Part shown: one piece after another, positions 1 through 64,000 of the stretch
Numbering within the stretch: position 1 is the stretch's first letter
How the letters are laid out: each line of letters opens with the position of its first letter
Assembly (NCBI GenBank): GCA_020846745.1
Contig: JADLDI010000064.1
Span: 34,358-98,357 of the forward strand
DNA: 64,000 nt
Source of the DNA: Bryobacterales bacterium
GTDB lineage: Bacteria > Acidobacteriota > Terriglobia > Bryobacterales > Bryobacteraceae
Reading direction: 5' to 3'
The notes under the pieces: model-generated
Seen by the model: the letters and a program-made list of their open reading frames with translations, nothing else
Databases searched by the model: none
Told to the model about the DNA's origin: nothing
Position numbers and translations under genes: made by a program

Positions 1-284
1 GAAAGAACTACTCCATTGAACGTCCGGCGCCGGAATCCCGAATGCTCGATGGTGACGTTATACCGTCCCGCCGGAACGAAATCCAGCCGGTAGGCGCCGT
101 GTTCGTCGGTCTGCGCCGCGCGTTCGACGTTGGTGTCGATATTCCGAGCCGTAACGCTTGCAGCGGCCACCACGGCCCCGGATGCGTCGGTTACGTCGCC
201 TAATAGAGTCGCCGTGATGCGTTGACCATAGAAGGTGTTTGCTCCGGCAAGAAGAATAAGTACACAACGAAGCGGTTTGTTCAC
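1..284 (-). CDS. TonB-dependent receptor / carboxypeptidase-regulatory-like domain protein, N-terminal part (partial, runs off window)
   Basis: Minus strand from GTG at 284 reads VNKPLRCVLILLAGANTFYGQRITATLLGDVTDASGAVVAAASVTARNIDTNVERAAQTDEHGAYRLDFVPAGRYNVTIEHSGFRR: signal peptide plus carboxypeptidase-regulatory-like fold. Confidence 0.75.
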   Translation of the reverse strand, partial: MNKPLRCVLILLAGANTFYGQRITATLLGDVTDASGAVVAAASVTARNIDTNVERAAQTDEHGAYRLDFVPAGRYNVTIEHSGFRRRTFNGVVL

Positions 285-385
285 GGAATTGAACCCCTTT
301 TGCGCTGATGTAGCTCTAGAGTATGTTTCTTCTGACACACCTTGTCAAGAGGCGGGGGCCGGGCCGGCTCGGAAATTTGATCTTC

Positions 386-3178
386 TTACCGTAACTTTAA
401 TTCCGCACCTGTCAAACTCGGCCATGCGGCGCCATCAGCAGACTCTAGCGTTACCCGGTATTGCAGCCACTGCAGGCTTCCGGCCGGCGCCTTCGACCAT
501 TTGGCTTCCTGCAATTGCTCGGAACTGGCGGCTTGCCGGGTTTCGATAACCAGCCGGCTACCACTCGGTTCAACGTGCGAGGTGACAACGTCAATGACGC
601 TCTGGCCTGGCCTTAACTGAATAGGCGCGGAGACATAGTGCTCCTCGATCGCACGCGTCATCTGATTGCCCGCCGGGACCATCTGCGAAAAGTGCGGACC
701 GAACGCCGGCAACTCCGTATGACGATCGAATGAGAACCCCTGCGGTCCGTTCCAGTAGATATAAGTCGGAATCGAATGTTCGCCGTCCTTCAAATGGTTG
801 TGAACGACCAGATCGGTATAGCCGTCTTTGTTCAAATCGAGCGCCTGAATGCCGGCGGACGATTCGGCCGGTAGCTTCAACCGGTTTGCATCCGAGAAAC
901 GCCCGCCTCCCTGCCCCCAATACAGAAACATCGGAATATGGCGAGTCGAATCGGACATGTAGTTAGTGCACGCGAGGTCGACTTTCGCATCGCGATTAAA
1001 GTCCGCAATTGCGCACTCGATCGACCCGAATCCTTCCACCTCCGCCACCGGATTCGCCTCCGGTACGCCTTCGCGCGTCCCAAGATACACCCGGGTCTGG
1101 TTGTTATATGACTTACGGCCCGCATCAAACATCCCAGGGATAACAAAATCCAGAATCCCGTCTCCATTCAGGTCCGCGACGCTCAAGCCGCCGCCGCCAA
1201 TCTCCCGCAACCAGGTGCGTTCAGTCGAGTATCCGTCCTTCGAACCCCAGAAGATCTCGAGCGCGCCAAAGTAGTGGTCGGAAAACGACAGGTCCAGGTT
1301 GCCGTCGCGATTGAAATCGGCTATCACAAGTGTCAGAGCGCTTCGTTTGGCCCGCAAAGGCAGTCGACTCGCCCGCTGTTCGGAAAAGCCCCGCTCTGAG
1401 CCCCAAAGGATCGTCCCAAAAGGTTTTTTGTCCACCAGACTCGAAAAGACCAGATCCAGGTATCCATCGCGATTCAAATCGGCGGTGCCGCTGGCAAAGC
1501 TCGTCCCGACATTGAGTAACTGCCGGCGGTCTGGCCTGTATCCGTCCTTTGCGCCCCAATATAAATATGAGTTAGGAATATAAGCATTGCAGAAAACAAT
1601 ATCTGCAAACCCGTCGTCGTTGAAGTCCGCGACAGTCGTGTCGTACGCCCCGCGCGTGGGTAGGCGGGTCACCGACGCCGGCGAGTAGTAGTGGTGCGGG
1701 TTGCCCCAGAATATCGCGCTATCGAGCTTGCCCGAATATCGCCCGCTGTATTGGTTGATCAAGACTACTTCTGGCTTACCATCGCCGTTTAAATCGCCCG
1801 TGCTCACGCTGGCCGCGCCAAAACTTTGTAAGTCAGCTCGCAGATAAGGAGCGAATCCCGTAGCGCTGCCCCAGTACACATAGGACGGCACATCGTGCGT
1901 CGCCTCATCGTTTGAGTTTGCAAACACCAGGTCCGGGTGGCCGTCTCCGTTCAAATCGGCACTGGACACACCGTTCGCCGCTAGGGTCGGCAGCACGGTT
2001 CGCCGTTCACCCGAATAGCCGGAAGCCGTTCCCCAGTACACCAGCGACGTTGGTCCCGCCGAGTTCGCCACGGCGATATCCAAAGCGCCGTCCTTATTGA
2101 AATCGGTTAGCGAAACGTCGCGCGGTTGGCTGGCAGGCAGCGACGGCATGCGTTGCCGGTCCAGTCCTTTCGCACTGCCGTATATCAGGACTACCCTCGA
2201 CCGGCTGCCTGACCGTGTGTCCTCGAGCCCGAGCGACTGCGCGCCGCCTGACGTGGCAATTACGATATCGGTGCGGCCATCGCGATCCAGGTCCGCGCTA
2301 CGCAAAGCCGTTGGATCAGCCAGCGGTATCGTCTCCGTGCGCGCAGCCGAATATCCGTCGCTCGCGCCCCAAAACACCTGCACTCCCTTGTTCTGCCTGA
2401 CTGCGTTCAGGAATGCGATGTCCAGGCGTTTGTCGCCGTTAAAATCGCCGATCGTCACATCCGACGCGCCGTTCGTCGGCAATCGGCCCGGATGTGCCGC
2501 GTCAAACCCCTTTGCCGAACCCCAGTAGATGAACGAATCCATGCCAAGGTCCCTGGATATATTCTCCAAACCGGCCTCGGCCCCCTGATTCGCGAACACC
2601 AGTTCCGGATACCCGTCGTTGTTCAGGTCCGCCGCCGCCACGCCGGCCGCCCAGTTCGTCGGCAACTCGGTCCGCTGGTTAGCCGCATATCCCTTTTGGC
2701 TGCCCCAGTACACATACGCGCTCCTGAGGCCGGGATAGTTGTGAATGTAGTTACAAAACACCAACTCCGGAAAGCCGTCCCTATTCAGGTCCGCGATCAG
2801 CGACCGGCCTCCGCCGAATGCCGGCAGACGTGTCAGTCCGGGCGAACCTCTATCTAACAGACCGAATAGCGTTTGCGCCAGCGGCCGCTCGCGCCACCAG
2901 TCCGGCAGCAGCGAGGTGAAGCCCTTCGGTGAATTCCAGTAAACAAACGCATCCACCGTTTCGAAGTTATCGTGATCGTTGGAAATCAGTATGTCGTTGA
3001 AGCCGTCGTTATTCAGGTCCCACCGGTTGATCACTTGCAACCGCCCCTGGCGCGATACATATAAGTTCGCGCCGGAGTTACTGAATGTCCCTTTACTCAG
3101 GTCCGCCCACCCCGTGTGGCGGATCGTTTGGGCGCTAAGGCTTATAGCGATAAACAGGCCGGTCCAACGATAATTCAT
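386..3178 (-). CDS. FG-GAP/VCBS repeat beta-propeller secreted protein
   Basis: 930 aa with many repeats of the form D-L-N-x-D-G-x-x-D-L-V-F followed by YWGSxxGY; N-terminal hydrophobic signal. Confidence 0.9.
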   Translation of the reverse strand: MNYRWTGLFIAISLSAQTIRHTGWADLSKGTFSNSGANLYVSRQGRLQVINRWDLNNDGFNDILISNDHDNFETVDAFVYWNSPKGFTSLLPDWWRERPLAQTLFGLLDRGSPGLTRLPAFGGGRSLIADLNRDGFPELVFCNYIHNYPGLRSAYVYWGSQKGYAANQRTELPTNWAAGVAAADLNNDGYPELVFANQGAEAGLENISRDLGMDSFIYWGSAKGFDAAHPGRLPTNGASDVTIGDFNGDKRLDIAFLNAVRQNKGVQVFWGASDGYSAARTETIPLADPTALRSADLDRDGRTDIVIATSGGAQSLGLEDTRSGSRSRVVLIYGSAKGLDRQRMPSLPASQPRDVSLTDFNKDGALDIAVANSAGPTSLVYWGTASGYSGERRTVLPTLAANGVSSADLNGDGHPDLVFANSNDEATHDVPSYVYWGSATGFAPYLRADLQSFGAASVSTGDLNGDGKPEVVLINQYSGRYSGKLDSAIFWGNPHHYYSPASVTRLPTRGAYDTTVADFNDDGFADIVFCNAYIPNSYLYWGAKDGYRPDRRQLLNVGTSFASGTADLNRDGYLDLVFSSLVDKKPFGTILWGSERGFSEQRASRLPLRAKRSALTLVIADFNRDGNLDLSFSDHYFGALEIFWGSKDGYSTERTWLREIGGGGLSVADLNGDGILDFVIPGMFDAGRKSYNNQTRVYLGTREGVPEANPVAEVEGFGSIECAIADFNRDAKVDLACTNYMSDSTRHIPMFLYWGQGGGRFSDANRLKLPAESSAGIQALDLNKDGYTDLVVHNHLKDGEHSIPTYIYWNGPQGFSFDRHTELPAFGPHFSQMVPAGNQMTRAIEEHYVSAPIQLRPGQSVIDVVTSHVEPSGSRLVIETRQAASSEQLQEAKWSKAPAGSLQWLQYRVTLESADGAAWPSLTGAELKLR

Positions 3179-3185
3179 AGAGTGA

Positions 3186-4169
3186 TCACCAACTGCGCAT
3201 CTCTGTAACCAGTTCTTCCGGTACGGGTTGATTCAGCGCCTGTATGGCGTTGTCCAGATGCCCGCAGTGGCGAGCGCCCACTAGCACTACATCTATTGCG
3301 GGGTTCTGAAACACGAAGCTCATCGCCAGTTGAACCACCGAAACTCCGGTGCGTTCCGACATCGCCCGCAGGTCTTCCACCACGCGGAAGTTCCGCCCAG
3401 AGAAGTACACATCGGCGTGCCCCGGGATTACATCGAACCGTGTGCCCTTCGGAAATGCGTTCCGGTCGCCCGTGTACTTACCAGTTAGAAAGCCCGCGCC
3501 CAGTGGACTATAGGTTATTACGCCAATCGCTTCCCGTTGTGTCAGCGGCAGAACATCAGCTTCGATATCGCGAATCGCGAGATTGTAGTTCGACTCGATC
3601 ACTTCGAACCTTGCCAAGCCCTTCTCACGGCTGGTGGCGAGCGACGCCTCCAACTGGGCGCTGCTGTAGTTACTGCAACCCGCAAACCGTGCCTGCCCCG
3701 ATTTCACAACAGCGTCCATCGCCTCCGCCGCTTCAACTGTTCCGGCCGTATTTGCGTCGTATTGGTGATACAGATATAGGTCTATGCGATCGGTCTGGAG
3801 CCGCTCCAAGCTGGCGGTGATCGCTTCCCGCACGTGCTCGACTGTGAAGTTCGTCGTTACCTTCGTGAGCAAAGTGATCTCGTCGCGAGCCCCCCTGCTC
3901 CGCAGCCACCGACCGATTATCTTTTCCGATGAATGTAACTCGCCTGACACTTCCCGCTCATCGTCCATGCCGAGATAGTTCTTGCGATAGTGCCTCGCCT
4001 GCCCCCCTCCATAGGCCTCCGCCGTATCGAATAGAGTAATTCCCTGCTCTACCGCGTGGTCCATGATTCGGAACGATTCTTCCTCGCTGATCTCGCGTCC
4101 AAACGTCGCGCAGCCCAAACCGATCCGGCCGCAACGAATACCCGTCCCGCCAAGAGTTACTATTCGCAT
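3186..4169 (-). CDS. Aldo/keto reductase
   Basis: 327 aa; GxGCATFG, DTAEAYGGGQ, TKV, DRIDLYLYHQYD, YSPLGAGFLTGKY motifs. Confidence 0.9.
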   Translation of the reverse strand: MRIVTLGGTGIRCGRIGLGCATFGREISEEESFRIMDHAVEQGITLFDTAEAYGGGQARHYRKNYLGMDDEREVSGELHSSEKIIGRWLRSRGARDEITLLTKVTTNFTVEHVREAITASLERLQTDRIDLYLYHQYDANTAGTVEAAEAMDAVVKSGQARFAGCSNYSSAQLEASLATSREKGLARFEVIESNYNLAIRDIEADVLPLTQREAIGVITYSPLGAGFLTGKYTGDRNAFPKGTRFDVIPGHADVYFSGRNFRVVEDLRAMSERTGVSVVQLAMSFVFQNPAIDVVLVGARHCGHLDNAIQALNQPVPEELVTEMRSW

Positions 4170-4960
4170 TAGTTCACCACCGAATAGCGCAATAGCGGCT
4201 TTAAATTGTCCGGGAGTTTCTCAAACGCTTCTCTCGAAAGCGGCGGCACAATGGAATCTTTCCCATCGTTCGCCGCCACGATGTCCTCGTGGTCCGCCGT
4301 TCCCGGACGCAGCGTGTCAAGGTTCAGCCACCACGGCGCAAACCGCACCAGCACCGCCACACGGTCCGTCCCTGATACGTTCGGAGCCACGGCATGCCAC
4401 AACCGCGCGTCAAACACCGCGATAGTTCCCGCCTTTCCGGTTAGTCGCGCTTCTCCGGGATAAGGCTCGGCCGGATCATACTCGCCCCCCGGCAGCGGAT
4501 GGCACGGCTTCTTATGGCTGCCGGGCACGACAACGGTCCCGCCATTCTCAACCGTAAAGTCTGTCAGCATCCACATCGTCACGATATGCAGCACAGCGTC
4601 CGGGTATGGCGGCGGTATGTGCGCCGCGGATTTCTGGTTGTACGGCCAATCCGAATGGATCAGGCCGCGCGGAATGCCCGCGCCGTTCACAATCCCGCTC
4701 ACCATCGAGATCCTATAGTGCGGTCCGAAGAACGATTCGACCAGCGCCTTCAGTGGATCAGCGGTTATGTATGGGGCAAAGTCCTGGTTGAAGCGCAGAA
4801 ATCCAGGCACGTATCCGGTGGGGCGCTCCAACTGATTGTGAGCCCAAACGTCGCGTTCGACGGCGGCGCAGATGCGCTGCACCTCGTCCGTCCTGATGAA
4901 ATCTCTGATGTAACAGTATCCATCGGTTAAGAATTGCCGGCGCAGGTCTTCCAAACTCAT
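4169..4960 (-). CDS. Phytanoyl-CoA dioxygenase family protein
   Basis: 263 aa; IHSDWPYN...VVPGSHKKP...LWHAVAPN matches the PhyH Fe(II)/2OG pattern; overlaps the AKR gene by 1 nt. Confidence 0.85.
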   Translation of the reverse strand: MSLEDLRRQFLTDGYCYIRDFIRTDEVQRICAAVERDVWAHNQLERPTGYVPGFLRFNQDFAPYITADPLKALVESFFGPHYRISMVSGIVNGAGIPRGLIHSDWPYNQKSAAHIPPPYPDAVLHIVTMWMLTDFTVENGGTVVVPGSHKKPCHPLPGGEYDPAEPYPGEARLTGKAGTIAVFDARLWHAVAPNVSGTDRVAVLVRFAPWWLNLDTLRPGTADHEDIVAANDGKDSIVPPLSREAFEKLPDNLKPLLRYSVVN

Positions 4961-4994
4961 GATCAGGTCTTATCCTAATATCAAAAGCACCGCC

Positions 4995-5786
4995 ATGAAA
5001 ACTTTAATCGACGTTCACTCGCACCTTGGACAGTCAACCAACGCCGCTATGAGCGCCAACGGCGAGCGCCTCTGCGAGTTGGCCCGTGAAGCCGGCATCA
5101 CGCACAGCGTGGCCTTTTCGATCGAAGCCTGCTATGGCGGACTGGACGCAGGTAATCGCCTCGCCGTCGAGGAAGCCGCCTCGCAACAGGTGCTCAGCAT
5201 TATGGTGGTGGCCCATCCGAATCACCTGGAAAGCTCGCGGCGATGGGTGGAACAGGCACGCGCCAACTCTAAGATCGTCGGCATCAAACTGCACCCCGTG
5301 CTCGGTAACTACGACATCCTGTCCGGCACCGTTTACCGCCTCTTCGAAGAGGTGGTCGTTCCATCCGGACTTCCCGTGCTCAGCCACGTCGGTAACGAAT
5401 CGCCGAATGTGACCATCGACAAGTACCTGCGCCTCGCAGCGGCGTTTCCGCAGGTACGCTTCATCGCCGCGCACCTGGGCGTCGGACTGTTGGGACTGGC
5501 TGACGCCGCCGTCGATGCTTGGAAAGCCAACCCACAAGAAAACGTCTGGTTCGACATGGGCACCTTGCGGGCGTTCTATACGGGCGCGGTTGAGAACCTG
5601 CTACACGTCGTCGGTCCGGACCGTGTCTGCTTCGGTACCGACTCGCCCCTGTATCTCCCCGCGCCCTTTACACGAGTACTCGAGTTACTCCCGATCTCAG
5701 AGGAAGTGCGCGAAAAGATAGCTTGGCGAAACGCGCTCCAAGTTATTCCCTTGTTGAAAAGACGCCCTGGGGTTCCCGCGGAATAA
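4995..5786 (+). CDS. Amidohydrolase-family (metal-dependent TIM-barrel) protein
   Basis: MKTLIDVHSHLG start, HVGNES, AAHLG, FGTDSPLY motifs. Confidence 0.85.
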   Translation: MKTLIDVHSHLGQSTNAAMSANGERLCELAREAGITHSVAFSIEACYGGLDAGNRLAVEEAASQQVLSIMVVAHPNHLESSRRWVEQARANSKIVGIKLHPVLGNYDILSGTVYRLFEEVVVPSGLPVLSHVGNESPNVTIDKYLRLAAAFPQVRFIAAHLGVGLLGLADAAVDAWKANPQENVWFDMGTLRAFYTGAVENLLHVVGPDRVCFGTDSPLYLPAPFTRVLELLPISEEVREKIAWRNALQVIPLLKRRPGVPAE

Positions 5787-7874
5787 CTACGGCAGAACCA
5801 CCATCGGCGATCGCCACACCGCGAACTTCTTCTCCTCCGGGTTCAGCACGTTCACCTGGCACGTGTACCGTCCAGGCTGCAGCGATGCCAGCGGTACGCG
5901 GAAACTCACCGGAACGGCCTTCGACTTAGGATTAAGTCCGCTATCCACCTTCAACGGCGTCGTCTCGAACGCCTTCACCTTGCCACGGAAAAAGCTGACA
6001 TTCGCCACCATCACCTGAGTCGTTTGCGCCGCGGGCTGATACGCTTCCAGGTACACCAACATCTCCTGGTCTTTGCGGAATACGCGCGTCACGCTCGGCA
6101 CCAGCTTCTCGCCCGCCTGTACAAGCGGATTCGCTTCAAACAGTTTCTTGTTTCTCTCCGCGGTCGCGACCGTCTCACTCAGCTTCTCACGCTGGTTTGA
6201 CAGCACTACTGTACTAATCGGTAACCGCCGCTGCTCCGTCGTCAGGTCCGGCACCGTGAACTTCGTTTCGAACGTGCCCATCTTGCCGGACTCGTTCTCG
6301 CGCGCCAGAAACTTCAGCGTGTACGCTCCAGGTTGCAGAACGAATCCGGTGTCGTACTGAAGGTTCCGGCTCGCCAACTGGCCCATCCGTTCGCCCTTCA
6401 GCTTTACCGTCACCTCATCGCGCACCGACCCTTGCACCGTGCCCTTCGCATCCCGAACCTCACCAAGAAAGTCCAACCGGGCGCTCTCCGCTCCCCCGCG
6501 CCGTGCAAGTTCGATATCAGAGCCAGGTATCTTCACCGCGATCGGAACAAAGTAGCGGTCGCGCCCCTGCCGGAACCAATTCACCTCCAGCGCCAGCGAT
6601 AAATCGGTCACCGGATCGCCCAGCATCAGCGCTTCCTGCAATTGCCGCTCACGATCGGAATCCGTAAACTGCTTAAACTCCTTCGACGCAAAATAGCCGG
6701 ACCGGTAATCAAGCGACGCCGTAAGGCCCTTGGCGATCTGCACCTTCACACGCCTATACTTGCCGTCGGCCGCCGCATTGGTGCTGTAATAACCCAGAAT
6801 GTAGTAACTCGAAACGTCCTTTTGCGCCTGCACAATGCCGGCGGATAAGTCGTTCTGATCGAGCATCGCCTTTCCGCCCGTATCCGCCGCCAGCGTGTAC
6901 AGGCTGTCCTGCTGCTGTTGGAAGTTATTGCGAGCCTGCCGCTGCGAATCGCCGGAATACATGCCGCGTCCGCCCGGCGAGCCCTGTGTCGCATCGCCCA
7001 TCGGCGCGGAAGCCACCAGCCCGCGCGCATCTACCGGATAAAACGCCACATTCGACCGTATCGCGGCGTTCACCGTACCTCGGAGTTGCGCCTGGTTATC
7101 GATGCCCGTCCGGCTCATGCCGCTCGCAAAATACACCAGCGCCTTCTTTTCCGGCAAACTGCTCAACATCTTCACCGCGGATTCGAGCGCCGCTAGTTTC
7201 CGGTCCGTGTTAAACATGTTGAACTCGGAATCATCCGCCGAGAAGGCAGTCCCCGTATCTGCTTCGCTCTCGTCCCCAGTCGAACCGTTCCCCATGCCCG
7301 TTTCACCAATCGGAATCGACCGGATTACATCCACCAGACGGTCGCGGTCGGACGTAAAATCCTGTAGCACCTTCAAGTCGGTTACATAAGTCATTACCGC
7401 CACATGGTCCGATGTCGACATCTGCGTGTTAAGATATTTCAACGCCGATTGCTGCGTTCGGTACTGGTCCGCCACCGGCATACCCGAAAAGTCGAAATAC
7501 AGCACCAGCAGCCTTCGGTTCTTATACTTGATCTCTTCTTTCGCCGACGGTGCGATGCGGTTATCTTTTGCCACTGTCGCCGGTGTAGCCTGTTTCGCCT
7601 TCGGATCCGGCCGTTCCTTCAAACCACGCGCCGGCAACGGTTCCTCCTGTAACTGCTGATACTCAAACACTCGTATCTGCTGCGGCTTGCCATCTTCGGT
7701 AACAACAAAGTCCGTTGCCTTCAAACCTTCAATCGACTTACCGCTCTTATCCTTAGCCGCAACGTTGATCACCACCAAAGTGGAAGTCGCTTCGAACCTA
7801 AACTCGCGCTGCCGCGGATCTTGTGCCGGCGCCGCCAGCGCGAAGGCCACAAAAGAAGCAATTACGGGTCGCAT
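5787..7874 (-). CDS. VWFA-related domain protein (Acidobacteria type)
   Basis: 695 aa; FDFSGMP (MIDAS-like), KDKSGKSIEGLKATDFVVTEDGKPQ, YYILGYYST. Confidence 0.85.
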   Translation of the reverse strand: MRPVIASFVAFALAAPAQDPRQREFRFEATSTLVVINVAAKDKSGKSIEGLKATDFVVTEDGKPQQIRVFEYQQLQEEPLPARGLKERPDPKAKQATPATVAKDNRIAPSAKEEIKYKNRRLLVLYFDFSGMPVADQYRTQQSALKYLNTQMSTSDHVAVMTYVTDLKVLQDFTSDRDRLVDVIRSIPIGETGMGNGSTGDESEADTGTAFSADDSEFNMFNTDRKLAALESAVKMLSSLPEKKALVYFASGMSRTGIDNQAQLRGTVNAAIRSNVAFYPVDARGLVASAPMGDATQGSPGGRGMYSGDSQRQARNNFQQQQDSLYTLAADTGGKAMLDQNDLSAGIVQAQKDVSSYYILGYYSTNAAADGKYRRVKVQIAKGLTASLDYRSGYFASKEFKQFTDSDRERQLQEALMLGDPVTDLSLALEVNWFRQGRDRYFVPIAVKIPGSDIELARRGGAESARLDFLGEVRDAKGTVQGSVRDEVTVKLKGERMGQLASRNLQYDTGFVLQPGAYTLKFLARENESGKMGTFETKFTVPDLTTEQRRLPISTVVLSNQREKLSETVATAERNKKLFEANPLVQAGEKLVPSVTRVFRKDQEMLVYLEAYQPAAQTTQVMVANVSFFRGKVKAFETTPLKVDSGLNPKSKAVPVSFRVPLASLQPGRYTCQVNVLNPEEKKFAVWRSPMVVLP

Positions 7875-10800
7875 TAGAATCGGAACCTCAGGCTAAGCGT
7901 CAGTTTGCGCATTGGCGACGCGTTGGTGGCGACGCCGTAGTTCAACGCGCCCAACACCGTACCCCACCCACTGATCACGACGCGATTCAGCACGTTTTGC
8001 CCTTGCATCTGGATATCAAGGCTGCGCCGTTCGCCAAAGCGGAACACCCGGCCTACGCCTCCGTTCAGGAACAGCAGCGACGGTCCTGGAATCGTGTTCC
8101 GCCCCGCATTCCCCCACTGCCCGGCAGCGGGTTGCGAAAACGCCGCCGTGTTGAACAGCATGCCCTCCGCCGCAACAGGCAATCCCGTCGCATTCGCGCG
8201 AACGGTGTTGCTGACCGCCGTGCCTAACACCTGAGTCCGCACCGTTGCCGTAAACGGGCTGCCGGACCGGAAGCTCAACATCGAATTCACAGTCCAGTCC
8301 CGAAGCAGCCGTCCCGTCCAACCCTGCATCAGCGTGCCGCCGCGAACGCCCATCGCCGTGCTGTACTGCACGTTCAGCGATAGGTTATGCCGCGAATCGA
8401 AGCTCGACAATCCGCGCTCGGCCGAATAATCCAGCCAGTTCTGCGCGACCGGTGTGCCGCCCTGCCCTCGTCCGCCCGTCCCTGCATTGTCGATCGACTT
8501 GGATAACTGATACGACGTATACCAGCCAAGGCCGCTCCTCATGCGCCGGTTCAACTGGAACTGCGCCGCATGATAGATCGAGTTACCATTCGACGTCTGG
8601 TAGATGAACCCGGTCGGCAGCGTAGATTGCGGTAATCCTGGCGCCACGGAGTTAGGAATAAACTGCTGGTCCAGGCGCGTCCCTTTCGTCCCGAGATAGC
8701 CTACAGTACCAAACAAGCTGAACGGCAGTTCGCGCTGCAGCGACAAACTCCATGTCTGGGCGTAGCCGACCCTATAATTCGGATCAATCGCGTATGTCCC
8801 CAATCCACTGGCGCCCGCCGGCATGTTGAACCCCGATGAAAGCAGCAGTGGATTCGTCGCCGTTCCCGCCGCGTTCAGCACTTGCGCAAACGGTGGCTGC
8901 TGCGCCAGATTCGACGCGATGATGTTATAGACCGAAGTGTTGTAGTAAACGCCATACCCGCCACGAATCACCACGCTCCGCTGGCCCCACGGCCGATACG
9001 CGAATCCGATACGCGGCGAGAAGTTGTTCTTATCCGGATTAATCAGCGCATTCGGCAACTGACCGCCGGGCGCCACCGCCGAAACCGTGCTGAACCCATT
9101 CGCCGGAAGTATATTCACCAGCCGGTTATTTAACTCAGTCACCGGCGTCCCGTAATCCCAACGTAGGCCATAATTCAGCGTGAACTTAGGATGCAGCCGC
9201 CAGTCGTCGTTCACATGAAAGTCCCAAGCCGAACTCCGAAAATACTTATCGGGATTTCCGTAGCGAATCGAACTCGTGGTCGCATAACCCAGCAGAAAGT
9301 CGGCTAAGTCGTAACCCGTACCGCTCTGCACGGCCCCGTTCACCACCAGTCCCGTAGCCGCGCCATTGAAGCTCCACGTTCCCCGGCCATTCGCATCGGC
9401 CAGTTGGTTCATCTGCATCCGCCGGAAGTTCGCACCAAAGCTCGTATTGTGCGTTCCGTGGATCCACATAAACATATCGCCGATCCCAAACGTCTGGTTG
9501 CGGTTTGACGAGTAGTTACCGTCCGTCAAACTGGCATAGTTCACAAACCGCAAAGTCGGCGGACCCCAATTCATCGGCAAACCGGATACGCCGCTGATAC
9601 CTAACTGCCCCGCAACATCCTGCACGTTCGCAAAGTAAGGCGTCGCCAGATTACTCATCCGGCTGAAATTCACCTGCACATTATTAATCAGCCGCGTCCG
9701 CAACGTGTGCGACCATCCCAGGTTCGTATTAAGTCCGTTCCCCCAACCCGTATCGATGAACTGCAGCAAGTTAGGCGACGTGTTCGAGTTATGCTGATAT
9801 CCCAGGCCGAAGTTCAACCGGTCTTTACTGCCGATCTTCACGTTCATCACGCGCCCATTTACGTTGTGGCTGTCGTTCGTGCCTGACCATGAAGTCTGGT
9901 AATTCCGCACCGCGAACGGCAGGTTCGGCATCGGCAGGTACTTCAGCAGCGCCGTCGCTGTCGGGCTGATCCGCGTACTCGGTATCCGATTGCCTGCGAA
10001 CGGCGCTCCCGTGGTCGGGTCGTACAGGATCACCGGCTGTCCATTCACCTGCGACTGCGAAAAATCGCCCGCACGTTCCAACGCCGTCGGCATATTCACC
10101 GGGTCGGAAATCGTGCCCGTCCGGCTCCGACCGAATTGATAATTCAGCGTGAACATGATCTGCCGTTCGGCCGAAATCACCTTCGGGATCTTCAACGGTC
10201 CGCCGAACATGATGCCGCCCCGTACGCTCGACCAGTCGGGCTTCGCCACCTCAGCACCCGTCACAGAGAACTGCCGCGCATCCCACACGGAATCGTTAAA
10301 GTTGAACATCGTCATCCCCATGTAACGCAGCCGGCGGTCGCGGCGGTTGTTCCCAAAAGCGGTAGCACCGCCACGGCCGCGCCACTCACCGCGACCCGCG
10401 CCCGGTCCGCGGCCGCCCCCCGCGCCCATTCGTCCACCAAATCCCCCGCCTCCCGGGCCGCCAAATCCACCCCCAGGACGACCACCGGGTCCGCCGAAAC
10501 CGCCCGCCCCCCCAAATCCGCCCGGACCGCCCCCCGGTCCACCGCGCCCTCCAAATCCACCAGGACCACCGCCCGGGCCTCCCGGACCGCCAAACCCGCC
10601 CGGACCGCCCATCGCACCCGGCCCCAGCGGCGGACCATCTCCGTTCATTCCAATTCCACCGGGCCCAACCGGCTGCCCGTCCGGACCGACCCCGCCGGGC
10701 CCCATTCCGGGTCCCATACCCATCCCGGGACCCATTCCAGGACCCATCATCATCATTCCGCCCGGAGGTCCCCAGTCGAACTGCTGCGGCATTCCGACCG

Positions 10801-11431
10801 CACTGCTCACGCTCCCCTGCACCAGGAACGAGTTCGCCGCACTCTGGCTCAGGTCGGCCGTCTCCTCGTTCCGTAAAGTCCCCATATTTTCAAAGGCTTG
10901 CGTCGCGGACGCCTGGTTCACGTCCATCCGCTGGAAGTTCGGCCGCCCCCCCTGCTGCGGACCGCCCTGCTGATTTTCTCGCTGCCGGTTACCCGCCGCC
11001 TGCGACCGTTCCGGCCGCGCCCCTGTCTTCGGAGCCACGGCGACCGGTGCGGCCGGTGCCGGAACCGCAGGTGAAGGCGCCGCCGCCGCGCCTGCGGCCA
11101 CCGCCTTCGGCGGAGCCAGAATGGCAGTCAGCTCATCAGCCCTCAGGAACGTCAAATCCCAAGTCGTCGCCTGCGCACCCGCCGCCACCGCCTTCCGCAA
11201 CGGCGCAAACCCCAGCGACTGTACCTCCACCGTCCATTCGCCATCGCCTAAGTTGATGACAAATAGACCGGTTTCGTCACTGGTTGTGACAACCTTCGCC
11301 GTGCCCTGCGTCGCCGTCACCGTCGCACCCGGCAACGGCAGTCCCGAGGCCCGTACCACCCCGCGATACTCCGCCGCCCACGCCGACGACACCATCAGCG
11401 CCGTTAACGCACACAGTTTTCGAAAAGACAT
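7874..11431 (-). CDS. TonB-dependent receptor with carboxypeptidase-regulatory N-terminus and a Gly/Pro/Met-rich insert
   Basis: 1185 aa; N-terminal EYRGVVRASGLPLPGATVTATQ, OmpA/TonB-barrel type strands, C-terminal LTLSLRFRF. Confidence 0.88.
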   Translation of the reverse strand: MSFRKLCALTALMVSSAWAAEYRGVVRASGLPLPGATVTATQGTAKVVTTSDETGLFVINLGDGEWTVEVQSLGFAPLRKAVAAGAQATTWDLTFLRADELTAILAPPKAVAAGAAAAPSPAVPAPAAPVAVAPKTGARPERSQAAGNRQRENQQGGPQQGGRPNFQRMDVNQASATQAFENMGTLRNEETADLSQSAANSFLVQGSVSSAVGMPQQFDWGPPGGMMMMGPGMGPGMGMGPGMGPGGVGPDGQPVGPGGIGMNGDGPPLGPGAMGGPGGFGGPGGPGGGPGGFGGRGGPGGGPGGFGGAGGFGGPGGRPGGGFGGPGGGGFGGRMGAGGGRGPGAGRGEWRGRGGATAFGNNRRDRRLRYMGMTMFNFNDSVWDARQFSVTGAEVAKPDWSSVRGGIMFGGPLKIPKVISAERQIMFTLNYQFGRSRTGTISDPVNMPTALERAGDFSQSQVNGQPVILYDPTTGAPFAGNRIPSTRISPTATALLKYLPMPNLPFAVRNYQTSWSGTNDSHNVNGRVMNVKIGSKDRLNFGLGYQHNSNTSPNLLQFIDTGWGNGLNTNLGWSHTLRTRLINNVQVNFSRMSNLATPYFANVQDVAGQLGISGVSGLPMNWGPPTLRFVNYASLTDGNYSSNRNQTFGIGDMFMWIHGTHNTSFGANFRRMQMNQLADANGRGTWSFNGAATGLVVNGAVQSGTGYDLADFLLGYATTSSIRYGNPDKYFRSSAWDFHVNDDWRLHPKFTLNYGLRWDYGTPVTELNNRLVNILPANGFSTVSAVAPGGQLPNALINPDKNNFSPRIGFAYRPWGQRSVVIRGGYGVYYNTSVYNIIASNLAQQPPFAQVLNAAGTATNPLLLSSGFNMPAGASGLGTYAIDPNYRVGYAQTWSLSLQRELPFSLFGTVGYLGTKGTRLDQQFIPNSVAPGLPQSTLPTGFIYQTSNGNSIYHAAQFQLNRRMRSGLGWYTSYQLSKSIDNAGTGGRGQGGTPVAQNWLDYSAERGLSSFDSRHNLSLNVQYSTAMGVRGGTLMQGWTGRLLRDWTVNSMLSFRSGSPFTATVRTQVLGTAVSNTVRANATGLPVAAEGMLFNTAAFSQPAAGQWGNAGRNTIPGPSLLFLNGGVGRVFRFGERRSLDIQMQGQNVLNRVVISGWGTVLGALNYGVATNASPMRKLTLSLRFRF
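10385..10775 (-). repeat. Low-complexity GPGG/GPGM/GGFGG coding repeat inside the TonB receptor gene
   Basis: Degenerate tandem codons encoding GPGMGPGMGMGPGMGPGG ... GGPGGFGGPGGPGGGPGGFGGRGGPGG. Confidence 0.85.
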
Positions 11432-11562
11432 TCAGATCCGGCCTACACTAGAAGGTACCGCGCGCACCTGTCGCGGTTACCCCATTCCCCACGGCTTTAC
11501 GCAAATTTACAGGCCGGCTTAAGTGATGCACGCAAAGCGGCTCAACCAGCACTGGTACAGTG

Positions 11563-12186
11563 TCAGTCGAATACCGTCGGCCCACCCAAATTCCGCAGCG
11601 AATCGAAAGCGAACCGGATCTGTTCCGGCAGCGTGCGCGTCAGCGACAACGCCGGAATCTCGTCTTCCCCAAAGAAACCCACCTCCGTCGTTTCCACGCT
11701 CACCGCCGCGGCTCCACCCACCAGTTCGCAAAGGAACAGCAGCTTAAATGCATGGAACGGGATCGCCGGATGCCCATGTTTGTTCCGATCCCAACACGCG
11801 AGCAGCTTCACCGCCTTTACCTCATACCCGGATTCTTCCCGGACCTCGCGCTCCACCGACTCCGCCGCGCTCTGCCCCACATCCGCCCATCCGCCGGGGA
11901 ACGTCCACCCGCCATCTTCCGCCTCCCGCACCAGCAGCAGACGGCCGTCCTGAAACACCGCCGCCCGCACGTCCACCTTGGGCGTTCCATACCCGCGTTC
12001 GGCCGCGAACAACTCCTTCGCCAGCGCGACCGCCTCGGCCTCCTCCCCCGCCATCATCCCCGCCGCGATCTCAGCCAGTTCCGTGTAACGCTCCAGATCG
12101 TACGCGTTCTGCGAATAGCTAATACCCGTCTGTGCGATCGCTTGAATCCGCTGCGCAATCGAGATCCAATCCATCCGTGTCTTCAT
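11563..12186 (-). CDS. NUDIX hydrolase with N-terminal Nudix_N-like domain
   Basis: 207 aa; Nudix box GGWADVGQSAAESVEREVREESGYE. Confidence 0.92.
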   Translation of the reverse strand: MKTRMDWISIAQRIQAIAQTGISYSQNAYDLERYTELAEIAAGMMAGEEAEAVALAKELFAAERGYGTPKVDVRAAVFQDGRLLLVREAEDGGWTFPGGWADVGQSAAESVEREVREESGYEVKAVKLLACWDRNKHGHPAIPFHAFKLLFLCELVGGAAAVSVETTEVGFFGEDEIPALSLTRTLPEQIRFAFDSLRNLGGPTVFD

Positions 12187-12192
12187 CGAACA

Positions 12193-12984
12193 TCACCACG
12201 ACGCGCGAAGCGTCAACGCAGTCCAACCACCCATCGCCCGCGATCCGCCATCATGCATCCCCAGATGCAAATACGCTTGCTTCACGTCCTCTTCCACACC
12301 GCAAGGTATGCCGGACAAAATCAGCGTCCCCCGGCTAGCCACTCGCCTCACAATCACTCCAGCCATCTCGATCAAAGGAGCCGCCAACACATTCGCCACC
12401 ACCAGCGGCCACACGCCCTCCACCGCATCCGGACCTCCATGCACCAACCGCACCCTGTCACCTAACCCGTTCAGCCGCGCGTTCCCCGCCGCCACTGCAA
12501 TCGCCCCACCGTCGATATCCACCCCCACCGCTCGCGCAACGCCCAACTTCAGAGCGCACAACGCAAGAACGCCCGACCCGGTCCCCACATCCAATATGTC
12601 CTCAATTCGCTCCACTCCAACCAACTCTTCGATCGCCTCAATACACAGCGCGGTAGTCGGGTGATGTCCCGTCCCAAACGCGCCCGAATCCATCAGCCTC
12701 ACCGCATTCGGCGCATCCGCCATCTCCGGCCCACCAATCACCAGCCCCCCAATCCGAGCCGGCCGCGCACTCAACAGCCAAACCGACCCATCGTCCCGCT
12801 CCACGGCCCGCGCAATCGAGACACTCGCGCCGGCCATCAGCCGTTTCAACCGCTCCGGCAACACCGCGTCCGGCAAAATTGCAGCAATCCCCTCGCCAAC
12901 CGCCTCCACATCCAGCGCCCCCAACTCCACCAACACCTCCAGCGCTTCCTCTGGCGGCGTCAAAATATCAGCACGATAAGGCAC
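12193..12984 (-). CDS. prmA: Ribosomal protein L11 methyltransferase-like
   Basis: 263 aa; GAFGTGHHPTTALCIEAIE, DVGTGSGVLALCALKLG, VVANVLAAPL. Confidence 0.85.
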   Translation of the reverse strand: MPYRADILTPPEEALEVLVELGALDVEAVGEGIAAILPDAVLPERLKRLMAGASVSIARAVERDDGSVWLLSARPARIGGLVIGGPEMADAPNAVRLMDSGAFGTGHHPTTALCIEAIEELVGVERIEDILDVGTGSGVLALCALKLGVARAVGVDIDGGAIAVAAGNARLNGLGDRVRLVHGGPDAVEGVWPLVVANVLAAPLIEMAGVIVRRVASRGTLILSGIPCGVEEDVKQAYLHLGMHDGGSRAMGGWTALTLRASW

Positions 12985-13225
12985 GGTATTGTTGCGCTAA
13001 TACCCAGTCCCGCCGCGCATACATCGATTCGTCCGTAGCCGGCTCGCCGGTCGTTACCTCGAACCCTTCCGACGCCATAAAAATCGCGAAGTTACCGCTT
13101 CCGGTGCCCACGTCCAGTACCGCCGCACCGGGCGCCAGGTTCAACTCCTTCAACGCCCGTGCCCCGTCCGTCGCCACTATCCCATAACGCGGCCCCATCG
13201 TGTCCGCCGCTGTTGCCGCACTCAT
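12968..13225 (-). pseudogene. Truncated class I SAM-dependent methyltransferase (85 aa)
   Basis: Has motif I (VLDVGTGSGNFAIFMASEGFEVTTGE) but stops after ARRDWVLAQQYRALSC, running into the prmA start region; the rest of the fold is missing. Confidence 0.7.
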
Positions 13226-14145
13226 TCAGCAACCTCCCCGGCCGCCGCTGCCCGCTCTAATTCCGCAATATCGAACTTTTTCATCTTCAGAAACGCCCTC
13301 GTCACCCGCTGCGCCCGAGCCTTGTCGCCACCGCCCAGCAATCGTCCCATCGTCGTCGGAGTAACTTGCCACGATACGCCGTACCTGTCTTTTATCCACC
13401 CGCACTGCCCGGCATCCGGATTAGCCGCCAGCTTATCCCAGAAGTAATCGATCTCTGCCTGCGTATCGCACGGCACCATCAACGAAACCGCTTCATTGAA
13501 CGCAAACTTATGGTCGTGCGCGGAATCCAAAGCCCCGAATTGCTGCCCGGCCAGCGTAAACTCCGCATATCGCACCGTTCCCGGAACCTCGGGCGCTTCT
13601 CCCTCGCCGTGGCGCAACATCACATCCGCGTTCGACATCAAAAGGCCCGAGCTATTCGGCGCATCCGCAAAAACCGACGCGTAATAGTTGATCGCCTCTT
13701 CCGCTTTCCCCAATACGCTACCCGCAAACAGCAGCACCGGTGTCACCACCTGGCCGATCATCTTGCCGCCGGCGTGCGAAACCTGCCACGACAACCCGAA
13801 CCGGTCTTCCAACCACCCGAACCGTTGGCTGAACGGATACGTATCCAGCGGCATCAGCGCCTTGCCGCCTTCTGCCAACCGTTCCCACACCCTGTCCACT
13901 TCCTCCACCGTGTCGCACTTGATATGGAACGAAATCGACGGGTTGAACCGGAACAGCGGACCCGCGCTGATCGCCATAAACGGCTGCCCGCCCAACGTAA
14001 ACGAAACCAGATCGCAGTCGCCCGAAGGCGTCTCAGACAGCTTGGTCACGCCGTCAATCCGCGAGTTGGGAATCGCCGACACATACAGTTCCGCCGCCTC
14101 GCGCGCCTCTTTGTCGAACCACAGATGTGGCGTAATCTTTTGCAT
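13222..14145 (-). CDS. VOC family protein, two PhnB-like (3-dmu-9_3-mt) domains
   Basis: 307 aa; two copies of the PhnB-like module ([35 protein letters not shown] / [12 protein letters not shown]). Confidence 0.9.
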
Positions 14146-14265
14146 AATCCTCCGATCGTAGATGCGATCACAGGATTATACCGGAATGCGTCAGCTCAAC
14201 CCTACCGCCGGACACCACCGCCGGACGCCGCTGCCCCGCTCAAAACCCCTCCACCGTCAAATGCG

Positions 14266-16641
14266 TCAGGACTTCTCAAATGCGGCACTCGACTCTGTCT
14301 GTTCCAACGCTCCGCCTTTCGCCGCCCGAACAGCCGGTGCAATTGTTTCTAACACTCGGTATAACTCCTGCCGGTCGATAGGCTTCGTGATAAACCCATC
14401 CATGCCCGCATTCAGGCAAGCGTCACGGTCGCTGGTATAGGCATGCGCGGTCATCGCGATGATCGGGATTCGTTCTGCCGGACCCGCATTACCACGAATC
14501 GCCCGGGTACATTGCAAGCCATCCATCACTGGCATTTGTACATCCATGAGAATGACATCGAATCGTCTTGCTTCGAGTGCTTTCAACACCTCTACGCCGT
14601 TGTGGGCCGCATACACCTCGTGGCCTTGCCTTTCAAGCAACCGTACGGCAAGGCGCTCGTTGACGGAATTGTCCTCGGCCAGCAGGATGCGAAGGGAAGT
14701 CGCGCCTGCGCGATCAGTCAGGCTTCCCGACAACGGCATCGGTTCCGTACTCCTGCCAAGCAGCCGCAAAAGCACGTTCTTCAGATCGCTCCTGATTACT
14801 GGTTTTACGAGATATCGTTGAACACCGAGTTGTCGGCAATGTGCTGCATGCCCCGCCAAATCGAGTGACGTCAGCATCACGATCGCCGGAGCCCTGTCGC
14901 CGTGTTCTGCTCGTATCGCCGCCGCGACGGCGAATCCATCCATAACAGGCATCTGCGCGTCGAGCAGCACTAATTCGAAAGGGTTCCCCGACGAGCGGGC
15001 CATGGCAAGGCTGCCGAGCGCCGCTAAACCATCTGAAGCCGATTCCGTAACCATCCCCCATCGTAGAAGCATTTTCTCCAGAATCTTCCGATTCAGCTCA
15101 TTGTCGTCGACGATCAACGATCTCCTGCCTTTGAGCGCCGCCGAAGGCAAGGCCGGACGCTCGTCGCTTACGGCTCCCGTTGCCACCGTGAAATGAAACT
15201 GCGATCCTTTCCCGAGTTCGCTCTCGACATGAATGCGGCCGCCCATTAGCTCAACCAGCTTTGTGCAGATCGCCAGCCCTAATCCCGTGCCGCCGTATCT
15301 TCGCGTAGTCGATCCGTCCGCTTGGACGAACGGTGCGAAGATGATCTTCTGCTGCTCCGCAGATAATCCGATTCCTGTATCTTCTATCGTGAAATGCAGG
15401 AACGTTCTCTTTCCAGCCTGTTCGGCTGAAAGCTTAACTGCGACGTGTCCGCGCTCGGTAAACTTGATTGCATTCCCTACTAAATTCATGAGCACTTGCC
15501 GCAATCGCACCGGGTCGCCGCCAACTAACTCGGGTACGGCCGGCCCAATCTCGCAAAGCAACTCAAGGCCCTTCTTATGCGCACTGGCCGCCAGCGTCCG
15601 CAGCGTCTGTCCCGCCACTTCCGCCGGGTCGAATTCCACTTCGTTCAGCGCCAGCTTACCCGCTTCGATTTTTGAGAAGTCGAGAATATCGTTAAGCAGC
15701 GCCAGCAACGACTCGGATGATACCTGCACCGACCTCAAGTAATCGCGTTGCTCTTCGGTAAGGTTGGTATCGAGAGCCAGTTGATTCATTCCGATGATCC
15801 CGTTCATCGGCGTCCGTATTTCGTGACTCATGTTGGCCAAAAACTCCGACTTCAGCCGGGTGGCGCCTTCGGCCCGGTGCAATGCTACTTCCAACTGTTC
15901 GTTCCGCGCGGCCAGCGCACGCGCGGTCTCCGACAATTTTCGCTCCGCCTCCAACAGTTTTTGCGTGGCCTCGCTGGCGCGATTCACCGCCGGCCGGAAC
16001 ACCAACCGTCCCTCTGAAACAAGAATTGCCACTGTGCCTAGAAACAGCATCAACTCGATCAGGCGTAATCGCATCACGCGTTGCTTCGCCTCGCCATCGT
16101 ACAGCGACACGATTTCGTCCATCTGCCGAACAAACGGACCTTCGTTCGCCAGCAGTGCCTGAACCGCTTCTCCCGGCGGTGCGCCCCTGATGTCGGTTTC
16201 AATCGATCTTTGTATCGACTCTGCCGAGGCCACCATCGCCCGGAAATACGGAGCAATGGCTCGGAATTTCCCCGCCACAGCGGGGCTGTTCTTGCCAGGC
16301 AACCCCAAACCCTCATCGCCTTCCTGGAGCGCGCGATGACAGTAAGTCCATAGCTTCAGCGTTTCCCTGAATTCCTCCAGCCGGTTCCGCCGCGTTTCGA
16401 TCGCTGAAAACCTGTTAGTCAGGGTCAACGCGGTCTTCGACAGCCGCTGGCTCAACATGCGCTGCCGGCCCGAGACATTCACCACGCGAGAGTCGTTGGA
16501 TTGTTGAGCGAGTGCGAGTTGAATAATTATCTGTCCCACCAGCGATAGCACTGCCACCGCGCTCAGCGCGGCTACGTAAAGCAGTCGCAATCGGCTCACA
16601 TCGGCCAGGTCGTACTGCTCGCCATCCTCGACGCGCCTCAT
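14266..16641 (-). CDS. Hybrid sensor histidine kinase with PilJ/NarX-like sensory N-terminus and two receiver domains
   Basis: 791 aa; [17 protein letters not shown] (type IV pili transducer/P-box-like), [17 protein letters not shown]-box, [18 protein letters not shown], two REC domains ([26 protein letters not shown]). Confidence 0.93.
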
Positions 16642-16937
16642 CGCTTCACCGCCTCGGCGCTACGCTTCGGCCCGCTCCTGAATCGCCGCCTCCCGCGCCC
16701 TGGGGTCTCCTGCCGGCTTATCACCCGCTTGCTTCGTCCGGTCGACCTTCTTAGTAACCGTTTTGAACCTCCTGCGCATCGCCGTTCGCTGCTCTTTCGA
16801 GCGGGCGCGGCCCGTCCGTGTGGTTTGCGAATCCGAGGCAACCTGCAGAACCCTGCAAGCTTGCGCGCCTGTTTAGACTTATCGTTTACAGCAGGCTGGT
16901 ATTTACGCCAAGTGAATCGAAAACTGAAGCGCGTTGC

Positions 16938-17357
16938 CTACCGTGGATACGGGTGCCCTCTCAACGTCGTAAACGCCCGGTACACCTGCTCGGCCAGCAT
17001 CGCCCGCGCGAGCTCATGCGGAAACGTCATCGGCGACAGCGACAACAACAGGTCCGCCCGCGGCTTCCAACTCCCCGGCAAACCGTCCGCCCCGCCGATC
17101 ACAAATACCAGATCCCGCCCTTCCATCTCCATCCGTTCCACCAAAGCCGTAAACTGCGCTGAATCGTAGCGCTTGCCCCCAGGGTCCAGCAGTACCTTAT
17201 AAGCAGCGCTCGCCTTATCCCACCAGTCTTCCCTGCCCTCAACAATTTCCCGCATCTCGCACTTGCCGTACCGACTCGCGCGTTTCATAAACTCCGCCGC
17301 AAACGCGTTCAAATTCGCGTCCCGCGCCTTGCCGATATAAAGTACCGTTACCTTCAC
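16938..17357 (-). CDS. rlmH: 23S rRNA (pseudouridine1915-N3)-methyltransferase RlmH
   Basis: VKVTVLYIGKARD...DLVFVIGGADGLPGS...LSLSPMTFPHELARAMLAEQVYRAFTTLRGHPYPR; GTG start at 17357. Confidence 0.93.
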   Translation of the reverse strand: MKVTVLYIGKARDANLNAFAAEFMKRASRYGKCEMREIVEGREDWWDKASAAYKVLLDPGGKRYDSAQFTALVERMEMEGRDLVFVIGGADGLPGSWKPRADLLLSLSPMTFPHELARAMLAEQVYRAFTTLRGHPYPR

Positions 17358-17400
17358 TACCGTTCTGCGTATGCCACAATCATCCGCGTAACTGTGCGGG

Positions 17401-19527
17401 CTACTGCCCATCCGTCTCCGGCGGCCGCTGTATCCACGCCAGCACCGGCTTACTGCACACCCGTTCCGCCGGATTATCGACCCCCGCGCCGCAAACCCGA
17501 ACCTCCGTCGACATCGTCGGCAAATCGCCCGGTATCTGGAAGTTCACCTGTTGCACGCCCGGCACACCCTGTACCGGACCCGCATAGGCCGGCACTTCAA
17601 TCTCCCGATCGTGGATCCGTGCCGTGATCTTCCCGAACGCCGGTTGCGGCAACCCGGTCGCATACACCACCAGGTAATTCCCCGTCAGTTCCGGTACTGC
17701 CTGCGAGTTCACATCGCCGTTCTGGTTATAGATGCCGGCCGGCAGGATCGTAGGCGCCGCCGCCGCAAACTGTACCGTCTGCATCGCCGACAAAACGTTA
17801 TCTCGAGTGATCTGCAACTGCGCACTCGTGCGCCGCCCTAACTCGATCGGAACCAGCACGGTCAGCGTATCTTCTGTGGTGGTCACGTTCCGCTTCATCA
17901 CTTGCGCTTCCATTCCATCGAGCGTCACGCGAACCGCTTCGCCCACCAGCCGCCGCCCCGTAATTATGGCGAACGATCCCACCACAAACGGGCCGGCACT
18001 CGTCACCACCGGCGGATCCGGCAGTGGATCGGTCACCGTGAGCGTCACCGGCAGCACCCGCGTGCCCGCTATCGGACCCGCATCGATCATCAGGTTCGCC
18101 GTGTAGACCCCCTTCGCCAGTTTCTCCGGCACCGCCGACACGATCACTGTCGCGTTGTTCGTCCCGGCTTCCGGCGACACCTTCAACCAGTTCGCGCCGC
18201 TTGTGTATTGCGGCGTCGCGCTCCACACCATCAACCCGCCATTGTCGTTTAGTATCCGCACATACTTCTGGTAAAACCCTGCCCTGCCCTGCGGAGCCGT
18301 GAAGCTCAACTGTTGCCCGTCTACAAACAACCGCGGGAAATACGGTTGGTTGCAGTCGCGCAACACCGTGCAGTCCACCGGCGGCGGAACGTTCAGGAAT
18401 CGTAGAATCGGCTGGCTCGTGGATGCCGTGCCCACCGTCGAGATCGGCGCGAAGCTCACCGCCGCCGATGCTATCGCTTCCGGCGTATTCGCCGGCAGCG
18501 AAACAAACGTCGGAATCTGCGCCGTCTCGATCGAGTAAGCGTTCGAGTCCATCACTTCATACACCGCCCAACCCTGGCCGTTCTGTAACCGGACCTCGCT
18601 TACCGAATTGAATGTCGTGTTCTGCGTCACCGCGGCCGGGTTGAAAACAGGCGTGTCACCCCCGCCGTTCACGTCAGGATTCGGCACCCTCGCCAACAAC
18701 AGCGACCCCTGCAACGTCGGGCCGTACACGCCACCGCTCACCGTCATTCCGAAATCGCCCCCTGAGGTCGGCGTCGCACCCGACGACCCCACAACCACAT
18801 CGGGCACAAACACTCGTGCAGTCGCCGGAAATCCCGAATATTTCAACATCACCCGTACGCCGTTCTGCGTCCCCGGCGCGCGTTTGGTGAATGACGCCGG
18901 CATGCCCTCGGTCACTCGTAGCGACGAGGCCACCGTCCCCGCCTGGATCAGGTCCGTAAAAGAAATCTCTTCTGGCAGGTTCGACCCGCGGCATAGAATC
19001 CGTGCCACTGTCGTATTCGCATACAAACCCCGCATCGGCACCGCGATCGTCACTAGACTGTTTCGAATCCCGATACCTGTCCGTCCATCTGTCGATAGCT
19101 GAGCAGTCACCGCCGACCGTTCCAGATTCGGCGCAACCGCCACGCGAACATTCGAAATGCGAAGAATGGCTTGCCCGTTCGCCGGCATCGTAAATGAAAA
19201 TATGGGGAAGGTTACCGTATTCGCATTGATCAGGAGTGCGGACCCTAGTATCTGCTGCTCCACCCCAACGGGATTCTCGAGCGTCATGCGAACGTCCACC
19301 GATTCGCCGCTCAACCGGTTGGTCACCGGCCGCGAAACGAACAAGGTTAGTGAACCCGACACGGTCTGGCTTGCCGCTCCCGTGCAGTTCAAAGCGACCA
19401 CACCCGCGAGTTCGGTTAAACCCTCCGAGCGGATCTGTAAGGGCTCGGCCGTCGCGTCGCAGACGATTTGTGGCTGCAACTGAGCGAACCCCGGTAAAGC
19501 GAATAGCAGGCAAAACAACCACCGCAT
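17401..19527 (-). CDS. Secreted Ig/BACON-like protein with TIGR03437 (Solibacter) C-terminal domain
   Basis: 708 aa; C-terminal YNQNGDVNSQAVPELTGNYLVVYATGLPQP...VQQVNFQIPGDLP is typical of TIGR03437. Confidence 0.8.
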   Translation of the reverse strand: MRWLFCLLFALPGFAQLQPQIVCDATAEPLQIRSEGLTELAGVVALNCTGAASQTVSGSLTLFVSRPVTNRLSGESVDVRMTLENPVGVEQQILGSALLINANTVTFPIFSFTMPANGQAILRISNVRVAVAPNLERSAVTAQLSTDGRTGIGIRNSLVTIAVPMRGLYANTTVARILCRGSNLPEEISFTDLIQAGTVASSLRVTEGMPASFTKRAPGTQNGVRVMLKYSGFPATARVFVPDVVVGSSGATPTSGGDFGMTVSGGVYGPTLQGSLLLARVPNPDVNGGGDTPVFNPAAVTQNTTFNSVSEVRLQNGQGWAVYEVMDSNAYSIETAQIPTFVSLPANTPEAIASAAVSFAPISTVGTASTSQPILRFLNVPPPVDCTVLRDCNQPYFPRLFVDGQQLSFTAPQGRAGFYQKYVRILNDNGGLMVWSATPQYTSGANWLKVSPEAGTNNATVIVSAVPEKLAKGVYTANLMIDAGPIAGTRVLPVTLTVTDPLPDPPVVTSAGPFVVGSFAIITGRRLVGEAVRVTLDGMEAQVMKRNVTTTEDTLTVLVPIELGRRTSAQLQITRDNVLSAMQTVQFAAAAPTILPAGIYNQNGDVNSQAVPELTGNYLVVYATGLPQPAFGKITARIHDREIEVPAYAGPVQGVPGVQQVNFQIPGDLPTMSTEVRVCGAGVDNPAERVCSKPVLAWIQRPPETDGQ

Positions 19528-19546
19528 GACTCAATTCTAGTACTTC

Positions 19547-20584
19547 TCACAGGATCGTCCGGTACGCTTGCCGCGCTAACGCTCCGACACTTGTATGCAA
19601 TCTTGCGAATCGTTCGTCCTTCGTCAATCCCTCTACCCACCGCACGTAGATCTGTTGCAGGATCACCGCCAGCTTGAACAGTCCGTACGCATAGTAGTAC
19701 TCCGGCCGGTCGATCCGCCGCGCAGTTCGTTTCGCATAATTCGCAATAAATTCTTCCCGGCTGTAAAACCCCGGATGCTGTGTCGGAGAAAATCCCGCCA
19801 TCTGGAGTTCATCCGGATCGTTCGGCTCCACCCAATAGGCGAGTGCGCTCCCGAGATCCATGAGGGGATCTCCCACAGTCGCCATTTCCCAATCCAGTAC
19901 CGCGACAATCCGCCCCGGCAGTTCTGAATCTAGTATCAGATTATCGAGTTTGTAGTCATTGTGGATCAGCGACGCGCCAACCTCCGTAGGCCGTTGATCC
20001 CATAGGAACTTAGCAACATATTCCATTTCGTGAATATATTGTGTCTTCGAGCCCTCCCACCGCCGCGTCCACCCTTCAATCTGCCGCGTCACATACCCCT
20101 GCGGCTTCCCCAACCCCGCCAGCCCGGCCCGCTGCAGTTCCAGCAGGTGCAGGTCCGCCAGCCCCCCCACCACAGAATCCGACAGAATCCGACAGTTCTC
20201 CCGATTACCCAGATAAGGCGGCGTGAGGTCTTTGCGCAAAACGAACCCAATCCGCCGCTCCATCAGGTAGAACGGCGCCCCCAGCACCGACTCGTCCTCA
20301 CAGAACACCAGCGGCTTCGGCGCCGGCGCGTACACTCTATGCAGCGGGTCCAACACCCGGAACTCCCGCCCCATGTCATGCGCGCTCTTCACCCTCGACC
20401 CAAACGGCGGCCGCCGCAAAACCCATTCCGCTCCCGGCGTCTTCACCAGATAGGTAAGGTTCGAGTGCCCCGCCGGGAACTGCTCAATTCCCAGCACCGG
20501 CATGTGTAGATAGGCCGCCAGCCGCTCGGCATCCAACTCCTCGCCGGGACGGGGCGGCGCGGTCCCGTTCAGGTCGCGCGGCAT
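19547..20584 (-). CDS. Phosphotransferase (APH) family protein
   Basis: 345 aa; GHSNLTYLV, SLIHNDYKLDNLIL, AVLDWEMATVGDPLMDLG. Confidence 0.93.
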   Translation of the reverse strand: MPRDLNGTAPPRPGEELDAERLAAYLHMPVLGIEQFPAGHSNLTYLVKTPGAEWVLRRPPFGSRVKSAHDMGREFRVLDPLHRVYAPAPKPLVFCEDESVLGAPFYLMERRIGFVLRKDLTPPYLGNRENCRILSDSVVGGLADLHLLELQRAGLAGLGKPQGYVTRQIEGWTRRWEGSKTQYIHEMEYVAKFLWDQRPTEVGASLIHNDYKLDNLILDSELPGRIVAVLDWEMATVGDPLMDLGSALAYWVEPNDPDELQMAGFSPTQHPGFYSREEFIANYAKRTARRIDRPEYYYAYGLFKLAVILQQIYVRWVEGLTKDERFARLHTSVGALARQAYRTIL

Positions 20585-20599
20585 AGTTCGGTCGATCTA

Positions 20600-21319
20600 T
20601 CAACGATATGTCAGCAGAGCCGCATCCGCCAGATGAGGGGTCGTATTAAATGTCGACATCGAGAACCGGTCTTTCGTGAACAGGAACTCCGAAACCGAAG
20701 CGTTCCGAACCGACCATGTCAGATTCAACGTCGCCGCGTCGGTTAACCCCAGTGCGACCCTCGCCACCGCTGCCGTGGGCCCCGCCGACGTGAACACCGC
20801 GATTGTCGACGACTTGGGCGCCGAGTCCAGTATTCGCCGGACGCTCCCCTCGATGCGGCGGCAGAAACTCGGCCAGTTGATAAAGCTCTCATCCACCACC
20901 TCGCCTTCAAGCCATCGCTGCGACACCTCACGTAGCACCTTATCGAAGAGCTTCTGCTTCAGCGAGAAATCGGCCGTCGACTGAAACTGCGCCACGAAAT
21001 CGGCCAGGTGCGCATACCGCTCCGTCAATGGCGGCAGGAACGTCCGAACCACCTTTTCCGCCGGGTACTCATCCAGATCGTGATCCACCACCGGTTCCGG
21101 CCACGATAACCCTGCGCGCCGATACGCCTCACCCGCCAAAACCGCGGTCCGAATCTGCCGCTCTGCCGGACCCGTCACCACCTGCGTAATCTCGACGCCT
21201 TGCGCCACCCAGTACTCACCCAAAAGCCGCGATTGGCGTTCGCCCCGCTCGGAGAGTTTATCGTAGTTATCCGCCAGAAAAGACGCTTGTCCATGCCGCA
21301 CCACCAATAAGACACCCAT
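20600..21319 (-). CDS. Histidine phosphatase family protein
   Basis: LLVVRHGQASFLADNYDKLSERGERQSRLLGE. Confidence 0.93.
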   Translation of the reverse strand: MGVLLVVRHGQASFLADNYDKLSERGERQSRLLGEYWVAQGVEITQVVTGPAERQIRTAVLAGEAYRRAGLSWPEPVVDHDLDEYPAEKVVRTFLPPLTERYAHLADFVAQFQSTADFSLKQKLFDKVLREVSQRWLEGEVVDESFINWPSFCRRIEGSVRRILDSAPKSSTIAVFTSAGPTAAVARVALGLTDAATLNLTWSVRNASVSEFLFTKDRFSMSTFNTTPHLADAALLTYR

Positions 21320-21385
21320 GGGAAAGATTAATGCTTAGTGTAGCTTGCACCATCGGTGAAGCACGTTACACTTGGAATCAGTCGT

Positions 21386-21700
21386 ATGAGCAGCGAAGGT
21401 TCGAAGAAAGAATCTCAACATCGGCCTTGTCCAAAGTGCGGCGCGTCCCAAGTTCACCGTTCCCGGACAAAGAGTGTGGCCGAGAAGCTGATGCGCGTGC
21501 TCGGCTGGCGGATGTGCCGCTGTCACGAATGCCAGTACCGGTTTTTCCGGCTTGGCGCTTCCATCCTCTCACCAAGCGACGCCTCCAAGATGGGACGCCG
21601 CGCAATGATGTGGGTGATTGCCGCGCTTGGAGTGCTGGGCTGCGCATTTGTCGTGCGCATGCTGATCATCGGCATGGCCGACCCGGGTCCGTCCGGTTGA
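21386..21700 (+). CDS. Small zinc-ribbon membrane protein, uncharacterised
   Basis: CPKC...CHEC zinc-ribbon-like pairs followed by one hydrophobic helix (MMWVIAALGVLGCAFVVRMLII). Confidence 0.6.
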   Translation: MSSEGSKKESQHRPCPKCGASQVHRSRTKSVAEKLMRVLGWRMCRCHECQYRFFRLGASILSPSDASKMGRRAMMWVIAALGVLGCAFVVRMLIIGMADPGPSG

Positions 21701-21705
21701 TCCAG

Positions 21706-22743
21706 CTAGGCCGTAGCCGTCTTTGACAACTTGTAATAGAGGAAGTCGCTCATTCCAGCGCGCGCCTGTAGTTTCGGAAACATCTCTAAGTGATCGGTCG
21801 GATTCGGATTGAGCAACTCGCCCAAATGCACAACCAACCCGCCGATGCTCGATAGCGGATTGCCTAAGTCTATATCTATATCGGCGTAGACAGTATCGTC
21901 GCCGCTCGGATCTTTTGGCAGGGCAAGCACCAGTTGCATCGAAAGAAACTCGCCAATCCGAAAGCTTTCCAGTCTGAATTCTTCCGGTTTTCTGCCGGGA
22001 ATACGTTCGAGCATCTTGGCATGGACGGCTGCTTTGGGCGGCCCCTCTTTTGTCAGATTGGGGACTTTCAACAACCGCACACGCAGGTCGCTGTCGAGCG
22101 CCGCATACATCCGGTCTACGTCGCAGAAGAACACGAACTTCAACGACGAGCACAGCGAGTCGCGCGTGTCCGGCGTACACCGCATCATCGCCAGCAGGTT
22201 CAGCAGACACGCTTTGCGCTGTATGCGCGCGCCGGTGCCCTTCAACCACTCTTTCACCGGTTGCCCGTCGAGCACAGACTTTGCATCGCCCAACACCCGC
22301 GCGCTTGGGTCCGTTTCCTTGATCATGTCGGCCACGAACTCGAAGCGCTGCCTGTCCGGGGCAATCTCGACAGCCACGTTAGCGGTCCCGTTTTCCCGGA
22401 TGTCCACCGTAGTCTGGTTGTTCTTCAGCCGGACGCTGTTCAGTTCGGTGCTGACCTTGTAACGGCCTGCCGGCATCGCCGTAGGATCCACTCCGTGGAC
22501 CCGTAGCTTACCCCCCAACTGTTGGACGTTGAATTGATACCGCGGCGCTTCCCAATCTTTGCGCTGGCGCACCAAATCCATCGCTTTCGCGGTAATCGGG
22601 CTCGCGGGTGAGATACCGATGGCCATCGCCAGCGGCCATGCGCTCGTTTCGTCCCCAAGGATAACGCCGTCTTTGACGTTGAAGTCCCGAATAGGAACCG
22701 GCTGCCCATCCTTCCGGAACTCGATTGTGATTGACTCATTCAT
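21706..22743 (-). CDS. Uncharacterised 345 aa protein
   Basis: Long ORF with consistent coding character, adjacent to and co-oriented with the 727 aa ORF; no family recognised. Confidence 0.75.
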   Translation of the reverse strand: MNESITIEFRKDGQPVPIRDFNVKDGVILGDETSAWPLAMAIGISPASPITAKAMDLVRQRKDWEAPRYQFNVQQLGGKLRVHGVDPTAMPAGRYKVSTELNSVRLKNNQTTVDIRENGTANVAVEIAPDRQRFEFVADMIKETDPSARVLGDAKSVLDGQPVKEWLKGTGARIQRKACLLNLLAMMRCTPDTRDSLCSSLKFVFFCDVDRMYAALDSDLRVRLLKVPNLTKEGPPKAAVHAKMLERIPGRKPEEFRLESFRIGEFLSMQLVLALPKDPSGDDTVYADIDIDLGNPLSSIGGLVVHLGELLNPNPTDHLEMFPKLQARAGMSDFLYYKLSKTATA

Positions 22744-22755
22744 TCCATCACTCCT

Positions 22756-24939
22756 TTATTCACCCGCGCCTTTGGCGATCTCTTCCGGCACACCCAAAAC
22801 CATGCGGCCCGTCGCCTCGCTCGTCACAATACCTTCGACCTTGCCTGCGTTGTGCGAAGCCACTTCAACCATCACCAGGCCCAACGGATCGCCGAAATGC
22901 TCGCCTGTCTTAGCCACCACCGCGGACATTCGCGTTTGCAGCCGCTTGCGCCCTTCCTCGAATCGTGGATCATCGGAGGCGACCGTTTCACCCTTCAGCA
23001 ATGTGCGGACATCAGCGGCGGCGGCGGCGGCCTGCGCCATGGCTTGCGCCCAGTTCAGGATGGTCAAGAAATCGGTAACCGCTGCTTGAAACGCCGCATT
23101 CGACTGCGCTTCGAGCTTGCCCAACCCGAACGCCTGGTACGCTTCGGCGAAGCCGAGGCGCTTCATTTTGTCCCATAACTCGTTGCCTTTGAGTCCAAGG
23201 CCGGCGAACAGCGCACTGAACTTGCGATCTTCGTCACCCGCCACCAAGGCACCCAGCGCCGAACGGCCGGCGTCTTCGAAGACGTGCTGCGGCTTGGGCT
23301 CGTCACCCTCGAAGAACAACGCGTCGACACCCGTCTTGTCGTACTCTGCTTCGACGTAGAAAGTGGTTCGGCCAAACCGAGGCCCCTTGGCCAGAATGCC
23401 TTCGATCTTGTCCGGCGGAAGCAAGCCCAACGACCGCAGCACTTGCAGGTTGTTGCGCATTTCAGGCGCGCCGGTCTTATCGTGGATCTCGAAATAGGTG
23501 TATTTCGCCGACCGCTCCGGCGGAAGGATGAACAGTCCGCTGGCCTTGTAGGTGGCTTCGATGAGGAAGCTCTGCTGCATTAACCCCCGCAACCGGCGCC
23601 CGTCGCGACCGAAGTTGACCAGCAACTGCTCTACGCGCGACGCTTCCGATCTATCGGTGATCATAGTGATCTGGTCGTTGCCGTTGAACGTAACCTCGGA
23701 AGAGGCCACCAGTTTGGTAACGCTACCGAAATTGGCCAATCCCAACAAGTTGATGGAGAGCCGCACCGTACGCGTGTTCCTGTCCGTAAACACGGAGCTT
23801 GACCGGGTCACACCCGGCACGTTGGACAACATGTCGTCGAACCGGCCCTTTAGCGCATGCGCTACCGCTTCATCGGCCGACAGCGATTGGACCTTCGGGT
23901 CCACCTTAAACGTCCATGCCGCCTCCTGCGATTTCAGCCGCCCCAGCGCTGCGTTGGCCGACAGTGCGAGTTTGGTATCGACGGCCTTACGGAACCGGAG
24001 TTCCAATCGCTCGATGCGCTGCTTCTTACTGAATGCGTCGTCGGCTCCGGGCAACGCCGCCATTAGTTCCTGAGCGTTGACGACGGGTTCGCCAATGGTG
24101 AGGGCCCGAATGATCTGCTCGGTCAACTCAAAGCTACCGACCTTCACCGGCAGCGCGGCTTTCGCGGTGAGCCCCAATTCGGCTTCCCTCGATTTGAAGC
24201 GATACAAACCGATTTCGACCAGGCCGCGGTCGAGCTTCATCATACGCACTTGATAGCCGCCCGACAATTCGATTCTTGGACTGATCGAAAACGATGCGTT
24301 GGGGTTGATGTTCACCGATTGGCCGCCTGGAATAGTCAGGCTGGCGAGTGCAGTAACGGGCGCGGTGACCCGGAACTCCGCGGTAATGCTGGTGGTACCC
24401 GAGCCACCTACGACGATCACGACGTCGTCGCGCAGATCGGCCATCTCTTTCCGGGACTGCGGGATTCTGAACTCGTGCAATGTCAAGCCAAGCGCTTTGC
24501 CGAATTCCAGGCCGCTTGGGAAGCGGCGGTAGATGCGCCATTCGTGAGACACACCGGGGGCGAGTCCAAACGCAATCGGACCGGCCGATGCATTGATTTC
24601 GGGGTTCACCGAAGCCGTGAAGGAGAAGGCGAGATACGTCTCGCCTTCCTTGACTTTGACGGCATCGAAGGGATCGTCGTCGTCAAGTGCTCGCCCTTTG
24701 TCCCGCAAGACGCGGATCTTGCCGGTGGCTCCGGCGGCGATCGTGAGGCCGAGATCGCCCGTCAGCGATAGGTCGTGCGAAAACTTCAATCCGGTCTCGA
24801 GTTGGGATTGCGGAATCACGCCGAGCGACAACGGCGCTAGCTGTTGAAAGTTGGGGACCAGCGCAAGCAGGTTCGCGCCAGGCGCAAGCGATCCATCGGC
24901 TTCGATCCCTAATCCGGCACCGAGGGGAATAGTAGGCAT
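22756..24939 (-). CDS. Uncharacterised 727 aa protein, beta-rich, no obvious signal peptide
   Basis: Long ORF, 12-nt gap to the downstream 345 aa ORF; no recognised domain. Confidence 0.78.
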   Translation of the reverse strand: MPTIPLGAGLGIEADGSLAPGANLLALVPNFQQLAPLSLGVIPQSQLETGLKFSHDLSLTGDLGLTIAAGATGKIRVLRDKGRALDDDDPFDAVKVKEGETYLAFSFTASVNPEINASAGPIAFGLAPGVSHEWRIYRRFPSGLEFGKALGLTLHEFRIPQSRKEMADLRDDVVIVVGGSGTTSITAEFRVTAPVTALASLTIPGGQSVNINPNASFSISPRIELSGGYQVRMMKLDRGLVEIGLYRFKSREAELGLTAKAALPVKVGSFELTEQIIRALTIGEPVVNAQELMAALPGADDAFSKKQRIERLELRFRKAVDTKLALSANAALGRLKSQEAAWTFKVDPKVQSLSADEAVAHALKGRFDDMLSNVPGVTRSSSVFTDRNTRTVRLSINLLGLANFGSVTKLVASSEVTFNGNDQITMITDRSEASRVEQLLVNFGRDGRRLRGLMQQSFLIEATYKASGLFILPPERSAKYTYFEIHDKTGAPEMRNNLQVLRSLGLLPPDKIEGILAKGPRFGRTTFYVEAEYDKTGVDALFFEGDEPKPQHVFEDAGRSALGALVAGDEDRKFSALFAGLGLKGNELWDKMKRLGFAEAYQAFGLGKLEAQSNAAFQAAVTDFLTILNWAQAMAQAAAAAADVRTLLKGETVASDDPRFEEGRKRLQTRMSAVVAKTGEHFGDPLGLVMVEVASHNAGKVEGIVTSEATGRMVLGVPEEIAKGAGE

Positions 24940-24977
24940 GGGCAGCCAGTATATAGCAACCGGCGTCCGATATGCAG

Positions 24978-25940
24978 TTACCGATTGGATTGCCGCGGCT
25001 TAGGTTCGTCACCGATCGGCTTACCCCCGGCAATCGCTTCGAGGAACCGCCAACGGATTGGCCACTTACCGACGACGCGCGAGCCGTCCTGAGTGAAGCG
25101 GCCCGAAACCAACACTCCACTTAGGTCGTTTTCGTTGGGCTGTTGCTTGTCGCGGCGGAAGAAGGCCTGCAGCGTGCCGGTCATGTCCTGCAAATACTTG
25201 CGCGCTTCCGATGCCTGCTGGTCGTCCTTGAAAATAGCCTGCATTTCGATCTCGAACGCTTCGCCCCCAGGTCCGACACCGAGGGTTATGCGCTCCGCGC
25301 CTTTCACTCCGGACGCGAACGCTTTGGTGCCGGCCGGCAGCGACTGCGGATCTTCAAGAACGCTCGAGGGGAGGCGGATCCAGAACGGCTGGCTGGGCAT
25401 GCCTGCGCCGGACGGCAGGTCACGTACGATCTGAAGGTCGTAGGCGGCGTTTGTATCCTCGCCGATGCCCACGGCCATGACGGTCGGAAACAGCATAAAG
25501 AAGGATACGGACCGGCCGGTACGAGTGGTATCGCCGCCGCAATACCCGTTGACGCACTTGACACCGCGCGATTCGGCCCATTTGCGGATGCGGTCCCAAT
25601 CGAAGCGGCCTTTCAGGAGGAACAGATTGCGGTTCTTAGCGAAGGCTCCCATGACGACATCGAGATCCTGGCGGTAGTCGAAAGCGGTATCGTCAATAAA
25701 GCGCTTGTAATCGAACTCCTCGGCGGCCCGGCTACCGACTAGCAGATCGAGCATGCCCGCGGACCGCATCTGCTGCACGTTCACAGACACCAGAACGGCC
25801 CGATCGAGGGGCAACCTGCGGTACAGGGCCTCATCCGACAAGTCGGCACGCCTGCGGGTCCATTCGAGGTAACCCCACGTGCCCAGGCACACAACCACGA
25901 CGAGCAGCGAAATCTGCCAAGTCCGAACGCGCAACTGCAC
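24978..25940 (-). CDS. Uncharacterised membrane-anchored protein (320 aa)
   Basis: N-terminal TM segment ISLLVVVVCLGTWGYLEW, then a soluble domain beginning RLPLDRAVLVSVNVQQMR. Confidence 0.75.
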   Translation of the reverse strand: MQLRVRTWQISLLVVVVCLGTWGYLEWTRRRADLSDEALYRRLPLDRAVLVSVNVQQMRSAGMLDLLVGSRAAEEFDYKRFIDDTAFDYRQDLDVVMGAFAKNRNLFLLKGRFDWDRIRKWAESRGVKCVNGYCGGDTTRTGRSVSFFMLFPTVMAVGIGEDTNAAYDLQIVRDLPSGAGMPSQPFWIRLPSSVLEDPQSLPAGTKAFASGVKGAERITLGVGPGGEAFEIEMQAIFKDDQQASEARKYLQDMTGTLQAFFRRDKQQPNENDLSGVLVSGRFTQDGSRVVGKWPIRWRFLEAIAGGKPIGDEPKPRQSNR

Positions 25941-25949
25941 AATCGAAGG

Positions 25950-26990
25950 TTACACTGCCACGGCTAGTTCAGCCAAGCGGCTTTGTTTCCACAGTTCCAG
26001 ATAGGGTTGCAAGTCGTGCATCATCTGACGGAAGGTGGGCAGGTGCAACGACTGCGCTCCGTCGCTGACCGCCTTTTCGGGACACGGATGGACTTCAACG
26101 ATCAGCGCGTCTGCGCCGATGGCGACGCCTGCGCGCGAAAGGGCCGGGACGAGGTTGCGTTTGCCGGTGGCGTGGCTCGGGTCGAGCACGACGGGCAGGT
26201 GCGTCAGTTCCTGCAGGACCGGCACGGCCACGATGTCGCAGGTGTTGCGAGTGATGGTTTCAAAAGTACGGATACCACGTTCGCAGAGCATGACATCTTT
26301 ATTGCCGTGGGCGACGATGTACTCAGCAGACATCAGGAGTTCTTTGATCGTGGAGCTAAGCCCGCGCTTCAGCATGACGGGACGTCCCGCGGTTCCGAGG
26401 CGCTTGAGCAGGGCGAAGTTCTGCATGTTGCGGGCGCCAATCTGCAAAATGTCGGAGTATTCGGCCACCAGTTCGACGTCGCGGTCGCTCATGACTTCAG
26501 TGACGATGGCGAGACCGGTGGCTTCTCTAGCCTTGCGCAGCAGTTTCAGGCCGTCTTCTTCCATGCCCTGGAAGTCGTACGGGGAAGTGCGCGGTTTGAA
26601 GGCGCCGCCACGCAGCACCTTGGCCCCGGACTCGGCCACAGAGTAAGCAGCCTCCATAATCTGCTTTTCGCTTTCGACGGAGCAGGGTCCGGCCATGACG
26701 ATGAACTCGTCGCCACCGACTTCGCAGTTGTTGACGCGGATACGAGTGCGTTCCTTTTTGAATTCGCGGCTGACGAATTTATAAGGTGCGGAGATCCGGA
26801 CCGCCCGCTCCACCTGCGGCATGGCTTCCAAGGACTCCAGGCACGGCGTGACATCACCGACACCGATGGCGGCGATAACGACGCGCTCTTCGCCCTCGAT
26901 GGTGTGGATCTTGTAGCCGAAATCGCTGATACGCTGGCAGACCTCTTCGATCTCTTCCGGCTTGCTGTGCAACTTCATCGAAATAATCAT
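25950..26990 (-). CDS. aroF: 3-deoxy-7-phosphoheptulonate (DAHP) synthase
   Basis: [48 protein letters not shown]: AroF/AroA(beta) family. Confidence 0.95.
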
Positions 26991-27222
26991 TCGTTCACCT
27001 CGCGAACCTCGTCACGGACCATAGACCGTCTCCAGGGGTCCCGGCGAGCAACTTTGGGTTTTGTTTGAGGGATTCTATCAGGAAAAAAGAACCGCAGTCA
27101 CTCGCCAACTTCAGCTAGAAGCTGCTAAATCGAAACGAGCCTGGACGGCGGTAGTACATCGTGAATCCTAAAGCTTATCGCTTTTGCGAGGTGGAGTGCA
27201 ACCATAGGCACGTCAGCAGCCG

Positions 27223-27795
27223 TCAGCGGGTACTACGCTGCGGGCCGGCGGCGGAATGGGATTGTGCCGGCGCCGGGGTTTGGTTGACAGGGGCTTGGGT
27301 TTGTTTGGCAGTTTTGGCCGCTTTGGCGCGCGCGCCGGCAATTCGTTTCGCAAAGCGTTGAATCTTCAGGGCGTCGGCGAGCTTGAGCGTTGGATACGGG
27401 ACGTCCGGTTGGGTTTCGATGTGCTGGATGATGCGATTGGTTTGGGAATCTTTGAGCTGCTTATAGGCGCGATTGAAGCTGCCTTCGAAGCGCACGTAGT
27501 AACGGGAATAGAGGTCAGCTTCGACGCGGGTGGCGGGATGGCAGAGCGGGTCTTGCCCGTCGGAATGGTCGTAGAGTTCGTTTTGGCAATCGAGGGCGCG
27601 GAGCATCTGCCAGCGCGCGGTAACCAGGCGATCGAACAGGATGTATTCGAGGGAGCCATCGGGGCGGCACTCGGAGAGCAATTCGTTTCGCAAAGCGTTG
27701 AAAGCAGGGAGCAATTCAGGCGGAATATAGTTGGAATTGAGACCGTGCCTACGAGCATTCTGGTTTTGGGAAGGCGAGGTGTTGGGGTGCGACAT
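27223..27795 (-). CDS. Uncharacterised 190 aa protein with N-terminal QNARRHGLNS motif
   Basis: ORF with downstream-consistent coding; QNARxHGL-type N-terminus. Confidence 0.6.
   Translation of the reverse strand: MSHPNTSPSQNQNARRHGLNSNYIPPELLPAFNALRNELLSECRPDGSLEYILFDRLVTARWQMLRALDCQNELYDHSDGQDPLCHPATRVEADLYSRYYVRFEGSFNRAYKQLKDSQTNRIIQHIETQPDVPYPTLKLADALKIQRFAKRIAGARAKAAKTAKQTQAPVNQTPAPAQSHSAAGPQRSTR
27338..27362. repeat. 25-bp direct repeat, copy 1 (GCAATTCGTTTCGCAAAGCGTTGAA)
   Basis: Exact match to 27678-27702. Confidence 0.9.
27678..27702. repeat. 25-bp direct repeat, copy 2
   Basis: Exact match to 27338-27362. Confidence 0.9.
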
Positions 27796-27899
27796 GCGTT
27801 TTCTCCTTAATCGAAAAGTGGGGATCGGGGGCGGCGATCGTTACGCTGGCGCGGGTGGACACCGGCGGGCCAGGGTTGGACTGCATCGAAAAAGCGAAA

Positions 27900-27930
27900 G
27901 CCCGCGGGACCTGGATGGTCCTTCGCGGGC
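27900..27930 (-). promoter_or_regulatory. Strong GC hairpin in the leader of the 190 aa gene (terminator/attenuator-like)
   Basis: GCCCGCG-GGACC-TGGAT-GGTCC-TT-CGCGGGC; on the minus strand followed by TTTCGCTTTTTCG. Confidence 0.6.
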
Positions 27931-28097
27931 TCAATCCAGCAATACCATGGCGTGTCAAGCCTTTTGGGGCGGAATCGGCGAAGCCGTGTTGGAAATAAAG
28001 GAGAAATAAATTCGAAACGGTTGTGAACGACGATTGGAGAGGGAAGCTTCCGCAACGGGGAGAGTTAGTGATCGCACCTAAAGAAGCGCACAAGTTA

Positions 28098-28135
28098 GGG
28101 CGCGTAGCTCAACTGGCAGCGCAACTGATTCGTAA
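28098..28135 (+). pseudogene. Truncated tRNA-Thr(CGT)-like 5' half
   Basis: GGGCGCGTAGCTCAACTGGCAGCGCAACTGATTCGTAA matches acceptor 5' strand, D-arm and anticodon loop of a tRNA-Thr; the anticodon 3' stem, T-arm and acceptor 3' strand are absent. Confidence 0.55.
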
Positions 28136-28457
28136 CCCGTTCTCACTGACGCGCGCACTAGAAACTACGGCACAGAAAACAACAACTTAGCTGTCGCCAC
28201 AATCCGTACGTTCCCGCGATTTGCCATCGCGTTTAGCACAATTTCTAGCACACGCCATTTGTAGCGGAAGGGCCAGAAAGTGTCTTCTGGCAACAATGTC
28301 AACACTGGCAATCTGCAATCACATTATGCGTGACACAAGCGCGGTACGGCGATTGAAACCCGGCCGCAACCTACGCGGCTCAGGTCGATGACGGAGACTT
28401 CCGCTCTTTAGAAATAGGAGCGGTGCGGGCAGAATGATCTGAGCTACGATTTCCTAT

Positions 28458-29348
28458 GTGACCACAGATGAGCGATCTCAGCCGACTGTTGCGCGCAGTG
28501 TTTTCCAGAGACTGCTGGGAACGCTTCCAAATCCGGACCTACTGACCGTATTGAGTTTTTTAGCGGAATCTGTAGACTATCTCGAACATTACTGTGCAGG
28601 CCGATGGTCTGTTACGCTCTTCGCTGACGGCATTCGTCTGAACGGCGGCTGGGTTGAATGCTTTGTCGTTCACGCTGAAGGCGTACGGGTTTTGATCGAC
28701 CCGCGAATGCTACCACCCGGGAGCGGAATGGCTCGTGAGATGAAAGCCATCGGGGGGGGGAACGAGTATGCATTAGCACCGGGGTGCCGGATCGTCGACA
28801 TTGACAAGCCGAATTTTGCCGCACAATTGCCATTTCTGCGCTCGGCTCACACGGCAGCGCTTGCGACATCTGCAAGAAGACGTCCTGCGCCGAAGACTCG
28901 TGCCGCTCACTCGACAGGTGTTCTCGTGTTTCTCAGTGAGGTATTGAACCGTCCCGTTCCATTTCTGTCGGCCACGGACGAAACACTCCCCAGCCTGGTT
29001 GTCAATGAAGGCCAAAGGATCAGCGTCATGGTAAATCGATACGAACGCGACCCTCTCGCTAGGCGAGCCTGTCTGGATTTCCACGGCAGCGCCTGCTCGG
29101 TGTGCGGCATGAATTTCGAGTACAGTTACGGTGAAACCATGCGTGGCTTCATCCATGTTCATCACCTGATGCCGCTGTCCATAGTTGGTGTTGCTCACAA
29201 CTGTGATCCGCAAAAGGACCTCATCCCTGTATGTCCGAACTGTCACGCCTTCCTGCACCACAGGGATCCGCCGCTGCTCCCCGACGACGCACGCGCACTG
29301 CTGGAGTCAGTATCGAGGAGGACTGGCACCAAACGCAGCGCCGATTAG
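28458..29348 (+). CDS. HNH endonuclease domain protein with uncharacterised N-terminus
   Basis: C-terminus CSVCGMNFEYSYGETMRGFIHVHHLMPLS...DLIPVCPNCHAFLHH (HNH/McrA-like); GTG start. Confidence 0.85.
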   Translation: MTTDERSQPTVARSVFQRLLGTLPNPDLLTVLSFLAESVDYLEHYCAGRWSVTLFADGIRLNGGWVECFVVHAEGVRVLIDPRMLPPGSGMAREMKAIGGGNEYALAPGCRIVDIDKPNFAAQLPFLRSAHTAALATSARRRPAPKTRAAHSTGVLVFLSEVLNRPVPFLSATDETLPSLVVNEGQRISVMVNRYERDPLARRACLDFHGSACSVCGMNFEYSYGETMRGFIHVHHLMPLSIVGVAHNCDPQKDLIPVCPNCHAFLHHRDPPLLPDDARALLESVSRRTGTKRSAD

Positions 29349-29361
29349 CACACCGCCAGTA

Positions 29362-30756
29362 TTAAGGGAACACCGCTCTGCACGGGTCGGCTGACACCCG
29401 GCACCGAACGTGTGGACTCGACCCGTGGCAGATTCCGATGCGTCCTGATTGCCAATGTTGGAGCATTGCAAGTGTCCGCAGGGCAAGAATCTCAGACGCG
29501 AGCGACCAGCAGGTGCGTTCGCTAGGCTGCCCAGTAAGTACTCTCAAGGGCGAAATTTCGAGGCCAAAGTAGGCCAAAGTAGGGTGCGCGACTTGACCGG
29601 CCAATCTTTCGTCATTTTCGGGCGTGACGATGTGATCGAGTTGCTGGGCGATCTCGAGGAGGCGCTGGTCGAGACGTTGTAGTCGCCGTCGGGTCTTCTC
29701 ATCGAGGAGTCCCCGTCTGTACATTTCGAGGAGATGACGAGTGGCCGCGATTGCCTGGCGAATGCCCGAAGGCTCGGCGGTGGCGGGGCAGTTGGGAACA
29801 GAGAGAACGGGCAGTTGATGCGGGCGGGTCACGTGTTGGCGGGCGGCGTGGAACTCCCGATGCAAATCCTGCTGGGTGACCTGCACGTAGCGCAAGGTCA
29901 TGCGGATGTCTTTGTGGCCGAGCAACTGCATCAGGGCGGGAAGGCTGACACCGAAACGGAGCATCTCTGAGGCGAAGGTATGTCTGAGCCGGTGCGGGGT
30001 TACTGGGCCGGAGCATCCCGCCCGTTCCGCGGCATCCGCCAACGCCCAGAGCAGCGTCTGGTATAAGGCGTAATGCCCGCCATAACGCGGCAGCAGCAAG
30101 CCTGTGGAGTATGCCAATCGGGCTGGCGGGGCCAGTGCGCGCAAAGTAAGAATGCGAGCCACGATCTGACGAACGTCGCCATCGGCGGGGACCAGTCGTT
30201 CGGTGTGCAGCTTGCCGAGCGGGACGTGCAGTGCCCATTGGTCCGGTCCGATCTGCCGTAGACAATCTAAAGCCAGATCGATGCACTCACCGATACGGAT
30301 TCCAGTTGCACGAGTCAGCAGGAGGGCATTGGCCGGCAGATCATCGATGCGGCGCAGTTCCTGCTGGAGCAGTTGATCGTCGTATGGAGGAAGAGGTCTG
30401 GGCAGGTACTGAGGCCGTGGGGGGAAATCGTCGCGGCGAATCAGATCCGGCTGAATGGCGTGTCCATTGGCGGTGAGGTCATCGAGCAGACGTCGTAGAC
30501 CAAGCAGATAGCCGCCACGAGTCTTGTTGCACAGGGGCGGAGTTTGTTCGCACATCCGGCGGAACCAGCCGAGCAGGTGAGGATCGCGGCGAAGCTGAGA
30601 CAGCCGGCGGACCTGTGGAAAGGCGGAGTGGAGATAGACCAAAAACCGGTGGGCGACGCAACGGTAGTTGGTGACGGTGTCGCGCCGCAGGGTGAGGGCG
30701 AGAGTTTGGATGTGCGCTTCGAAAATCTGATCGAGACTAGGTTGGGCGCGGCTCAT
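29362..30756 (-). CDS. Tyrosine recombinase/integrase
   Basis: TRATGIRIGECIDL, TPHRLRHTFASEMLRFG, LMQLLGHKDIRMTLRYV; start MSRAQPSLDQ at 30756 overlaps the upstream ORF stop (ATGA). Confidence 0.9.
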   Translation of the reverse strand: MSRAQPSLDQIFEAHIQTLALTLRRDTVTNYRCVAHRFLVYLHSAFPQVRRLSQLRRDPHLLGWFRRMCEQTPPLCNKTRGGYLLGLRRLLDDLTANGHAIQPDLIRRDDFPPRPQYLPRPLPPYDDQLLQQELRRIDDLPANALLLTRATGIRIGECIDLALDCLRQIGPDQWALHVPLGKLHTERLVPADGDVRQIVARILTLRALAPPARLAYSTGLLLPRYGGHYALYQTLLWALADAAERAGCSGPVTPHRLRHTFASEMLRFGVSLPALMQLLGHKDIRMTLRYVQVTQQDLHREFHAARQHVTRPHQLPVLSVPNCPATAEPSGIRQAIAATRHLLEMYRRGLLDEKTRRRLQRLDQRLLEIAQQLDHIVTPENDERLAGQVAHPTLAYFGLEISPLRVLTGQPSERTCWSLASEILALRTLAMLQHWQSGRIGICHGSSPHVRCRVSADPCRAVFP

Positions 30757-31569
30757 GAGATGTGGCGAGTGGATAAACGCGTGCGGTTCTCCACGGCGCG
30801 GGTGTACTCGCGCCAGACATCCTGGGGTGCCAGCCGGACGTAGAGCATGGTGGTGTGAATCTGGGAATGCCCCATCAGGTGCTGCAGAGCGGGCACGGAG
30901 ATGCCGGCGCGCACCATATCCGCTCCGAAGGTATGGCGGAGGCGATGGGGGTTGGCCAGAGGAACCTGACTGCATCCGCGGTGATGGCGAAACAAGGAGC
31001 GGAGTCCGGCGGGCGTCATGGCGCGCCCACGCTGACGGCCTTTCAGAGAAACGAACAAGAACGAGGAGTTGGTGAGCGACCTTTCCAGCCGCAGATATTT
31101 ATCGAGCACCTCGAGGATTTCTGGTGGCAGGGGCAGAACGCGCTTGAGATTGCCTTTGCCGAGAACCCGCATCTGCGCCTCGGCCAGTTGGAGGGACTCG
31201 AGCTGAAGAGTCAGGGCTTCGCAAGAGCGCAGACCGTCGAGCAACATCAGGCCGACCAGGGCAAGATCGCGAAAGGTGTGAAAACTGCGCCAGAACTTGG
31301 CGACTTCCTCCGCTGCCAAGGGGGTCACGACGCGCTGGCCCTGGCGTAAGCGGAGTCCCAGGGCCAGCGCGCGCCGCGGCGGCCCTAGCCGAGCGGACAT
31401 CGATTCGTGTGGGTGCGCTGGAAACGGGATTGGCCGGGAGGAATCTGGCGGCCATAGTGAAAACGATACGGGCGTTCGCCCAGGCGATCTCGCAGCCCTC
31501 GGCGTCGACCAAGCTATGGGGAGAAGCGCTGGCGGGAGCGGAAGGCCGATGAATCAGAGAAAGGCTCAT
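30753..31569 (-). pseudogene. Tyrosine recombinase, probably internally deleted/frameshifted in the N-terminal domain
   Basis: Intact catalytic half (GLRSCEALTLQ, NPHRLRHTFGADMVRAG, HLMGHSQIHTTMLYV) in ORF 30753-31400; an N-terminal piece MSLSLIHRPSAPASASPHSLVDAEG from ATG 31569 is in another frame and the core-binding domain is missing. Confidence 0.7.
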
Positions 31570-31830
31570 AGGAGTTGTGCTTCTGCCAGGCGAGCCGCGA
31601 AATCGGCGGCGGTGGGCCCCGGCTATCCAGTCGCTGTTGGGATCATGTCCAGAGGGCAACGGTACGAGGCAGGCCTTCATGCCGGCGTTCTGCAGACGGT
31701 GCGCGAGTTGGTGGGAAGCCTGCTACCCGGCATGATTCTCGTCGGGGTCAAAGTAGTGCTCCTTCTTGGGAAACCAAGCGGCCCTGAGAGACATGGAACG
31801 TAGCCCCTCAGCCCATGAGAAACTAAAGGT
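31566..31830 (-). pseudogene. Remnant of a Toprim/primase-like protein C-terminus
   Basis: Minus strand reads HYFDPDENHAG*QASHQLAHRLQNAGMKACLVPLPSGHDPNSDWIAG, then in a shifted frame GPTAADFAARLAEAQLL*; one in-frame TAG and one frameshift. Confidence 0.7.
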
Positions 31831-31874
31831 GTGGGACCCCTTTCAACTGGGCTGGGGAACCGCCTCGTAAACTG

Positions 31875-34800
31875 GTGCTACACGAACAACCTGCTCTTTC
31901 ATTAGCCTTTGGCTTCTCTTTTGACGACCTCTACACCGACAGCCGCCTCCCGGCTCTGGACGAAGTCTTCCTGCAGCGGCTCGCCGAAGCTGCACCTGCC
32001 GTTGCCGAACAGGTGCGCGCCGCCCGCGCCAACCCCTCACAGTTCACGGCCAAGCAAACCTCCCAAATCATCCTCGACGCCGCACCGCACCTCGAGGATT
32101 TCCTGGGCGATCTCTTCGGCATCGGACCCGAACTCCGCGCCCTCCAAGCCCAGCACGAATCCTTCGCGCCGCTTTTTTCCCTCAAGCGGCGCTTCGTCTT
32201 CAAAAAAGCCGTCTCCGGCGTCTCCAAGGAACAGGCCGAAGCCATCGACCACGCCGCCGCCCAGGCCGAACTCGAACGCCTCTTTGACGAGCCCCTTAGC
32301 GAAGCCTCTTTCGTCCGCCACGTCTCCGTTTGGATGGACGATGAAACGCGTTACTCCATCGAGTTGATGGTCGCCGCCCGCTACGCCGCTTGGGCCGCCC
32401 TCACCGATGAGGGTCGCCATAAACACCGCCGCGACGTCCTTTTCAAACTCCCCCACAAGCTCGACCCCATGCACCTTATCCCGGTCGAGACCACACACGT
32501 CGCCCAAGCCGAAGCCCTCCGCCTCCATCCCGACCACTGGCGCCACCGCGAAGGCTTCGCCCTGACCGACCCTGGCACCGACCTCAAAGGCGCCCTCAGC
32601 GAAGCCAATTACTGCATCAAGTGCCACAACCAGGGCAAGGATTCCTGCTCCACCGGCATGCGCGAAAAAGACGGCCGCTTCAAGCAGACCGTCTTCGGCG
32701 TCACGCTCAACGGCTGCCCTCTCGATCAAAAAATCTCGGAAATGCACGTGGCCAAGCAGAACGGCAACCCCATTGCCGCGCTTGCCATCGTCGCTATCGA
32801 CAATCCCATCTGTGCCGCCACCGGACACCGCATCTGTAACGACTGCATGAAGTCCTGCATTTACCAGAAGCAGGACCCCGTCGACATCCCACAGGCCGAA
32901 ACGCGAACCCTCAAAGACGTTCTCCTGCTGCCCTGGGGCTTCGAAATCTACAGCCTGCTCACCCGCTGGAACCCGCTCAATTTCGTTGCGCCCTTCCCAA
33001 AAGCCTCCACTGGATACAAGGTCTTGATCGTTGGTCTCGGACCCGCCGGATTCAACCTCGCCCATCACCTCATGCACGATGGCCACACCGTCGTCGCCGT
33101 CGACGGCCTCAAAATTGAACCCCTTCCCGAAGCGATCTCCGGCGTCAACGCCTTGGGCGCCCGCGTCCCCTTTCAGCCGATCCACCGCATTGACGATCTG
33201 TTCGAGCACCTGGGCGACCGTGTCATGGCCGGCTTTGGCGGCGTCGCCGAATACGGCATCACCGTCCGCTGGAACAAGAACTTCCTCAAGGTCATCCGCC
33301 TGCTGCTCGAACGCCGCGGTCAATTCTCCATGATCGGCGGCGTCCGCTTCGGTGGCACCCTTACCATCGACGATGCTTTTGCAGCCGGCTTCGATCATGT
33401 CGCCCTCTGCATGGGCGCCGGGCGTCCCACCGTCATTCCCATGAAGAACGGTCTCGCGCGCGGCGTCCGCCAGGCGTCCGACTTCCTTATGGCGCTCCAG
33501 CTCACCGGAGCCGCCAAGCGCGATTCCGTCGCGAATCTCCAGGTCCGCATGCCGGTAATCGTGATCGGCGGCGGCCTTACGGCCATCGATACCGCGACCG
33601 AATCTCTCGCATACTACGTCGTCCAGGTCGAAAAATTCCTCGAACGCTACGAGCGCCTCGTGACGGATCGTGGCGAAGCCGCCGTCCGCGCCTCTTGGAC
33701 CGCCGAAGAAGCCGCGACCGCGGACGGATTTATCGCCCACGCTGAGGCGATCCGCGCCGAACGCGCCCGGGCAGCCCGGGAACATCGCCAACCCAACCTC
33801 ATCGACTTACTCAATAATTGGGGTGGAGTTACCATTGCCTACCGCCGCCGCCTCGTCGACTCACCCAGTTACACACTGAACCATGAGGAAGTCGCCAAGG
33901 CTCTCGAAGAAGGTGTACGCTTCGCTGAATGCCTTTCGCCCGAAGCGGTCACCGTCGATAACAACGGCGCAGCCACCGCGCTCCAGTTATCCCAATACCG
34001 CTACGAACCCGCGACCAATAAATTAGTCCCGACAGGTGACTTAGTAACTCTCCCCGCCCGCACCATCTTAGTCGCCGCCGGCACCCAGCCCAACACGGTC
34101 CTCGCCCGCGAAGATAGCGTCAACGTCATGCTCGACGGCCGCTACTTCCAGGCCGTCAACGAACAGGGCGAACCTGTCAAGCCCGAGCGCGTCGCCAAAC
34201 CCAACCGCGCCGACGTTCTCATGTCCGTCCGCCCCGACGGTAAAGCCATCAGCTTCTTCGGCGACCTCCACCCCTCATTTTCCGGCAACGTCGTCAAAGC
34301 GATGGCCAGCGCCAAACTCGGCCGCGCCGTCCTCTCCCGCGTCCTCGCCAAAGCCGCACCCACCGAGATCGCTCCACAGGACCTCATCACTCACATCAAC
34401 CGCGAACTCCGCGCCGTGGTCCACCAGGTCGTCCGCCTCACGCCCAACATCGTTGAAGTCGTCGTCCATGCTCCGCGCGCCGCCCGCGCCTTCCAACCCG
34501 GCCAGTTCTACCGTCTCCAAAACTTCGAAACCCGCGCCCGCCGCGTACCAGGCACCACCCTTGCCATGGAAGGCTTAGCCCTCACCGAGCCTCCGTCGAC
34601 CGCGAACGCGGCCTGCTCTCCACCATCGTCCTCGAAATGGGCGGCTCCTCGGACCTGTGCGCCCTCCTCCAGCCCGGTGAGCCCGTCATCCTCATGGGCC
34701 CCACCGGCTCCCCGACCGAAACTCCCGCCCAGGAAACCGTCCTTTTAGTCGGCGGCGGACTCGGCAATGCGGTCCTGTTCTCCATCGGCCAGTCCTTCCG

Positions 34801-35434
34801 CGAAAAAGGTTCCCGGGTCATCTACTTCGCCGGATATAAGAAGGTGATCGACCGCTATAAGATCGATCAGATCGAGGCCGCGGCCGACATCGTCATCTGG
34901 TGCTGCGACGAAGCCCCCGGCTTCACCCCATCCCGCGTACAGGACCTCGCCTTCGTCGGCAATATCGTCGAAGCCATGGTCGCTTACGCCCAGGGCCGCT
35001 TAGGCGATACCCCGCTCCAGCTAGCTTCCGTCGACCGCATCATCGCCATCGGCTCCGACGGTATGATGCGCGCCGTCGCGAGTGCCCGTCATACTGTCCT
35101 TCAGCCCTACCTGAAGCCCCAGCACCACGCCATCGGCAGCATCAATTCGCCCATGCAGTGCATGATGAAAGAGATCTGCGCCCAATGCCTCCAAACCCAT
35201 AAGGACCCCGTTTCCGGCGCCGAAACCGTAGTCTTCTCCTGCTTCAACCAAGACCAGTCCCTCGACCGCGTTGACTTCTCCAATCTCCGCGCCCGCTTAT
35301 CGCAAAACGGAGTCCAGGAGAAACTAACCAAGCTTTGGATCGACCGCTGCCTCCGCCAACTAGGCGAACGCCCGGCGGCAACGCCCCTACTCCCGCCTCC
35401 AACGGGCGAGTCCAGACTAACGGTGCAAAGTTAG
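31875..35434 (+). pseudogene. Large FAD/NAD(P) oxidoreductase with C-terminal PyrK/FNR-like domain, split by a frameshift near 34587
   Basis: ORF 31875-34748 (VLIVGLGPAGFNLAHHL, IVIGGGLTAIDTATE) continues in another frame as ORF 34637-35434 (VLLVGGGLGNAVLFSIG, QCMMKEICAQC...C); the alternate frame reads ASVDRERGLLSTIVLEMGGSSDL across the junction. Confidence 0.85.
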
Positions 35435-35454
35435 GAAGGCGGGCCCCCGGTCCG

Positions 35455-35550
35455 CGCGACGTACCGCCGTGCTCAGTAATCCGGGTGCGCCCATGGCCCC
35501 TCCCACAGCACCGGACGTGCGGTTTTCCGCATGCGCGTTTGAACCCGGCC
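35455..35550 (-). other. Possible group II intron 3'-end remnant (domain V/VI-like)
   Basis: Minus strand ATGCGGAAAACCGCACGTCCGGTGCTGTGGGAGGGGCCATGGGCGCACC resembles a D5 3' half and D6; no RT ORF nearby. Confidence 0.4.
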
Positions 35551-35850
35551 GTCTATTCAGCGGCAAGATCCGAGGGCATCGGGAATCCACAGCGTCGTAG
35601 TGCTCGTACGCGCACACGCGTGCTTGCTTGGCGTCCCAATTGTTGTCTTCTTGTCGCTCCTCCTGGCTGAGAACCTTTTTTCCCGATATAGGCTCCGTGC
35701 TTCCTGGGGGCCACCGTGTGGAAGGTCGGCTGTGAAGTCCACGTCGGAATGCGGTTGGCGATCAGCGACGGAAGCTCCGCTCGTTACAACCTTTGGCCCA
35801 GCGACATCCAAGAGCGAGAATACTGGGAGGGAGCGAAATGCCGCTATCCG

Positions 35851-36273
35851 TCAACCATCCTGAAGCCGACGAGCTTGCGAGATCTGACCCGCCTTCTTCG
35901 CTTGCAGAAGGACAGCGAGTACGCCAGTCACCCGGAGGCCGGCGCGTTCGGCGGCTAATCGGCCGTCGCGTTCATCGAGGAGAATCAGGTCGGCATGCAA
36001 TTCCAATGCGAGCGCGATCGCCTCGGCCTCGCCAGGATCGAGAGTGGCCCGAAGCAGCCGGGCAACCTGATCCGAGGTGAGCACCTTCGTTTTGATCCAG
36101 CCCTCCTGAAACGCCTGTTGGATTTCCTTCAGCGCATCACCATGACGGAGCTGCTCTAGTTCGTGTTTCACCGCAGGCTGAATCCAGATCTCCCGGAATT
36201 GAGAGCGTAGCAACTGAAGGCGGCCGACGATGGCGAGGTTGCAGATGGGCGAGGTGTTACTCGCTACGAGCAT
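35851..36273 (-). CDS. DUF3368 (PIN-like) putative toxin
   Basis: MLVASNTSPICNLAIVGRLQLL...LDPGEAEAIALALELHADLILLDERDGRLAAERAGL. Confidence 0.85.
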   Translation of the reverse strand: MLVASNTSPICNLAIVGRLQLLRSQFREIWIQPAVKHELEQLRHGDALKEIQQAFQEGWIKTKVLTSDQVARLLRATLDPGEAEAIALALELHADLILLDERDGRLAAERAGLRVTGVLAVLLQAKKAGQISQARRLQDG

Positions 36274-36517
36274 AGGAGAGATCTTGGGCCAGTTCCGCAT
36301 CGCCGTAATGCCGGGCGACCCCGCGCTGTCCAACCAGTTCACCGAAAGGCATGCGATCCATCTGCGCCAGTTCGGCGGCCTTTCCAAGCGACAACGCACC
36401 CTGAGCGTAGAGCGCGACCGCAAGCTCCGTGCGGAGCCGCTCCGCAATCTCCCCCTCGGGAACGCGGAGGCCCTGGAGCACCGAGTCTGGGATATTCAGC
36501 GTCATCCCCATGACCAC
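36257..36517 (-). CDS. UPF0175 family putative antitoxin
   Basis: MTLNIPDSVLQGLRVPEGEIAERLRTELAVALYAQGALSLGKAAELAQMDRMPFGELVGQRG. Confidence 0.88.
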   Translation of the reverse strand: MVMGMTLNIPDSVLQGLRVPEGEIAERLRTELAVALYAQGALSLGKAAELAQMDRMPFGELVGQRGVARHYGDAELAQDLSYARSE

Positions 36518-36666
36518 ACGATACCGCCTTCATGCCACCCGGCGCCAGCGCTGGCCGTCAGGCTCAGCCGATGTTCCTCATCATAGGGAACCCGAAATAA
36601 ACGCCACCAAACGGACTCCAGAGGGGTTTTTGGAGTGGATCGAGGCGGGTAAGTCTTTGATGTGAT

Positions 36667-36744
36667 TGGTCGGGCCGCCGGGATTTGAACCCGGGACCTC
36701 TTGCACCCCAAGCAAGCGCGCTAGCCAGGCTGCGCCACGGCCCG
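36667..36744 (-). tRNA. tRNA-Pro(GGG), CCA encoded
   Basis: Minus strand CGGGCCGTGGCGCAGCCTGGCTAGCGCGCTTGCTTGGGGTGCAAGAGGTCCCGGGTTCAAATCCCGGCGGCCCGACCA. Confidence 0.96.
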
Positions 36745-37125
36745 AATAGATTCAGTCTAGCATGCTTCGTTGTGGAATCCCGGTGAAAATGAATGGGATC
36801 GGTGGAGGCTGGGTGCGCGACACGGAAATGGAGAGATGACGGAGACTCTTCGGATGACGCGGCGCTTCCTGAGGGCGTGTGCAAAAATCCGGAACACCGC
36901 TCCATTGCGGGATTGAGAAAAAATGCGGCCCGCGCCCTTACGGTTGCGGTTCTGTTTCCGGAGCAGTGCGTGTTTGCAGTGGTTTACAAGACCCGAGGCG
37001 ACGCCAAATCGCATTCAGCGGATCTTTTCTCACGGCCTGAGGCTCGCGGCTCCGTTTCGGGGGCGGCACTGGGACCGGCCGCCGAGGAACGCCGACCGGT
37101 CCGACCTGAGGCATGTGCCCTTCGG

Positions 37126-38523
37126 TTAGGGGTGCGATTGTGTTTGGCGGATGCTGTAGAGGTTGGATTCGGTCCTGAGCAGGAGGCGGTCGCTGATTAG
37201 AGCCGGGCTCGAGAGGGTCATTTCTCCCAGGTCGTTGGACGCGATTACTTTGAACTGATCCGCGGCTTGGATGACGTAGGTTTTGCCTTCTTCGTTCTGG
37301 CAGAAGACTTTGCCGTTGTAGGCCCAAGGGGATGTGGTGAATTCGCCTCCTTCGCCGATGCGGGCTTTGTGGGTTTGGACGCCGGTTTTGAGGTTGAAGC
37401 GGGTGAGAATGCCGGTGTGAGTTAAGACATAGAGTCCGCCATCGTAGGCTAACTGGGTGGGGAGATAAGTGCCGGCTTTGGGTTGGATCCAGGCGACGAA
37501 GTCGTTGGGTCTGGATCCGTCGGGCGTGGTGAGGTCGCCGGTTGCGCCGGGTTTGATGGCGAGGACGGGTTTGTTGGCGCCGCCGTTGAGATAAAGGAGG
37601 CCGTCGTGGGCGAAGGGGCTTGGGATGGGCATGGGCGACATGCCGCCAAGGCGCCAGATTTCTTTACCTTTGAGGTCGTAACTGATGGCAATGCCGGGGC
37701 CCATGGTGACGATTTCGGTGCGGGCGGGAGTTTTCCAGATATAGGGCGTGGACCAGCCGGTTTGTCGATCGGCGCCTTGGACGTGAATGGAGCGGCCGGT
37801 GTGCCAAACCTGTTTGCCGGTGGCCTTATCGAACGCCGCGATGAACTGCTGTTTCTCGTTATCGTTGACAACGACGATCAGGTCATCAGCGAGGGCCGGC
37901 GAGGAAGCGGTGCCGAAGTCGAGGATGGTGGGGAAGCTTTCAAGCGCGGTGTTCCAGAGTTTGTTGCCTTTCATGTCGTAGGCGAACAGACCCAGGTTGT
38001 TGATATAGACGTACACGCCCTTGCCGTCGGTGACGGGTGTTTCCGAAGCGAAGCTGTTCTTGCGATGGCGTCCTCCAGGCGGGCGGCCGGAGTGGAATTC
38101 GCGTTTCCAGGCGACGCGGCCGGACGTCAGGTCGAGCGCATAAAGCCAGTAATGGACGGTCACTTCGTTGGGGAGTTCGAAGTCGCGGGCGTTCAGCCGT
38201 GCGAGGACTTCCTTTTCGCTGAGTCCTTGTTTCGAGAGTTCGGCAATGTAGTCGTTCGAGTAAGTGCTGCCGATTTGGGGCTGTTTGGCTTTGCCGTCGG
38301 TGGTGACGGTGGTGAGAAAGACGGTGTTGCCGGCGACAATGGGCGAGGACCAGCCGAGGCCCGGGATGGGGGTGGTCCATTCGATGTTGGTGGCTCTGGA
38401 CCAGGTGTCGGGCAGGCGGGGGTTGGCGGTGGTGGGATTGGAAACGGGTCCGCGAAAGTTGGGCCATTCGGGGGTGGCGGCCAGGGCGGCGACCACGGAC
38501 AGCACGGGTACAGCGATTCTCAT
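37126..38523 (-). CDS. PQQ-binding-like beta-propeller protein
   Basis: 465 aa; WPNFRGPVSNP start region, repeated ALDLTSGRVAWKREF / AFDKATGKQVWHT blades. Confidence 0.9.
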   Translation of the reverse strand: MRIAVPVLSVVAALAATPEWPNFRGPVSNPTTANPRLPDTWSRATNIEWTTPIPGLGWSSPIVAGNTVFLTTVTTDGKAKQPQIGSTYSNDYIAELSKQGLSEKEVLARLNARDFELPNEVTVHYWLYALDLTSGRVAWKREFHSGRPPGGRHRKNSFASETPVTDGKGVYVYINNLGLFAYDMKGNKLWNTALESFPTILDFGTASSPALADDLIVVVNDNEKQQFIAAFDKATGKQVWHTGRSIHVQGADRQTGWSTPYIWKTPARTEIVTMGPGIAISYDLKGKEIWRLGGMSPMPIPSPFAHDGLLYLNGGANKPVLAIKPGATGDLTTPDGSRPNDFVAWIQPKAGTYLPTQLAYDGGLYVLTHTGILTRFNLKTGVQTHKARIGEGGEFTTSPWAYNGKVFCQNEEGKTYVIQAADQFKVIASNDLGEMTLSSPALISDRLLLRTESNLYSIRQTQSHP

Positions 38524-38584
38524 CGTTATCTTTATTGGACTACGGAGGCCGGGAAAGGTCTCGGGATGAGATAGGCCGCCGAAC

Positions 38585-39973
38585 CTATGGCGTTCTTGGG
38601 CGAGGCCTTGCGCCTTCCGGGGTGTCTTCTACCGGCATGTTGAAGGTGCCGTACCAGGCGCCGGCGACGTCTTTCGAGAAAGAGGGGAGCATGGCTTCGA
38701 CGCGGGCGCGGATGTCGGCTACTACTTCGGAGTTTTGCGCGGCCAAGTTGTAGCTTTCGCCGGGGTCGGATTCGAGGTCGTAGAGTTCGGGACGCGGCAG
38801 GGGGAGGTTGCGGAGGCCGTTGGCCGGCGGGTCGGACCAGCGATTGGCGTTCCAACGGGAGAAATGGGCTTTCCACTTACCGAGGCGGGCGCATTGAATG
38901 GCATAGATGTCGAAATAGAGGAGCAGGCCGCGGTCGATTTGGGCGCGGTCGCCACGGAGTAATGGCGAGAGATCGGCGCCGTCGAGTCCGGCAGGGATGG
39001 GAGATCCAGTTATCGCGGCGATGGTGGGCAACAGGTCGATGGCGGCGGAAGGTTGGTTTGAAACCGTTCCTTGCGGAATGACACCAGGCATGCGTGCTAA
39101 GAGGGGGACACGAGTGCCGCCCTCGTAGTTGTCGCCTTTGCGCCCGTGGAGGGGGCCGGTACTGCCTTGGTACCAGGGTCCGTTGTCGCTGGTGACGATG
39201 ACGAGCGTGTCGCGGCTGTGGCCCGAGTCGTCGAGGGCTTTCATCACCTCGCCGATGCCGGAGTCGAGTTCGGACACCACGTCGCCGTAGGCGCCGAGGC
39301 GGGAACGTTTGGCGAAACGCGTGGAGGGGGCGAGTGGAATGTGCGGCGCCGTGTGAGCGAGATAGAGAAAGAAGGGGCGCTCGTCGGCGCGGCGGATGAA
39401 TTCAACGGCCTGATCGGTGAAGCGGCTAGTGAGGGTTTCGCACTTAGGGGACTGCTCGATCACGTCGGCATTGCGGATGAGCGAGAGAGGCTCCATGTCG
39501 TGGCTGAAGGGAATTCCGTAGAACTCGTCAAAGCCCTGGCGCAGCGGGTGGCTCTCGGGCTTGGTGCCGACGTGCCACTTACCGACGCACTTAGCGCGAT
39601 AGCCGCGGGATTGTAAGGTACCGCCGATGGTTGGGATTCCTGCCGTGAGTCCATAGGTGTCGTCAGGCACGAGGACCCGCGGGACGCCTGTACGCGGAGG
39701 ATAGCAGCCGGTGAGCAGTGCGGCGCGAGACGGCGAGCAAAGCGGGCTGGCCGCGTAATAGTCGGTGAACCGCATGCCCTCTTGGGCGATACGGTCGCAG
39801 GCAGGGGTTTCGATTTTTGAGCCATAACAGCCCAGGTCGCCATAGCCGAGATCGTCGGCCAGGATGAGAACGATATTAGGCGGCCGGTCGGCGGCCAATA
39901 AATGGGGCGCGGTTATCGCTGCGGCGGCACACGACCGCAGGAAGCTGCGCCGGCTTACACGACTGCTGTTCAC
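38585..39973 (-). CDS. Sulfatase (arylsulfatase)
   Basis: PNIVLILADDLGYGDLGCYG, ASPLCSPSRAALLTG (C-x-P-S-R), Tat-like N-terminus RRSFLRS. Confidence 0.95.
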   Translation of the reverse strand: MNSSRVSRRSFLRSCAAAAITAPHLLAADRPPNIVLILADDLGYGDLGCYGSKIETPACDRIAQEGMRFTDYYAASPLCSPSRAALLTGCYPPRTGVPRVLVPDDTYGLTAGIPTIGGTLQSRGYRAKCVGKWHVGTKPESHPLRQGFDEFYGIPFSHDMEPLSLIRNADVIEQSPKCETLTSRFTDQAVEFIRRADERPFFLYLAHTAPHIPLAPSTRFAKRSRLGAYGDVVSELDSGIGEVMKALDDSGHSRDTLVIVTSDNGPWYQGSTGPLHGRKGDNYEGGTRVPLLARMPGVIPQGTVSNQPSAAIDLLPTIAAITGSPIPAGLDGADLSPLLRGDRAQIDRGLLLYFDIYAIQCARLGKWKAHFSRWNANRWSDPPANGLRNLPLPRPELYDLESDPGESYNLAAQNSEVVADIRARVEAMLPSFSKDVAGAWYGTFNMPVEDTPEGARPRPRTP

Positions 39974-40142
39974 CCATTTCCCTCGTTACGCGAGCAGTGT
40001 CTGTCGCCAGCGTCCTTTATTGTGGCTGAAGGTCAGCAACAAAGCAACGGAACAACAGTTAATTTTGAGGTGGCAACGGAGTGGATTGGCCTAGTACGCC
40101 AGGGCTAAGGAGCGCTGATATGATGAGGGTGCGCAACCACCA

Positions 40143-41474
40143 ATGACCGCGGTCACGACGACGCTGGGCGATCCTGCCGAGGGTACCCGGCCCGGCAACT
40201 ATTTCGTTTCAAACTATCCGCCCTATTCGGTGTGGGATACGGCAAGTATCGCGCGGGCGCTCGAGGCGCTCGATTCGCCGCCCGCCGCAGCAAACCCGTT
40301 AGGCGTGTACCTGCACGTTCCGTTCTGCCGGAAGCGCTGCCATTTCTGCTACTTCAAGGTGTACACGGATAAGAACGCGGGGGAGGTGGAAGGCTACATC
40401 GAGACGATGGTGGAGGAGATGAAGCTGCACGCCGCCAAGCCGTTTATTGGCGGACGGAAGCCGAGCTTCGTTTACTTCGGTGGAGGAACGCCTTCCTATA
40501 TTTCAACGACGCAGTTGGGGCGGCTGGCCGAAGCGGCAAAGCGGTTATTGCCGTGGGACGAGGCGGAGGAAGTCGCGTTTGAGTGCGAACCCGGTACGAT
40601 TACGGAGCCGAAGCTCAAGGCGATTAAGGAGATCGGGGTAACGCGGCTGAGCCTGGGCATTGAGAACTATAACGACGAGATCTTGAAGGCGAACGGCAGG
40701 GCGCACCTGTCGAAGGAGATCGACCGTTCGTACGCGTATGCGCGGTCGGCTGGATTTGAGGCGATCAACATCGACTTAATCGCAGGAATGGTGGGCGAAA
40801 CGGAAGAGAACTGGCGCGAGTGCGTACGAAAGACGATCGATCTGGCACCCGAGAGCGTGACGGTCTACCAGATGGAAGTACCGTATAACACGACCATCTT
40901 TAAAGAGATGAAGGTGTTCGGGCAGGAGGTGGCGCCGGTAGCGAGCTGGCAGTTGAAACGCGAGTGGGTGAAGTACGCGTTCGCGGAACTGGAGAAAGCC
41001 GGCTACACGGTGGGGAGCGCCTACACGGCGGTGAAAGATCCGCAGAAGACCAAGTTCCTGTATCGGGATTTGCTGTGGCGGGGCGCGGACATGTTGGGGC
41101 TGGGTGTAGCGTCGTTCTCGCATGTGCAGGGGATGCACTTCCAGAACGAGCATGAGTTTGAGCGGTACCGGGAACGGGTGGCCAAAGGCGAGATACCGGT
41201 GTGCCGCGCGCTCGAGACGAGCGCGGACGACCGGTTGATTCGCGAGTACATACTGCAGATGAAACTGGGCCGGGTGGGGCGGCGGTATTTCGTGGATAAG
41301 TTCGGAGTGGACCCGCATGAGCGGTTTGCCGGGGCGCTGGGGAAATTGAGCGAGGCGGGATTAGCGGCGGTGGGCGACGACGGCGTGGAATTGACGCGGG
41401 ACGGATTGATGCGGGTGGACGGGTTGCTGCACCAGTTTTTCCGGCCGGAACATCAACTGGCACGGCGGGTATAG
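40143..41474 (+). CDS. HemN/HemW-like radical SAM protein (coproporphyrinogen III oxidase family)
   Basis: LHVPFCRKRCHFCYFKVY (CxxxCxxC), FGGGTPSYIS, RLSLGIEN, NIDLIAGMVGETEENW. Confidence 0.92.
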   Translation: MTAVTTTLGDPAEGTRPGNYFVSNYPPYSVWDTASIARALEALDSPPAAANPLGVYLHVPFCRKRCHFCYFKVYTDKNAGEVEGYIETMVEEMKLHAAKPFIGGRKPSFVYFGGGTPSYISTTQLGRLAEAAKRLLPWDEAEEVAFECEPGTITEPKLKAIKEIGVTRLSLGIENYNDEILKANGRAHLSKEIDRSYAYARSAGFEAINIDLIAGMVGETEENWRECVRKTIDLAPESVTVYQMEVPYNTTIFKEMKVFGQEVAPVASWQLKREWVKYAFAELEKAGYTVGSAYTAVKDPQKTKFLYRDLLWRGADMLGLGVASFSHVQGMHFQNEHEFERYRERVAKGEIPVCRALETSADDRLIREYILQMKLGRVGRRYFVDKFGVDPHERFAGALGKLSEAGLAAVGDDGVELTRDGLMRVDGLLHQFFRPEHQLARRV

Positions 41475-41487
41475 AGGAAGGTAGGAA

Positions 41488-42777
41488 ATGAGTAATCGAC
41501 GCGAGTACGATGCCGTAGTGATTGGCGGCGGACCTGCGGGCGCCACGGTGGGCGCGGTGCTGGCAACGAAGGGCCGGCGCGTCGTGGTGCTGGAGCGGGA
41601 GAAGTTTCCGCGGTATCACATTGGCGAGTCGCTGTTGCCGTATTGCTATTTTCCGCTGGAACGGATGGGCCTGGTTGAGAAGATGAACGCGTCGCACTTC
41701 CCGAAGAAATATAGCGTGCAGTTTGTATCGACAGAGGGGAAGGTGTCGGTTCCGTTCTATTTTTTCAAGCATTGGGACCATCCGGCGGCGGTGACGTGGC
41801 AGGTGTTGCGGAGTGAGTTCGACCAGATGCTGCTCGAAAACGCGCGCGAAAAAGGCGCGGAGGTGATCGAGCGGATGACCGTGCGGGACCTGCTGCGGAG
41901 CGGTGACACGGTGACAGGCGTGCGCGCGGTGGATGCCGCGGGCGAGCCGCACGAGTTCCATGCGCCGATGACGATTGATGCGACGGGGCGCGATTCGTTT
42001 GCCGTAGGTAAGAACGGCTGGAAGGTGCGCGATCAGTATCTGAATAAGATCGCGATCTGGAGTTACTACAAGGGTGCGCACCGCGACCCCGGCTTTGACG
42101 AAGGCGCCACGACGGTGGCGTTTGTGCCGGAGAAGGGCTGGTTCTGGTATATCCCGCTGCCGGACGATATTGTGAGCGTGGGCGTGGTGGCGGAGAAGGA
42201 TTACTTATACCGGGATACACGCGAACTGGGCGAGATCTACCAGCGCGAGATCGCAGTGAACCCGTGGATACAGTCGCACGTGGAGAAGGGGCGGCAGACA
42301 GGTCCTTATTACGTGACGGGTGAGTTTTCGTATCGCTCGCGGCATTGTGCGTCGAACGGGCTGGTTTTGACAGGAGATGCGTTCGGATTTTTGGACCCAG
42401 TGTTTTCCTCGGGCGTGTTTCTGGCGTTGCGAAGCGGCGAGTTATGCGCGGACGCGGTGGACGCGGCGCTTACCCAAGGTGACGTGTCGGCGCCGCGGTT
42501 TGCGGAGTACGGGCGTACAGTGTGCGAAGGGATCGAAGCGATGCGGCGGCTGGTGTATTCGTTCTACAACCCCGGATTCAGCTTCAAAGAGTTCCTGATG
42601 GAGTTTCCGCATATGCGCGGCGACCTGACCGATTGCCTGATCGGGAACCTGTTCAAGGACTTCGACCCGATGTTCGAGGCGATGGCCAAGTTCGCCGATA
42701 TTCCAGCGCCGTTACCGCACGGGAAACCGTTTGTCTTGACACCAGAGTCGGCTTCGAGGGTGCAGGCACTGGCATGA
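41488..42777 (+). CDS. FAD-dependent oxidoreductase, flavin-dependent halogenase-like
   Basis: DAVVIGGGPAGATVGAVLA Rossmann motif; GWFWYIPLPDD matches WxWxIP; GDAFGFLDPVFSSGVFLAL. Confidence 0.88.
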   Translation: MSNRREYDAVVIGGGPAGATVGAVLATKGRRVVVLEREKFPRYHIGESLLPYCYFPLERMGLVEKMNASHFPKKYSVQFVSTEGKVSVPFYFFKHWDHPAAVTWQVLRSEFDQMLLENAREKGAEVIERMTVRDLLRSGDTVTGVRAVDAAGEPHEFHAPMTIDATGRDSFAVGKNGWKVRDQYLNKIAIWSYYKGAHRDPGFDEGATTVAFVPEKGWFWYIPLPDDIVSVGVVAEKDYLYRDTRELGEIYQREIAVNPWIQSHVEKGRQTGPYYVTGEFSYRSRHCASNGLVLTGDAFGFLDPVFSSGVFLALRSGELCADAVDAALTQGDVSAPRFAEYGRTVCEGIEAMRRLVYSFYNPGFSFKEFLMEFPHMRGDLTDCLIGNLFKDFDPMFEAMAKFADIPAPLPHGKPFVLTPESASRVQALA

Positions 42778-44000
42778 ACCCAGTCCAGCTTCGGAAGTGG
42801 CAGGAGCTATGCGCGGCCGTTGTGCCCGCCAACTCCTTCTACACGGCGAAGCTGAAGGGCTGCGACTTATCTGCGTTTGCGAGCCTTCCGCTTACTACTA
42901 AGAAGGAGTTAGTGGCGGACCAGGCGGCCAACCCTCCATTCGGCACGAACCTGACTTATCCGGTGGAGCGGTATTCACGCTTTGCGCAGACGAGCGGATC
43001 GACGGGGAAGCCCATGCGGTGGCTGGATACCGAGGAGAGTTGGGAGTGGATGGCGCGAAACTGGCGCCGCGTATTTGAGACGGCGGGTGTTACGTCCGAG
43101 GATCGGATGTTTTTCGCGTTTTCCTTCGGTCCGTTTTTGGGGTTCTGGACGGCATTCGAGGCGGCTAGCCGGTTGGGGTGTTTGTGTATACCGAGCGGGG
43201 GAATGCGGAGCGCGGCGCGGCTGCACCTGTTCATCGATAGTGAGGCGACGGTGCTGTGCTGTACGCCGACGTATGCGCTGTATCTGGCGCAGATCGCGAA
43301 GGAGGAAGGCGTCTATCTGGCGGCGAGCCCGATAAGGCGGATTATTGTGGCGGGGGAACCGGGCGGCAGTATCTTGGCGACACGGCGTGAGCTGGAACGG
43401 CTGTGGAACGGGGCAGCAGTGGTGGACCATCACGGGATGACCGAGATCGGTCCGGTAAGTTATGGGTGTCCGGCGGAGCCAGGTGTGCTGCACGTGATGG
43501 AGGACGAATTTATTGCCGAGGTGATCGATCCGGCTTCCGGATTACCGCTTCCAGAAGGTTCGCGCGGCGAGTTGGTGTTGACTAACTTGGGACGTTTGGG
43601 GTCTCCGCTGATCCGGTATCGGACGGGAGATGTGGTCGAGACGCGTGCGCGCGGGCGGTGCGATTGCGGGTCGGACGAACTGGCGCTCGTGGGGGGCATT
43701 CTGGGTCGTACCGACGATATGGTCGTAGTGCGTGGGGTGAACGTCTACCCGACAGCGGTCGAGGACATTGTTCGGTCGGTCGGCGGGGTGACGGAATACC
43801 GTGTGCGGGTGTTTAAGGATCGATCGCTGGTAGAACTGGCGATGGACATTGAACTGGAGAACGGGCACGGGCGAGAGGTGGCGCACCGGTTGGAGTTTGC
43901 CTTGCGCGATGCGCTATCGCTGCGAGTCCCCGTAACCGTTCAGGCCGGCGGCACGTTGCCGCGCTTTGAGATGAAGGCCAAACGCTGGATCAGGAGTTAA
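42774..44000 (+). CDS. Adenylate-forming ligase, phenylacetate-CoA ligase-like
   Basis: FAQTSGSTGKPMRW, DHHGMTEIGPVSYGC, YRTGDVVETRARGRCDCGS, GRTDDMVVVRGVNVYPTAVEDIV; ATGA overlap with upstream gene. Confidence 0.92.
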   Translation: MNPVQLRKWQELCAAVVPANSFYTAKLKGCDLSAFASLPLTTKKELVADQAANPPFGTNLTYPVERYSRFAQTSGSTGKPMRWLDTEESWEWMARNWRRVFETAGVTSEDRMFFAFSFGPFLGFWTAFEAASRLGCLCIPSGGMRSAARLHLFIDSEATVLCCTPTYALYLAQIAKEEGVYLAASPIRRIIVAGEPGGSILATRRELERLWNGAAVVDHHGMTEIGPVSYGCPAEPGVLHVMEDEFIAEVIDPASGLPLPEGSRGELVLTNLGRLGSPLIRYRTGDVVETRARGRCDCGSDELALVGGILGRTDDMVVVRGVNVYPTAVEDIVRSVGGVTEYRVRVFKDRSLVELAMDIELENGHGREVAHRLEFALRDALSLRVPVTVQAGGTLPRFEMKAKRWIRS

Positions 44001-44105
44001 TACGGCAGATGCACGGTTTCGTGACGGTGCTGCGAAGGCTGATCGGATCGAGCGGGGTGGAGGCGAGTTACCTGACGGCGGGACAGGCGCGGGCGGTGGT
44101 CACGC

Positions 44106-44137
44106 AAAAAAAAGGAGAGGGGCCCAATGCGGGCCCC
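44106..44137 (-). terminator. Intrinsic terminator for the minus-strand isomerase/epimerase gene
   Basis: GGGGCCC-GCATT-GGGCCCC stem followed by CTCTCC then T8 on the minus strand. Confidence 0.7.
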
Positions 44138-44268
44138 CCAGGTTTCCTTCCTCTCTGGAGGAGTTGAGAGGATGAATCACGGGCCACCTTGCGGCGCCCG
44201 GAGGACATTGCCGTTGCCTTTGATTACTTAGTGCCTGCCCGGAAGAGTTTCTCTCTCCCTTTCTGGAT

Positions 44269-45138
44269 TTAGGCAGAATATTTCTTCGCGAGATCGTTAA
44301 GTTTCTTCAACAGCGGCGGCATGGCCGTGATCGGGTCGCTTTTCGCTTCGTATTCGAGCGCCATGTACCCGCGATAGCCGGAATCGGCCAACATGCGGGT
44401 CAAACGGTCCCAATCGGAGGGCTCATTGCGACCATTTTCGACGCGGATTTCTGTCTTGAACTGTACGTTCACCGTGTAGGGCATGATGGTCGCGATTTGT
44501 TGATAAGCGTCGCGCTCAAAATTGCCGGTATCGAGGTTGACGCCAACCCAGGGGGAATCGACGGCCTTGACGATTTGGACGATGCGGTCGGCTTTGGCGG
44601 TGATGCCGCCGTGGTTTTCAAGGCCGAGGATGACGCCCTTCGACCCGGCGTACTGCGATGCCTTTTTCAGCACTTCGACGACCCACTCGGCTGCATGGTC
44701 TTCGGTCTCGCCTTTCGGGACGATACCCCCGAAGACGCGGATGTGACCGGCGCCGAGTTTAGCGGCTACGTCAACCCACTTGTGGACGTCGGCGAGTTCC
44801 TTATCGCGCTGTTCGGGCGTGGGGCGGCACATGTCGGAGCGGACGGAGATGCTGTAGATTTCGACGCCATTGCGGTAGGCCAGAGCCTTGAGAGGGAGGA
44901 GGAAGCTGTCTTCGGTGGACGGGAACCAGTAAACGGTGAGGTCGAGTCCGTCGATCTGGTTGTCGACGGCGATGCGGACGAGGTCGGGGTAGGAGAGAGT
45001 CTTCTTAGCGAGCGCGTCGCGGTAGGAGTACGCGCAAATGGCAGAGCGCAGGCGGGCCTTTTTGCCAGCGGCTGGGGGGGCGGCCACGGCGAGGGCTGGG
45101 GCGGTGGCGGCTAATTGGATGAGGGATCGGCGGGTCAT
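44269..45138 (-). CDS. Sugar phosphate isomerase/epimerase (xylose isomerase-like TIM barrel)
   Basis: 289 aa; GLDLTVYWFP, HIRVFGG, GLENHGGI, GVNLDTGNF; Tat-like N-terminus MTRRSLIQLAA. Confidence 0.9.
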   Translation of the reverse strand: MTRRSLIQLAATAPALAVAAPPAAGKKARLRSAICAYSYRDALAKKTLSYPDLVRIAVDNQIDGLDLTVYWFPSTEDSFLLPLKALAYRNGVEIYSISVRSDMCRPTPEQRDKELADVHKWVDVAAKLGAGHIRVFGGIVPKGETEDHAAEWVVEVLKKASQYAGSKGVILGLENHGGITAKADRIVQIVKAVDSPWVGVNLDTGNFERDAYQQIATIMPYTVNVQFKTEIRVENGRNEPSDWDRLTRMLADSGYRGYMALEYEAKSDPITAMPPLLKKLNDLAKKYSA

Positions 45139-45230
45139 TGTGTGTTTATTGTAGTCCGGACGCGAAGAGTGGTTCGCTGTGACCTGGGTGATGCTTTGAC
45201 ATCAATTCCTTTTTCTGCTTTGATGTTTGT

Positions 45231-45491
45231 ATGCGAACCACCCTCACGCTCGATCCGGATGTGGCTGCGAAGGTTAAAGAAAGAGTCCGCGAAACGAACT
45301 CTTCTTTGAAAGACGTGGTGAACCGGGCGCTACGGGCCGGGTTAGCAGGTGGGCCGCTCGCCCCTCCAGAACCGTTCCGGGTGACGCCGCACAATCTCGG
45401 ACTGCTGCCAGGAATTGATCCCTACAAGCTCAACCAGTTGGTGGACGATTTGGAAATTGATGAGTTTCTGAATGGTCATTCCGGACGTTAA
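45231..45491 (+). CDS. VapB-like antitoxin
   Basis: MRTTLTLDPDVAAKVKERVRETNSSLKDVVNRALRAGL; overlaps the PIN toxin ORF. Confidence 0.85.
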   Translation: MRTTLTLDPDVAAKVKERVRETNSSLKDVVNRALRAGLAGGPLAPPEPFRVTPHNLGLLPGIDPYKLNQLVDDLEIDEFLNGHSGR

Positions 45492-45903
45492 TATACTGGT
45501 GTACGCCTACGACACCGGAGCGGTTGATCATCCGGTGGCGCGTCAGTGGTGGGAAGGGATTCTCAATAGCCAAACGGCGGTGGGACTGCCATGGGTGAGT
45601 ACGTTAGGATTTATTCGGATTGTAACGAGCCGACGTGCAGTCTCCAACCCGATGGCGGTAAAGGATGCAGTGCGGTACGTCCGTTACTGGTTGGACCGGC
45701 CGCACGTCAGGATACTGACGCCCGGTGAGCGTCACGCGGAAATCCTCTTTGGACTGATCGAGTCGCTCGGCACGGCAGGCAATCTGACCACCGATGCGCA
45801 TCTGGCGGCACTCGCGATGGAGTATCGCGCCGAACTTGTTTCGATGGACGCGGATTTCGCGAGGTTTAAAGGGTTGCGATGGCGCCGGTTGGGTCACCAC
45901 TAG
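45472..45903 (+). CDS. VapC-like PIN-domain toxin
   Basis: MVIPDVNILVYAYD...NLTTDAHLAALAMEYRAELVSMDADFARFKGLRW. Confidence 0.92.
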   Translation: MVIPDVNILVYAYDTGAVDHPVARQWWEGILNSQTAVGLPWVSTLGFIRIVTSRRAVSNPMAVKDAVRYVRYWLDRPHVRILTPGERHAEILFGLIESLGTAGNLTTDAHLAALAMEYRAELVSMDADFARFKGLRWRRLGHH

Positions 45904-46871
45904 ATGCCGACGTATTGTACTTCTTCTTCCAGATCGAAGCCGAAGCGGACGCGGACTTTTTCTTTTAGGGTGGCGATAACGGCGCGGAGGTCGGCTGCGG
46001 TGCCTTGGCCATCGTTATAGATGAGGTTGGCGTGATAGCCGGCGACCTGGATGTCACCTCGGCGAAGGCCTTTGACGCCGACCTGTTCGAGAAACCAGGC
46101 GGAGGGAACCTTCCCTTCCCTCACGAGCTTGGGCGGGACCTCGGCGGCGGCTGAGGGCGGAAGGTTCTTGAACAGCAAATTCTTGAAGATGCTGCCGGCG
46201 CATTTCATGGTGGGCGGGTATCTGGCGTCGCGGGTCCGCTGGATTTCGGTGGCTTGGGCTTGGAGTTCGGCGGGGTCACCCAGGGGGAGTTCGAGCAGGG
46301 TGTCGAGGATGATCCAGTCTTTGCGCTGTTTGAAAACGCTTTCGCGGTAGGTGAACCGGCAGGCAGCGTTATCGGCGGTGCGGACTTGGGCGCCATCGAA
46401 GTAGCGGACCTCACGGACGAACTCGTGGATCGAGTGGCCGTAGGCTCCGGCATTGCCGTAGACGGCGGCGCCCACCCAACCCGGGATGCGAGTCATGGTG
46501 TGAAGTCCCGCTAACCCGTGGGCGATCGAGAAATCGACTAACGATTGAAGCTCGGCGCCGGCTTGGGTGCGGATTTGGGTTTGTTCCAGAGAAATGCAGG
46601 AACCACGGTAGCGGAGAATGGCGCCGCGATAGCCTTCGTCGGAAGCGATCAGGTTGGAGCCGCCACCGAGGACCATGTAGGGGATGCCGGATGCGGCGGC
46701 GAGGCGGAGGAGTTCGAGGAAGGCGGATTCGTCTTCGGTTTCGAGGAGGAGGTCGGCTGGACCGCCGATGCCGAAACGGGTTAACCGGCTGAGGGGGGCG
46801 TTCTTTTCAACGTGAACATCCAGCCGCTGGGCGGCGCTGAGGAAGGGCTCCAAATTGAGATTGTAGGGCAA
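45900..46871 (-). CDS. murB: UDP-N-acetylmuramate dehydrogenase
   Basis: TRFGIGGPADLLLE, VLGGGSNLIASD, GIPGWVGAAVYGNAGAYG-type, AGSIFKN. Confidence 0.95.
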   Translation of the reverse strand: MPYNLNLEPFLSAAQRLDVHVEKNAPLSRLTRFGIGGPADLLLETEDESAFLELLRLAAASGIPYMVLGGGSNLIASDEGYRGAILRYRGSCISLEQTQIRTQAGAELQSLVDFSIAHGLAGLHTMTRIPGWVGAAVYGNAGAYGHSIHEFVREVRYFDGAQVRTADNAACRFTYRESVFKQRKDWIILDTLLELPLGDPAELQAQATEIQRTRDARYPPTMKCAGSIFKNLLFKNLPPSAAAEVPPKLVREGKVPSAWFLEQVGVKGLRRGDIQVAGYHANLIYNDGQGTAADLRAVIATLKEKVRVRFGFDLEEEVQYVGI

Positions 46872-46894
46872 GAGGCGGGAGGGATAATAAGTAG

Positions 46895-47113
46895 GTGACC
46901 GAGCAGGAGATGATCCGGAAGTGGGTGGACGCGTGGAAGGAGGCGGGTCCGGAACTGGAGCGGATCCGGTTGCGGGAGGTTCGGGAGGAGGATACGCTCG
47001 AGTCGCTGCGGTTACTGGCCCGCGCGTTCAACCATGCCACCAGTTCTTGCCCGCCGGACAAAACTTCCGGCCTTGTGGAGATGCAACGGTACTTTGCGAA
47101 ACTGCGCAAATGA
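46895..47113 (+). CDS. Small protein, putative antitoxin partner of the nucleotidyltransferase
   Basis: 72 aa ORF overlapping the start of the NTase-like ORF by 4 nt (ATGA). Confidence 0.6.
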   Translation: MTEQEMIRKWVDAWKEAGPELERIRLREVREEDTLESLRLLARAFNHATSSCPPDKTSGLVEMQRYFAKLRK

Positions 47114-47685
47114 GCTTCATCGACCTTCTGGATGTTGCGGCAGAGTTACAGACGTTCTGTGACGATCGAGGGTGGAGATCGTGCTTCATCGGGGGGATCG
47201 CGGCACAGCGTTGGAGCCAGCCGCGGGTGACGCGAGATGTCGATTTCACCCTACTGGCTGGTTTCGGCGAGGAGAGGACGTTTGTGGACAGCCTTTTGAG
47301 CCGATACCCGTCTCGGATCTCGGATCCGCTGCCGTTTGCGATTCGATCAAGAGTGCTGCTGCTGAGTTCCCCTGCCGGGATCGGAATCGACGTATCACTC
47401 GGCGCGCTGCCGTTTGAGCATCTGGTAATCGAGCGGGCGTCGCTGTTCGAGTTCGCTCCCGGGTTGAAGCTGCGAATATGTTCCGCCGAAGACCTGATGG
47501 TGATGAAGCTGTTCGCAGGGCGGGCGATAGACATTCGGGATGCGGAGGGGATCGCGGTGCGGCATGAGAAGACGCTCGACTGGGCGTACGTTGAGGAGCA
47601 GTTAGGTCCGCTAGCGGAAGCGAAGGACGATCCGGAGATTCTGCGGCAATTGGCAAGGCTGAGAGGGTTGGGTGGAACGCTTTGA
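47110..47685 (+). CDS. Nucleotidyltransferase-like protein (AbiEii/MNT type)
   Basis: CFIGGIAAQRWSQPRVTRDVDFTLL (GG...DxD), CSAEDLMVMKLFAGRAIDIRD. Confidence 0.82.
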   Translation: MSFIDLLDVAAELQTFCDDRGWRSCFIGGIAAQRWSQPRVTRDVDFTLLAGFGEERTFVDSLLSRYPSRISDPLPFAIRSRVLLLSSPAGIGIDVSLGALPFEHLVIERASLFEFAPGLKLRICSAEDLMVMKLFAGRAIDIRDAEGIAVRHEKTLDWAYVEEQLGPLAEAKDDPEILRQLARLRGLGGTL

Positions 47686-47724
47686 GCTTCTACCTTTTGG
47701 GCGGAACAGCGCTAATCTGGTGAC

Positions 47725-47934
47725 ATGGCGGATGAAGTCAGACCCAAATTCGTTCGAAGGTACAAATCGCACGCCGAGATGAAGGCGGATGAGTACCGGT
47801 ACTGGCAAAGCCGGACGGTACAAGAACGAATGGAGGCGGTTTCTGAACTTACGACGTTGGCATATGCGCTTAAGGGTGTTGATGTACAAAGATTTCAAAG
47901 ACTTGTTGTCCGCCTTCCACGCCCAAAGCGTTAG
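47725..47934 (+). CDS. Small protein, putative antitoxin-like partner of a second nucleotidyltransferase
   Basis: 69 aa ORF overlapping the next truncated NTase start. Confidence 0.5.
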   Translation: MADEVRPKFVRRYKSHAEMKADEYRYWQSRTVQERMEAVSELTTLAYALKGVDVQRFQRLVVRLPRPKR

Positions 47935-48001
47935 ATACCTCATTGTGGGTGGCTACGCCGTTTCGCTTCACGCGCAACCCCGCGCAACCAAAGACAATTG
48001 A
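47882..48001 (+). pseudogene. Truncated nucleotidyltransferase (N-terminal about 39 aa only)
   Basis: MYKDFKDLLSAFHAQSVRYLIVGGYAVSLHAQPRATKDN*: has the GG motif but stops at the point where the catalytic DxD would follow. Confidence 0.7.
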
Positions 48002-48011
48002 GGAACAGACG

Positions 48012-48737
48012 ATGGCACAGTGGAACGGATTTGCGCCGGAGGCGCTGGAGTTTTTCAGGCAGTTGGAAGAGAACAATACGCGGGAGTGGTTTCAGCCTCG
48101 CAAGCAAATCTACGATGACACGCTGCGGGAGCCGATGATTGAACTGGTTGAGACTGTCAACTCCAGGTTGGCGGACGCTGCGCCGGATTTTGTTACTGAG
48201 CCTACAAAAGCGATCTATCGCATCTATCGCGACACGCGGTTCAGCAAGGATAAGACTCCCTACAAGACACACATCGGAGCCCTGTGGGTTCACCGGGCAC
48301 TGGGAAAGAATGGGTGTGCGGCACTCTACCTTGGAATCTCCCACAAAGAAGTGGAGGTGGCCGGTGGCGTGTACATGCCTCCGGATGAAGACCTGCGCAC
48401 GTTGCGGGACTATCTCTGCGAGACGCACGAGGAGTTTCGGGCGCTGGCCTCGGCGAAGAAGCTGACGAAGTTACTCGGTGAAGTGCAGGGGGCGCAGTTG
48501 ACCCGGCCGCCGAAGGGATATCCGGCTGAACATCCGGCTGGGGACTTGCTGCGCCGGAAGCAGATCTATTGGTATGTCACGCTGGACCCGGCGATGGCGC
48601 TGTCGAAGAAGTTGCTCACCGAGACATGGCAGCGGTTTGAGGTGCTGTTGCCGGTGGTTCACTTCTTGAATAAGCCGTTGCTCGCCAAAAGCAAGAAGAC
48701 GCGGCAGCGAACGGAGTTTGACCGGGTGGGTTGGTGA
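48012..48737 (+). CDS. DUF2461 domain protein (TIGR02453 family)
   Basis: MAQWNGFAPEALEFFRQLEENNTREWFQPRKQIYDD...IYRDTRFSKDKTPYKTHIGA. Confidence 0.93.
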   Translation: MAQWNGFAPEALEFFRQLEENNTREWFQPRKQIYDDTLREPMIELVETVNSRLADAAPDFVTEPTKAIYRIYRDTRFSKDKTPYKTHIGALWVHRALGKNGCAALYLGISHKEVEVAGGVYMPPDEDLRTLRDYLCETHEEFRALASAKKLTKLLGEVQGAQLTRPPKGYPAEHPAGDLLRRKQIYWYVTLDPAMALSKKLLTETWQRFEVLLPVVHFLNKPLLAKSKKTRQRTEFDRVGW

Positions 48738-48782
48738 TGTGAGCGAAACTTACCGGTTTTTGCGCCTGTTTAGGTGTAAGGC

Positions 48783-48830
48783 GGCGCCTCTGCATTAGTG
48801 TTGATGGTTGGGAAAGAGTGCAGAGGCGCC
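48783..48830. terminator. Inverted repeat between convergent genes, possible bidirectional terminator
   Basis: Perfect 12-bp arms GGCGCCTCTGCA...TGCAGAGGCGCC with a 24-nt loop, followed by TTT. Confidence 0.55.
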
Positions 48831-48896
48831 TTTGGGTTATTGACTAGACGAACGCAGACGCTTGGCGTTAGGTTCCGTTGAAGATTTTTCTGACGG

Positions 48897-50075
48897 TTAG
48901 TGGTGCAGGAGCATACCCACCAGGGCGTTGACGAACAGGGCGACGAGGCCGATCGGAATCAGGCGCTTCCAGCCGATGTCCATTAACTGGTCATACCGGA
49001 ACCGGGGGAAGGTGCCGCGGAACCAGATCATCGAGTAGATGATCAGGGCAACTTTGAAGAAAAACCAGAACGGTCCGCTGACCGCATTACCCACTCCGGG
49101 AATCAGGAACACCAAACCGATCAGGATCAACAGGAGAGCCACCGCGATCATCCCAGGGCGGTGCCAGCCGCGGAGGCGTTTGGTGAGGCGGAAGGAGAGG
49201 AGTCCGGAACCGATGAACAGGACGAGCGGGACGCCGACATTAAAGGGGAGTTCGAGGAAGCCCACATTCGCAAAGGGCCGCAGCCAGCCGCCGAGGAACA
49301 GCGTGACCATCACAGACGCCACCACGAAGATGTTGGCGTATTCGGCCAGGAAGTAAAGAGCCCAGCGGAAGCCGCTGTATTCGGTGTGGAAGCCGGCGAC
49401 CAGTTCGCTTTCGGCTTCAGGCAGGTCGAACGGGGCGCGATTCGTTTCAGCCACAGCGGCGATCAGGTAGACCACAAACGGGATGAGCATCAGGCCGAAG
49501 TTGTCGAAGGCCAGCCACAGGCCGCGTTCTTTCTGCACACGGACGATTTCGACCATGCTGAGCGAACCGGCGGCCATCACACCAGTGACGAGCGCGATGG
49601 CTAAAGCAACTTCGTAGCTGACCAACTGGGCGGCGCTGCGCAGTGCGCCGAGGAGCGAATAGTGGCTGTTGGAGGCCCAACCGCCGAGGACAATGCCCAG
49701 GATGCCGACTGCGGACATCGCGGAGATGATCAGCAGGCCCACGTTGACGTCGGCCACGCGAAGACGGTCGCTGAACGGAATGACGGAAAAGGCGGTGAGC
49801 GCCGTGAAGGTGGAGATCACGGGCGCCAGCCAGAAAATGACCTTGTCGGATTCCGCGGGAACGATATCCTCTTTAATAAGCAGTTTGACGGCGTCAGCGA
49901 TGGGCTGCAGCAGGCCGTGCGGACCGACGCGCATGGGGCCGAGCCGCACCTGCATATCAGCCAGCACTTTGCGTTCTACCAGGACGATGTAGCCGGCCAG
50001 GAGCGGGAAGGCTCCAATGATGACGAGCGTCAGGACGACCGGGATGAACATCGGATGTTGAACGATGGTTTCCAT
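48897..50075 (-). CDS. nuoH: NADH-quinone oxidoreductase subunit H
   Basis: VERKVLADMQVRLGPMRVGPHGLLQPIADAVKLLIKE; ETNRAPFDLPEAESELVAGFHTEYSG. Confidence 0.97.
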   Translation of the reverse strand: METIVQHPMFIPVVLTLVIIGAFPLLAGYIVLVERKVLADMQVRLGPMRVGPHGLLQPIADAVKLLIKEDIVPAESDKVIFWLAPVISTFTALTAFSVIPFSDRLRVADVNVGLLIISAMSAVGILGIVLGGWASNSHYSLLGALRSAAQLVSYEVALAIALVTGVMAAGSLSMVEIVRVQKERGLWLAFDNFGLMLIPFVVYLIAAVAETNRAPFDLPEAESELVAGFHTEYSGFRWALYFLAEYANIFVVASVMVTLFLGGWLRPFANVGFLELPFNVGVPLVLFIGSGLLSFRLTKRLRGWHRPGMIAVALLLILIGLVFLIPGVGNAVSGPFWFFFKVALIIYSMIWFRGTFPRFRYDQLMDIGWKRLIPIGLVALFVNALVGMLLHH

Positions 50076-50078
50076 GAA

Positions 50079-51548
50079 TTACCTCAAGACGGAGGTCCGG
50101 GCCAGGGCGATGAAAGGCTCCGGCATGATGCCGATGATGAGCGTGAGCGCGCCGCTTAGCACGAGTGCGACACGCATGCCCCAACTGGAGGACAGCGGAC
50201 CTCGATCTTCCGCGTCGGACAGGAACATGCTGCGGACGATGCGGAAGTAATAAAAGATCGCGACGGCGACGTAAATAGCGGCGACGGCGGCGAGCAGATA
50301 GTGCTGTGTCTCAATAAGTGAAAGGAAGATGTAGTACTTGCCGATGAAGCCGGCCGTGGGCGGAAGTCCTGCGAGCGACAGCATGAAGATGAGCATCAGG
50401 ACCGCATAGCCGGGGCTCTTGTGCATCAGGCCGTTTAAGTCTTCGATGTCCTCGCCCAAAAGATCTTTGCGGCGCAAAGCGACCACCACGAGGAACGCGC
50501 CAATGGTCATGAATGTATAGACCAGCGCGTACACCGCGATGGCCTGCATGCCGCGCTGATTGCCGGCGATCAAGCCGAGCAGCATGTAACCCGCGTGTGA
50601 AATCGACGAGTACGCAAGCAGTCGCTTGATGTTCGATTGCGTGACGGCGGCGAGGTTGCCCACAGTCAGGCTGAGGATCGCAACAGCCACGAGCAGCGGT
50701 TCCCACACCACGCGACTGGTGGCGAACGGACCCTGAAACAGCCGCAGCAGTAGGGCGAACGACGCCGCTTTTGAGCCGACCGATAGAAATGCGGTCACCG
50801 TAGTGGGCGCGCCTTCATAGGTATCGGGCGCCCACATGTGGAACGGGACGGCCGCAACCTTAAAGAGCAGGCCGACGGCGGTGGTCGCCAGGCCGAGGAA
50901 GAACACAGGGTCCCACGGGTCGCGCTGGCTGAGCGCGGCGGTGATGTCGCGCAGGCGTGTGGAACCGGAGAGTCCGTACAAGATGGAGAAGCCGTAGGCG
51001 AGGAAGCCCGAAGAGAACGCGCCGAGAATCAGGTACTTCATCGCGGCTTCATTCGAGCGCCGGTCGGACCGGAGGAAGCCCACCATCACGTAGAACGAGA
51101 CGGCCATCAGTTCGAGGCCGACGAAGATAGTAACTAAGTCAGTAGCGGCGGCGAGCAGGAACATGCCGCTCTGCGCGAGCAGCATGAGTCCGTAGTATTC
51201 GCCGTGATGCTCGCGTTCGATGGCGAGATAGCAGTAGGAGATCAACGCGATCAGGACGACCGTGGCGACGAAGATCCAATTAAAGAAGACAGCCAGACCG
51301 TCAATCGTGAGGGCGCCGCCGAAGGCGGTCAAACTGCCGCCCGGTTGCGCGGCGAGGAAGACGTGCTGCCGATAGAGTGCGGAAGCGGTGAACGCTTCGG
51401 CCAACAGGACAATCCACACCAGGCGCGTCTTCTGCGCCACATCCAGGAAAAAGTCAACGATCAACAACCCGCAGCCGAACAGCGCCAACAGCAGGCAGGG
51501 CAGCAACGCGAAGTGTTCTGTGGCGGTATAGAACTGAGAGAGGTTCAT
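50079..51548 (-). CDS. nuoN: NADH-quinone oxidoreductase subunit N
   Basis: KYLILGAFSSGFLAYGFSILYG; AAVPFHMWAPDTYEGAPTTVTAFLSVGSKAA. Confidence 0.96.
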   Translation of the reverse strand: MNLSQFYTATEHFALLPCLLLALFGCGLLIVDFFLDVAQKTRLVWIVLLAEAFTASALYRQHVFLAAQPGGSLTAFGGALTIDGLAVFFNWIFVATVVLIALISYCYLAIEREHHGEYYGLMLLAQSGMFLLAAATDLVTIFVGLELMAVSFYVMVGFLRSDRRSNEAAMKYLILGAFSSGFLAYGFSILYGLSGSTRLRDITAALSQRDPWDPVFFLGLATTAVGLLFKVAAVPFHMWAPDTYEGAPTTVTAFLSVGSKAASFALLLRLFQGPFATSRVVWEPLLVAVAILSLTVGNLAAVTQSNIKRLLAYSSISHAGYMLLGLIAGNQRGMQAIAVYALVYTFMTIGAFLVVVALRRKDLLGEDIEDLNGLMHKSPGYAVLMLIFMLSLAGLPPTAGFIGKYYIFLSLIETQHYLLAAVAAIYVAVAIFYYFRIVRSMFLSDAEDRGPLSSSWGMRVALVLSGALTLIIGIMPEPFIALARTSVLR

Positions 51549-53047
51549 CGCACTACCCCCGCGAAGTATTCGGGCCGAATGCGTTCGACTAGCAACGCAA
51601 CGGGTTTCTCGAGTATTTCAAAGTAAGGCTTGGGATAGATACCGATCCAAATGGCCCAAACGACTAACGGTGCGAAAACGACATACTCGCGAAGGCTCAG
51701 GTCGGGCAGTTTCTCATTCGCCGGATTAGTTACCGTACCGAGCATGGTTCGCTGATAGAGCCAGAGGAGATAGGCCGCGCCTAGTATGACGCCAGGTACG
51801 GCCAAGGCCGCCCACCAGTGGTTGGCTTCGAACGCGCCTTGCAGGATGGTGAACTCGCCGACGAAGCCATTCAACAGCGGCAGGCCCGCGGAGCTGAGCA
51901 TGGCGAACGCGAACATTTTGGCGAAGTTCGGAGTAATGTGCGCCAACCCACCGTATTCGCTGATCGCACGCGTGTGGCGGCGTTCGTAGGCAACACCGAC
52001 GATCAAGAAGAGCATGCCAGTGGAGATGCCGTGGTTGATCTGCTGGATAATGCTGCCGGCCAGTCCGTTGGGATTCAGCGAGAAGATACCCAAGGTGCAG
52101 AAGCCTAAGTGGCTGACCGAGGAGTAAGCCACCAGACGCTTCCAGTCGGACTGCATGAGGCTGACAAACGCGCCGTATAAGATACCGATAATCGAAAGGG
52201 CGGCGATCACCTGGACGATGGAAGGGTCCATCGACGCCTTGGGCAGCAGCGGAAGGGAGAAACGGATAAATCCGTAAGTGCCCATCTTCAGCAGGACAGC
52301 CGCCAGAATGACCGACCCGGCCGTAGGCGCCTCCGTATGCGCGTCGGGCAGCCAGGTGTGGAACGGGAACATCGGCACTTTGATGGCAAAGCCGAAGAAG
52401 AACGCCCAGAACACCCAGCGCTGCAGGCCGAGCGACATTTCGGTCTTCATCAGGTCCGCAATCGCGAAGCTGTAAGCGCCGGTTTGCGCGTGGTATTGGA
52501 AGAACAGCGTCAGAATGCCGAGCAGCAGCAGGACACTGCCGGCCAGAGTATAAAGGAAGAACTTGATGGCGGCATAGAGGCGCCGTCCGCTGCCGTAGAC
52601 GCCGATCAGGAAGTACATCGGCACCAGCACCACTTCCCAGAAGATGAACCACAGGAAAAAGTCGAGCGACAGGAATACGCCGAGCATCCCGGTTTGCAGG
52701 ATGAGCAGCATGGCGTAGTACGCGCGGGTCTTTTCGTGAATGGCGTTCCAGGAAGAGAGCACGGCGATGACGCCGATCAGCGTCGTCAGCATCACGAGTA
52801 AGAGGCTGATGCCGTCGATACCCAGGTGATACTGAATGCCGAACGTAGGAATCCAGTCGACGCGTTCCACAAACTGGAAGCCGCCATTCGACTTATCGAA
52901 GTTCGTCACCAGCGGCAGCGAGATCAGAAAGCCGGCAAGGGCGACGATGTTCGCCCAAATCCGTATAGCCGACTTAGGCAGCGCCAGCAGGACCAGAGCG
53001 CCTGCCAGCGGCAAGAAAAGAATGTAACTCAGCAGATGCTCGTTCAT
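51545..53047 (-). CDS. nuoM: NADH-quinone oxidoreductase subunit M
   Basis: FGFAIKVPMFPFHTWLPDAHTEAPTAGSVILAAVLLKMGTYG. Confidence 0.96.
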   Translation of the reverse strand: MNEHLLSYILFLPLAGALVLLALPKSAIRIWANIVALAGFLISLPLVTNFDKSNGGFQFVERVDWIPTFGIQYHLGIDGISLLLVMLTTLIGVIAVLSSWNAIHEKTRAYYAMLLILQTGMLGVFLSLDFFLWFIFWEVVLVPMYFLIGVYGSGRRLYAAIKFFLYTLAGSVLLLLGILTLFFQYHAQTGAYSFAIADLMKTEMSLGLQRWVFWAFFFGFAIKVPMFPFHTWLPDAHTEAPTAGSVILAAVLLKMGTYGFIRFSLPLLPKASMDPSIVQVIAALSIIGILYGAFVSLMQSDWKRLVAYSSVSHLGFCTLGIFSLNPNGLAGSIIQQINHGISTGMLFLIVGVAYERRHTRAISEYGGLAHITPNFAKMFAFAMLSSAGLPLLNGFVGEFTILQGAFEANHWWAALAVPGVILGAAYLLWLYQRTMLGTVTNPANEKLPDLSLREYVVFAPLVVWAIWIGIYPKPYFEILEKPVALLVERIRPEYFAGVVR

Positions 53048-55077
53048 TGCGTTAAGTAATAGAGGAAGGCGAGCGCGACGCCGCCCGTGAAGATGAGCGC
53101 ATACGACTGCACATATCCGCTCTGAACGACGCGGACGGGAAACGATGCGACTTTCACGGCAAAGGCGCTAAGGCGCACGAGGCCATCAATAATCCAAGTG
53201 TCCCACCACATGGAAATGGTAGAGGTAAATCGTGTGAGCCAACCGGCTCCGTTCACACCCCCGTCGACCACCCGGCGATCGATACCGAACAATAACTTAC
53301 CGCCGCCCAGGACAAGCCCGCGGACGAACAGGAAATCGTATATCTCATCGACGTACCACTTATTGAGTAAGGTCGTGTAGAGGGGGCCGCCGACTTTGGC
53401 TTTGTAGAAGCGGCTCGCGAGGAAGATACCGCCAAAGGCGATCGCGATCGAAAGGCCCATCAGCAGGTACTCGGTGGTATGGTCGCCATGACCTTCGGCC
53501 ATCGGCAGTTCGAGCCAGTGCTCAAACGGTTTGTGAATCCAGCCGGCGGCGATGCTGCCCAGGGCGAGCATTATCAGAGGCACGGTCATCGTCTTAGGCG
53601 ACTCGTGTACATGATGGGCAACTTCTTCGCTCATGCGCGGCTCGCCGTAGAAGGTGAGATACATCAGCCGCCACATATAGAAAGCAGTCATCAGGGCCGT
53701 AGTGATGCCGACCACATATACCGCATGCGAACCAAGCGGCGCTTGCCAGACTTCCCATAGGATTTCGTCTTTGGAGAAGAATCCGGCCAAACCCGGCACG
53801 CCCGCGATGGCGAGCGAGCCGATGAACATCGTCCAGTGAGTGATCGGTATTTTGTTCTTCAACCCGCCCATGTGGCGCATGTCCTGTTCGCCCGACATCG
53901 CGTGAATCACAGAGCCGGACCCAAGAAACAGCAGGGCCTTAAAGAAAGCATGCGTATAAAGATGGAAGACCGCGACCCAGTAAGCCCCCGCACCGGCCGC
54001 CATGAACATGAAGCCTAACTGGCTGACGGTAGAGTAAGCGAGTACACGCTTAATGTCGTTCTGCGTCAATGCGATGGTGGCGGCGAGAATGGCCGTAAAG
54101 GCGCCAATGGTCATCACGATGGCGCTGGTGGACGGCGTCAACACAAACAACGCACTCGACCGGGCCACCATGTAGACTCCGGCCGTCACCATGGTGGCCG
54201 CATGGATGAGGGCCGATACGGGCGTTGGGCCTTCCATCGCATCGGGCAGCCAGACATATAACGGGAACTGCGCGCTCTTGCCCGTTGCGCCCACAAAGAG
54301 GAGCAACGCGGTCATGCTCAGCACGCCGAACCCGGCAGTCTCAACAGGCATGCCCTTGAGTGCGGCGTTCACGTCGACAAAACGCAGCGTGCCGACGGTG
54401 GACATCAGCAGCAGCATCGCGAGGATAAATCCGGCATCCCCAATACGGTTGACCAGGAACGCCTTCTTGCCCGCGTCGCCCGCCGACTTCTTATGGAAGT
54501 AGAAGCCGATGAGCAGGTAACTACAGAGGCCGACACCTTCCCATCCGACAAACAGCAAGGCGTAGTTATTGGCCAGAACCAACACCAGCATGAAGAATAC
54601 GAAGAGGTTCAGATATCCGAAAAACCGATAAAAGCCGCCGTCATGGGCCATGTACCCTACCGAGTACACATGGATCAAAAAGCCGATGCCGGTCACGACC
54701 AGGATCATGACGCTCGAGATCGGGTCGAGCAGGAAGCCCCAGTCGGCGGCGAAGCGGCCGATCGTGCCGTTCGATAAGTGGAACGGCAGCCCGGCGATCC
54801 AGGTGAATTGGATTACCTGATGAACGCGTTCATGTTGCGAGGCCAGTTGAATAACCGCACCGAGCGAAAGGATAAACGAGGCGAGCACCATGCCCGGACA
54901 CAGCAACCCGATAAGAGCCCGTGTAGCCGGCGGGTGATGGTGATGATGACCGCCGCCATGCGAAGAGTCGTGCCCATAGGGCGCCTGCGGATCGAGACGC
55001 TTCCCGATCAGCAGCATCAACGCCGCCCCCCCCAGCGGGAACAGCGGAATGAGCCAGATCAGTTCAAGAAAGTTCAC
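53044..55077 (-). CDS. nuoL: NADH-quinone oxidoreductase subunit L
   Basis: GKSAQFPLYVWLPDAMEGPTPVSALIHAATMVTAGVYMVARSS. Confidence 0.97.
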   Translation of the reverse strand: MNFLELIWLIPLFPLGGAALMLLIGKRLDPQAPYGHDSSHGGGHHHHHPPATRALIGLLCPGMVLASFILSLGAVIQLASQHERVHQVIQFTWIAGLPFHLSNGTIGRFAADWGFLLDPISSVMILVVTGIGFLIHVYSVGYMAHDGGFYRFFGYLNLFVFFMLVLVLANNYALLFVGWEGVGLCSYLLIGFYFHKKSAGDAGKKAFLVNRIGDAGFILAMLLLMSTVGTLRFVDVNAALKGMPVETAGFGVLSMTALLLFVGATGKSAQFPLYVWLPDAMEGPTPVSALIHAATMVTAGVYMVARSSALFVLTPSTSAIVMTIGAFTAILAATIALTQNDIKRVLAYSTVSQLGFMFMAAGAGAYWVAVFHLYTHAFFKALLFLGSGSVIHAMSGEQDMRHMGGLKNKIPITHWTMFIGSLAIAGVPGLAGFFSKDEILWEVWQAPLGSHAVYVVGITTALMTAFYMWRLMYLTFYGEPRMSEEVAHHVHESPKTMTVPLIMLALGSIAAGWIHKPFEHWLELPMAEGHGDHTTEYLLMGLSIAIAFGGIFLASRFYKAKVGGPLYTTLLNKWYVDEIYDFLFVRGLVLGGGKLLFGIDRRVVDGGVNGAGWLTRFTSTISMWWDTWIIDGLVRLSAFAVKVASFPVRVVQSGYVQSYALIFTGGVALAFLYYLTQ

Positions 55078-55090
55078 AAGCAGCCGTTTC

Positions 55091-55399
55091 TTACCACTTC
55101 AAAAGATCGATCTCGTCCGCGAGGACGGTTTCTTTATTACGGAACAGCGCGATCAGGATGCCAAGACCGACAGCCGCTTCCGCCACCGCGATCGTAATCA
55201 CAAAAATCGCGAAGATCTGTCCTTGCAAGTTGGCGTTCATCTTTGAAAACGCGACCAGGTTGATGTTGACCGCGTTGAGGATGAGTTCGAGCGACATCAG
55301 CACGATGACGATGTTGCGCCGTGTGATGACGCCGATCGTTCCGATCAGCAACAACGCGGCGCTCAGCGCCAGGTAATGCGTAGTCGTTATCGCTTGCAT
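55091..55399 (-). CDS. nuoK: NADH-quinone oxidoreductase subunit K
   Basis: NIVIVLMSLELILNAVNINLVAFS. Confidence 0.95.
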   Translation of the reverse strand: MQAITTTHYLALSAALLLIGTIGVITRRNIVIVLMSLELILNAVNINLVAFSKMNANLQGQIFAIFVITIAVAEAAVGLGILIALFRNKETVLADEIDLLKW

Positions 55400-55402
55400 A
55401 AT

Positions 55403-55915
55403 TCAGATCTTCTTCTTCGCCATCATGACGGAACCGACAATGGCGACCAGCAGAAGTATCGAAGCAACCTCAAAGGGCAGCAGATACTCCGAGAACAAAA
55501 CATCAGCTAATTGTTCCGTGTTGCCCAGCTTAGTAGCCGCGGCCGGAGCGTGGTCCGGCAGGGCCTTCAATGAGGTACCGGCGCGACGGAAAAACCACGC
55601 CAGTTGCGCACCCACCAGGCCCACCGTTACTAAGCCGAGCAACCATTGGTTATTGAATTGGCGCTGTTTCGACGCTTCGTCCAGGTTCACTAGCATGATC
55701 ACAAACAGAAACAGCACCATGATGCCGCCGATGTAAAGCACAATCTGGACGGCAAACAGAAACTCAGCGGACTGGAGCAGGTACAATCCAGCCACGCCGA
55801 GCAGAGAAACAATCAGAGACAGCGCCGAATGAACGGCGTTGCGGCGCGTGATGGTGAACACGGCCCCCAGCAGCGTCATCACCGCGAAAGCATAGAAAAG
55901 GAACGTATCAGCCAT
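55403..55915 (-). CDS. nuoJ: NADH-quinone oxidoreductase subunit J
   Basis: LQSAEFLFAVQIVLYIGGIMVLFLFVIMLVNL. Confidence 0.95.
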   Translation of the reverse strand: MADTFLFYAFAVMTLLGAVFTITRRNAVHSALSLIVSLLGVAGLYLLQSAEFLFAVQIVLYIGGIMVLFLFVIMLVNLDEASKQRQFNNQWLLGLVTVGLVGAQLAWFFRRAGTSLKALPDHAPAAATKLGNTEQLADVLFSEYLLPFEVASILLLVAIVGSVMMAKKKI

Positions 55916-56368
55916 TTACCGGTAGCGGGTCGGTTTCGGACCCTCCTCCAGCATCTGCCGGTCCCAGATCATGCCCTCGCGCGAGTAACTGGCGAGTTCA
56001 AAATCCTGGGTCAGCTCAAGTGCGTCCACCGGGCAGGCGTCTTCACAAAGTCCGCAGAACATACAGCGCGAGGTGTCGTAAGTGAAGGTGATCAGTTCCT
56101 TGCGCTTGGTCTGCTCATTCCGCTCGCTGGTGACGACGATCAAGTTTTCCGGACAGGCGAGCGCGCATAAGTTACACGAGATACAAAGCGTCTCGCCCGT
56201 GTCGGGATTGATATTCAAACGCGGAGCGCCGCGATAACGCTCGGCCACTTGCGGCCGCTCTGCGGGATATTGCTCGGTGTAGATGTTCTTGGGGTGCTGA
56301 TTGCGGAATGTCACCCACAAGCCTTGCAACAAATCGACCAGGAAGATCTTTCTCAGGATATCGGCCAT
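55916..56368 (-). CDS. nuoI: NADH-quinone oxidoreductase subunit I
   Basis: CISCNLCALACPENL and CMFCGLCEDACPVDAL 4Fe-4S motifs. Confidence 0.96.
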   Translation of the reverse strand: MADILRKIFLVDLLQGLWVTFRNQHPKNIYTEQYPAERPQVAERYRGAPRLNINPDTGETLCISCNLCALACPENLIVVTSERNEQTKRKELITFTYDTSRCMFCGLCEDACPVDALELTQDFELASYSREGMIWDRQMLEEGPKPTRYR

Positions 56369-57481
56369 TTAACGGTCCACCTCGCCGAGGACAATGTCGG
56401 TGGTGCCGATGATGGCCACCACGTCCGCCACCAACGCACCGCGCACCATATAGTCGACCGACTGTAAATTGACAAACGAGGGCGGCCGCACACGCACACG
56501 GTACGGTTGCGTGGAGCCGTCGCTCACAATCAGATATCCGAGTTCGCCCTTGGGCGCCTCAATGGATACATAGGCTTCGCCGACCGGCGGTTTGATCACC
56601 TTCGGCACCTTGGCCATGATGGGGCCGGCCGGAATGTCGGCGACCGCCTGTTCAAGAATGCGCACGGATTGCCGCATCTCCTGCATGCGTACTACGTACC
56701 GGTCGTAGGTGTCGGCGTTCTCGCGCGTGGGAATTTCGAAGTCGTATTTCTCGTAGCCCGAGTAAGGTAGTGCCTTGCGAATATCCCATTTCACTCCAGC
56801 AGCGCGTAGCATCGGACCCGTTATTCCTAGTGCCTTGCAATCCGCGGCCCGAAGTATGCCCACGTCGGTGAGCCGTTCCTTCCAAATGCGATTTTCGGAA
56901 AGCAGATCTTCGTACTCGTCGCATTTCGGACCAAACCATTTGCAGAACTTAACGACGTCCTGCTCCATGCCGTCGTACGTTTCATACTGCAATCCGCCGA
57001 TGCGGAACGCGTGCGTGGTGAGGCGCGCGCCGCAATAAGCTTCGAAAATCTTGAGGATCTCTTCCCGCTCGCGCAACGTATAAAACAGCGGAGTAATCGC
57101 GCCGATATCGAGCGCGTGGGTGCCAAGCCAGATCAGGTGGCTCGCAATCCGGTTCAGTTCCGTCAGGATAACGCGAACCACCTGCGCGCGCGGCGTAGCT
57201 TCCGCATTGAGAAGTTTTTCCACCGCGAGACAGTAACCGAGGCCGTTCGAGACCGATGCGACGTAGTCCATACGGTCCACGTAGGGCGCAAACATCGTGT
57301 AGGTGCGGTTCTCACCGATCTTTTCCACACCGCGGTGCAGATAACCGATGACGCATTCGCTGCCGGTGACGCGTTCGCCGTCGAGTTTCAGGATCACGCG
57401 TAGCACGCCGTGCGTGGACGGGTGCTGCGGACCCATGTTCAAAACCAGTTCGGTGGAATCGAGGAAAGTCGTGTCCGCCAT
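56369..57481 (-). CDS. nuoD: NADH-quinone oxidoreductase subunit D
   Basis: [41 protein letters not shown] at 57481. Confidence 0.96.
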
Positions 57482-57483
57482 GG

Positions 57484-58344
57484 CTATTGTGCACTCTCGA
57501 TTCCCAGGTTTTCCTGTACCCAGCGTTCGTCCATTTTGATAATGCTGTACTCCTTGCGGAGCGGGTGCCCTTCCCACTCATCGGGCAGCAGAATACGCTT
57601 CAGGTTCGGATGGCCGTCGAAACGGATTCCAAACATATCAAAGCATTCCCGTTCCAGCCAGTTGGCGCCGATATGCACTCCGGTGACGCTCTCAATCGAA
57701 GCTCCGTCTTTGAACCGTGTCTTTACGCGCAGCCGGTGATTGCGGGAAAAGCTATATAGAACGTAGAAGAGATCAAACTCTTCACCGGCCCGTTTCGGAT
57801 AGTGCGCGGCTGTCACGTCGACCAGATACTCGTAATCGGCCTCACGTTTGAGATAGCCGATGAGCGCGGCAACCGTGGCGGGCTTGGCAAGGATAAAGTC
57901 CTGGCCAAGATAAGTGGCACACTCGACAATGCCGTCGCCAAACTCTTTTTTCACTTGATCCGGCAGGTCACCGGCCCATGGCGTTGATGCCATGACAGCA
58001 GGCGCTTTCGGTGCGGCAGGCTTCGCGGGCGCCGCTGGTTTGGCGGCTCCGGCTGCCGCCATTGGCTTGGCCGCGGCTGCTGCAGGAGGCGTAGGCTTTG
58101 TTGGTGGTGCAGGTGGTGCGGCTTCCGGCTTTGTTGCTTCGGCCTTAGGTTGCGCGGGCACAGCTTCGGTGGCCGGCGGTTTAGACAGTGCTTCTTTTTG
58201 CTCGAGGCTCGCGGACTGCCCGCGGCTTTCCTCGGGAGGAACTCCCGCTTTCCCCCCCGCCGCTGTCTTCACATCCTGTTCAGGTGGGTTATTTGGCTCA
58301 CTGCTGGGGGTTTGCGGCCCAGTCGGAGCCCCTTCATCAGGCAT
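57484..58344 (-). CDS. nuoC: NADH-quinone oxidoreductase subunit C with long Pro/Ala/Lys-rich N-terminal extension
   Basis: C-terminal [38 protein letters not shown]; about 120 aa low-complexity N-terminus. Confidence 0.94.
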
Positions 58345-58372
58345 ATTGCTCCAGAAACGTAGGATATCGCAG

Positions 58373-59503
58373 TTACTCTCGCAAGCGTCCGGCCAAACTC
58401 AAAAGTCTCGGATTCTTCCAGAGGAGTTTCAGAGCCCAACGCCCGAGGAAGTTCGAACGGAGCGCTTCGATGAATTGATCGGGCGAAAACGCACGAAGCA
58501 TGTCGAGCGCCCGTTCCCACTTGTCATCATCGAAAGAAGCCATGCGGCGGTTGAGCGCGGCGGCGATGCGCAGATCGCGGCCGTGGGCACGGTTCCATTC
58601 TTCAGGGAATCGTTCGGGCTTCCCTGCCCCGATGGCGGCGCCCGCCATGCGGCCCGCGAGGATTGCCCAACGAATGCCCTCGCCCACCAGCGCCGATGCA
58701 TGTCCGGCCGCATCGCCCACGCCCAGGATGCCCGGTGCATAGCAGTTGGCGGCCAGACCGTCGGACGGGATCAGTCCCTGATGCACTTCCACCGGCTGCG
58801 CACCCGGCAAATAGGTCTCGACAAGTTCATCTAAATATGTTTCGGGCTTCTCGCGCGAATCGCCATGGATGATCCCGACTCCGGCACGCACCCTGCCCCG
58901 TCCCCACGGGAAGATCCACGCGTAACCGGAAGGCGCGAACCGGTCGCCCACGATCAGCACCACTTCATTCTGATCCCATTTGGGAGCGTAGAGGTCGTAT
59001 TCTGCGCCGACGCCAAAGCGGTTGAATCCCGGGTGAACGCCTGCTTCTCTTAGTAACGCGGCGCGGTAACCCGTGGCGTCGACCACAAGGTCCGCCGTGA
59101 GTTGTTCATTGCGGACGCGGACGCCGGTGACTTGGCCGTTCTGTTGGATGAGACCGTCGACCCTGGTAGCCAACCGCATGCGGGCCCCGGCCGCGATAGC
59201 GCGTTCCGCGAGGTGCTGATACACACCACGCACGTCCATGATGCAGAGGTCCGGCCGGGGGTATTCAAAGAGGACTTCGGTCTGCGGCCCAATGAAGCGG
59301 CAGCGGTGGATGGGATGGAGCAGGTCCGGCGGAATGCCCAGTTCAAGCAGGTCCTTCAGGAACGAACCGCCGGAGGTCCGGATGGGTCCGCCGATCTCCT
59401 TATTCTGTTCAACGATCAGGACACTGCGTCCGCAGCGCGCGGCAGCTTCGGCGGTCGCGAGCCCGGCGGGTCCGCCACCGGCCACAATCACATCGGCCGT
59501 CAT
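58373..59503 (-). CDS. Geranylgeranyl reductase-like FAD oxidoreductase
   Basis: DVIVAGGGPAGLATAEAAARCG; GILGVGDAAGHASALVGEGIRWAI; ATG at 59503. Confidence 0.88.
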   Translation of the reverse strand: MTADVIVAGGGPAGLATAEAAARCGRSVLIVEQNKEIGGPIRTSGGSFLKDLLELGIPPDLLHPIHRCRFIGPQTEVLFEYPRPDLCIMDVRGVYQHLAERAIAAGARMRLATRVDGLIQQNGQVTGVRVRNEQLTADLVVDATGYRAALLREAGVHPGFNRFGVGAEYDLYAPKWDQNEVVLIVGDRFAPSGYAWIFPWGRGRVRAGVGIIHGDSREKPETYLDELVETYLPGAQPVEVHQGLIPSDGLAANCYAPGILGVGDAAGHASALVGEGIRWAILAGRMAGAAIGAGKPERFPEEWNRAHGRDLRIAAALNRRMASFDDDKWERALDMLRAFSPDQFIEALRSNFLGRWALKLLWKNPRLLSLAGRLRE

Positions 59504-59602
59504 TCGTCCTTGGTAATCCCAGGCAAGTATTTCACCGAGGTGCGCGGCTCGGCCATCATGCCGGCCACGGTGTCGCGCCACGCCTGGACGATCAACATCT
59601 AT

Positions 59603-59797
59603 CTATTTACGATATCGCGGGACTGACTCTTCACCGTGGCCTATGCAATCCGCTGTCACGCGCAAAGCTAACGCGCGAACATCGTCTATCGCCTCATCAC
59701 GGTTCACACCGTAGGCCATTACACCAGGCATCGCCTCAATATCAGTCCACCAGCGCCCGTCATCTTCACGGCCAACGGTGATCGGAAGCGACTCCAT
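59603..59797 (-). CDS. HicB-like antitoxin-type protein
   Basis: MESLPITVGREDDGRWWTDIEAMPGVMAYGVNRDEAIDDVRALALRVTADCI. Confidence 0.75.
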   Translation of the reverse strand: MESLPITVGREDDGRWWTDIEAMPGVMAYGVNRDEAIDDVRALALRVTADCIGHGEESVPRYRK

Positions 59798-59826
59798 TCC
59801 AGCAGTCACGGGGAACGCCTGCTTCA

Positions 59827-59870
59827 GTATAGGTGCCGAGTGCGTGATGTATAGGTGCCGAGTGCGTGAT
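59827..59870. repeat. Perfect 22-bp tandem duplication
   Basis: (GTATAGGTGCCGAGTGCGTGAT)x2. Confidence 0.95.
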
Positions 59871-59909
59871 GTCATCGCTCCACACAGGTACTGCTGCCCG
59901 CGTTCGCAA

Positions 59910-62876
59910 TCATCGGATCCAAACTCCGACGCCGTGGCCGGCAGTCCCGAATTCCGCCCGCGTCAACACACCCGGTGTTGGAACCAGATAGACACCGGGC
60001 CCGGCTTGCTTGGGAATTGTGAAGTGAATCTGACAGAGCCCCTCGAAGAAGCCAGGGAGTTGTTCGGCGGAACCAGACAGCGGGGTCACGATTCGATTCC
60101 GAGCGGGAACGGGCGCATTCCAATAGAGATCTACCGAGCCCGGTCGCGGAATGCCGGTTGCGAACAACCGGACGGTTTCGCCCGGAGCGGCCGGATTCTC
60201 ACGGGAGTTGAGCGAGCCGTTTGCGTTTCGGATGTTGCCGTCGACTGAGCCATACGGCGGGGCGAGGGGAAAGGCGCGCGTAAGCAGGGGGAAAGACGAG
60301 TACGTCACCAGATCCGTGACGATCGGCGCGTTGGCCCGGCCGCTCCGAACCACTTGGATTGTGACGGAATCGCCTGTCAGCAGACGGGGCACTTGTAAAA
60401 CGATACGATCGGGCGCTACTTGCATCAGGCCGGCAGGCACGCCGTTGCACAGCACTTGAACATCGCCAAGCGTGGTTGGGAACGGCTGCGCCGCGTTCAG
60501 CCCCAGATCGATTTCAACGGCCGAGAGGTTCTCCCCGGCAATGGTGGCGAGCATGCCTGCATACACGCGGTCGGGTGTCCAACTAAAGGCGTTCACCAGC
60601 TTTGAGACTATGACCGGCGATCGGTTCACCGGGACCTTGAGCAGCGCGAAATCAGTGGAAGTACTGCTCACAAAGATGCTGTCGTCTTCAAGGGACACCG
60701 CGGCCACAAGTGGCCGAAGTGTCGACGGGACTTCAGTGGAAAACACCAAGGCAGACCCGTCTTCGCTGAGACGCGCAACAGAGAAGGTGCTGTTGTTAAT
60801 CAGCAAGGGATTGTGACTCGGGAAACCGTTCCCGGATACGGCGAAGGTCACCTCGCCGCTCGCGTGTACGGCAAGAGAAGTCGGCCAGGAGTTACAACTA
60901 CCTGCCATTCTTGCGGTATAACCAACCTCAAAGCGGCCAGGCTGCAACTTAGTAACGTAAACGTCGCCCCGCCCGAGCAAGGGGACGCTTCCCGAGGCGA
61001 GACAGGACTCGCCGGTCTTGGTCTGTCCGGCTACGTAGATATTTCCTGCGTCATCGCTCGCCAGCAGCATTGGCGGGCCGGGCAACTGCGCCACGGGTTC
61101 AAGCGAGGAGGCGGATTCGTCCATCAGGTAAAGCCTTTGATGGTCCGCGCCGAGTAACGCTTTGCCGTCGGGCAGAGCCAGGACGGGGACAGTAAGCGTA
61201 GATATATAGCGTTCCGATTTGGGGTAGAAACCTGGCAAGTACGTGGCCTGGTTCAGCATTAACTCCGGACTTAGTGTGGCGAAGAAACCATCCTCATCCG
61301 AGGGAGTAGTGGCCAGCGTTCCGGGCGTCACAGGAAAGGTTGTCGAAGAAGTCGTGAACCCGGACAGCAGGACACGACCCGATGCAGTGTCCACGCTCAT
61401 GGAAGTGACCTGGTCGGTGCCGTCTCCGCCCATCACGGTAGATTGCAGCAGCGCGCCCTCCGGGCTCAGCCGGGCGACAAACACGTCCTGGTATTGCTCC
61501 GGACGAAGGCGGGGAACGGTAATGGGGAAATCAGTGGATAAGGTATTCCCAGCAACGTAAATATTGGAGGAAGAATCCAGCGCGACAGCAACCGCTTGGT
61601 CCATGCCGGTCCCGCCCAGGAAAGTGGACCACAGTTCGGTGCCGTCCGGCGCAATCTTAGCGACAAAGGCATCTGAGTTCGCCGCACGAACGGCGTATAG
61701 CGAACAATCGGAGCCGACGGCCAGATGAGCGATCCCGGGCATCGGCGTGGCGCTCCAGGTTAGCCCGAAGTCCCGGCTACGGAGAAGGCCCTGTGGTTCC
61801 GCGAGGGCCAATGCACCGCCACCACATCGTCTGGGAACCGCTATCGGTCGTGCCAACGAAGGGTCAGCATACATGCCGATGGGTGGGGCGGACCTCCATT
61901 CCGAGCCCCCGTTGTCGCTGATGCGAAGCCGGGTCGTGATATCGAAGGCGTAGAGTCGGTCGAGAATATCCGGATCGAACAGGATCGAGACAATTGGAGT
62001 GACTTTCAAGGCCGACCACGCTGCGCCCCAATCCCGACCGACAAACAGGTTGCCGGTGGCGCCGAACGCATTAGCGGCGAACAGGCGCCCTCTGACCAAA
62101 GGATCGGGTTCCAAAAAATTTCGCCATCCATCGACCGGCAACTTCTGCATTTCCTTCCATGTGCGCCCGCCGTCCGCGGATCGGAACAGGCCGAACCCGA
62201 CCATCCCCGATCCAGACGGATCGACCCAAAGCATAGAGGACGCCGTCTCTCTATCGACATCGGAATCGAACGCAGGTAGCGGTCGCGACTCCCATGAGTC
62301 CCCGCCATCTGCTGTCACGAACATAGATGCCCGATAGGCAGCGGGACCGGCGAGAACAAACATCCGGCGTGGATCCCCGGGATCGACCGCTATGTCAAGG
62401 CAGCAGGTGCCCCGCGAGAAGTAGTCCATATTCCAAGCGAGTAACTTGACCCAATGAGTCCCGCTACTCGCAGCGCGGTACAGTCCACGTTTCGCCGCAA
62501 CGAACAACGTCCCGGCATCGGTCGGGTGTGGTATGGCCCGCAACGGGATATCGGGCGGCGGGTTAACCTTCTGCCAAGTCTCACCAACATCAGTGGACCG
62601 CATCAGGAGCGCGTCTCCGATGATTGGCTGTGCCGCGTTCCGCACCGGGAAGTCCGGCGACGATGTCGTCCCGGCTATATAGAGGTTGCCCTCCCTGTCC
62701 GTGGTCATCGCCTGCACCGATTCTGTCCCCACGCCGGAGAACCGCGCTATCGAAAGGTGTTGCAGCAGTCCTGCCGGGTGATTCGGATCGATCTGCCCTG
62801 ACAAAGAAGGAGCCAGCGCAACGGCTGCAATTGCGTACCCCGCGAGCGACCGCATGGCCACACCATAGCAAAGCAA
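59910..62876 (-). CDS. SBBP/VPS10-like beta-propeller protein with TIGR03437 C-terminal domain
   Basis: 988 aa; YIAGTTSSPDFP, STFLGGTGMDQAVAVALDSSSNIYVAGNTLSTDFP repeats; C-terminal GETVRLFATGIPRP...QIHFTIPKQAGPGVYLV. Confidence 0.85.
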   Translation of the reverse strand: MLCYGVAMRSLAGYAIAAVALAPSLSGQIDPNHPAGLLQHLSIARFSGVGTESVQAMTTDREGNLYIAGTTSSPDFPVRNAAQPIIGDALLMRSTDVGETWQKVNPPPDIPLRAIPHPTDAGTLFVAAKRGLYRAASSGTHWVKLLAWNMDYFSRGTCCLDIAVDPGDPRRMFVLAGPAAYRASMFVTADGGDSWESRPLPAFDSDVDRETASSMLWVDPSGSGMVGFGLFRSADGGRTWKEMQKLPVDGWRNFLEPDPLVRGRLFAANAFGATGNLFVGRDWGAAWSALKVTPIVSILFDPDILDRLYAFDITTRLRISDNGGSEWRSAPPIGMYADPSLARPIAVPRRCGGGALALAEPQGLLRSRDFGLTWSATPMPGIAHLAVGSDCSLYAVRAANSDAFVAKIAPDGTELWSTFLGGTGMDQAVAVALDSSSNIYVAGNTLSTDFPITVPRLRPEQYQDVFVARLSPEGALLQSTVMGGDGTDQVTSMSVDTASGRVLLSGFTTSSTTFPVTPGTLATTPSDEDGFFATLSPELMLNQATYLPGFYPKSERYISTLTVPVLALPDGKALLGADHQRLYLMDESASSLEPVAQLPGPPMLLASDDAGNIYVAGQTKTGESCLASGSVPLLGRGDVYVTKLQPGRFEVGYTARMAGSCNSWPTSLAVHASGEVTFAVSGNGFPSHNPLLINNSTFSVARLSEDGSALVFSTEVPSTLRPLVAAVSLEDDSIFVSSTSTDFALLKVPVNRSPVIVSKLVNAFSWTPDRVYAGMLATIAGENLSAVEIDLGLNAAQPFPTTLGDVQVLCNGVPAGLMQVAPDRIVLQVPRLLTGDSVTIQVVRSGRANAPIVTDLVTYSSFPLLTRAFPLAPPYGSVDGNIRNANGSLNSRENPAAPGETVRLFATGIPRPGSVDLYWNAPVPARNRIVTPLSGSAEQLPGFFEGLCQIHFTIPKQAGPGVYLVPTPGVLTRAEFGTAGHGVGVWIR

Positions 62877-62953
62877 TCGGCCGGTGTCTTGGGGAACTCT
62901 GCACTTACCGTTACCTCGAGCAATGGCGGCTCACCCGGCCGATTGCACACAGC

Positions 62954-62970
62954 TACACATATACTGTGTA
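62954..62970 (+). promoter_or_regulatory. Putative autoregulatory operator/promoter of the antitoxin gene
   Basis: Inverted repeat TACACA-TATAC-TGTGTA immediately before ATG at 62972. Confidence 0.45.
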
Positions 62971-62971
62971 C

Positions 62972-63178
62972 ATGAAGAACATCACCTTGAGTGTCGACGA
63001 AGAGGTGCTGACCGCGGTTCGCAGACACGCGGCGGAGCGGAACTCTACGGTGAATCGTCTGGTCCGCGAGTTCTTCGCAAGCATCGCTACCCAGAATGAT
63101 CGGGCGCGCCACGCACGCTCGCGATTGCGAGAGCTAAGCGAGAAGTCAAAGGGCCGCGTCGGCAAAAAGAACTGGTGA
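62972..63178 (+). CDS. Ribbon-helix-helix-type antitoxin (VapB/DUF6364-like), orphan
   Basis: MKNITLSVDEEVLTAVRRHAAERNSTVNRLVREFFASIA. Confidence 0.75.
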   Translation: MKNITLSVDEEVLTAVRRHAAERNSTVNRLVREFFASIATQNDRARHARSRLRELSEKSKGRVGKKNW

Positions 63179-63189
63179 GTTCGATGGTC

Positions 63190-63256
63190 CGGCTTGGCCC
63201 CACGTCGATGGCTACATTTGGCCCCACCCAGTAACTACAGTTTGCCCCATTTTCCG
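63190..63256. mobile_element. IS21-family element terminal region with repeated GGCCCCA motifs
   Basis: CTTGGCCCCAC, TTTGGCCCCAC, GTTTGCCCCATTTT spaced at the outer edge of an istB gene. Confidence 0.65.
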
Positions 63257-63265
63257 TTCGAATTG

Positions 63266-63352
63266 GTTTTTGCCGCCCCGGCGGGAGTGGAGCCTGGCGA
63301 CGCCCGCAGGGCGGTGCCGTTTAGGCGGAACGGACGCCGGGGTGGCAAAAAC
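63266..63352. repeat. Long inverted repeat (18-nt arms, 1 mismatch) 3' of istB
   Basis: GTTTTTGCCGCCCCGGCG ... CGCCGGGGTGGCAAAAAC. Confidence 0.8.
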
Positions 63353-63375
63353 GCGCGGCCCGGCGTCCCACGGGT

Positions 63376-64000
63376 TCAGCGCTTCTTCCTCCCTTCGACG
63401 GTACGCCGAAACCGGAACGATTCGGTGCCGGTCTCGATGATGTGCGCACGGTCCGTGATGCGGTCCAATAAGGCCTTACAGAGCCGCGGGTTGGGGAAGA
63501 CCGTCGTCCATTCCGAAAACGGTAAGTTCGTGGTTACGATGAGCGCGGCTCGTTCCGCCCGGTCCGAGATGACCTGGAACAGGAACTCCGCACCCACATC
63601 TGCCAGCGGGACATAGCCAACCTCATCTAGGGCGATCAGATCGTACTTCATCCAACGCGCCATGGCTCTCTTAACCGTGGCGCTCTGCTTCGCCTCTACG
63701 AGTTCGTTCACCAGCGCCGCTGCTGTCGTGAACCTCGCTCGGCGCTTTTGCCGGCAGGCGGCCAAGCATAGGCCCGTCGCGAGGTGGCTTTTACCGGTAC
63801 CGCATTCTCCGATCAACACCACGGGTTCTGATCGCTCGATATATCCACCTTCGGCCAGCTCGCGGATGCGCGCTGCGGGTATCTGCGGTGACTGCGCGAA
63901 GTCGAACTCCTCCAGCGTCTTCATCCGCGGCAGTTGAGCATCCCGGATTCGATTCTCGATCGCATGCCGGTCACGCTCTTCGCACTCCATCGCCAACAGC
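63376..64000 (-). CDS. istB: IS21-family helper ATPase IstB (N-terminus beyond window)
   Basis: [59 protein letters not shown]. Confidence 0.93.

Follow-up and report, generated by a model that had tools for sequence, protein, structure and literature searches.

A three-gene operon in a soil-type Acidobacteriota genome of the Bryobacteraceae combines a HemN-like radical SAM protein (P0001), a FAD-dependent enzyme that groups with the flavin-dependent halogenases (P0002) and a PaaK-like adenylate-forming ligase (P0003), and represents the short version, reduced in Bryobacteraceae, of an operon that can reach 15 genes. The most likely role of this operon is to synthesise and transport a modified aromatic small molecule. 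For the trio we tentatively favour, at a little short of an even chance, a CoA-level pathway in which an aryl acid is activated, oxidatively modified (with halogenation favoured) and subjected to radical one-carbon chemistry; the substrate, the order of the steps and the product are what we infer here.

All three genes are intact and lie on the forward strand, as judged by inspection of ORFs and sequence in the window (the whole 64,000-nucleotide stretch of DNA analysed). The features referred to below are:

40143..41474, + strand: HemN-like radical SAM protein, 443 aa (P0001; PF04055, TIGR00538 and TIGR04107 scores)
40326..40349, + strand: CxxxCxxC [4Fe-4S] motif, C62/C66/C69 (alignment to E. 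coli HemN and HemW)
41475..41487, + strand: intergenic gap of 13 nt with Shine-Dalgarno-like GAGGAAGG (sequence)
41488..42777, + strand: FAD-dependent halogenase-like enzyme, 429 aa (P0002; NF033113, PF04820, AF2 and Foldseek)
41707..41709, + strand: codon for K74, which aligns with the FxxKxG lysine in halogenases of the PltA/ChlB4/CndH type (alignment to PDB halogenases)
42139..42156, + strand: WFWYIP (WxWxIP halogenase motif), residues 218-223 (homologue alignment)
42388..42414, + strand: FLDPVFSSG (Fx.Px.SxG halogenase motif; homologue alignment)
42774..42777, + strand: ATGA, in which the stop codon of the FAD enzyme gene overlaps the ligase start codon (sequence)
42774..44000, + strand: PaaK-like adenylate-forming ligase, 408 aa, beginning MNPVQ (P0003; PF00501, PF14535, TIGR02155, PDB PaaK)
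42990..43007, + strand: TSGSTG ATP-binding loop of the ligase (homologue alignment)
43974..43976, + strand: codon for K401, a lysine in the C-terminal domain of P0003 (homologue alignment)

The first-pass annotation had described three coupled genes, with a 13-nt gap and then an ATGA overlap, encoding these three enzyme classes; the coordinates bear out the arrangement, and profile and structure matches bear out the classes. A GTG-start ORF at 42522 in the mechanical listing is a frame extension of the ligase ORF and not its start.

The order and integrity of the trio are retained in dozens of genomes, at protein identities of 57-77%, while the flanking genes vary from relative to relative. 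Because the genes remain intact and syntenic while their flanks differ, the grouping is not a product of chance. Among 150 genomes of the same family, orthologues of the radical SAM protein, the ligase and the FAD enzyme occur in 26, 27 and 23, respectively, in nearly coinciding sets, and family distances correlate for the core pairs (r 0.66-0.88). Prevalence counts, which cover Acidobacteriota only, place the radical SAM protein in 65 and the FAD enzyme in 60 of 396 genomes, with both in 58 (Fisher p 5e-59, a value that ignores the relatedness of the genomes), a strong co-occurrence that answers the earlier question of whether the trio is conserved across genomes. Profile searches were preferred to ORF clustering, which yielded many antisense shadow ORFs owing to the high GC content. 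Four Bryobacteraceae genomes have the radical SAM and PaaK genes in an operon that lacks the FAD gene, and three of the four carry a 46-48% identical homologue elsewhere; a genome that is 87% complete (G054) has a radical SAM-lyase-PaaK arrangement, with no FAD enzyme detected. In one acidobacterial genus (g150) the operon is present throughout, a distribution more typical of a fixed function than of secondary metabolism, which tends to be patchy. Both G054 and this genus-wide presence weigh against the favoured pathway. No plasmid-borne close relatives of the trio were found.

On sequence and predicted structure, P0002 belongs with the flavin-dependent halogenases of the PltA/CmlS class and not with the geranylgeranyl reductases. 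It scores 205 bits in profile searches against the CmlS model NF033113, where the cut-off of 900 is not reached, and 104 bits against PF04820 (Trp_halogenase), compared with 126 bits against the geranylgeranyl reductase model. The nearest structures to its AF2 model (pLDDT 91) in Foldseek are FasV, ChlB4, Bmp2, CndH, PltA and Mpy16; halogenases occupy ranks 1-11, and the geranylgeranyl reductase-like 3oz2 appears only at rank 28. The P0002 family profile aligns over nearly its full length with PltA, Mpy16 and ChlB4. K74 is invariant (132/132 homologues) and aligns with the lysine in the KKFG/KKYG stretch of PltA and ChlB4, which settles the check on the catalytic lysine that the first-pass annotation had proposed; WFWYIP, which it had also picked out, is complete in 131 of 132 homologues, with W218, W220 and P223 present in all 132 and I222 replaced by V in one. 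F301, P304, S307 and G309 are found in all 131 homologues covering the Fx.Px.SxG site. A geranylgeranyl reductase identity, which the first-pass annotation had named as an outcome that would refute its reading, was rejected on the higher CmlS score, the Foldseek ranks and the retained lysine and motifs.

P0002 shares with PltA, Mpy16, Bmp2, ChlB4, FasV, CndH and CmlS the fold, the FAD motifs, the lysine, WxWxIP and Fx.Px.SxG, at identities of about 28-32% (structure search). Unlike PltA/CmlS-type halogenases, its clade has Ser for Gly after the lysine (signature K-[YH]-S-V-Q-F): the Gly of K-x-G, a supportive but not defining residue, is not kept, and K-x-S is found in 125 of 132 homologues. 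P0002 further differs in adjoining a HemN-like radical SAM protein and a PaaK-like ligase without a carrier protein or PKS/NRPS partner.

The K-x-S substitution suits an alternative in which the pathway is the same but the FAD enzyme is a QhpG/LodB-like monooxygenase or oxidase, so that ring hydroxylation would lead to a quinone-like redox molecule. P0002 does match the QhpG (126 bits) and LodB (91 bits) models, PQQ-type β-propeller genes lie within related operons, and QhpG is a monooxygenase despite its resemblance to CmlS (PMC7876137). However, P0002 matches halogenases of the CmlS/PltA/FasV type much more strongly (205 bits), and its homologues keep the halogenase motifs almost without exception. 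We consider this alternative unlikely, and infer that halogenation by P0002 is favoured over hydroxylation. The fold of P0002 is also used by monooxygenases (QhpG and 3nix-like proteins), a point against halogenation.

P0001 is, by its sequence, HemN-like but neither HemN nor HemW. It matches PF04055 (84 bits), and its best NCBIfam scores are to hemN, HutW and STM4012. These could point to a tetrapyrrole-related function for the operon, with P0001 a heme-handling HemN/HemW/HutW homologue, yet every score lies under the equivalog cut-off, including those to TIGR00538 hemN (202 bits, cut-off 325), TIGR04107 HutW (182 bits) and TIGR00539 HemW (171 bits, cut-off 205), and the position of the fourth Cys of HemN (C71 in E. 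coli) is F71 in P0001 and F or Y across the family. A distinct HemW gene in the window genome (at C45) scores 217 bits, above the TIGR00539 cut-off, and such a function does not match the lyase, PaaK and halogenase neighbours. We therefore give a tetrapyrrole role almost no credence, and the scores, the missing Cys and the separate HemW gene led us to reject HemN or HemW as the identity of P0001. C62, C66, C69 and Y56 are present in all 109 family members covering them, and R186 and D211 are conserved in the family. Y56 of P0001 corresponds to the SAM-II-stacking Tyr, which is Tyr34 in NocN and Tyr56 in HemN (PMC12871812). P0001 resembles the class C methylases (NosN/NocN, TbtI and C10P) and HutW/ChuW in its HemN-like domain, CxxxCxxC motif, SAM-II Tyr and approximately HemN-like length (PMC12871812), but differs from them in forming its own clade under all equivalog cut-offs, with an N-terminal NYPP motif, and in having no peptide or PKS partner.

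P0003 exceeds the cut-offs of both PF00501 and PF14535 and matches PDB PaaK 4r1l (E 1.8e-47). The ATP loop, HGMTE, YRTGD, the C-terminal Lys and the AMP-binding_C_2 domain are shared with the PaaK, BagE, FevW and FlxY aryl and acyl ligases, but P0003 falls far below the equivalog cut-offs of these proteins (187 bits against 646 for PaaK TIGR02155). T73 is present in 75/75 homologues, S74 in 74/75 and K401 in all 67 covering its site.

In the favoured pathway, P0003 would convert an aromatic, or possibly other, acid to its CoA thioester. P0002, with FADH2 supplied by a general reductase, would then oxidatively modify the electron-rich ring, with halogenation by a HOX/lysine mechanism as the likeliest reaction. 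P0001 may draw on two molecules of SAM to carry out a C-C step of the one-carbon (methyl-type) kind or a related one. The first-pass annotation had noted no carrier protein or PKS/NRPS; we found neither, and the extended operon has no convincing ACP (a regex on small ORFs gave three matches, all implausible). Its proposal of aryl or acyl acid activation without a carrier fits these results and is strengthened by a chorismate-lyase-fold gene inside related operons. Its 'small standalone pathway' is not supported, as the trio corresponds to a shortened version of an operon that includes transport and glycosyl-transfer functions.

Long-form operons, with up to 15 genes in conserved order, occur in Planctomycetota, Verrucomicrobiota and other Acidobacteriota, and Omnitrophota and Armatimonadota are also among the phyla that have the operon. 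They add a chorismate-lyase-fold protein (c3), a GT4 glycosyltransferase, a hotdog thioesterase and an ABC exporter, frequently a LuxE-like ligase, an aldehyde-dehydrogenase-like protein, an Fe-ADH and a symporter, and occasionally a TonB siderophore-type receptor. Many acidobacterial operons outside the Bryobacteraceae lack PaaK and the lyase, and substrate activation may therefore differ there, a point against the favoured pathway. The c3 protein has no Pfam match and nothing over cut-off in NCBIfam. Its AF2 model (pLDDT 94) matches DUF98 2nwi (E 9e-9) and E. coli UbiC 1fw9 (E 2.7e-4) in Foldseek, and HHalign links it to UbiC (E 5e-5). The predicted structure and the alignments thus give it the UbiC/DUF98 fold, with the DMT motif, the catalytic Arg, the Gly-Arg pair and the terminal Glu (Arg81 and Glu180 are invariant). 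Lyase activity is putative, because the UTRA ligand-binding domain has the same fold. No chorismate lyase was found in the window genome with the A1 profile, PF01947 or PF04345, which also counts against the favoured pathway; the A1 profile finds the lyase in 7 of the 150 family genomes, with weak or partial matches in two.

The long operon is apparently undescribed: open-access literature searched by enzyme-name combinations yielded no account of it. A chorismate-lyase-type gene accompanies a halogenase in the Bmp bromophenol pathway, and a ligase and glycosyltransferase in the p-hydroxybenzoate glycolipid pathway of Mtb (Rv2949c). The long operon resembles both in these respects, but has no P450, decarboxylating brominase or PKS, and adds the radical SAM protein, hotdog thioesterase, Fe-ADH and propeller genes. 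Its acid would probably be 4-hydroxybenzoate or a relative, derived from chorismate by the lyase-fold protein; the product might be freed by the thioesterase, possibly glycosylated by the GT4 enzyme and exported by the ABC permease, with uptake in some lineages through the TonB receptor and a Na+ symporter. It is possible, though doubtful, that this cross-phylum operon builds a new kind of halogenated, one-carbon-modified phenolic at the CoA level with no carrier protein, exports it and, in some lineages, takes it up again. The compound might be, for example, a redox cofactor, a metallophore or a phenolic glycolipid, and the window trio would be the minimal three-enzyme core. Few natural products are known from Acidobacteriota, Verrucomicrobiota and Planctomycetota, although these phyla abound in soil and water. 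An operon that joins a halogenase-type enzyme to a HemN-like radical SAM protein and carrier-free activation is likely to be overlooked by PKS/NRPS/RiPP-core mining rules. If halogenation is correct, organohalogen production by these phyla has a specific candidate in this operon, and the trio is a short version convenient for first expression.

The TonB receptors bear on a different reading, which we think quite unlikely, that the long operon serves synthesis, export and re-uptake of a siderophore-like metallophore with a phenolate or 4-hydroxybenzoate-type ligand, leaving the trio as a remnant working on exogenous precursors. The receptor of operon L169 scores 236 bits against TIGR01783, above the siderophore-receptor cut-off of 223.5, 6 of the 13 long operons from Acidobacteriota have receptors of this group, and the lyase, an adenylating enzyme and the ABC exporter are all in the operon. 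However, none of the 80 P0002-anchored loci, PVC long operons included, has a TonB receptor, nor has the window, and neither an NRPS nor an NIS synthetase is present.

The LuxE-like, aldehyde-dehydrogenase-like and Fe-ADH proteins could instead belong to a lipid pathway, in which acyl chains would be activated, reduced, joined to 4-hydroxybenzoate and chlorinated to give lipids like the planctomycete alichondrichlorin. To our knowledge, characterised halogenases of the P0002 class have aromatic or activated carbons as their targets, and the reductases are missing from the window trio, so we judge such a pathway very unlikely. In its favour, a chlorinated fatty acid has been reported in R. baltica (PMC12078418), and lyase, ligase, halogenase, thioesterase and reductases occur together in long operons, including that of a Rhodopirellula-labelled MAG (L070).

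The three genes lie in the arrangement described in the first-pass annotation, with 13 nt separating the radical SAM and FAD enzyme genes and an ATGA overlap joining the FAD enzyme and ligase genes:

40143–41474, plus strand, HemN-like radical SAM enzyme (443 aa)
41488–42777, plus strand, halogenase-like FAD enzyme (429 aa)
42774–44000, plus strand, PaaK-like ligase (408 aa)

Surrounding genes have unrelated functions or lie on the opposite strand. Upstream, on the minus strand, are a sulfatase gene and a PQQ-type β-propeller gene (37126–38523) that weakly matches the operon propeller profile (44 bits); such propeller genes recur near trio-type operons in relatives. Downstream are a sugar-isomerase-like gene (minus), an antitoxin/PIN-toxin-like pair (plus) and murB. 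The pair, just 3′ of the trio (45231–45903), is an 86-aa antitoxin-like gene overlapping a 143-aa PIN-domain-like toxin gene, judged VapBC-like by eye from sequence. Among relatives the trio is constant and the flanking genes vary.

Used as the query of a genome scan, the FAD enzyme retrieved 80 loci (55–77% identity) in Acidobacteriota, Planctomycetota, Verrucomicrobiota, Armatimonadota, Omnitrophota, Calditrichota and other phyla, a set blind to operons without the FAD gene, which radical SAM-anchored scans partly correct. At these loci the FAD gene mostly adjoins the radical SAM gene and often PaaK. The trio is conserved together: orthologues of the radical SAM enzyme, ligase (≥57% identity) and FAD enzyme (≥63%) occur in 26, 27 and 23 of 150 same-family genomes, in nearly identical genome sets, and among 396 Acidobacteriota genomes the radical SAM enzyme occurs in 65 and the FAD enzyme in 60, with 58 having both (Fisher p 5e-59, not adjusted for relatedness). 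Distance correlations of the core families are 0.66–0.88. In three same-family genomes (G013, G058, G148) the radical SAM and PaaK genes adjoin or are split by a thioesterase gene, with no FAD gene there; a 46–48% homologue, of a type present in only 5 of the 150, lies elsewhere and looks like a replacement. An exception to co-occurrence is G054 (window's genus, 87% complete), which has radical SAM, lyase-fold and PaaK genes and no detected FAD enzyme. In the FAD tree, members of different phyla intermingle in several places, so transfer or mis-binned genomes play a part. The relatives are mostly metagenome-assembled, and some of their taxonomic labels appear mistaken: L031 is labelled Acidimicrobiia, and L082, labelled Akkermansia, is almost the same as L094, labelled Pedosphaera.

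In the relatives' loci, profile searches brought out an operon of as many as 15 collinear genes: DUF3311, SSS symporter, LuxE-like AMP ligase, aldehyde-dehydrogenase-like protein, Fe-ADH, PQQ-type β-propeller, radical SAM enzyme, chorismate-lyase-fold protein, FAD enzyme, GT4, hotdog thioesterase, EamA-like protein, PaaK, ABC ATPase and permease. This operon is complete in L040, L060 and L083, and the best reading of the window trio is accordingly a shortened version of it. Non-Bryobacteraceae Acidobacteriota keep most of it, often without PaaK and the lyase; 6 of 13 such loci include a TonB receptor, that of L169 scoring above the siderophore-receptor cut-off. Upstream of the radical SAM gene, the genes for the LuxE-like protein (without a match in NCBIfam), the aldehyde-dehydrogenase-like protein and Fe-ADH make up a conserved block of acid-to-alcohol type (L040, L060, L083, L173–L176). 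A PF00999-type Na+/H+ antiporter gene directly follows PaaK or the FAD gene in the acidobacterial operons L121, L122, L031, L032 and L167, and L170 (9168–12126) carries two tandem radical SAM genes with identical scores, either a real duplication or an assembly artefact.

The FAD enzyme scores 205 bits with the CmlS halogenase model versus 126 bits with the geranylgeranyl-reductase subfamily model, and 104 bits with PF04820. Its profile (28 sequences) aligns over nearly full length to PltA, ChlB4 and Mpy16. The best structural matches of its AlphaFold2 model (pLDDT 91) are FasV, ChlB4, Bmp2, CndH, PltA and Mpy16, a geranylgeranyl-reductase-like protein ranking only 28th (19% identity). K74 aligns with the halogenase lysine and is Lys in 132 of 132 homologues, upholding the earlier halogenase-like assignment over a reductase grouping. 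WxWxIP is complete in 131 of 132 (the other has V for I) and Fx.Px.SxG in 131 of 131. Aligned characterised halogenases have Gly at lysine+2, whereas this clade, with signature K-[YH]-S-V-Q-F, mostly has Ser (125/132). The sequence favours halogenation without proving it, because QhpG, of the same fold, is a monooxygenase (PMC7876137). The window's second FAD oxidoreductase (58373–59581, minus), geranylgeranyl-reductase-like by eye, scores 44 bits on the FAD-enzyme profile and lacks the signature.

The other two class assignments were also borne out. The radical SAM enzyme scores best with hemN (202 bits), HutW (182) and STM4012 (177), below all equivalog cut-offs; the genome's HemW is a separate gene. 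Its family has F or Y at the position of HemN's fourth cysteine. In HemN and NocN the second SAM reportedly stacks against Tyr56 and Tyr34, respectively (PMC12871812); the counterpart here, Y56, is conserved, as are C62, C66, C69, R186 and D211. A two-SAM, class C reaction type is the natural inference, with putative one-carbon transfer. The ligase matches PF00501 and PF14535 above cut-off and the PaaK structure 4r1l (E 1.8e-47), conserves the adenylation motifs and C-terminal Lys, and misses the PaaK equivalog cut-off by a wide margin.

Most likely, an acid would be activated as a CoA thioester, its ring modified oxidatively (halogenation favoured), a radical one-carbon step would follow and the product would be released from the thioester; substrate, step order and product are inferred. 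Long forms would add glycosylation and export.

The starting acid is plausibly 4-hydroxybenzoate or a relative, because the lyase-fold protein resembles chorismate lyase and DUF98. Its AlphaFold2 model (pLDDT 94) best matches DUF98 structure 2nwi (E 9e-9); UTRA domains and the chorismate lyase of E. coli (E 2.7e-4) come next. A PDB search with its profile also gave 2nwi (E 0.004). HHalign matches it to UbiC (E 5e-5). DMT, Arg81, Gly-Arg and Glu180 are invariant across 32 sequences, the terminal Glu being aligned by eye just beyond the end of the UbiC match. A search of the window genome did not find this protein, and along the FAD tree it switches between present and absent at least 14 times; other acid sources must therefore exist. 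In G088 the trio and the lyase-fold gene (L128:6715–7257) are on separate contigs, the latter away from the operon and beside a LacI-like regulator.
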